DNA of 30,866 nt. It comes from Candidatus Methylomirabilis sp. (GTDB lineage Bacteria; DYJV01). The translations under genes and the position numbers were made by a program. Positions 1-30,866 of the stretch are shown here, piece by piece; the first letter of the stretch is position 1, and each line of letters opens with the position of its first letter. The notes under the pieces are model-generated. The model saw only the letters and a list, made by a program, of their open reading frames with translations, had not been told where the DNA came from and made no database searches. Where the stretch lies: NCBI GenBank assembly GCA_020722945.1, contig DYJV01000028.1, positions 1 to 30,866 on the forward strand, in the 5' to 3' direction.

Positions 1-498
1 TCCATAAACACCGAAGTAGTTAGAAGCAATTCCATAAACACCGTAGGAAGAAGCAGTTCCATAAACACCGTAGGAAGAAGCAGTTCCATAAACACCGTAG
101 CAGCCAGAAGCATGTCCATAAACACTGTAGCAAGAAGCATATCCATAAACACCGTAGGAAGGAGCACATCCATAAACACCATAGCAGCAAGAAGCACATC
201 CATAAACACCATAGCAGCAAGAAGCACATCCATAAACACCGTAGGAAGGAGCACATCCATAAACACCATAGCAGCCAGAAGCACATCCATAAACACCGTA
301 GGAAGAAGCATATCCATAAACACCGAAGTAGTTATAAGCAGTTCCATAAACACCGAAGTCATAAGCAGTTCCATAAACACCGAAGTTAGAAGCAGTTCCA
401 TAAACACCGTAGCAGCCAGAAGCACATCCATAAACACCGTAGCAACAAGAAGTAGTTCCATAAACACCGTAGTTGTCAGAAGCATATCCATAAACATG
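1..498 (-). repeat. In-frame tandem array of 27/30-bp units (GVYG repeats)
   Basis: The conserved core (plus strand tccataaaca) begins at 1, 31, 58, 85, 115, 142, 169, 199, 229, 256, 286, 313, 343, 370, 397, 427, 457 and 487, so spacing is always 27 or 30 bp. That gives 17 full units plus a partial one, each coding 9 or 10 residues. The GVYG core is nearly invariant (one GVYG is SVYG). The linker varies: ASSY, ASCCY, ASGCY, APSY, AYNYF, ASNF and ASDNY, preceded by T, C, Y, H or I. The array continues past the left edge. Similar GVYG-type repeats occur in phage and bacterial fibre proteins. Confidence 0.9.
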
Positions 499-3400
499 AC
501 TTGCTTGAATTGCTCCATTTGTACACATTGCGTAACAATTTGTACCACTGTACATACAAATCTGCAATGGCGCAAAACAACTATATGAACCATCGTTAGT
601 TACAAAATATTTTAATTGAGAACAAATATATACATAATTACATACATAATTGCTATGTATTCCATCTGGGGATATATATGTTAACTTACAACTAATTACT
701 CCAGTACATGAATTAGATAACTCACACGTCATATAATGACAGTTAAACATATTTACATTACGAATACGAATTGCACATCCACTACTTACGTTATATGTAT
801 AACAACCATAATACATCCCATTTATATTAAATTCGGTACAAATTCCACATGATGGGTTTTGAAGATATAATCCAATGAGATTATTGTCACCACAATATAT
901 CAAATGACCACAGTTTATACAAAAACATCCTATACAGCCACTACAAGAGCAAACAGTTCCTCTAATAGTAGCATTATTGAAAGTTGCATTACCAGCAGCG
1001 TCTATGCACCATCCGGTTAATGCTGTGCTATCATAGCACCCGCTGATTGCACCTGCTGAATTTAAGATTAAATTACCAGAATATAAACATGCTGAATTGA
1101 AGTTCCAACCTGCTATTTGCGCTGTAAGCGTGCCAAGATTTAAATCTCTTGACATTTCAAAGAATGGCACTCCTGATTTCGTAGGAGTAAATCCAAAACC
1201 ATAACGAGTTGTAAGATCACCGTTACACCAAATTTGCCCGAACGTAAGATACATTCTATTTCCTGGCAACCCGTCATGCGCATAGAATGTGCCAATGTGC
1301 GGAACACTAGACCCAATTATTGAGCCACCACCCCAAGCATAATCCAAACACGTAGAAATAATCATAGATCCAGCGTTCAAATGTTTTTGAGTAATAGTCC
1401 ATCCACCAATTGTACCGCTAGTAGATTTTAAAGCACCAGCAGGTGTAACTGAGAACGGTGCATCAATCTGAGTAGTAGCACCAGCCCAAAAACCGGCATC
1501 TGGTTTCATTTGAACACGAGTATTGCCATTTCCAGCGTATAAACCTTCTGTTGAACTAATTGTAAAACCACCGATAACACCACACAAGGCACAAATGGTA
1601 CCTGTAAACGTACCAGATGTAGCACATACATTACCACAAACAGTTAAATTTGAGCCATCCCATGCTAATTTAGGCGCAGACGAACCGCCGAATTTAAACG
1701 TACCATCAGTCATGCTGATACATGAACCAGTAGTGCTATTATTCCAGTTCAAAGATGTCAATGTGCCAGACTTGATAGCATTCGCAGTAATAGTACCACC
1801 TTGATTACATTTCCAAGCAGTAGCAACAGAGCCTAACTCTAGTTGTAACCCAGAAACATACAACCATGATTCTGCGGCTGGACGATAGTTATATATCAGA
1901 ATTTTAACAAATGCTGCATTTGATGGCATAACTTTAGTGCCAGAATATCTTCTTGGTGTTGATGTTACATCGCTTCTATCCAAAGCAGCAGGATAGTCAT
2001 AACATATATAGGTTCTATTTATATCATAGTATTCTAAGCCAAGAAATGCCCTTGGTGCGTTTGTACCTTCTTTTGCCAAATACCCACTGAGTGTATAAGT
2101 TGCATTACATTGCACAGGAATAAAGTTAAGTGAGTAAACCTTTGCATAAGTTGTATTATTAGCAGCATAAAGCCTTAATGCATTTGAATTAGATTTTGCA
2201 TAAATCGCACAAATACTAGTTCGATGTACTGTTGCTATATCACTCGACACACCTGTATGAGTAACATATTCACCAATAATAGTACCGCTTGGAATTGAAG
2301 GCAAATATGATGCTGCATATTTTACATCTCTAAAATCTGGGTCTGGCAAGATATTACCATTAGATAATACTTCAATATCTCCTTTGATACTCATTATGCC
2401 GCTTAATGAGTCATATGTCATATATTGACCAGTTGGACAACCAGCAGCAATACCATAAGTGGGCGTTGAGAAGCTACCCCAACCACAGAGATTCCCTATT
2501 CTAATTCGACTTGTAGTGCTAGTCCAAGGTGCACCATCGTGTGTATAAAGATCAATATACGGGCACTGACCATTGAGTATTATACCGCCACAACCTAAGT
2601 AGGAGCCGTAGTTTACAATTGCTTGGCCTTTAGTAAAATTAAATCTTGTGCCAGATTTAATATTGAGATTTACATAACAACCAGCTGTATTGCAACCACA
2701 ATTAATTACACAACCCCAATAATCATTTAATCCATCTTTAATACGAACAAGATCACCAATAGCAAATTGATTTACTTCGTTATTAAGATAGACATTAAAT
2801 GAATCAGATGTTGGATTACAATCATAAACTGACACACCAGCGGGCCTAATCATTGTACAACCACCGATAATACTTATCTGATCTTTGATAAACACGGTGG
2901 TTTTAATTGCACCACGAGCACAAATATTATTAAATTCGGCGTTACCTGTACAATCAATCTTCCAGCCACTAGACCCGGCAATATAGTTGGCAGAAATAGC
3001 ACCTGCTGAGTTTAAGATTAAATTACCAGAATATAAACATGCTGAGTTGAAGTTCCAACCTGCTATTTGATTACAAGCATTATTACCGTTTATGTCAGTA
3101 TCAGCTCTAAACACATAAACATTTACACCACGAGTTACAGCTAGACCATATCTACCAGTCCAGATTCCATTATTATAAGTCTGTCCAATCCATTCGCCAT
3201 AATCAGTACTTAGTCTACGTGTAAAAATTGATTGACAAGTACTATATAATGCTATACCACCAGTTGAAACACTATGGCATAAATAGTTAGGTGTTATTAT
3301 CCATCCACCAATTGTACCGCTAGTAGATTTTAAAGCACCAGCAGGTGTAACTGAGAACGGTGCATCAATCTGAGTAGTAGCACCAGCCCAAAAACCGGCA

Positions 3401-5970
3401 TCTGGTTTCATTTGAACACGAGTATTGCCATTTCCAGCGTATAAACCTTCTGTTGAACTAATTGTAAAACCACCGATAACACCACACAAGGCACAAATGG
3501 TACCTGTCATGTTGACATTACCATTAACAGCATTTATATTAAATGTATTTGTTGCACCATTCCAAGCTTGAAAACCAATACTATTAAATACAATTCCACT
3601 TATTACTCCATTACCAGCATTTAACGCTGTTCTAAAGTCTTTAGCAATTATCTGTTCTGAAGTTGTAATATCAGCATTACCAACTCGTAAAGGATTAACG
3701 CTAGAACTATAAGTACTTTGTGAAGAAGCATTACCAGTCTTATCTACAGCAATAGCTGAATAACTTCTGGCTTCATAATTAGGATCATGTTCATTATCAT
3801 TAAATAATTGTGTAGTCCATCTATCTTCTATTAGTTCTTCACTACCAGAACCAATTTTTCTATAAATTTTAAAATGGGAAAAATCATCAGGTATACCACC
3901 AGTAACATCTAAGTAAATTGTAACACCACCAGTTGTCGGTACAATACTACTAATTATAGGTACACCGGGTGCAATTTGATCAGCAGTTATTGTTAAATAT
4001 GCTTCGGTATTGGGTTGTCCATAATAATGTTTATCACCACTTTCTATACCCAAATCACTCATTAACCCGGTATGACTAATTGATACAGCTCTAAAATTAT
4101 AATTTCCAGAATTTAATCCTTGCCAAATAATATCTAAGTTTTCATCTATTGTACTACCAATAGCTTTAAATGAACTTTCTGGCTCTGTGTTTAATTTGTA
4201 AAACACAGCAATTTGCATAACATTGTTTATTGGTTTTACAAACTGAAAATTAAGTCTAGTTTGTGTGGTTCCATCTGACAAAATATCATTATATAATGTC
4301 AAACTTGTCATTTCTGGTTTATTTGGTTTTGTATAAGCAGAATATGGATTCTGTTCTGGTGAAGATGCTGGTGTTATAGGTGTATAAGTGTACACAGATG
4401 AATCATATTCTCTGGCATCAATTATTGTGTGTTCTTCTGTTTTTTCTATTTGTTCAATAAGGAAAGTCTTAGCAGACCAACCATATTTACCAGCGGTTAT
4501 TGTTATAAGATTACCAGCGTCTAATGTAGATGGTATTCCATTTTCTACCGTAAGTTTTACTCTTTTAAGTTGTAAAATACCTTTTTTAAAATAATATTGA
4601 GCTAATTTATGTGCCGTGTGATCATCAGAGATCAATCTGAATTCTATTTCAGAAGTATTCCATTTACCAATTCTTGTTGCATGTGTAGAATTAATTAAAT
4701 TTGTATCGCCAAGTGGTGATTCTTCGTTCACAGCAGGTTTTTTTCTAAATTTACCACTTTCTGCCTCTAAATCATAACTGAGCTTCATTCTATTAATCTG
4801 TGCTTCTAATTCTGGTTCAGTCCAAGGTTCAACAAAACAATTATAACCATTTTCACCACTTTCATCAAAAGCAGCAGCAACAGTATCCCGAGAACTATCT
4901 ATTGTAAGTTTTATTTTTCCATCTTCTTCATATAATATACCTCTACAACTTCTTAATAGTTCATCAAGCCATATACCAAAATTCTGTTTCTGATTAATGG
5001 TTCCATCTATATAAAAAGCTTGCGTAGCACATTCTGCTATTGCACTTGAAAAATCAACATCACCAGAGTTAATACCAAGACCATAACCTTCGTATTCAGT
5101 TGTTGGTTTTGTAAGTATATTATAGATTATCTGGGCAGGATTTCTTTCAGGTGCAGAATCTACAGAATTTTGAATACCCTGAATATCAGCATAAACTTGT
5201 GCAGTAGCACCATCTGTTAATAAAGGTACTGCTGGTGTTCCATCATCTTCATAGTAGAATTCTACATAGGAAAATCCGGGCCAATCACTTTCTATTCCAT
5301 CAACAATTTCAGGACTACCACTAGAACCAGTGCCACGATAAATACGAACCTTAATATTACGTGAATCATTTGTTGGTTTGTAACCATTTATACCACTAGC
5401 CTCATCATACACTATTTCTTTATTGAAATAGACTTTAGAAACTTTGTATATCGGGCCAGAACCAACCATGAATTGTGATAAAGCAAGATTTATCCAAGCC
5501 AAAGGAAAACGGTAAACATAACCAAAATGAATAGGTACAGCGTTCCAAGATTCATTTATCCCATTTTCTGAATAATAGTCATAAGCTATTTGTGCATCTG
5601 GAAATGGAGTATCTAAATATTCATATCCTATTTCACGAAGTGTTAGTCTTATTGTACTTCCATAAGAATCAATCTTATTAACACGACCAACAAACTTCTT
5701 TGTTACGTTTGAACCATCATCATAATACAAAGTAAATTTCTGATTTAAAAGTCCATAATTTGTCTGTAAAGTATCAAAATAATTATCATGATTACCAAGC
5801 TCTATATTTATAGTTCTAATTCTATTTCCAGTATTTTCGCTCATCTGGAAATAACGAATTAATGAAAAACTATCTACAATCCTTGGTTCCCAGTATTTAT
5901 TATCATAGTCTAATGGTTCAGACGCAAAATAATAATCAACTGAACCTATTGTAGTATGAATTCTAAGCAT
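1..5970 (-). CDS. Giant tail-tip / tail-fibre protein, partial (C-terminus beyond left edge)
   Basis: A minus-strand frame starts at ATG 5970, after an AAGGTGG ribosome site, and stays open for 1,990 codons to base 1. I read it codon by codon and found no stop. Residues 1 to about 540 look like the tail-tip/hub part of siphophage central-fibre (gpJ-type) proteins, which fits its place after the tape measure and distal-tail genes. Two fibronectin-III-like segments follow (about 545-640 and 660-760). Next come beta-rich fibre modules with the IGGW/IGGF signature (about 822-891, repeated at 1456-1525). Between them, about 1200-1385, is a jelly-roll-like segment resembling carbohydrate-binding modules. 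Residues 1670-1830 are extremely Cys-rich, and from about 1824 the chain is a GVYG tandem array. Role (inferred): receptor recognition at the tail tip. The true C-terminus, perhaps a trimerisation or self-cleaving chaperone domain, is not in the window. Confidence 0.82.
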   Translation of the reverse strand, partial: MLRIHTTIGSVDYYFASEPLDYDNKYWEPRIVDSFSLIRYFQMSENTGNRIRTINIELGNHDNYFDTLQTNYGLLNQKFTLYYDDGSNVTKKFVGRVNKIDSYGSTIRLTLREIGYEYLDTPFPDAQIAYDYYSENGINESWNAVPIHFGYVYRFPLAWINLALSQFMVGSGPIYKVSKVYFNKEIVYDEASGINGYKPTNDSRNIKVRIYRGTGSSGSPEIVDGIESDWPGFSYVEFYYEDDGTPAVPLLTDGATAQVYADIQGIQNSVDSAPERNPAQIIYNILTKPTTEYEGYGLGINSGDVDFSSAIAECATQAFYIDGTINQKQNFGIWLDELLRSCRGILYEEDGKIKLTIDSSRDTVAAAFDESGENGYNCFVEPWTEPELEAQINRMKLSYDLEAESGKFRKKPAVNEESPLGDTNLINSTHATRIGKWNTSEIEFRLISDDHTAHKLAQYYFKKGILQLKRVKLTVENGIPSTLDAGNLITITAGKYGWSAKTFLIEQIEKTEEHTIIDAREYDSSVYTYTPITPASSPEQNPYSAYTKPNKPEMTSLTLYNDILSDGTTQTRLNFQFVKPINNVMQIAVFYKLNTEPESSFKAIGSTIDENLDIIWQGLNSGNYNFRAVSISHTGLMSDLGIESGDKHYYGQPNTEAYLTITADQIAPGVPIISSIVPTTGGVTIYLDVTGGIPDDFSHFKIYRKIGSGSEELIEDRWTTQLFNDNEHDPNYEARSYSAIAVDKTGNASSQSTYSSSVNPLRVGNADITTSEQIIAKDFRTALNAGNGVISGIVFNSIGFQAWNGATNTFNINAVNGNVNMTGTICALCGVIGGFTISSTEGLYAGNGNTRVQMKPDAGFWAGATTQIDAPFSVTPAGALKSTSGTIGGWIITPNYLCHSVSTGGIALYSTCQSIFTRRLSTDYGEWIGQTYNNGIWTGRYGLAVTRGVNVYVFRADTDINGNNACNQIAGWNFNSACLYSGNLILNSAGAISANYIAGSSGWKIDCTGNAEFNNICARGAIKTTVFIKDQISIIGGCTMIRPAGVSVYDCNPTSDSFNVYLNNEVNQFAIGDLVRIKDGLNDYWGCVINCGCNTAGCYVNLNIKSGTRFNFTKGQAIVNYGSYLGCGGIILNGQCPYIDLYTHDGAPWTSTTSRIRIGNLCGWGSFSTPTYGIAAGCPTGQYMTYDSLSGIMSIKGDIEVLSNGNILPDPDFRDVKYAASYLPSIPSGTIIGEYVTHTGVSSDIATVHRTSICAIYAKSNSNALRLYAANNTTYAKVYSLNFIPVQCNATYTLSGYLAKEGTNAPRAFLGLEYYDINRTYICYDYPAALDRSDVTSTPRRYSGTKVMPSNAAFVKILIYNYRPAAESWLYVSGLQLELGSVATAWKCNQGGTITANAIKSGTLTSLNWNNSTTGSCISMTDGTFKFGGSSAPKLAWDGSNLTVCGNVCATSGTFTGTICALCGVIGGFTISSTEGLYAGNGNTRVQMKPDAGFWAGATTQIDAPFSVTPAGALKSTSGTIGGWTITQKHLNAGSMIISTCLDYAWGGGSIIGSSVPHIGTFYAHDGLPGNRMYLTFGQIWCNGDLTTRYGFGFTPTKSGVPFFEMSRDLNLGTLTAQIAGWNFNSACLYSGNLILNSAGAISGCYDSTALTGWCIDAAGNATFNNATIRGTVCSCSGCIGCFCINCGHLIYCGDNNLIGLYLQNPSCGICTEFNINGMYYGCYTYNVSSGCAIRIRNVNMFNCHYMTCELSNSCTGVISCKLTYISPDGIHSNYVCNYVYICSQLKYFVTNDGSYSCFAPLQICMYSGTNCYAMCTNGAIQASHVYGYASDNYGVYGTTSCCYGVYGCASGCYGVYGTASNFGVYGTAYDFGVYGTAYNYFGVYGYASSYGVYGCASGCYGVYGCAPSYGVYGCASCCYGVYGCASCCYGVYGCAPSYGVYGYASCYSVYGHASGCYGVYGTASSYGVYGTASSYGVYGIASNYFGVYG
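481..960 (-). other. Cysteine-dense fibre segment
   Basis: These 160 codons of the fibre gene encode 21 cysteines. The codons at 901-960 alone encode six in twenty residues, arranged as CSCSGCIGCFCINC. The segment sits just before the GVYG array. The spacing is irregular, so I see no specific metal-site signature; disulfides or a metal-bound fold are both possible. Confidence 0.7.
1049..1119 (-). repeat. 71-bp direct repeat in fibre gene, copy A
   Basis: Matches 2999-3069 at 69 of 71 positions, offset 1,950 bp and in frame. It encodes the module QIAGWNFNSACLYSGN followed by LILNSAGAIS. The mismatches are at 1060 and 1096. Confidence 0.9.
1398..1605 (-). repeat. 208-bp perfect direct repeat in fibre gene, copy A
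   Basis: Identical base for base to 3300-3507, offset 1,902 bp (634 codons). It encodes one complete IGGF...IGGW fibre module, from TGTICALCGVIGGF to TSGTIGGW. Perfect identity over 208 bp implies a recent duplication or ongoing gene conversion. Confidence 0.95.
2999..3069 (-). repeat. 71-bp direct repeat in fibre gene, copy B
   Basis: Partner of 1049-1119. In both copies this module lies on the C-terminal side of a 208-bp IGGF module, so the two modules were probably duplicated as a larger block whose middle has since diverged. Confidence 0.9.
3300..3507 (-). repeat. 208-bp perfect direct repeat in fibre gene, copy B
   Basis: Partner of 1398-1605. It encodes residues 822-891 of the fibre protein and marks the point where the protein changes from nearly Cys-free to Cys-rich. 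Confidence 0.95.
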
Positions 5971-5980
5971 GATTTCCACC

Positions 5981-6727
5981 TTAAACGATTTCTTCTATAA
6001 CAAATGGTAAAGTTTGTATATTAGCCATTTGATAAGATTTTGAATATTCTTTAACTGATTGTACCAAAAAACATTGAGAAGAATCAGCAGTATAATCTAA
6101 ATATAACACAAATGGTTTATATGTTAAACGCATTTTAACAATTTCATCTGTTTTTACATTATCAAGTACACCATTAAACGCACGCCTTGTTCTACCAAGC
6201 TTTTCTGTACTTATATAACCAGACTTAAACTCAGTTATGGCCATTTTTGGAATATATGTAACCTGAAAACCTGCTTTAGGATTCCATACTTCAATTGCTG
6301 TTCCAATAAGAACATTTCCTATTTTAAAATATGTTGTTTCAAATAATGGTGTTTGTGTTGGTATTGTAATTTTTATATATCTATAAGTTCCACTAAGATT
6401 AACCCATTTATGAATATAGTTTTCATCATAGATTTCGTCTTTTGTCATACCTGTAATAGATTCTATTGTTGTATAATTTACATCATCTACACTAATAGCC
6501 ACAGTACAGGCAGCAAAATTTATTCTATTTAAAAATAAAGAATTATAGCTAACATTAGTACCAAAATCTAATTTTACCCAAGATTCTGTAATTACTGTAC
6601 TTTTCCAACTTTTTACAGGTTCTATTGATTTTAAATTACTAACAGGAAAAGAAGCATTAGCTGATGAGGCAGTTATTGTAATTGTATCATTAGAATCAGT
6701 TGGTCTATAGTCAAATATTATTTTCAT
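5981..6727 (-). CDS. Distal tail / minor tail protein (Dit-like position)
   Basis: A 248-residue protein lies between the tape measure gene (ends 6734) and the fibre gene (starts 5970), the usual slot of the distal-tail or minor tail protein that joins the tube to the tip. An AGGTGAT ribosome site precedes ATG 6727. The N-terminal half, about residues 15-135, is beta-rich and resembles discoidin/galactose-binding-like folds (conserved W/F patches, 'YRYIKITIP' near 115-123). The C-terminal half has a second beta-rich domain ending LPFVIEEIV. No catalytic motif is seen. Function is inferred from gene order and fold-like pattern, so the exact family is uncertain. Confidence 0.6.
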   Translation of the reverse strand: MKIIFDYRPTDSNDTITITASSANASFPVSNLKSIEPVKSWKSTVITESWVKLDFGTNVSYNSLFLNRINFAACTVAISVDDVNYTTIESITGMTKDEIYDENYIHKWVNLSGTYRYIKITIPTQTPLFETTYFKIGNVLIGTAIEVWNPKAGFQVTYIPKMAITEFKSGYISTEKLGRTRRAFNGVLDNVKTDEIVKMRLTYKPFVLYLDYTADSSQCFLVQSVKEYSKSYQMANIQTLPFVIEEIV

Positions 6728-6733
6728 AAATTA

Positions 6734-9700
6734 TCACCTGATTCCCAACATTTTCTTTTTAAATTCTTCAATAAGTGCAATTGCACTTGGATCATTGGTT
6801 TTAGCAGCGGATATCATTTTATCTAACATTTTCTGAGCATCACGACTAGAACCAACATCCATAAAAATTATATCACCTTTTTGTGTAGTTCGTTCTTCTG
6901 CCACTCTCATTTTCATTGTTTCTTCTATTTTATTAAATATATCTTCCATTTTACATTGAGCTTCTTTTGCTTTTTCTTTCATCTTCTGAGCATTTTCTAT
7001 CATCAAATTAAACAGATCAGATTGAGCAGCAAACCAGTCATCAGATTCACGTTCGGCATTATTTATCCTATTAAGAATTGTTTCTTTTTGATAATCAAAC
7101 CACATTTGATATGGGTCTTGAAAGTTACCACCAAGATTATAGTTTTCTTTTGTGAATAACATATCATTAATACGATATTTTTCTATATTAGGAATCAAAT
7201 TTAACTGCTTTCTTACATCTTTCATTTCTGGCATATTAAGCACTTCGTTTACAATACTAAAATCATTCATATCTTTGATTGTAGTAAGAATATCACCTTT
7301 TAAATTAGCTTTATTCGCAGCTAATTTTATATTATCATATAGAGTTAAGGCTACTTCATTAAAACCACGATTTATATAATATTTAAAATTATTTACAAGA
7401 TAATCATCTTCTGATATTAAACCAGCATCCATAAACGAATTAATATTGTTAGCAAGATCAAGATAAAATTTTGATAAACTTTCACCTATTTCTAAATAAG
7501 CTTTATCTTTTTCATCATATGTCATGTAAACATCATTCATTAAATTATTAAAAGATTGATATAACAATGAATATTGTTCTTTTATACTATTATCAACACT
7601 GGTTAAAGCATCAACAGCAGCTTGTTTGTTTTTGTTGATATTCGTTTCTGCTTGATATTGAACAAGAGTTTTTTCAATTTCTTTATTAATATTTTCAATA
7701 ACTTCAGAAACAGTCATATTATAGCCTTTGACCATTTCTTCTACTGCAATTTTATAATTTATTTGACCTATAGGAGTAGTACCTTTGGGTATATTGTTTT
7801 TATAAAATTCTGGATTAACCCATTGTGTATCTATTACTTTACCACCTATATCAGATATTCGTTTCAATTCCGAATTAAACCAATCGCGATATTTTTCTTC
7901 AACGGATACATCATCTCCCGTATATTTTGATTGATAATATTGGTCGTAAAATTTACCACTACCAACCATTATACTAGAAGCACCACCAATACTCATATAG
8001 TGGTCATTTATATTACCCTTTTGCAAATTTTCAATTGCTCTTATTCTTTCTACATAACTTTCAAGAGAACTTAATTGTTTAATTTGAAGATTGGGACGTA
8101 TACCTTTTGGTAATTTTGAATAGTCTGGTATACCAGTATTACTAATTATACGATTTGAAGGTAGTTTGCTTAAATCACCACCCATCATATAAATAGATTT
8201 AAGACCATTATTTATACTTACTTGTGCTTGTTTACTAATTTCTTTTAAATTATCAGCAAGTTCTTTCTCTGATCGCATTAAACTTAACTTTGCGTCATAC
8301 CATTCTATGGTTCCATTTTCATAAGCTTTTAATTTATCTCGTTCAATTTCAATATTAGTTTTCATCATAGCTATTTGATTTTCGCCATTCCATTGAGCAT
8401 AAGCGAGATATTCCATTTGTTTATAACCAGTTTCTTTTTCAAGTTTAACTATTTCACTCTGTAATTGTTTGTTTTCATACTGAGCATTGAGTAAGTTATC
8501 ACGCCATTCATCTATTTTTGCTAATTTATCTGGATCAGCATAATCACCAGACGTATAATAATTATATTGTTTCTGGATAATATCAAGTTTGTTCTTATCT
8601 AATTCATTTTGCATTTTAAGTGATTTAAGCTGATTAATTTCTGCAAGTTTATTAATTTCAAACATTTTATTATAATGTTCTTTGCCAGATATTAATAAAA
8701 GTTCAAAATATTTTTTAAGACTATTTATGTAAGCATAAGGATCAGTATTAGCATGTTTTTCTTTTGGGCCTTTAAACCAACCATCACCAGATGACCATGT
8801 AGAATAACCAATTCCGGGGAAATTATAACCCATTATACTATTTGTTATAGATGAACCACTCATGTAATAATTAAGTGCATCTGTTTCTTGTCTATTTACA
8901 AGTTGATTTCTTCTATCAGACCACAGAGTATAAGAGTCTTGTGCAGCTTTAGTTTTATCTTTAGTACCCCCAAATAAACGACCGGGTTGTGTTAAAAACG
9001 CACCAATAGCAGCAGTAGTTAATAATGGGGTTTGATATGCTTTAATAAACTTTTTAACTGGATTCAATGCGCCAAGAATACCACTTCCTTTGGTACCAGC
9101 AACCGCACCAGCAACACCAGCCCTTGTCAAACTTGTAAGATCAATTCCACCAGTAGCACCCACTATACCAGTGCCTATATTCATCATCTGTGCTACGGTA
9201 TTTTTATTTGCACCACCGGCAACACTAGGAATGGCAAAATTACCTAACATACCACTAAATATACCACCAATACTACCATTTGAACCACCACCAAGAACAG
9301 AACTCAAAATACTACTTATACCACTAACACCAGAAGCTTTACCAGTAATACCACCTTGAATGTCAATACCAAGAACCAGTTTTGTAGCAGACATAGCGAG
9401 CATTTTAGCTATAATACCAAGAATTGTATTTTTAACAACATTCCATAAATTTTTAAACATATTACCAATTGATGATATACCTTTTGTCATAACATCAAAG
9501 AAACCAGTTTCAAATGTAGATGTAAGATTATCATTAAGTTGTTTACCAGTTTCATACATCAGTTGACTAGTTTTAAGCCATTCTGATTGTGATTCTAATA
9601 TACCAGCAATAAACACATCAGAAAATCCACCAGTAGGTGTTTGGCCTTCTTTTAAGAAGTCTTTGTATTTAGTAAAAGCAGCGTCACGCATTTCTTTTGA

Positions 9701-12700
9701 TGAACTTGTGATATATTCAGACCAGTTGGGTTCTAATTGTTTTATAGAAGTCATTTTCTGTACAAGAGCTATTTCATCTTTAATAGATTCAATTCGTTTC
9801 CATCGTTCTTTGTTTTCATCTCTAAGAGCTATAGACATTTCTATGTATTTTTTTTTCAATGATTTAATAGCGTCTGTATCGCTTTCTTTTATAAAATCAA
9901 CAGCAGCTTTTTCTATTGATTCTTTTGTTATGTAAATTTTAGAAAGTAAATTTCTAAGATCATCGTTAAATGATTTAAGTTCGTTTGTTTTTAATTCGCT
10001 ATCAATAATAGCTTTAGAAGCAGATTCGGAAGCCACAATCATTGATAATTCTACTTCTAATTCTTCTGCTGATCGTTTTGCTAAATCAATAAGACTGTAT
10101 GATTTTTTACGTAAACTATCTTTCCATACTTGTGTAGATATAGATTCAATCCTTGCAATTTCTTTATTTGTATTTTCATCTATTATAAATGGTAAATCAT
10201 ATATACTTTTTAGCTGTTTTATTATTTTTGGTGCAGATGTTAATGCTATATCAACAATATTATTATCTTTTGATTGCATAGCAGTATCTACAAATTCTTT
10301 GCTTATTGTATTTAATGTTATAGATAAATAACCAATATCTTTTATCTTTTGTTTAAACATATTTGCTGTTTTTTTTATATCTTCTATTTTATTTATACCA
10401 AATTTAGATACGTTATCTTCTTCAAAAGATTTATAAAATTTGTCTATATCATCAAAAACGCCACCATCTTTAAGTATATCTGCAAACTGTTCATAGTTGT
10501 CTATAGTCTGTTTAAATGCTTCCAATGGTTGCTGAACAAATAATTTTAATTCTATTAAAGATTCGTATGGTTGTTTAAATGTTCTAGGTTCTATATTTTG
10601 AGAACCTTTATCTATTTCATCTTTGAATATTTTATTAGCATTTGATAATATATTATCAATATTACCAATAAATCCAAGATTATCTGTAATAAATTGCTGT
10701 TCTTTTCCTATATAGTCTTTTATTTCAACGTGAAGAACAGCAAATTCATTACCTTTGCCTTTCTTTTTAAGTTTTGGGTCTTGGCCAATCTTATTCATTA
10801 ACTCGTCTGATAATTTACGTTGTTTTCCTTCTTCTAATATTACATTCTGAATCATATTAGAAGCTTTGAGATCTTTTATAAGTTTTACAAAAGATTCTGA
10901 TTCTAATACCTGTGTTGATAATGGTTCTCCATTGAGCTTTAATTGATAATCAATTGCCTTACCAACACTATGAGCAGAACCAGTATCTCCTTTACGATAG
11001 CCACTTGTCATTATAGGTTCATAACCAGCATTTTTAAATATATCAACCAATCTAGCACCAGCTATTTTTGTTTCTCTAGTTAAACCACTAATAGCATCTG
11101 GTCTTGATTTAATCAATTCTTTGGCTATCAATTTAAGTTGAGCTTCACCATCAGCTTCCATAGGTTTTAAATATTCTTTAACAGTATCAAACACACCAAT
11201 ACCTGAATTTTTTAAAGATTCCATGGATTTAGTTATTTTGTCTATGTATAAATTCAAATCAAGTTGATCAAATGTTTTAGATGAATTGTTTAATTTTTCA
11301 GCTATTTTTATTAAAATATCTTTTGATTTATCAATGTTATCAAACACAGCAGATATTTTTTTCTCAGAAAATAATAATTCTGTTTCTCTGGCTCTCAATT
11401 TTGGTATATCTTTTTCAGAAACATTAGCATAATGATTCCTTATAAAATCTAATTCACTGTGTATTATATTTAAAAGAGATTTTTTAACTTTTGGGTTTGT
11501 ACCAATTGTAACAAGAAAATCTGCGTTTTGATATTTTTTAGCAACTATATCTTCTTTTAATCCTGTTGATTTTGAAATTGTAGAAATTATAGTTTTATTG
11601 TCTATAGAAGAAATTGCATCTTTAAAATTACCTAAAAGACTAGACAGTTTTGATTCTAATTTAGATACTGTTTCTTTTCCAGTAAGCCAAGCCCACATTT
11701 TATAAAATGTAGTACCTTCTATAGACTTATCTATACTTGCAAATATAATTTTTACAGTATCCGATAAAAGCATAATAGAAGCAATTGCTAATGTTATTTT
11801 TCCTGCTATACTTGCTATAGTTTTTAGCCCACTAAGACCTAACATATTCATCATTTCTATTGCTGTCTTTAAAGACATACTAAAACCAAGTAATATATTA
11901 ATAATATTACCCGGCCCAAATAAGAATGAATAAAGTACACCACGTTTTATAATATCACTTGTACCAAGACCAACAAGTTTGTCAACAATAGGAAATAATG
12001 TATTATTTAAAACATCTGCTACTAATTTTAAATCTGCTTTTACTCCTTTAAACAATTTTACAGATTCTTCATAAACACTTTCAAACATTTTTTTACTGAA
12101 TTCCATAGTGTTTTTAATAAAGTTTTTTACATCATTACTCATTATAGTTTTTTGGAATGTTCTATAAGCAGCAGTTATTGTTTCAAAAACATTAGATATA
12201 TTTTCTGTGATACTTTCAATATTAGGAGTTATTCCTAATAATTTAAGAAGCCCACCAGAATTATCTATTAAAAGATTTTCTGTAGTATCAATTATAGAAC
12301 TAAGCGAATTTGATATAGATTTAGTAAATTTTTGAAATGTTTGTGTTGATGTAAATAATTCAATTTGTTTTCTTATATTAATAATTTTATCTACAACTTT
12401 ATCATAAAATCCAGATTGACCAATTGTTTGTTGGAATTTAAACCATTCGCCTTCAATTTTATTAATTTGCACAGAAAATTGTCTTGATGCTTTTTCTAAT
12501 GATGCTTTGTCATATAAGTTACTAAGATATTTTGATAGGGTTTTCAAGATTGCTTCTGGGTTATTTTTAAATTTAGTTATTGGTGTACCTTTTTCATCAA
12601 AAATAAGATTAACCGGTATTTCAAAACGTCTTTGTAATGAGCGTAAATCACCAGATAATGCTTCACGAAAAGAGAACTGAGCACCAGCTATCCCCCATTC

Positions 12701-14332
12701 TGGTTCTATCTGTGATAATGCCATTATAACTTGATAAGCATCTTTTAAAGTTTCATGTACTTTAGTAGAATCCTGTAACATAGTTCTTAATGGTGTGATA
12801 AGAGCAAATGCTTTTGTCGATTGATATACTTCTTCATACGAAATTGGTAACTTTTCTGCAACTTTAAAAGAAGCTTCCATAAGTTTATTAACAGCAGGCA
12901 TGGTTTTCATCATACCAAGCAGACCTATTTCGAATCCTCTCATTTTATCTGTTGTTGTAATAATACCAAGACCAAATGATTTTATTGCAATACTTAAACC
13001 AGTAAATGCAGCAACACCACTAACACCAATACCAATTATTAATTTACTAAAAGTTTTAATATATGTTAATATATTCTTAAATGCATTATAAACACCTTCA
13101 AACATTTTAATATAAGTCGTTTTGAAATTTGAACTATTTACAAAAAATTCATTCATTTTGTTTTTAATTCTATCAAATGTACCACTTTGAACAACGTTAA
13201 AACTTTGTTTTACTATTCTTTGTTCATTTTTATAAATTTTTTCCTGATAATCCATGTAATTTTTTGCAGCTTGTACTCCAAGCTTAATATTATCCATTAG
13301 TGCCTTTTTCTTAGCATTTTCTATTTTTAAATCACCTTGATACATTTTTTCTTGTGTTTTCCAGTAATTTGAAGCACGTAAATTATCAAGCTTAATAGCA
13401 CTCATGAGAGTATCTTTTGACTGTTTTGTATAATAATCCTTCATATCTTGCATTACATTTCGGTTTCCCTTATTTATAATGCTGTCATTTATAAATCCTT
13501 TTATATTACCTGAACCAAGATTTGTTACTTTTTTTACTGCTTCTTTTACTCTTTTTTCCAATTTATTAAGTTCTTTTATTTGTTTTCTTTCTATATCACC
13601 ATAGTATTTAGCCATAGACTGCAAAGCAGCAGACTTTTGTACATTAAATTGTTCGTTGATTAGTTCTAATGGACTTTTCATCTTTTTAACTACAGTTATT
13701 ATATTTTTATTTATAATATCTATAGATTTTTTTGTTTTTTCCATTTCTTTTGCTATATATAAATCTTGTTCTAATGCCATTTTTGTAGCAATATTTTGTT
13801 CTGGTGTTAATATTTTAAAATTAATTAAATTAGGTTCCTGTCTAAAAAATTTATTACCAGAAAATGAACGATAATCTTTTGCTGATAAATATTTTGCACC
13901 GAATGGTGCAGCAGCACCGGCAGCAATCTTAGCTATATTACTTTTACTTTTTTCTGTCTGACTTATTGTTTGTTTTTCCAATGATTGAATGTGTTTAATC
14001 ATTGTGTTTACTATTTTACCAAACTCAACATCGTTTGTTTTCTGTACTTGTGCTGCAACAGTTGTCATTGTAGATTTAAATTCATTACTAATTGTTGTAG
14101 CCATATTTTTAAATTCAGTTCTAAAAAAAGAACTAATTGTTGTATTTGAGCCTGTCTTACCAAAAAAAGCCATTCTTATTTTCGATTGAATACCTTTTCC
14201 AGCTTCTTCAATCTTGCTTTCAAGAGATTTAAATGACTTAGCCATATTTTTAAGTTGTGTATCAACCATTTTAAATGATTCAGCATCTAACTTTAACTTC
14301 AGATAAAATTCTGTTATTTTCTTTTCAGCCAT
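6734..14332 (-). CDS. Tail tape measure protein with embedded M15-like peptidase motif
   Basis: A protein of 2,532 residues. I chose ATG 14332 (MAEKKITEF) because AGGAG sits 8 nt upstream; an upstream ATG at 14368 has no such site. It sets tail length and fills the tail lumen. It is rich in long coiled-coil helices, with a hydrophobic stretch near residues 430-460, a second at about 805-870, and a Gly/Ala/Ser-rich hydrophobic block at about 1617-1777. Around residue 560 is ALSGDLRSLQRRFEIP, a pattern common in tape measures. An M15-type peptidase signature lies at about 1077-1212. At roughly 0.15 nm per residue the tail would be near 380 nm. Its ends fit the neighbours: chaperone genes upstream, distal-tail gene 6 nt downstream. 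Confidence 0.93.
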   Translation of the reverse strand: MAEKKITEFYLKLKLDAESFKMVDTQLKNMAKSFKSLESKIEEAGKGIQSKIRMAFFGKTGSNTTISSFFRTEFKNMATTISNEFKSTMTTVAAQVQKTNDVEFGKIVNTMIKHIQSLEKQTISQTEKSKSNIAKIAAGAAAPFGAKYLSAKDYRSFSGNKFFRQEPNLINFKILTPEQNIATKMALEQDLYIAKEMEKTKKSIDIINKNIITVVKKMKSPLELINEQFNVQKSAALQSMAKYYGDIERKQIKELNKLEKRVKEAVKKVTNLGSGNIKGFINDSIINKGNRNVMQDMKDYYTKQSKDTLMSAIKLDNLRASNYWKTQEKMYQGDLKIENAKKKALMDNIKLGVQAAKNYMDYQEKIYKNEQRIVKQSFNVVQSGTFDRIKNKMNEFFVNSSNFKTTYIKMFEGVYNAFKNILTYIKTFSKLIIGIGVSGVAAFTGLSIAIKSFGLGIITTTDKMRGFEIGLLGMMKTMPAVNKLMEASFKVAEKLPISYEEVYQSTKAFALITPLRTMLQDSTKVHETLKDAYQVIMALSQIEPEWGIAGAQFSFREALSGDLRSLQRRFEIPVNLIFDEKGTPITKFKNNPEAILKTLSKYLSNLYDKASLEKASRQFSVQINKIEGEWFKFQQTIGQSGFYDKVVDKIINIRKQIELFTSTQTFQKFTKSISNSLSSIIDTTENLLIDNSGGLLKLLGITPNIESITENISNVFETITAAYRTFQKTIMSNDVKNFIKNTMEFSKKMFESVYEESVKLFKGVKADLKLVADVLNNTLFPIVDKLVGLGTSDIIKRGVLYSFLFGPGNIINILLGFSMSLKTAIEMMNMLGLSGLKTIASIAGKITLAIASIMLLSDTVKIIFASIDKSIEGTTFYKMWAWLTGKETVSKLESKLSSLLGNFKDAISSIDNKTIISTISKSTGLKEDIVAKKYQNADFLVTIGTNPKVKKSLLNIIHSELDFIRNHYANVSEKDIPKLRARETELLFSEKKISAVFDNIDKSKDILIKIAEKLNNSSKTFDQLDLNLYIDKITKSMESLKNSGIGVFDTVKEYLKPMEADGEAQLKLIAKELIKSRPDAISGLTRETKIAGARLVDIFKNAGYEPIMTSGYRKGDTGSAHSVGKAIDYQLKLNGEPLSTQVLESESFVKLIKDLKASNMIQNVILEEGKQRKLSDELMNKIGQDPKLKKKGKGNEFAVLHVEIKDYIGKEQQFITDNLGFIGNIDNILSNANKIFKDEIDKGSQNIEPRTFKQPYESLIELKLFVQQPLEAFKQTIDNYEQFADILKDGGVFDDIDKFYKSFEEDNVSKFGINKIEDIKKTANMFKQKIKDIGYLSITLNTISKEFVDTAMQSKDNNIVDIALTSAPKIIKQLKSIYDLPFIIDENTNKEIARIESISTQVWKDSLRKKSYSLIDLAKRSAEELEVELSMIVASESASKAIIDSELKTNELKSFNDDLRNLLSKIYITKESIEKAAVDFIKESDTDAIKSLKKKYIEMSIALRDENKERWKRIESIKDEIALVQKMTSIKQLEPNWSEYITSSSKEMRDAAFTKYKDFLKEGQTPTGGFSDVFIAGILESQSEWLKTSQLMYETGKQLNDNLTSTFETGFFDVMTKGISSIGNMFKNLWNVVKNTILGIIAKMLAMSATKLVLGIDIQGGITGKASGVSGISSILSSVLGGGSNGSIGGIFSGMLGNFAIPSVAGGANKNTVAQMMNIGTGIVGATGGIDLTSLTRAGVAGAVAGTKGSGILGALNPVKKFIKAYQTPLLTTAAIGAFLTQPGRLFGGTKDKTKAAQDSYTLWSDRRNQLVNRQETDALNYYMSGSSITNSIMGYNFPGIGYSTWSSGDGWFKGPKEKHANTDPYAYINSLKKYFELLLISGKEHYNKMFEINKLAEINQLKSLKMQNELDKNKLDIIQKQYNYYTSGDYADPDKLAKIDEWRDNLLNAQYENKQLQSEIVKLEKETGYKQMEYLAYAQWNGENQIAMMKTNIEIERDKLKAYENGTIEWYDAKLSLMRSEKELADNLKEISKQAQVSINNGLKSIYMMGGDLSKLPSNRIISNTGIPDYSKLPKGIRPNLQIKQLSSLESYVERIRAIENLQKGNINDHYMSIGGASSIMVGSGKFYDQYYQSKYTGDDVSVEEKYRDWFNSELKRISDIGGKVIDTQWVNPEFYKNNIPKGTTPIGQINYKIAVEEMVKGYNMTVSEVIENINKEIEKTLVQYQAETNINKNKQAAVDALTSVDNSIKEQYSLLYQSFNNLMNDVYMTYDEKDKAYLEIGESLSKFYLDLANNINSFMDAGLISEDDYLVNNFKYYINRGFNEVALTLYDNIKLAANKANLKGDILTTIKDMNDFSIVNEVLNMPEMKDVRKQLNLIPNIEKYRINDMLFTKENYNLGGNFQDPYQMWFDYQKETILNRINNAERESDDWFAAQSDLFNLMIENAQKMKEKAKEAQCKMEDIFNKIEETMKMRVAEERTTQKGDIIFMDVGSSRDAQKMLDKMISAAKTNDPSAIALIEEFKKKMLGIR
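10690..11110 (-). other. M15-like zinc peptidase domain inside the tape measure
   Basis: The coded segment (about residues 1077-1212) contains SGYRKGDTGSAHSVGKAIDY and then LHVEI. This matches the SxHxxGxAxD plus distal His pattern of MEROPS M15 D-Ala-D-Ala carboxypeptidase/endopeptidase folds. Candidate zinc ligands are H1121, D1128 and H1201; a nearby Glu (E1196 or E1203) could be catalytic. Expected role: local peptidoglycan cleavage during DNA injection. Catalytic competence is inferred. Confidence 0.65.
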
Positions 14333-14356
14333 TTTATTAACTCCTAAAAGCATAAG

Positions 14357-14385
14357 ATAGAGATACATATTTAATGTATCTCTAT
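14357..14385 (-). other. 12-bp perfect inverted repeat upstream of tape measure
   Basis: Arms 14357-14368 and 14374-14385 are perfectly complementary around a 5-nt loop. On the minus strand the hairpin overlaps the stop of the chaperone frameshift ORF and lies 24 nt before the tape measure start. The bases after it read CTTATGCTTTTAGGAG, which is only a weak U-tract. It may be a processing hairpin or a leaky terminator lowering tape measure expression. Confidence 0.5.
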
Positions 14386-14789
14386 TTATTAGTTTTGGTT
14401 GTCCTTTTGTTTACTAAGTCACTAGCAGCAGCTTTCAAACGAATATGATCTATTATTTGAATTTTTTCAAATATTTCACGTCTTTCGTATGTATCAATAA
14501 TACCATAAATATCGAAAAGTGCCAAGATAGATTGAAAAATTATTCCAATCGGCTGACCCATACCAGCCATTATCTGTTGATGAGCACATTTCTGATATAA
14601 ATCGAATATATATCCATTTCTAACTGTTAATGTAGGTTTACCAAATGGACATTCATATGATAATATGCAAGGTGGTTGATCATTTGGGTATTTATCTGGA
14701 TTGGTTTTATGTTTAAATTTGTAATGTTCTTCACAATCTTTACAACTACCTCTACCGGGTGTAAACAACCACTCTGCAAAATCAATTAG
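14382..14789 (-). CDS. Tail assembly chaperone extension (gpT-like), made by -1 frameshift
   Basis: This frame overlaps the end of the upstream chaperone gene and has no convincing start of its own; the best candidate is TTG at 14768 with no usable ribosome site. In the -1 frame it is open from the slippery site (first codon CTA, 14789-14787) to a stop at 14382, adding 135 residues. The fusion with the 142-residue upstream protein would be 277 residues, as in lambda gpG-gpGT. The extension has a Cys cluster near its start (GRGSCKDCEEHY, PPCILSYECPFG), suggesting a metal-bound fold, and ends in a basic tail. It is expected to bridge the chaperone to the tape measure during tail assembly. Confidence 0.7.
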   Translation of the reverse strand, partial: LIDFAEWLFTPGRGSCKDCEEHYKFKHKTNPDKYPNDQPPCILSYECPFGKPTLTVRNGYIFDLYQKCAHQQIMAGMGQPIGIIFQSILALFDIYGIIDTYERREIFEKIQIIDHIRLKAAASDLVNKRTTKTNK

Positions 14790-15214
14790 TTTTTTATTTC
14801 GGCCTTTTCGATTTCATCTTGAAAGTTTGCTGCATCTTTAATAGAGTCAAAAATCCAACTATCAAGCCCATACATTATTTCTACAAGCTCTGCAAGATTT
14901 TCCTGTGAAAATGGATATTCTTCATCTGGATTTACAGAAGAAAGATCCAGAGGAACTTTTGTAGCAAGCCAGCGGTAAGTCATACCTTTCCAGCCTTTTA
15001 CACAGCGTTCAAAGATAACCTTTTTCATTTTTTCAAAATCAAGATCATCTTCCATCTGTCTTGTATGAGGATTTATAGCTTTCTTGGTGTAAAGAGCAGT
15101 AATCTTCTGAAGTTCTGATTTGTGCAAAAATTCCAACTGGAAAAATACACCAAACTTTTCATCAAAAGCTACTTCAGAAACACGATTCTGTTTGATAATA
15201 CTTTTAAGACCCAT
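14786..15214 (-). CDS. Tail assembly chaperone (gpG-like)
   Basis: A 142-residue, mostly helical, charged protein between the tail tube and tape measure genes, the standard place of the tail assembly chaperone. AGGAG lies 9 nt before ATG 15214. No enzymatic motif is visible; a Trp-rich stretch (KGWKGMTYRWLATK) is near residue 75. Its 3' end carries a slippery heptamer leading into the overlapping -1 frame. In related phages the short form is abundant and the frameshifted form rare, both coating the tape measure before tube polymerisation. A promoter and a terminator just upstream suggest its transcription is uncoupled from the tube gene. Confidence 0.68.
   Translation of the reverse strand: MGLKSIIKQNRVSEVAFDEKFGVFFQLEFLHKSELQKITALYTKKAINPHTRQMEDDLDFEKMKKVIFERCVKGWKGMTYRWLATKVPLDLSSVNPDEEYPFSQENLAELVEIMYGLDSWIFDSIKDAANFQDEIEKAEIKN
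14789..14795 (-). promoter_or_regulatory. Putative -1 ribosomal frameshift site (A AAA AAC)
   Basis: The last codons of the upstream chaperone ORF read ATA AAA AAC TAA on the minus strand. This gives the heptamer A AAA AAC directly before the stop. Slipping back one base continues CTA ATT GAT into the downstream frame. The placement matches the conserved frameshift between the two tail chaperone ORFs of long-tailed phages. Confidence 0.65.
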
Positions 15215-15233
15215 AGTTTAACACTCCTAAATG

Positions 15234-15270
15234 AAAATTGTGGTACAATACTATTCATATTGTACCACAA
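15234..15270 (-). terminator. Intrinsic terminator after the tail tube gene
   Basis: A perfect 13-bp stem (arms 15238-15250 and 15258-15270) with a 7-nt loop is followed on the minus strand by TTTTCATTT. It lies 33 bp past the tube gene stop. Confidence 0.75.
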
Positions 15271-15287
15271 GTTGTTTTAAAAATCAA
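15259..15287 (-). promoter_or_regulatory. Candidate sigma70-type promoter for the tail chaperone genes
   Basis: On the minus strand TTGATT (15287-15282), a 17-nt spacer and TACAAT (15264-15259), with a TGG extended -10, lie upstream of the chaperone gene. The -10 box sits in the first arm of the tube terminator hairpin, so termination and re-initiation share sequence. Confidence 0.4.
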
Positions 15288-15303
15288 CAAATAATTAAAA
15301 TTA

Positions 15304-16284
15304 TTATTCACCTTCCTGAAGCTCAATAGATGCAGAGCTGTTAACGATGGTTACAATGACATCGGTAGCACTGGTAGCATCATATCGTGCTTGGAAAGTG
15401 AAATTCAGATTAACACCAGTCGGTGAATCAATAGAAGGACTTTCACCACCAAGTTTAACTTTCGGGAATTGGATTGTGACAGACTCAGTTCCATTATTAA
15501 ACACATATCTCAGACCACATTCGGTTCCAGCAGTATATAGAGCATAAAGTTCTGTATCTTCAAAAAACATTGAAAAATTACCAGAACAGTTTCTTACACC
15601 ATATTCTGCTGATTCTCGTTCATCGCTACCAAGAACATAACCATCTGTTTCAATATTGTTTGCAATCTTGATTGAACCTGATACACACTTACCAAGAGCA
15701 ACCCATGAACCAGTGTGATCGGTTTCGATAGTAACCTGATAACCAGTAAATCCGTTTTTGGTAGGATATATAGCAGTATCAATATCAATTTGTTCTATAT
15801 TATGAACAGTTTCGGTTTTGCCAATTAAATCCCACGTAACACTGTGAAAACCTTCCTGAACTATATCAATATCCATAGCATTAACACGACAACCAAGATA
15901 CAGGAAATGTTTATTAATATTTGTGAAACTTTTCTGGATTGAAAGACCTTCCAGAGTATCAACAGAACCTTTAAGAACATGAGTATATGGCCCAGAGCCT
16001 GTTGTTAATACTGTTCCTTTACCAAGAAGATGTCTAATAAGAATTTCAAGACCTTCTGGTAAAAAATCAGTAACAATACTACCCTGAACAGCTTTATTAC
16101 CATCAGCAAGTCCTACAACAGCACGTTGTCTGTTAATAGTTTCAGACTGGAAGGTATTTTTAGAACCACCTAGATTAATCGAACGGTAATTTATACCATG
16201 TATAGCTTGGGGAGTTGTATCCATTGTTCCCCATGTAGCTTCCTGCGTAAAAACAACTGCACTTTTTGAACCAGTTCCACGCAT
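15304..16284 (-). CDS. Tail tube (major tail) protein
   Basis: A 326-residue, beta-rich protein with the pattern of siphophage/myophage tube proteins. The N-terminus has the 'VVFTQEATWGT' type opening and a long Ser/Thr/Gly-rich arm. It also contains 'QGSIVTDF' near residue 66, repeated 'G.F.' strands, and a hydrophilic C-terminal tail. AAGGAG precedes ATG 16284. It follows the tail terminator candidate and is itself followed by an intrinsic terminator, as expected for one of the most abundant virion proteins. No sheath gene lies beside it, so the tail is probably non-contractile. It carries a few cysteines (residues around 132, 200, 233 and 256), unusual for a tube protein but with no obvious motif. 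Confidence 0.8.
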   Translation of the reverse strand: MRGTGSKSAVVFTQEATWGTMDTTPQAIHGINYRSINLGGSKNTFQSETINRQRAVVGLADGNKAVQGSIVTDFLPEGLEILIRHLLGKGTVLTTGSGPYTHVLKGSVDTLEGLSIQKSFTNINKHFLYLGCRVNAMDIDIVQEGFHSVTWDLIGKTETVHNIEQIDIDTAIYPTKNGFTGYQVTIETDHTGSWVALGKCVSGSIKIANNIETDGYVLGSDERESAEYGVRNCSGNFSMFFEDTELYALYTAGTECGLRYVFNNGTESVTIQFPKVKLGGESPSIDSPTGVNLNFTFQARYDATSATDVIVTIVNSSASIELQEGE

Positions 16285-16295
16285 AAATTTACTCC

Positions 16296-16766
16296 TTATA
16301 TATTACTTTTATTGAACGCATAGACTATTTCCATTGAGAAAACAAACCCACCATAAGGATAAATCATTTCATCTACAGTTTCAATAAGGATTGGCAAAAC
16401 ATAATCACATAATTTACCCAATGTTTCATCTTTTATGATAGCAAGAAAAATATCTTTTTGCAAGCTATTCATTATACTATCTAAATTTGGTGAATTTTCG
16501 TTTGCTTTTGTGAAGCAAACAATTTGTATTTTTATTTTATTTTCAAATACTCCACCAGGTAATGCGTTAAATTCTTCTCCTTCATTATTTAATATAATCC
16601 AGTTATTAGGTTTATGTAAAATATCATCTTCTGTTATATTGATATATTGACGATCAACATAACCAATATTGTTATTGAAAAAATTAACACCATCGTAAGT
16701 GTTAGTTGTTTGAATAGCCTTTAAAATGGATTCAACTCTGTTTAAAATATCTTCCTTTTTTGACAT
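16296..16766 (-). CDS. Tail terminator / tail completion protein (putative)
   Basis: A 156-residue protein directly upstream of the tail tube gene, where tail terminator or completion proteins (lambda gpU-like) usually lie. The order of elements fits that group: an N-terminal helix (KEDILNRVESILKAI), then strands, a central IKIQIVCFTKANE strand, a long helix (SIMNSLQKDIFLAI), and a final strand ending in FVFSMEIVYAF. It would cap the tube and stop its growth. No strong ribosome site is seen (TTGGTATAATATT before the ATG), so translation may depend on the upstream gene. The assignment rests on size, pattern and position. Confidence 0.55.
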   Translation of the reverse strand: MSKKEDILNRVESILKAIQTTNTYDGVNFFNNNIGYVDRQYINITEDDILHKPNNWIILNNEGEEFNALPGGVFENKIKIQIVCFTKANENSPNLDSIMNSLQKDIFLAIIKDETLGKLCDYVLPILIETVDEMIYPYGGFVFSMEIVYAFNKSNI

Positions 16767-16781
16767 AATATTATACCAATT

Positions 16782-17384
16782 TTATTTTAAATTTAAAAAT
16801 TTGTCTTGAATTGTTGAAAACCAATGTTTTATATTATCTTCTATTTGTGAAATAAAATTAAATCCACCAAATGCTGGTATTTGAAGTGGGCCAGTTTTTC
16901 TTATTACTTTACCAACAAATGCTCCCTTTTGGCATATCCATACCATTTTTCTTTTACTACCATCTGAAGGTATAGTATAACTACGCCTTCCTCTATTCAT
17001 TACAGAAAACATACTTTTTGTTGAAAATCGCCAACTATTTGAGCCGTGTGTTTTAACAATTTGTTTATCAGCACCACTATCATCGAATTTATTATGTAAT
17101 TTGAATAATGTTTCCGTATCAGATTTGGAAATATTTCTTATAGAATAAGAACCAACAACAAATGTATTAAATTTTTTGCCCATTTTTATTTCAAACTCTG
17201 AACTATTTTTCATAGTGGTTTTAACTATTTTTCTTATTTTACGATTTATATTCTTTGTATTTACACCGTTAAGAATTCTTTTTGCTTTACTTTGAAAAGA
17301 TTTTGAATAGCTTAATAAATAATTGAAAAAATTATCTAATCCTTCTATATTCAATTCAAAAAAGTTGAATTTAGACTTAGCCAA
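16782..17384 (-). CDS. Head-tail joining / neck protein (putative, HK97 gp10-like position)
   Basis: A 200-residue basic protein between the connector candidate and the tail terminator candidate. It uses a TTG start that overlaps the end of the upstream gene by 8 nt, with AAGGTGA about 6 nt upstream, so the two are translationally coupled. The N-terminus is helical and Lys-rich (SKSFQSKAKRIL), as in gp10-type tail completion proteins; the middle is beta-rich with 'SRGRRSY'-like basic patches. No enzymatic motif is present. It probably sits at the neck between head and tail. Family membership is not certain. Confidence 0.45.
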   Translation of the reverse strand: MAKSKFNFFELNIEGLDNFFNYLLSYSKSFQSKAKRILNGVNTKNINRKIRKIVKTTMKNSSEFEIKMGKKFNTFVVGSYSIRNISKSDTETLFKLHNKFDDSGADKQIVKTHGSNSWRFSTKSMFSVMNRGRRSYTIPSDGSKRKMVWICQKGAFVGKVIRKTGPLQIPAFGGFNFISQIEDNIKHWFSTIQDKFLNLK

Positions 17385-18054
17385 GTTTATTCACCTTCTT
17401 TTTTATATCATCACAAATAGACTTTAATTCGTCTTTTCTTAAATCATAGGCATTCTGTGGTGTAAATGATGATGATTCTGTTGTATTTCCACGTCTATCA
17501 AAGTTAAATACATTTCCATTATTTGCTGAACGATTGTTTTGATACGTTGGGTCATTTTTATAGTAAATAACAAGTGCAATAAGTTCATCTTCAAATATTC
17601 TTGGTATTTCATCTATTGTTCTATACCTTGAATACTCATAATAAACAGTTTCTATCGTTGTTGGTGTAGGAATCAAGTCAAATGTATCATTACTTACAAT
17701 TCTAGCATCTACTGGTTTAATTCTTCGCTGTGTTTCATGTTCATAGATATCTGTAATTTGTTGAGATAAACTGAAACCACCATGTTTTCTGATATCTATT
17801 ATATCAGAATCACCAAAAGAATTTACAGAATATGGTGAATTATAATATACATTCTCAAGTTTTATAAGATCACTATGGTTAATAGTGTATCTTGTTTGAT
17901 TTGATATAGTAAATATAGAACTTGTTTCAAGAAATGGATAGAATTCGGATAATTTTCGTATAGCCCTAGCTATGATATTATCAAGATGAGGTACATTAAT
18001 GGTGTCCATATTATAAAAATCAGATAATAATTGTTTGAATTCATCCATTGTCAT
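17377..18054 (-). CDS. Head completion / connector adaptor protein (putative)
   Basis: A 225-residue protein. It starts with helices (MDEFKQLLSDFY, NIIARAIRKLSEFYPF), then strands around DLIKLENVYYN and TFDLIPTPTTIETVYYEYSR, then further helices, and ends in a Lys-rich helix. This helix-strand-helix layout with a 'P.P....v.y.Y' strand is typical of head-tail adaptor proteins that dock under the portal. AGGAG lies 8 nt before ATG 18054. It is separated from the upstream methyltransferase gene by a strong hairpin and coupled to the downstream neck gene by overlap. The assignment is by pattern and place. Confidence 0.5.
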   Translation of the reverse strand: MTMDEFKQLLSDFYNMDTINVPHLDNIIARAIRKLSEFYPFLETSSIFTISNQTRYTINHSDLIKLENVYYNSPYSVNSFGDSDIIDIRKHGGFSLSQQITDIYEHETQRRIKPVDARIVSNDTFDLIPTPTTIETVYYEYSRYRTIDEIPRIFEDELIALVIYYKNDPTYQNNRSANNGNVFNFDRRGNTTESSSFTPQNAYDLRKDELKSICDDIKKKVNKLG

Positions 18055-18079
18055 AAAACTAACTCCTGTTTTTGTTCAA

Positions 18080-18109
18080 GGTTGGTAGTCTTTTGTAAGA
18101 CTACCAACC
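18080..18109. other. 13-bp perfect hairpin between methyltransferase and connector genes
   Basis: Arms 18080-18092 and 18097-18109 are perfectly complementary with a 4-nt loop (TTGT on the plus strand). On the minus strand it is followed by TTGAACAAAAACAGGAG, which has no U-tract, so it is not a standard intrinsic terminator. It sits just upstream of the connector gene's ribosome site and may be a processing or 5'-stabilising element. Confidence 0.55.
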
Positions 18110-18124
18110 AAGAAATATATATAA

Positions 18125-18991
18125 TTATTCAAAACACAGGATATTCCAATCATAAGACTGGATAAACCTGTATTCTGGGTCATCATAATGTTTTAATATT
18201 TCTTTACATTCAAACAGCTTTAAATTTGCTTCAATTGCTGCATTAATTACTGTTTCATTTGTGTGCATGTGATTAATACCAGATACATTATCATTACCTT
18301 TGTTGAAAATAACAAGAATTTTGCCATGATCTGTTATAACACGCTTAAATTCTTTAAAAGTATCAACAAGTTCATTTTTTGGTATATAATTTAAAACATA
18401 AGAACAATGAATAAAATCTATGGTTTTATTATCAATATCTGGCATGTGTTGAGCCATAGCATTAACAAATCTAATACCTCTAAATGTTTTACCAACCAAA
18501 CATTTAGCAACATCAACAGCTACAGACATAACACCCTGCATTTTAAAACCAAAACTAATAGAACCATAAGCAGAACCTACATCTAATATGGTTTTATTTC
18601 TAAGATTAAATGCTCTTTGAAAAACACCACAATATGCTTCTTGCCACTTACCATAAGCAGTATAATCGCAACCTTTTTCTTTCAGATTATTGAAATATTC
18701 TTCATTAAAAATCTTCTCATAATCTTCCATAGTTGTCTTAACAACAACATCAGAAACTTTAACTGCTGTTTCTGATGTGCTAATAGATTCTTCTAATTTC
18801 ATTTCTTCTGTTACTTCTTCTGGAATAATAGCTTCTGAGTCTACAACAAAATTATTTGATTCTGTTATTGTAAGTTCATTATCGCCACTAATTATAGCTT
18901 CTGTTTCAAGATCACCAAATTCTAATAAATTATCTTTGACTTTTGGTTGTTCTTCTACAGGTTTGTCATAATTTTTCTTTTTTCTACCCAT
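18125..18991 (-). CDS. Class I SAM-dependent methyltransferase
   Basis: A 288-residue protein with an acidic, Glu/Thr-rich N-terminal extension (about 1-85) and a Rossmann-type methyltransferase domain. Motif I is ILDVGSAYG (135-143), the acidic residue after strand 2 is D160 (VAVD), and NAMAQHMP (177-184) and DFIHCSYVLNYIP (192-204) match motifs II-III/IV of the UbiE/COQ5-like fold. AGGAG lies 8 nt before ATG 18991. It follows two glycosyltransferases in the same direction with 3-nt spacing, so it likely acts on a sugar or on the glycosylated virion protein. DNA methylation is less likely because no target-recognition domain or NPPY motif is seen. Confidence 0.75.
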   Translation of the reverse strand: MGRKKKNYDKPVEEQPKVKDNLLEFGDLETEAIISGDNELTITESNNFVVDSEAIIPEEVTEEMKLEESISTSETAVKVSDVVVKTTMEDYEKIFNEEYFNNLKEKGCDYTAYGKWQEAYCGVFQRAFNLRNKTILDVGSAYGSISFGFKMQGVMSVAVDVAKCLVGKTFRGIRFVNAMAQHMPDIDNKTIDFIHCSYVLNYIPKNELVDTFKEFKRVITDHGKILVIFNKGNDNVSGINHMHTNETVINAAIEANLKLFECKEILKHYDDPEYRFIQSYDWNILCFE

Positions 18992-18994
18992 TAT

Positions 18995-20041
18995 TTAAAC
19001 TCCTATAATAGATTTTACTTTTTCAAGTAATTCGTCTTTTATCATATCATAATTCACTTCATTCATGCAACGAATCTTACCACCACATCTAACCCTTGTC
19101 TCAAAACAAGGCTCACAACCAACATATTTTGTCAAATCAATAGCTTTTGCCTTCTTTGGATATTGTGGATGTAATGATATTCTTTCCGCTTCTCTAGTTG
19201 AACCCAAAAAAGTAATTGTTGGACAATTTGCGCTATGACACATCCACAAAACACCACTATCCATTGTAATACACAAATCAAGTTTTTCTAATAAAGCTAT
19301 AACCTGTGGAATTTTTAGTTTACCACAAAGATTAATTATATTTTTACCATCAAAACCCATATTTATATCTTGGTCTATAAGTACTACATAGTATTTTTTT
19401 GAAAGTTCATTTGCTATACTTCTTATCATACATGAAGGCAATGTTTTCATATACCCAGAACCACGTATTTGTAATCCTATTAGAGGTTTATCTGTTTGTA
19501 ATTTAGGCAAAATAACCCCACCCTTCATAGTACATTTCCAATTTAAATCTTCTTTTTTAAAATTAACTATTCCAAATAATTCCAAATAAATAGCAACTCT
19601 ATGCTGATGATTTTCGTTATTTTCTAATGAATGATCTTTTTCTAATATACCATTTGTAGAAATAATAAAACCAAATTGTAAACCAGTTGTCGAACCATTT
19701 AAATATTCTTTAGGCCAAAAATGTATATCTGAATAACAATAAGATAAATCCTGATTAAATCTAGTGCTTGTTATGATATTTACTGTTTTAATATTAAATT
19801 CTTTTTTAATCAATCTAGCAACTGGAACCAATTGAATTAAATCACCAAGTGCATAATCTCTGTGTATGGTTACAGTATTGGTACCTTTTAAAACATCTGT
19901 ACAAAATGGAGCAAATGCTAAACTATCTATATCTTTATAACCAGAAAGATTGACTATCATATTGGGATGAACAGATATTGGATAAAAATCTTTTGGTGAA
20001 TAAATCAGTTGTGTTAATTTACTTTTGTTGTAAGATAGCAT
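18995..20041 (-). CDS. GT9-like glycosyltransferase (heptosyltransferase fold), full length
   Basis: A 348-residue protein with the two-domain GT-B pattern of glycosyltransferase family 9. The N-terminal domain has HRDYALGDLIQLVPVARLIK (about 60-79) and GILEKDHS (131-138). The C-terminal domain has LIGLQIRGSGYMKTLP (187-202), the family signature ITMDSGVLWMCHS (258-270) and TITFLGSTREAER (275-287). A C-terminal Cys set, C309-x2-C312-x6-C319-x5-C325, is also found in many GT9-like proteins. The acceptor is unknown. The gene is wedged between the capsid and connector genes, and its start overlaps the preceding paralogue by 23 nt, so modification of a virion protein is a reasonable inference. 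Confidence 0.75.
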   Translation of the reverse strand: MLSYNKSKLTQLIYSPKDFYPISVHPNMIVNLSGYKDIDSLAFAPFCTDVLKGTNTVTIHRDYALGDLIQLVPVARLIKKEFNIKTVNIITSTRFNQDLSYCYSDIHFWPKEYLNGSTTGLQFGFIISTNGILEKDHSLENNENHQHRVAIYLELFGIVNFKKEDLNWKCTMKGGVILPKLQTDKPLIGLQIRGSGYMKTLPSCMIRSIANELSKKYYVVLIDQDINMGFDGKNIINLCGKLKIPQVIALLEKLDLCITMDSGVLWMCHSANCPTITFLGSTREAERISLHPQYPKKAKAIDLTKYVGCEPCFETRVRCGGKIRCMNEVNYDMIKDELLEKVKSIIGV

Positions 20042-20615
20042 TTGTTAACATCTCTGATACATATTTTTTATCAGAACTATTGATATTCACAGAAAAATCA
20101 TAATAATCTAAATTTATATTAAAAAATTCTTCAACGATATGAATCCTGTGTAAATATCGCTCATGGTTTGAATTGCTATGATCTTTCTCAAGAACACCAT
20201 CTAGGAATATCACTTTATCAAACCAATTTCTAGCTTTATTTGATTTAAACACATCATCAAATATGTTATATTTTTTGAAATCTTCTATATAACAATCGTT
20301 TGTTAATAAATAATATTTATTATTTGTTGTGCGCTTAAGATATTTAACAATAGGAACCAATTGCAATAAATCACCATACGCACCAAATCTCTTTAATCCT
20401 ATTTTTAACCCGGCTTTTTTAAAAATATCAGGATTAAAGATAATATCCTGTTCTGTTATGAAATAATTGTTTTTTAATAGTTTAACCGCTACATGTTTTG
20501 GTACCCAAGTCCATTCATTTCTAATAAATTCTTTTGTAAAATTGTATCTGTCTATTATAACTAATAACTTTTCATAACAATCAGTGTATTTTATTTTTAC
20601 AAAATCTTCTGACAT
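20019..20615 (-). CDS. GT9-like paralogue, N-terminal half only
   Basis: A 198-residue protein that shares with the next gene the segment RFGAYGDLLQLVPIVKYLK (77-94) and VLEKDHS followed by N, H and E residues (141-165). It ends before the donor-binding C-terminal domain, so the ITMDSG motif is absent. It has its own N-terminal region (about 1-65) unlike that of its neighbour. It therefore looks like a tandem paralogue cut down to one domain rather than a simple frameshift of the next gene. It may be an acceptor-binding partner or a decaying copy. No clear ribosome site precedes ATG 20615, and it lies just after a terminator, so expression may be low. Confidence 0.6.
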   Translation of the reverse strand: MSEDFVKIKYTDCYEKLLVIIDRYNFTKEFIRNEWTWVPKHVAVKLLKNNYFITEQDIIFNPDIFKKAGLKIGLKRFGAYGDLLQLVPIVKYLKRTTNNKYYLLTNDCYIEDFKKYNIFDDVFKSNKARNWFDKVIFLDGVLEKDHSNSNHERYLHRIHIVEEFFNINLDYYDFSVNINSSDKKYVSEMLTNAILQQK

Positions 20616-20622
20616 TTTATTA

Positions 20623-20656
20623 CAAGAAAATAGAGGGTGGTAAATCCACCCTCTAT
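20623..20656 (-). terminator. Intrinsic terminator after the major capsid gene
   Basis: A perfect 11-bp GC-rich stem (arms 20630-20640 and 20646-20656, 5-nt loop) is followed on the minus strand by TTTTCTTG. It lies 12 bp past the capsid stop and should reduce read-through into the glycosyltransferases. Confidence 0.8.
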
Positions 20657-20668
20657 ATCATGTTAAAG

Positions 20669-21829
20669 TTACGATGAAGTTACTGTAACTACACCAAGAA
20701 GATCACCAACAACTACTTTCATACCAGCTCTTGAGAGAATGGCACGAGTTTGGCGAAGGGTATCAGGATTGACAAACCAAGGTGACATATAAGCCAGAAT
20801 GTAAGGTGCAAATACGAAACTAGTTTCTTCCCATTTTGAAGGATTGTTATAACCCATCAGAATTTTACCTGCTGATTCCAACGGGTCAACGAATACTCTC
20901 CAGCGGTTTTTCAAAGTTCCCATAAAATAACGACCACCAGTAGCAATCATCTGTGTAGTTACATCGCCTTCAACTGGTCTAAAGCCTTGCATTTTTTCAA
21001 TGAATGCGGCTTCATCGGCACCACAAATGATAAAATTGGTTTTGCGATATCTTTTCTTAAAAATTGAATTATCAACATCAATCATTTTTTCATACAACGT
21101 TTCCATCCAGTATTTTCTATCTTCATAGGCAAGACCAGAAGGTTCTGTTTTGTTAAAAACAGCAGCTCCACCAGTAGCACCATCATACATTGCCTGAATA
21201 CCCATTCTATCCCACTCACGAACAGTTTCAGAAGCAAGGTTAGCGGTCATGATAGATTCCGCATTTTTACCATGTCGTCTAAGCAAATCCTGTTGTACTT
21301 CAATGGTGATAGAAGCTTTCAGTTTCTTTTCAGTGGTGGTAATAGTGTCAGAAGTAATAACATAATTTAATTCTTTGATAGCCTGTGGAGCAGAAGGATT
21401 ATATTCTACATTATCACCATAAGTTCTATTTGTATGAATTGCAGAAGAAACTGAAGTACCATCTTCACGCTGAATATCAGTGTAAAAAATAGTACTTGTT
21501 GGTTCATCGAGTGGCTGGATTGATGCAATTTCATTCATCAGAAGATTAGGGAAAATCTTATCAATCATAGCCAGTTCGGTTTTAACAACGTATGCAATAC
21601 CACTATTTGCAGTCTGTTCATGAAGTTCCGCAATATTAATATTATTAATATCGACACCATATTCCTGACAGCGCATTTCCATAAGATTATTCATCAAAAT
21701 TTCCATTTTGTTTTGCATAATCTGATCTATAACTTTACCAGTTACCTGAGATTTAACGCCTTCTACGAGATGCCCATATCTCTTATGGTAGTTTTCATTT
21801 CTTTCAATAAAAGATACATTTTTATTCAT
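20669..21829 (-). CDS. Major capsid protein, T4 gp23-type
   Basis: I chose the ATG at 21829 (386 residues) because GGAG lies 7 nt upstream; an ATG two codons earlier is too close to it. The protein matches the T4 gp23 family: a helical, charged N-terminal region, then IASIQPLDEPTSTIFYTD, SDTITTTEKKLKASITIEVQQDLLRRHG (a gp23-like 'SRKLKA..S.E..QDL' segment), the long helix ETVREWDRMGIQ, and an HK97-fold core ending in AGMKVVVGDLLGVV. The prohead protease gene is directly upstream. A gp21-type cleavage site is plausible after I66-A67-E68, close to where gp23 is cut (after residue 65). It has its own promoter, 5' hairpin and terminator, consistent with high-level expression. Confidence 0.85.
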   Translation of the reverse strand: MNKNVSFIERNENYHKRYGHLVEGVKSQVTGKVIDQIMQNKMEILMNNLMEMRCQEYGVDINNINIAELHEQTANSGIAYVVKTELAMIDKIFPNLLMNEIASIQPLDEPTSTIFYTDIQREDGTSVSSAIHTNRTYGDNVEYNPSAPQAIKELNYVITSDTITTTEKKLKASITIEVQQDLLRRHGKNAESIMTANLASETVREWDRMGIQAMYDGATGGAAVFNKTEPSGLAYEDRKYWMETLYEKMIDVDNSIFKKRYRKTNFIICGADEAAFIEKMQGFRPVEGDVTTQMIATGGRYFMGTLKNRWRVFVDPLESAGKILMGYNNPSKWEETSFVFAPYILAYMSPWFVNPDTLRQTRAILSRAGMKVVVGDLLGVVTVTSS

Positions 21830-21862
21830 ATTCATTCTCCGATTTATTTCTAATTCATTTCC

Positions 21863-21888
21863 ATTAACAACTGGTAACAGTTGTTAAT
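21863..21888 (-). promoter_or_regulatory. 5' hairpin of the capsid transcript
   Basis: A perfect 11-bp inverted repeat (21863-21873 and 21878-21888, 4-nt loop) starts about six bases after the predicted transcription start and precedes the capsid ribosome site by about 22 nt. There is no U-tract. Such hairpins at the extreme 5' end often protect mRNA from decay. Confidence 0.55.
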
Positions 21889-21900
21889 CTCCTACAACAG

Positions 21901-21929
21901 ATCTTAGCATATCAATTATTTATTGTCAA
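21901..21929 (-). promoter_or_regulatory. Strong sigma70-type promoter of the major capsid gene
   Basis: Minus strand: TTGACA (21929-21924), a 17-nt spacer and TAAGAT (21906-21901), with a TGC extended -10. It lies in the gap between protease and capsid genes and points at the capsid gene. Confidence 0.7.
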
Positions 21930-21941
21930 TTTTCGTTTCGA

Positions 21942-22613
21942 CTAAATTCCACTGATTGTTTTGTAAACTTCTATAGAAAGCGGTTCAAGGTTGTTAGATG
22001 CTCTCTGTTTATTTTTTCTTTCAAAATCAATAATTTGAGCTTCTGTAAGACCATTTTCAAGAACTTTTTCTTTAGATTTTACTGCGTCATCAATTTTACT
22101 TTTAGGTTCGGCAGTACTACTAATAGATTCTTTGATTTTTGTGTAAACTTCGTATTGTTTTGTAAATACAGATTCAACGTCTTCTTTTGTTACACAATGT
22201 TCAAAAATATTCATGAATACTTCATGTTTGAAAAAATCTTCGTGTTTTGCTTTGAGTGTATCAATAGCTGCCATTTTTGCATCTTCGATAGCTTTCTTTT
22301 CAGATTCTTTTATTTTAGCTGTAGCTTCATCGAGTGCTTTTTTGGTTTCATCGAGTGCTTTTTTAATATCAAGCATTTCTTTTTCTTTTTCTTCCTGAAT
22401 TTTTACTTCTGGAATTACAGTGAAAAGATCAGGACAAACCTTTTTAATTGATTCACTTAGACTTTTAATAACAGATTCAAGTTCGGTTTTTATAGAAGAT
22501 TTTGCTTCCTCGACTCTGGTATCAGCTTCAGTTTTTGCTTCTGCAAGCACAAACTGTTTAAATTGTTCCATAAGTTCTGGATAAGCGCCCTTCAGTTCTT
22601 CAACTGTTTTCAT
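21942..22613 (-). CDS. Scaffold protein from internal start within the protease gene
   Basis: ATG 22613 (MKTVEELKGAY) is in frame inside the protease gene and is preceded by a perfect AAGGAG with 7-nt spacing, the best ribosome site in the neighbourhood. The 223-residue product would be the coiled-coil scaffold alone, just as lambda Nu3 is nested in gene C. It is highly charged and helical, with a short heptad-like repeat (KKALDETKKALDEATAK). A scaffold is needed in large excess over protease, which the second start provides. Confidence 0.72.
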   Translation of the reverse strand: MKTVEELKGAYPELMEQFKQFVLAEAKTEADTRVEEAKSSIKTELESVIKSLSESIKKVCPDLFTVIPEVKIQEEKEKEMLDIKKALDETKKALDEATAKIKESEKKAIEDAKMAAIDTLKAKHEDFFKHEVFMNIFEHCVTKEDVESVFTKQYEVYTKIKESISSTAEPKSKIDDAVKSKEKVLENGLTEAQIIDFERKNKQRASNNLEPLSIEVYKTISGI

Positions 22614-23171
22614 GCTTTTACTCCTTGATTTAGATTCATATTGAACATACGTTTTTGTGTCTTTTACAGAAGGATCATCAACGAAATCTATACTTTCAAG
22701 ATCAAACCCATCCTGTATAACATCAAATTTACCAGGAAAGCCAGGTACTTCTTGGTCATATGCAGTAGCACCATAACCTCTTGTAGAAACACCTAACTTT
22801 GCTCCCAAGTCAATTAATGCCTTTAAGTCTTTACCAGCACCAGTATCAGCTATCTGTGCACTATACCAAGCGTATCCATTTTCATCAATATCTGAAATAT
22901 CAATAAGCAATGCGCCTATGTTTCTTAAAGAACCAGACAAATCTGGATGATCTACCATCATGGTTATTTCTTTATTAATGACCCTTGGTCTAAGCTTGTT
23001 AATTGCATTTTGCATAACTTTACGTGGATAAATTCTGTTATTACTATTAGGATAATCAACTCTTGTGAATGGAGCACTAACTAAGTATTTTTTTTTACCG
23101 TTTTCTTCGGTTACAATATCATACTTAGCTTCTTTAAACCATTGTACTTCTAAAATTTCATTTTTTCTCAT
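21942..23171 (-). CDS. Prohead protease (T4 gp21-type) fused to scaffold
   Basis: A 409-residue protein if started at ATG 23171, where GGAG lies 8 nt upstream; an in-frame ATG five codons earlier (23186) has no good site. The N-terminal domain (about 1-170) fits T4 gp21-like S77 serine proteases: MMVDHPDLSG supplies the catalytic His (H75) and LGVSTRGYG the Ser (S129), with an acidic DFVDDPS near 162-168. H-S spacing of 54 residues is close to gp21. The remainder (about 187-409) is a long Lys/Glu-rich coiled coil, as in scaffold (gp22) proteins. An internal ribosome site at the junction indicates that the scaffold is also made alone. The protease would digest the scaffold and trim the capsid during maturation. 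Confidence 0.85.
   Translation of the reverse strand: MRKNEILEVQWFKEAKYDIVTEENGKKKYLVSAPFTRVDYPNSNNRIYPRKVMQNAINKLRPRVINKEITMMVDHPDLSGSLRNIGALLIDISDIDENGYAWYSAQIADTGAGKDLKALIDLGAKLGVSTRGYGATAYDQEVPGFPGKFDVIQDGFDLESIDFVDDPSVKDTKTYVQYESKSRSKSMKTVEELKGAYPELMEQFKQFVLAEAKTEADTRVEEAKSSIKTELESVIKSLSESIKKVCPDLFTVIPEVKIQEEKEKEMLDIKKALDETKKALDEATAKIKESEKKAIEDAKMAAIDTLKAKHEDFFKHEVFMNIFEHCVTKEDVESVFTKQYEVYTKIKESISSTAEPKSKIDDAVKSKEKVLENGLTEAQIIDFERKNKQRASNNLEPLSIEVYKTISGI
22621..22626 (-). promoter_or_regulatory. Internal ribosome binding site for nested scaffold
   Basis: AAGGAG on the minus strand, 7 nt before the internal ATG at 22613. Such a perfect site inside a coding frame is unlikely by chance and coincides with the boundary between protease and coiled-coil domains. 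Confidence 0.75.
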
Positions 23172-23208
23172 AGGAATACACTCCATTTGCGTTCACTTAT
23201 AATTTTAA

Positions 23209-23253
23209 ACACAATGACTATTAAATGTCAAACAAATAATTTAGTCATAGTGT
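23209..23253. other. Inverted repeat overlapping the end of the 46-residue gene
   Basis: Arms 23209-23220 and 23242-23253 pair over 12 bp with one mismatch around a 21-nt loop. On the minus strand it starts within the last codons of the small gene and is followed by TTTAAAATTATAAG. It could be a weak terminator or processing hairpin upstream of the protease gene. Confidence 0.35.
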
Positions 23254-23368
23254 AATAGTGTGGATATGGTATATTTTTTGAAATAGCAGAATTGTAAATA
23301 ATTAAATAGTGTTCTATTTGTTCTTTATTTAATCCGTACGCTTTTAAAGTATCTTCTAAATTTAACAT
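23228..23368 (-). CDS. Small protein, 46 residues, unknown function
   Basis: The start ATG at 23368 shares its A with the TAA stop of the upstream gene (TAATG), and GAGG lies 8 nt before it within that gene. It ends in TGA at 23228-23230. The product begins MLNLEDTLKAYGLNKEQ and ends TMTKLFV; it is largely helical with a Tyr-rich middle (KNIPYPHYYT). I do not recognise it. The tight coupling and good ribosome site argue that it is translated. It sits in the head-gene block between a minor head protein and the prohead protease. Confidence 0.6.
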   Translation of the reverse strand: MLNLEDTLKAYGLNKEQIEHYLIIYNSAISKNIPYPHYYTMTKLFV

Positions 23369-23778
23369 TATCTATACCTCAGAATACCCATTTTTTTACT
23401 TTTTGCAAGTTGTGTCGAAATACCACCAGAACCCATATTAACAGAACGATAAGATTTAATCTTATAGTTATTTAATGACATTTTTAGTTGTAAAGTTCCA
23501 CCATTTTTTGTATTCATACTAACAATTGATGTATACCAATTTTTTGGTTTAATATCTACATTTGTTGCTTCATATCTTAATGAAATCTTTTTAAGAAATT
23601 TTCTATGCTTTTTAATAAATCTAATATATATCTGTTTATATCTACGACCCATTTTTTGTATTTTATCTATTGGATAGATATAGATATAATTACCCGTAGT
23701 TCCAATACGTTGCAAGTAATTAGAACCAAGTACTTTTTGTCCTTTTGAATATTCTAACAATTGTTGTTTTGTAATCAT
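23368..23778 (-). CDS. Small basic head-region protein, unknown function
   Basis: A 136-residue, strongly basic protein with several Lys/Arg-rich patches (KKHRKFLKKISLRYEA near 54-69, and a C-terminal LAKSKKMGILRYR). Tyr-rich strands near YIYIYPIDKIQ (31-41) are the only other notable feature. I recognise no family. It overlaps the minor head gene by 4 nt (ATGA) and the following small gene by 1 nt (TAATG), so all three are probably translated in a coupled way. Position suggests a head-assembly or capsid-interior role, such as DNA or scaffold binding, but this is inference. Confidence 0.5.
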   Translation of the reverse strand: MITKQQLLEYSKGQKVLGSNYLQRIGTTGNYIYIYPIDKIQKMGRRYKQIYIRFIKKHRKFLKKISLRYEATNVDIKPKNWYTSIVSMNTKNGGTLQLKMSLNNYKIKSYRSVNMGSGGISTQLAKSKKMGILRYR

Positions 23779-24878
23779 TTGTTGTTAATCTTAAAAACAG
23801 TATGAACACTAATATCAACAACCATATTTTTATCAAATAGTGTTTCTATAAATATAGTTGTTCCATCTACTGCTTTAACCTTTCCATAAACTTGTTTACC
23901 ACCAACAAATGCGCTCACAATATCATTACTTTTGAGTGTTGTTGTATTTTCAATATAATCAAATGATTGATTATTTTTAAACTTTTTAAGTTCTGATATC
24001 TGTTGTGCATTATAAAGAATCACAGACACAGCTAAATTTCTACTATTAATATAAGTGTTAAGATTATTCTTAATTTCTTTGGCCTTGTCAAAAAATGTAT
24101 CCAACTTTGTCATTTCATACTTCAAACGATTATTATAATAGTTATCCATTTGATTCTTTATATAAAAGTAATCGTTTTCAGAAGGTATTTCATCTCTTGA
24201 TGATGTATAATTATCTATAATAAAGTTTGTATAATTTGTATTTACATAGTTTGTATAGTAATTCAAATGACACTTACAATTATTTAAACATTGTGAATTA
24301 CAACTTCTAGGAACCCCAGGTAATGTTCTTTTTGTGTATGGACTATTCTTGGCAAACATTAAACAATCTATACAATGTTTATCAGTTATTCCCAAAATCC
24401 ATTCTATTTGCATATCTTCTGGTAAATATGCTATATCTCCAAGTTTAAATAGTGGGTCTAATCCACCAGCATACATATTCATTCTTCTTTTGTATGACAT
24501 TTTACCAGACAAATTAATCATATCCGATGCAAATTTTGACATATATTTCATTTCTTCTGTCGTTTGATATACAATAAATCTTCTTTCTGCATCTGTTAAA
24601 TTAATTTCTGTTCTTTGATTAAACTTTTTACCCAACAAATAACTATTAGTGAAATGTTTGGAAATAGTGTCCTTCTGTAATTTTTCATACTGTTCTTGAT
24701 TAATTTTTCCAGTTAAAAACCAATCCATGTGTTTAAAAAGTTCTTGTTTATAAGAAGCTTTTGTTTGCATGAATTGTTTAACAGTATCTTTACGCTCAGA
24801 TTGACTAACACCGTAGGTTATCCCCACGGCATTATTTCGTTTTAATAGAGATTTAGAAAACTTTGCTTCTAATTTCAT
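23775..24878 (-). CDS. Minor head / head morphogenesis protein with Cys cluster
   Basis: A 367-residue protein. Residues 157-210 carry the pattern seen in phage minor head proteins: W160, then LGITDKHCIDC (C169, C172), a Pro-rich LPGVP, and C193, C197, C201, C203 ending in CKCHLNYY. These six cysteines could bind a metal. The N-terminal part is helical; the C-terminal part has a small beta domain (NDIVSAFVGGKQVYGKVKAV). It overlaps the portal gene by 4 nt (ATGA), the usual order portal then minor head protein. It probably sits at the portal vertex or inside the head. Confidence 0.65.
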   Translation of the reverse strand: MKLEAKFSKSLLKRNNAVGITYGVSQSERKDTVKQFMQTKASYKQELFKHMDWFLTGKINQEQYEKLQKDTISKHFTNSYLLGKKFNQRTEINLTDAERRFIVYQTTEEMKYMSKFASDMINLSGKMSYKRRMNMYAGGLDPLFKLGDIAYLPEDMQIEWILGITDKHCIDCLMFAKNSPYTKRTLPGVPRSCNSQCLNNCKCHLNYYTNYVNTNYTNFIIDNYTSSRDEIPSENDYFYIKNQMDNYYNNRLKYEMTKLDTFFDKAKEIKNNLNTYINSRNLAVSVILYNAQQISELKKFKNNQSFDYIENTTTLKSNDIVSAFVGGKQVYGKVKAVDGTTIFIETLFDKNMVVDISVHTVFKINNK

Positions 24879-26566
24879 TGGAATAATTTTGCTTGTGTAA
24901 GCATAACAAGTTCAGCAAGAGTATGTTTAATTTCTGGGTGTTTATCTAAGATTTTTTGGATTTTAATCCATTCATTAAACTTTTCTTCACCAAGTTTAGT
25001 ACGTAAAGCCGCCAAGATATCTTCTTTTGTCGGTTCTTCATCTTCATCTTTATCATCTTTATTATCGTCATCAGGTTGATTTTCAAATTCTTTTGCTGTT
25101 AAATCACTTTTATCGTCGGCAGTTGCTAACATAGCATCTAGTTCGTCTTTATAGTTTTCTTCTTCTGTATCAAGTCTATCCATTAGTTCTTGTGCTTCAT
25201 CGTCTGTCATACCCATTATTTTTGTGTAAATATAAAGATCATCAACAAGTGCCATTTCGCTAAGTATAGATGCTACATCTAGCTTAAGTTTTTCTATTTT
25301 CCATTTTCGTTCTTCATCTATAAAGTTACTTATAGGCCATTCAATAGTAAATTCATCTGGAAATATTGTAATTTTTTCAACACCCATACAATCTACAATA
25401 AATTGTTTTAACTGAGGTTCATAGATCATTTGGAACCTTCTTATTTTTCTCAAGAAAGTAGTCATCTGAACATCAGATGTTGATTTTGAATTAATATCTG
25501 TTTCTTTACCAATAAAAATCTTTGGTGTATGAGTAGAATATATCATTTTATTCTGATGATATTCTATATCTTCTATATTTTTACCAGTGTTGCTTGAGTT
25601 GTTTAGTGTAACAACATTAGCCCCAGAACCTTGTCTTGTTGGTAATATTATATCTTCTATTACTGAAAGTGGGTTGTATTCCCATGACCATTTGCCAGTT
25701 TTTGGGTCTATATACTTTCTTCTAAGAAGTTGTTGTTTATATTTCTTAATAAAGTTTATAGCATCATCACCTTCAAGATTACCAACATCAAGCATCATAG
25801 CATAATTTTGGTTGGCTCTTGATAGCCTAGATATCATTAATCCTTCTTCCATTAATCTCAATTGTCTGTATGATAATCTTGAATAATGTAGAATAGATAA
25901 ACCTTTTCTATATTTAGTCCAGCGTTCACGATCTATACAAAGAGAAAGATGAAACACTTCATTCTTTTTAAAATTAGCTACAGTTTCACCAGTATCAGTA
26001 ACCTGTATGTATGCTGAATCCGGGTTAATAATACCATTTTTAACATTAGGAATCATTGTTTCTATAGGAATGTTTCTTAATTCAACAACCATTGTCTTTT
26101 CCCGGTCTGTTATCAATTCTTCAAAATTATCACCATATTTTAAAGTATTTCTAATAATAGAAAACAAGACTTGTTTAAAATTAATTCGTTTTAACATAGA
26201 TTCTATCTGTTTTTGTACACGAGCAGATTTATGTTTAACTTTAAAAATTTCTATTTTATCTGTTTCTGATGGATATGTAATAAATTCAGCATTAACATCC
26301 AACGCCTGTGACAATTCTGGCACTTCTACATCCATATTATTATAATCGGTATAACAAATACGATCAGAAGCATTTAATTCCATGTTTTTATCTATGAAAG
26401 ACTTCCATGACTTATAAGCACTATCATCAACTTCGTCATCAACAAAAGATTTTGGTGGTGCCATATTTCCAACAGCTTCTAATACACTAGCTTTTGTTTC
26501 TTTTATTATTTTTTCTATTTCGTCACTAAGAAACCATTTTTTCAACTTACTAATAACATTAAACAT
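24875..26566 (-). CDS. Portal protein, T4 gp20-type
   Basis: A 563-residue protein. The core matches the T4-like portal family: NTLKYGDNFEEL (about 143-154), a segment around LSLCIDRERW, and especially LPTRQGSGANVV followed by NIEDIEYHQNKMIYST and PKIFIG (about 305-350), equivalent to the gp20 'LPRREGG...VIYFQNKLY..LNVP' region. The C-terminus has an Asp/Glu-rich linker and a final helical domain ending AELVMLTQAKLFQ. It forms the dodecameric DNA entry ring that binds the terminase encoded just upstream, 18 bp away. An AAGGGG ribosome site precedes ATG 26566. Confidence 0.85.
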   Translation of the reverse strand: MFNVISKLKKWFLSDEIEKIIKETKASVLEAVGNMAPPKSFVDDEVDDSAYKSWKSFIDKNMELNASDRICYTDYNNMDVEVPELSQALDVNAEFITYPSETDKIEIFKVKHKSARVQKQIESMLKRINFKQVLFSIIRNTLKYGDNFEELITDREKTMVVELRNIPIETMIPNVKNGIINPDSAYIQVTDTGETVANFKKNEVFHLSLCIDRERWTKYRKGLSILHYSRLSYRQLRLMEEGLMISRLSRANQNYAMMLDVGNLEGDDAINFIKKYKQQLLRRKYIDPKTGKWSWEYNPLSVIEDIILPTRQGSGANVVTLNNSSNTGKNIEDIEYHQNKMIYSTHTPKIFIGKETDINSKSTSDVQMTTFLRKIRRFQMIYEPQLKQFIVDCMGVEKITIFPDEFTIEWPISNFIDEERKWKIEKLKLDVASILSEMALVDDLYIYTKIMGMTDDEAQELMDRLDTEEENYKDELDAMLATADDKSDLTAKEFENQPDDDNKDDKDEDEEPTKEDILAALRTKLGEEKFNEWIKIQKILDKHPEIKHTLAELVMLTQAKLFQ

Positions 26567-26584
26567 AATTAAAACCCCTTGTTG

Positions 26585-28555
26585 TTAGTTTCTAGCCCAT
26601 TTTTCAAACTGTTCAATAATATCATTATAAGATTGTGATATATCTTCATTGTTATTTCCAATGCTTACTGGTAACAATGGCATATCGTTGTATATAGGAT
26701 TTATATGCATGTTGTAAACAATTTGACCAGCTGCATCTGATAAATCTTTTGATCCCTTACTATTGTGATCAATTTTTTTACTTACGTAATTTCTTTCAAG
26801 TTCGTTTAATTCTAGTTCTAATATAGGGTGATAAACAGAATAAACTCTTTCTTCATATAATGCACTTCTATAAGTTTCATAAGGTTCAGTTGTTTTATCC
26901 ATAGATATATAAGTACCTTCTATTCCATATCTTTTAAGAATCTGGAACATATCTGTAGATTGAAAACCATCCATTGAAACCTGTCTTATTTTATATCCAA
27001 AACGCATTAATTGCAAGATTAAATTTCTAACTCTTGATAATTCTACTTCACCAAATTCTTCTTCTTTTTTAATTACAAGAAGCATTTCTATGACTAATTT
27101 TGGTAGCTTTTCTTCATAAGTATCAAACATTTGTTTTTCTGCATTAAAATATTCTTTTTTTACAAATGTATAACCATCTATATAACCCATAGCAAAACCA
27201 AACTTATCGTTTTTGATACCGATATCTATACCTATATATCTTACGGCCTCTGGGTGCCTTATTTTATGTGGTATTATATATTCTGTTTGTAAAAATTCTG
27301 GTTTTGGTGATAATGTTGCTATATCTACAGAAAATATTCGTTTTAAACCTAATTGTTCTCCATGTAAAAAAGCATTTCCAATATATTCTTTGTTTCCTAT
27401 AAATGGTTGTACAGTGTATGTAGCAACACCAGCAATATCACGAATAGAATTGTCTATATTCTTTCTGAAAGCATCGTAGAAATCCATTGGTACGTGTATA
27501 ACTTCGCCAACTATAGGTAAATTATCAAATTCATCAATAATCCTACTTCTGCTATTTATACCACCAACCATTACTTTAAATTCTTCTTTGGAATATCTGT
27601 CACGTTTTACAGTCCATAGATTATAATCCATTACATAAATAGACTTTGTTCCGTTTTCTCGTTCTATTTCTTTTGCTTTTTCCACTAATGTTGCTGTGAA
27701 ATCATTTGGATATACTTTAGATGAAGCTATGTAAAATATTCCGGGCTTATGGCCATTCTGTAAGAAACGTGCATCTAGCCTACGTCTAACAGATTGATAA
27801 AGAACTAATGCTTCATCATATATTTCTCCGGCTTCTTGTGCTCTCTTAGAATTAGTAACCTTTTTAAAGAAGTTAGCTTCATCAAGACAAGCTGAATATA
27901 TATTTAAACCAATAGTCGATGAATGTTCTGATGTCGCATTCATTATTTCTATATTATTTGGGAATATCAACGATTCTGTTGCTCTCTTTGAGTCAAATTG
28001 GAAGTTCTCTATAAAGTATGGTATCTTTTTAAGTGCTTCTTTAATACCAGAAAATACGTTCTTTTTACTTTGTTTTTCTGTGATAGAAATAATCATAAGT
28101 GCTATTTTTGTATTAGCACCTAAACCAAAAAATAATTGTGGTGCTTTTAAACATGACAATAGGTATAATTGCCATATCATACATATTTCCATAAAAAAAG
28201 ATTTACCCCAACCAATACCACCTGTTAAAACTACTTCAGAATATGTAGCATTTTCTTTATGTATTTCACAAAATTCTTCTTTTAATTTTTCATGCAAAGT
28301 AGATGCTACACCTTCGCCCGTTTCTGGATTAAACCCTAAGAAATAAGGGTCTGATAAAAACTGTTGAGGTTTAACTGGTTCCCATCTAAAAGGATTGGAT
28401 TCTTTTAATATTTCTTCAAATGTATCTTGTATAACACTTAATACAATTTCTTCATTTCCCCGATGTTCTTTAATTAAATTTTCAATAAAATCTGTCTTTT
28501 TGATTGATTTTAATATTAATTGTTTTATTTTTTCAGGATTATAGTTACCAATCAT
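26585..28555 (-). CDS. Terminase large subunit
   Basis: A 656-residue packaging motor. The ATPase domain has Walker A GGIGWGKS (112-119), Walker B SACLDEANFF (221-230, acidic pair D225/E226) and a coupling-type segment FYIASSK (274-280). The nuclease domain is RNase H-like with RYIGIDIGIKND (D444), VSMDGFQS (D529) and KDLSDAAG (D604/D607) as candidate metal ligands. It is the first gene of the leftward block, read from the divergent gap at 28556-28643. No small terminase gene is seen next to it; that subunit must lie elsewhere or be absent. Confidence 0.92.
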   Translation of the reverse strand: MIGNYNPEKIKQLILKSIKKTDFIENLIKEHRGNEEIVLSVIQDTFEEILKESNPFRWEPVKPQQFLSDPYFLGFNPETGEGVASTLHEKLKEEFCEIHKENATYSEVVLTGGIGWGKSFFMEICMIWQLYLLSCLKAPQLFFGLGANTKIALMIISITEKQSKKNVFSGIKEALKKIPYFIENFQFDSKRATESLIFPNNIEIMNATSEHSSTIGLNIYSACLDEANFFKKVTNSKRAQEAGEIYDEALVLYQSVRRRLDARFLQNGHKPGIFYIASSKVYPNDFTATLVEKAKEIERENGTKSIYVMDYNLWTVKRDRYSKEEFKVMVGGINSRSRIIDEFDNLPIVGEVIHVPMDFYDAFRKNIDNSIRDIAGVATYTVQPFIGNKEYIGNAFLHGEQLGLKRIFSVDIATLSPKPEFLQTEYIIPHKIRHPEAVRYIGIDIGIKNDKFGFAMGYIDGYTFVKKEYFNAEKQMFDTYEEKLPKLVIEMLLVIKKEEEFGEVELSRVRNLILQLMRFGYKIRQVSMDGFQSTDMFQILKRYGIEGTYISMDKTTEPYETYRSALYEERVYSVYHPILELELNELERNYVSKKIDHNSKGSKDLSDAAGQIVYNMHINPIYNDMPLLPVSIGNNNEDISQSYNDIIEQFEKWARN

Positions 28556-28570
28556 TTTTAAAATTCTTTC

Positions 28571-28599
28571 TTGACAATTTTGTCAAACTATATTAGAAT
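28571..28599 (+). promoter_or_regulatory. Rightward promoter with palindromic operator over -35
   Basis: TTGACA (28571-28576), a 17-nt spacer and TAGAAT (28594-28599) form a near-consensus promoter about 45 bp before the DUF5664 gene. The -35 box is one arm of a perfect palindrome, TTGACA-ATTT-TGTCAA (28571-28586), so the other strand also displays TTGACA facing the terminase gene. The only minus-strand -10 at 17 bp (TTTTAA) is poor and too close to the terminase ATG. The palindrome could be a repressor site. Confidence 0.65.
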
Positions 28600-28643
28600 T
28601 TATTTTTAAAGCTTTAATTCTATGATAAACGAAGGATAATATA

Positions 28644-29060
28644 ATGTCAATAAATAAACAAGTATTAGATTCTGGCAAAAGACAACAGTTTTCTACTGGA
28701 AGCCAAAGAGATATAGAAGATGGTAAAGGATTACCTAGCTTATTGCAATTTATGGCAATTATGGAAGTTAGTAAAGTTTCAGAAATGGGTGCAAATAAAT
28801 ATGGTAGAGAAAATTGGCGCAAAGGACAACCTTTAAGTAGATACTTTGATTCAGCTATGCGCCATTTGATTAAATTTTTTGCTAACTGGCAAGACGAACC
28901 ACATTTAGAACAAGCAATTTGGAACTTACTCTGTTTAAAAGAAACTAAAATGATGATAGATATAGGTAAACTACCAAAAGAGTTAGACGATATACCAAAC
29001 GAATTTTTCAAAGATGAAGATATGGCACAACTGATGAAAAATATATTGGGGTGGAAGTAA
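28644..29060 (+). CDS. DUF5664-type dATP/dGTP diphosphohydrolase-like protein
   Basis: A 138-residue helical protein. GAAGGA lies 7 nt before ATG 28644. The conserved pattern of this phage family is present: EVSKVSEMGANKYGRENW (41-58), an AMRHLIKF helix with H74, and PHLEQAIWNLLCL (86-98), matching the family's 'yGa.kYg..NW...RHl...HL.ha.wN.l' layout. These proteins are MazG-like all-alpha nucleotide pyrophosphohydrolases; the acidic E41/E46 region would bind Mg2+. It leads the rightward operon with ThyX and an HD phosphohydrolase, so a role in shaping the dNTP pool is likely. The exact substrate is not readable from sequence. Confidence 0.7.
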   Translation: MSINKQVLDSGKRQQFSTGSQRDIEDGKGLPSLLQFMAIMEVSKVSEMGANKYGRENWRKGQPLSRYFDSAMRHLIKFFANWQDEPHLEQAIWNLLCLKETKMMIDIGKLPKELDDIPNEFFKDEDMAQLMKNILGWK

Positions 29061-29257
29061 TGACTAAGTATTTAGAAAAAAGACCAGATTTTTGTTCACA
29101 GTGTAAATACTTTTCAAAAACAGCAAATAATATAGGTATTTGTAGAAGATACCCACCAGAAATTATAGTTACAGAAACAAGATATCCAGTTGTTAGAACA
29201 GATACACTTGCATGTGGTGAAGGTGAATCCATAGAAATAAGAAAATTAAAAGAGTAA
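29060..29257 (+). CDS. Small Cys4 protein, unknown function
   Basis: A 65-residue protein. ATG 29060 overlaps the TAA stop of the previous gene (TAATG), with GGGGTGG 3-10 nt upstream; a GTG nine bases earlier is less likely. The pattern is RPDFCSQCKYF, then GICRRYPP, then TLACGEGE, i.e. C-x2-C followed by two more single cysteines. Small phage proteins of the form 'C.xC ... CRr.PP ... CGe' are common and have no assigned role; the four cysteines could hold a zinc ion or an Fe-S cluster. Confidence 0.6.
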   Translation: MTKYLEKRPDFCSQCKYFSKTANNIGICRRYPPEIIVTETRYPVVRTDTLACGEGESIEIRKLKE

Positions 29258-29262
29258 ATTAA

Positions 29263-29895
29263 ATGAAAAATATAAATGTTCAGATTTTAAACCTTCCACC
29301 AAAAGAAATTTTATTGTCAGCTATACAAAAACCATATAACACAAAGAATCCATCGTTTGAAACAGTTAAAAATGTAATTAAATTGTTAAAACATGGTTCA
29401 GTTGCAGAACATGTGTTTATTAATTTTGATATAACAGGAATATCAAGACTTTGCCTACAAGAACTAGCACGTCATAGACATGCTTCTTTAACTGTACAAA
29501 GTACTAGATTTACGTTAGATAAGATGCTTATAAAAGAAAAAATTAGTGGTGGTGATTTAGAAGAATATTTTGTAACGCCTTTTTATAAAGAAGATGAATG
29601 GGATTGCTTAGAAGATTATAATGAATATATTTCTTCTCTAAAAAGCTCATGGTTTGTCGATGTAGAACGAATGAAATTATTCAAGAAAACCATAAATTTA
29701 TCTAACGATTTTCTGAAGTATTTTATTCCAGAAGCACTAAGAGTTAACTTAACTTGGTCAATTAATATCAGGTCTTTGCAGAATTTTCTTACACTTCGTT
29801 TAAACAAAACAGCACATTTTGAGATTAGATATTTAGCAAATTTAATTCTTAATTCTATAAAAAATACATATGTTTACGAATTAATAGACATATAA
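29263..29895 (+). CDS. thyX: Flavin-dependent thymidylate synthase ThyX
   Basis: A 210-residue protein with the ThyX signature RHRxxSxxxxSxR at R70-R82 (RHRHASLTVQSTR). The N-terminal HGSVAEHVFINFDITG (44-59) matches the 'sH.S..EH..f.F.i.g' element that contacts FAD, and SINIRSLQNFLTLRLNKTAHFEIR near the C-terminus matches the 'N.R.L.hfl.lR....Aq.EIR' element that binds dUMP and FAD. It methylates dUMP to dTMP with FAD, NADPH and methylenetetrahydrofolate. AGAG lies 8 nt before ATG 29263. It is at the short end of the family size but has all core motifs. Confidence 0.93.
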   Translation: MKNINVQILNLPPKEILLSAIQKPYNTKNPSFETVKNVIKLLKHGSVAEHVFINFDITGISRLCLQELARHRHASLTVQSTRFTLDKMLIKEKISGGDLEEYFVTPFYKEDEWDCLEDYNEYISSLKSSWFVDVERMKLFKKTINLSNDFLKYFIPEALRVNLTWSINIRSLQNFLTLRLNKTAHFEIRYLANLILNSIKNTYVYELIDI

Positions 29896-29912
29896 AAAGT
29901 TGAGTTTATTAT

Positions 29913-30491
29913 ATGAATATACGAGTTTTTCAAGATATATTGGAGCAGATTCACAACCAACAAATTAGACAATTTACAGCTAAGTGTTTAGAAGATACAC
30001 CAGATTATATTGAGAAAATACCAGCATCAACAACAGGAAAATATCACCCATTAGAAGCCACAAAAGAAGGTGGTCTTGTTTGGCATATTCGTCTTGCTTG
30101 TTGGTACGCAAATATGTTCTTTAATGCGTTTCAATGGAATGGCGACCCGAAGAAAAATATAGAACCAGATATTCGAACTGATATTATTTTATCTGCATTA
30201 TTATTACATGATATTGGTAAAAAGGCAGATTATGGTAAAAATTTTTGGGAATATAAAAACCATCCTATTGTTGCTGGTAATATGATAGAAAAAAATAAAT
30301 CAATATTACCTGAAAAAGTTTTTACTCTGATAAAAAGTTGTATTATATATCATATGGGCCCGTGGACTCCACCATCTATATTAAAAGATATTAATAATTA
30401 TAATATTTGTGAATTAGTTGTATATCAATGTGATTACTTGTCCTCACAAAAAACATTAAAAGTCATCTTATGTGATAATATCAATTGTTAA
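29913..30491 (+). CDS. HD-domain phosphohydrolase
   Basis: A 192-residue protein with a complete HD metal site: H58 (GGLVWHIRLA), H99-D100 (LLLHDIGKKAD), H117 (YKNHPIVAG), H147 (IIYHMGPW) and D174 (YQCDYLSS). The leading PASTTGKYHPLEATKEGG (37-54) is characteristic of a group of HD hydrolases found in phages and bacteria. Such proteins cleave phosphate esters, often of nucleotides or dNTPs. Because it lies just after ThyX and a nucleotide diphosphohydrolase, a dNTP or nucleotide phosphatase role is the most likely. Its start has only a weak ribosome site. It is not obviously the dATP-specific DatZ. Confidence 0.75.
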   Translation: MNIRVFQDILEQIHNQQIRQFTAKCLEDTPDYIEKIPASTTGKYHPLEATKEGGLVWHIRLACWYANMFFNAFQWNGDPKKNIEPDIRTDIILSALLLHDIGKKADYGKNFWEYKNHPIVAGNMIEKNKSILPEKVFTLIKSCIIYHMGPWTPPSILKDINNYNICELVVYQCDYLSSQKTLKVILCDNINC

Positions 30492-30511
30492 ATTGATTAA
30501 TAGAGAGTTAA

Positions 30512-30571
30512 ATGCGTCTTTTAAATATTAGAAGTATAGGACTAAGTACGCTGGGGCACAGCAGATTTTAA
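30512..30571 (+). CDS. Possible 19-residue leader-like ORF
   Basis: GAGAG precedes ATG 30512 by about 4 nt. The peptide MRLLNIRSIGLSTLGHSRF ends at TAA 30569-30571. It is in the same frame as the tnpB-tail remnant just downstream and is probably part of that ancestral reading frame rather than a functional peptide. Confidence 0.2.
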   Translation: MRLLNIRSIGLSTLGHSRF

Positions 30572-30652
30572 GCTTGTGGAGATAGTTCATTAAAGCTGTC
30601 ATTGAAGCAAGAAAAAGAATGCTTACTAAACTAAGCAGAAGTCACGGGGTAA
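30542..30652 (+). pseudogene. Eroded C-terminal tail of a tnpB-like gene
   Basis: One frame from 30542 reads LSTLGHSRF-stop-ACGDSSLKLSLKQE, then KECLLN-stop-AEVTG-stop. The elements T-x-GH-x-F, ACGDSS, KQE and E-V-TG in this order and spacing are typical of the extreme C-terminal ends of IS200/IS605-family TnpB proteins. Two in-frame TAA codons sit where Gln and Lys codons would have been. No catalytic part of tnpB, nor tnpA, lies in the window, so only the 3' end has survived. Recognition is by eye from family knowledge. Confidence 0.45.
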
Positions 30653-30668
30653 GTCCTGTGGAGTGTCA
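30542..30668 (+). ncRNA. Candidate orphan omega-RNA-like transcript
   Basis: In IS200/IS605 elements the omega (guide) RNA scaffold overlaps the 3' end of tnpB and the stop codon. Here only that part remains. A 7-bp stem with a TAAG loop (30643-30649 with 30654-30660) spans the ancestral stop codon, and weaker pairings occur upstream. The stretch is visibly more GC-rich than its surroundings. If it is a scaffold, the guide would begin near 30668 with AAAAAGATGAAAGAAATTTG. Both the RNA and its function are inference. Confidence 0.35.
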
Positions 30669-30707
30669 CAAAAAGATGAAAGAAATTTGGATGGAATAAA
30701 GCAAAAC

Positions 30708-30745
30708 GCCTTGGGAGCGTCTACCAAACTCCCCATGGCATTTTT
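30708..30745 (+). terminator. Bidirectional intrinsic terminator
   Basis: Arms around 30708-30717 and 30729-30739 pair over about nine positions (GCC, TGGG and AG) with one mismatch and one bulge, followed by A and five T (30741-30745). On the minus strand the same hairpin is followed by GTTTTGC. It would end transcription from the rightward operon and any RNA made from 30542 onward. Confidence 0.6.
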
Positions 30746-30753
30746 CGTAGCGC

Positions 30754-30796
30754 GTCCTGATTTTTTCAGGACTGTCCTGACATGAGCCAAAGCTCA
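30754..30796 (+). other. Cluster of competing hairpins
   Basis: GTCCTGA (30754-30760), TCAGGAC (30766-30772) and GTCCTGA again (30774-30780) give two mutually exclusive stems sharing the middle arm. TGAGC-CAAA-GCTCA (30783-30796) forms a third stem. From 30797 to 30866 I see no gene; it is AT-rich with a weak minus-strand TTGACA (about 30841-30847). Confidence 0.45.
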
Positions 30797-30866
30797 GAAA
30801 GATTCTATATGTTTAATTTTTAATCTAAACAAGGGAGAACTGTCAAACTGCTCTGCTTCAAAATCA

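Follow-up and report, generated by a model that had tools for sequence, protein, structure and literature searches.

The right end of this phage contig carries the 3' tail of a tnpB gene whose remainder is missing, which raises the question of whether the tail is the relic of a transposon or a guide RNA that the phage keeps in its own right. The DNA analyzed (the window) is the whole of contig C29, 30,866 bp long, in an assembly of 2.51 Mb and 184 contigs. C29 is phage-encoded and includes Gp23-type capsid, portal, and terminase genes. Its left end is a break within a tail-fibre gene (window 1-590) that contig C79 apparently continues at its own right end (C79:17371-17914); the site of the assembly break has degenerate GVYGxAS repeats. 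Because this gene apparently spans both ends, C29 and C79 are probably parts of one phage, and the IMG/VR records 3300000227_000026 and _000043 have the same sequences as C29 and C79. The phage is in fragments, and the bin may miss part of it.

A 46-bp near-identical repeat, CGTAGCGCGTCCTGATTTTTTCAGGACTGTCCTGACATGAG, is found in inverted orientation at window 30744-30789 and C166:7917-7962, near the ends of both contigs, and the C166 copy cuts into a methyltransferase-like ORF. C166 (L023) also contains an anaerobic ribonucleotide reductase gene (612-3476) that an intein-like insert apparently splits. A dUTPase-like ORF on this contig (3914-5053) has a LAGLIDADG-like stretch 5' of it, so that the phage is seemingly rich in homing-type elements. 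Short tandem repeats around TTTTGATGACGCTATTATTATA occupy the contig end at C166:1-80.

Reading frame, fold, and conserved scaffold

The features of the locus are collected in Table 1. No gene lies between the end of the HD gene at 30491 and the end of the contig, an interval that includes the gene-free stretch described in an earlier note made from the letters of this DNA. The TnpB C-terminal frame recognized in that note is also present, reading LNIRSIGLSTLGHSRF, stop, ACGDSSLKLSLKQEKECLLN, stop, AEVTG, stop, but the stops (at 30569, 30632, and 30650) are three rather than two. A complete IS200/IS605 element was not found, tnpB being absent upstream except for the C-terminal remnant. Pfam searches in three frames gave no TnpB match, the one match being a weak one to HTH that came from the flank, and blastn and tblastn against annotated phages and plasmids gave no useful match. 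Rfam release 15, at gathering and permissive thresholds, has no family for the element; the matches were chance or unrelated ones and the tRNAs of C79.

Table 1. Features of the orphan omega-RNA locus and its flanks in the window
Feature	Position	Strand	Basis or remarks
ThyX thymidylate synthase gene	29263-29895	+	PF02511; 5' of HD gene, same strand
HD-domain protein gene	29913-30491	+	PF01966; directly 5' of element, same strand
tnpB C-terminal reading-frame remnant	30512-30652	+	counterpart GRNILEAGHALLACGENPLGISMKQE in PVC bacterium AB1-3
Orphan omega-RNA (reRNA) scaffold, 124 nt	30546-30669	+	R1 match; stem 1 with 4/5 pairs, other defining helices and pseudoknot intact
Stem 1, loop GGGCA	30549-30553 with 30559-30563	+	5/5 pairs covary in 19 relatives
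Pseudoknot, 5' part GGC	30555-30557	+	pairs with GUC 30665-30667; 3/3 in window; equivalent of ISDra2 pseudoknot (PMC10097598)
Conserved core GATTTTAAGCTTGTGGAGA	30564-30582	+	includes in-frame TAA at 30569
Stem 2, CUUG/CAAG	30573-30576 with 30608-30611	+	CYTG/CARG covaries; pairing in 19 relatives is 100%; window 4/4
Stem 3a	30581-30587 with 30594-30600	+	enclosed by stem 2
Extra hairpin TGCTTACTAAACTAAGCA	30620-30637	+	unconstrained MFE fold; common to the three close copies
Terminal stem, corresponding to stem 4, CACGGGGTAAGTCCTGTG	30643-30660	+	unconstrained fold; pair comparison among copies
Pseudoknot, 3' part GUC	30665-30667	+	directly before the end, GTGTCAC then guide; homology of three close copies ends there
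Predicted guide AAAAAGATGAAAGAAATTTG	30670-30689	+	first 16-20 nt of flank; ISDra2 architecture (PMC10097598); differs per copy
Decayed HTH-gene piece, guide-side flank	30672-30706	+	91% identity to intact HTH_3 gene, C166:7280-7313

The 19-mer GATTTTAAGCYTGTGGAGA, in which one position is C or T, is present in 22 viral stretches, this phage among them. Its T form occurs in nine genome contigs, one of which is a coding match without omega-RNA features; apart from that match, the 19-mer is usually followed 3' by GAARCARGAA, a hairpin, and then an end of the form GTTCAC, GTTCAA, or GTGTCAA. Intact tnpB genes read the core DNA in other frames, as SDFKLVENK (L038) and PDFKPVEKK (L041), so that what is conserved is the RNA, whose motif includes the TAA. 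On this comparison, the TAA at 30569 is RNA sequence and not decay.

Covariance model R1 was derived from alignment A2, which comprises 19 core-bearing sequences from other phages and from bacteria, TnpB-linked and other omega-RNAs with none from this phage, and it matches the window copy with 60.7 bits over 30546-30645 (E 1.3e-9 for the whole 2.5-Mb assembly). In A2, unguided RNAalifold recovered the CYTG/CARG helix as well as stem 1, in which all five pairs show both-side changes. The named structure has 94% of cells paired, as compared with 75% on shuffling and at most 47% when slid, and a covariation score of 0.499, as compared with 0.165 on shuffling (0 of 500), in controls that leave some relatedness. 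All 57 pseudoknot pairs are formed in the 19 relatives, as compared with an expected 48.5 under shuffling (0 of 20,000), and they covary, GAA or GGA being found with UUC, GGC or GAC with GUC, and GGC with GCC.

In the window, the outermost pair of stem 1 is a C-A mismatch, common to the three close copies described below, and the other four of its five pairs are formed. The unconstrained fold of 30546-30669 contains stems 1, 2, and 3a, the extra hairpin, and the terminal stem. Its energy is ordinary (z -1.22; 25 of 200 shuffles are equally good), and the foldability put forward previously was dropped as evidence; the case is a comparative one. Mapping of the fold and the pseudoknot on ISDra2 places the scaffold at 30546-30669, so that the right end given before as 30668 is moved to 30669 and the guide would start at 30670. 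With the R1 match, the covariation of stems 1 and 2, and a pseudoknot with three of three pairs, the view that the tnpB 3' tail encodes an omega-RNA has been upheld, and it is well supported by the comparative sequence evidence that 30546-30669 is a TnpB omega-RNA scaffold without tnpB in a phage.

Copies, guides, and nuclease genes in the assembly

Besides the window copy, R1 matches C166:507-630 (55.7 bits), C79:6716-6841 (53.3 bits), and C79:13892-14016 (52.1 bits). The last is too diverged for blastn, and the next R1 match in the assembly has an E value of 0.47. At least four orphan copies with four different guides are thus present on phage contigs, where four lie within about 57 kb and represent two distinct lineages. 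The pseudoknot of the copy at C79:13892 is GAA/UUC, and that of the copy at C79:6716 is without its middle pair. Three close copies are 91-95% identical, and on the right they all stop being alike precisely where the element ends; beyond this point the flanks and guides are unrelated. Their left boundaries differ, the homology starting at varying points, and no left end or left hairpin, as expected of an IS605 MITE, is common to them. The three have a truncated left part in common, suggesting that they probably spread after the loss of tnpB; without a common left end, they probably did not spread as an ordinary IS605 MITE. Among their 13 variable columns, seven are at paired positions; a consensus pair is broken by one change, as compared with 3.4 expected (P 0.13, not significant), so that pair-keeping among the close copies is suggestive only. 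On the minus strand, the C79 and C166 copies have two hairpins followed by T-rich tails.

A nuclease acting in trans, from the host, another element, or elsewhere in the phage, was part of the earlier proposal. The search for it was run in the 2.5-Mb bin, which may miss phage parts, and gave no TnpB gene with the PF07282, PF01385, and NF040570 profiles and no Cas12f-like gene. The sole real TnpB-profile match in the bin is a second tnpB tail remnant, on C79; an NF040570 match in C68 lies inside a host gene and was rejected as chance. The 20-nt guide, for which a match in a host or rival phage had been envisaged, has an exact match in the bin only to itself. HTH genes like the intact relative on C166, which has two mismatches to the 20-nt guide, are candidate targets, but near matches in the bin are no commoner than for a reversed control. 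A query with the HD gene for relatives with an empty site returned the same phage only. No promoter-like site was found on the + strand from 29913 to the element, nor a strong promoter immediately 5' of the window copy, and the HD gene is the likely source of read-through into the orphan RNA.

A second type of repeat is present on C79 (L074) at 757-909, 4483-4635, 7028-7253, 9600-9770, and 12775-12976 and in the window at about 21836-21930. It comprises a tnpB-tail-like stretch, VDRDMNGARNVFLQNISLG, and two hairpins with compensatory changes, and its end, GGAAATARATCGGA, lies immediately 5' of start codons. A 153-bp stretch is identical in two copies, some copies have a TTGACA-17-TAACAT site on their 5' side, and a shortened repeat of this type precedes the window's major capsid gene. 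Identification as an omega-RNA was not accepted, because the match of the 3' motif in another phage fell within an HNH gene and was a coincidence of coding sequence; the repeat is possibly a second orphan-RNA family or a phage leader module.

Orphan omega-RNAs in other phages

A broader sequence pattern matched at least 120 viral stretches from IMG/VR. To class cores as linked or orphan, a TnpB profile was built on 50 proteins from this analysis. Among the matches listed, 60 cores have a near-complete TnpB, 39 are without an upstream TnpB, for 21 the TnpB is partial, and 17 lie too close to an edge; orphans are therefore common in viral contigs, with 39 of about 99 classifiable cores among these matches. 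This count is biased by sampling with an exact pattern, by breaks in contigs, and by divergent TnpBs, and it includes a few orphans that match the model weakly. In the same listed matches, a stem 1 of at least 5 bp is formed in 29 of 37 orphans and 44 of 54 linked cores, as compared with 18-22% on shuffling. The orphans there share the strand of the upstream gene in 26 of 37 cases (p 0.01) and that of the downstream gene in 26 of 35 (p 0.003), and 13 of the 30 orphan-bearing viral records have a TnpB match elsewhere on the record. Promoter enrichment 5' of orphans is slight on average.

Orphans L042 and L045 have a common block that runs from a sigma-70-like promoter to GTTCAC, and the flank upstream of the block differs. 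Compensatory changes separate the two: U-A replaces a G-C pair in stem 1, and stem 3a retains its pairing although its sequence is rewritten. In the terminal stem, compensatory changes also distinguish the tnpB-linked L039 from the orphan L044 on one 163.6-kb contig (CATGAA/TTCGTG and CACAAC/GTTGTG, respectively). The nearest relative of the window subtype is in L049 (IMGVR_UViG_3300027822_000280), a Gp23-type phage in which two tandem orphans (1914-2240) lie between a TATAAATA site and a terminator-like hairpin; TATAAATA is a T4-late-type promoter that is enriched in this stretch. A TnpB gene at 4610-5707, about 2.4 kb from the orphans, has the RuvC motifs Asp, Glu, and Asp (read by eye) and no omega-RNA of its own detectable with the model (R1-type). 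L049 is the best picture of what appears to be a decoupled pair of orphan and TnpB.

The earlier proposal that the RNA was kept while the protein was lost fits the covariation at the level of the class, the compensatory changes, and the equal folding of orphan and linked cores, but the close-copy test (P 0.13) adds no significant support. The comparison indicates that RNA-level selection acts on the orphan class, and it suggests that phages may keep guide RNAs working with a nuclease encoded elsewhere.

Possible function and comparison with known systems

We consider it moderately probable that 30546-30669 is a stand-alone omega-RNA that has lost tnpB, is expressed by read-through, and serves a TnpB in trans that cuts empty-site siblings. 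The orphan RNA would be transcribed by read-through from the thyX-HD genes, and its 5' end would be trimmed by a TnpB supplied in trans by the host, by another phage infecting the cell, or by a part of this phage that was not recovered. Such 5' processing by TnpB is known for linked omega-RNAs (PMC10278001). The guide would be the 16-20 nt after 30669, and the nuclease would cut DNA that bears the flank beside a TAM but no element, that is, the "empty" site of sibling phages. The carrier would be favored through exclusion or through copying driven by recombination, much as a homing element would whose nuclease is separate. TnpB has been reported as a drive against element-free plasmids (PMC11870625), a logic that would fit co-infecting phages too. 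More tentatively, stand-alone TnpB-type guide genes could be common in phages, with several per genome that bear different guides and in part have their own promoters. They would arm a TnpB encoded elsewhere to cut or convert the genomes of competing phages, as a dispersed repertoire without nucleases that stems from transposon ends.

The element could also be a dead IS605 right end that is decaying and whose structure is left from its linked past. The tnpB-derived sequence agrees with this, as do the stem-1 mismatch of the close copies, the broken pseudoknot pair at C79:6716, and the P of 0.13 in the pair test. An inert relic is nevertheless unlikely in view of four copies of two distinct lineages in about 57 kb, the truncated left part that points to spread after tnpB loss, and orphans elsewhere that fold as well as linked cores, with compensatory changes and a common promoter that is not that of tnpB. 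The identical right boundaries might instead reflect a non-autonomous IS605 transposon of the MITE or PATE type, moved by TnpA in trans and retaining the omega-RNA only as its required right end, and real MITE-like copies with both ends conserved are present in PVC bacterium AB1-3. Y1 transposition requires both ends, however, and the three phage copies share neither a left end nor a hairpin; recognition of the right end alone as DNA would also leave the covariation of stem 1 and the pseudoknot unexplained, which makes such a transposon very improbable.

Phage RNA anti-CRISPRs block or misdirect nucleases, and the RNA could similarly be a decoy that binds a TnpB or Cas12f-like nuclease of the host or a rival, as had also been suggested before. 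The intact scaffold and a guide without an obvious target in the bin would suit a decoy, but the partner gene is absent from the bin searches and the present evidence fits a decoy and a working guide alike; we regard the decoy as improbable. There is little likelihood that the hairpins act as a terminator or 3'-UTR for the flanking genes, with the omega-RNA origin incidental: although the C79 and C166 copies have minus-strand hairpins with T-rich tails, the coding strand is without a T tract 3' of the hairpins, and the pseudoknot and single-stranded core are kept though unneeded for termination.

TnpB guides are regarded as parts of transposons that record the insertion site. If phages retain the guide and drop the nuclease, the guide would be a gene in its own right, much like the separation of guide and effector in CRISPR systems. 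Phages would then contain a hidden class of small-RNA genes, overlooked by protein-based annotation and Rfam, and the action of TnpB guides in trans between mobile elements would become directly testable. Stand-alone phage TnpB omega-RNAs were not described in the open-access literature covered, a partial coverage that gives weak evidence of absence.

Altae-Tran et al. in 2021 reportedly described stand-alone, trans-acting IscB omega-RNAs in Ktedonobacter. These resemble the window in having a scaffold without a neighboring nuclease gene, but they belong to the IscB/Cas9 lineage and a bacterial chromosome, whereas the window has a TnpB-lineage scaffold in a phage and a nuclease that was not found in the bin. 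In the PVC group bacterium AB1-3 (L026, L029, and L031), IS605-derived MITE-like elements keep the entire omega-RNA region. Like the window, they have this region without tnpB; their left and right ends are conserved, whereas a left end is not shared among the phage copies. RAGATH-18, the reRNA of IS607 TnpB, adjoins TnpB in 64% of cases, implying that 36% do not, and is likewise a conserved TnpB RNA but of another family (PMC11061315). The TldR guide RNAs of prophages are phage-encoded TnpB-type guides kept for a new use, as the window guide may be, but there the protein and guide are encoded together, whereas the window has no protein (PMC13418256). A close structural counterpart is the TnpB omega-RNA of the IS200/IS605 element ISDra2, known from cryo-EM (PMC10097598), which, like the window RNA, is at the tnpB 3' end and right end of the element. 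The two have in common stem 1, stem 2 with its flanking G.A and U.G pairs, stem 3a, the terminal stem, and a pseudoknot in which the side of stem 1 pairs with the bases that immediately precede the guide. The window differs from ISDra2 in the absence of tnpB, an extra hairpin before the terminal stem, a shorter stem-1 loop, and the presence of several dispersed copies.
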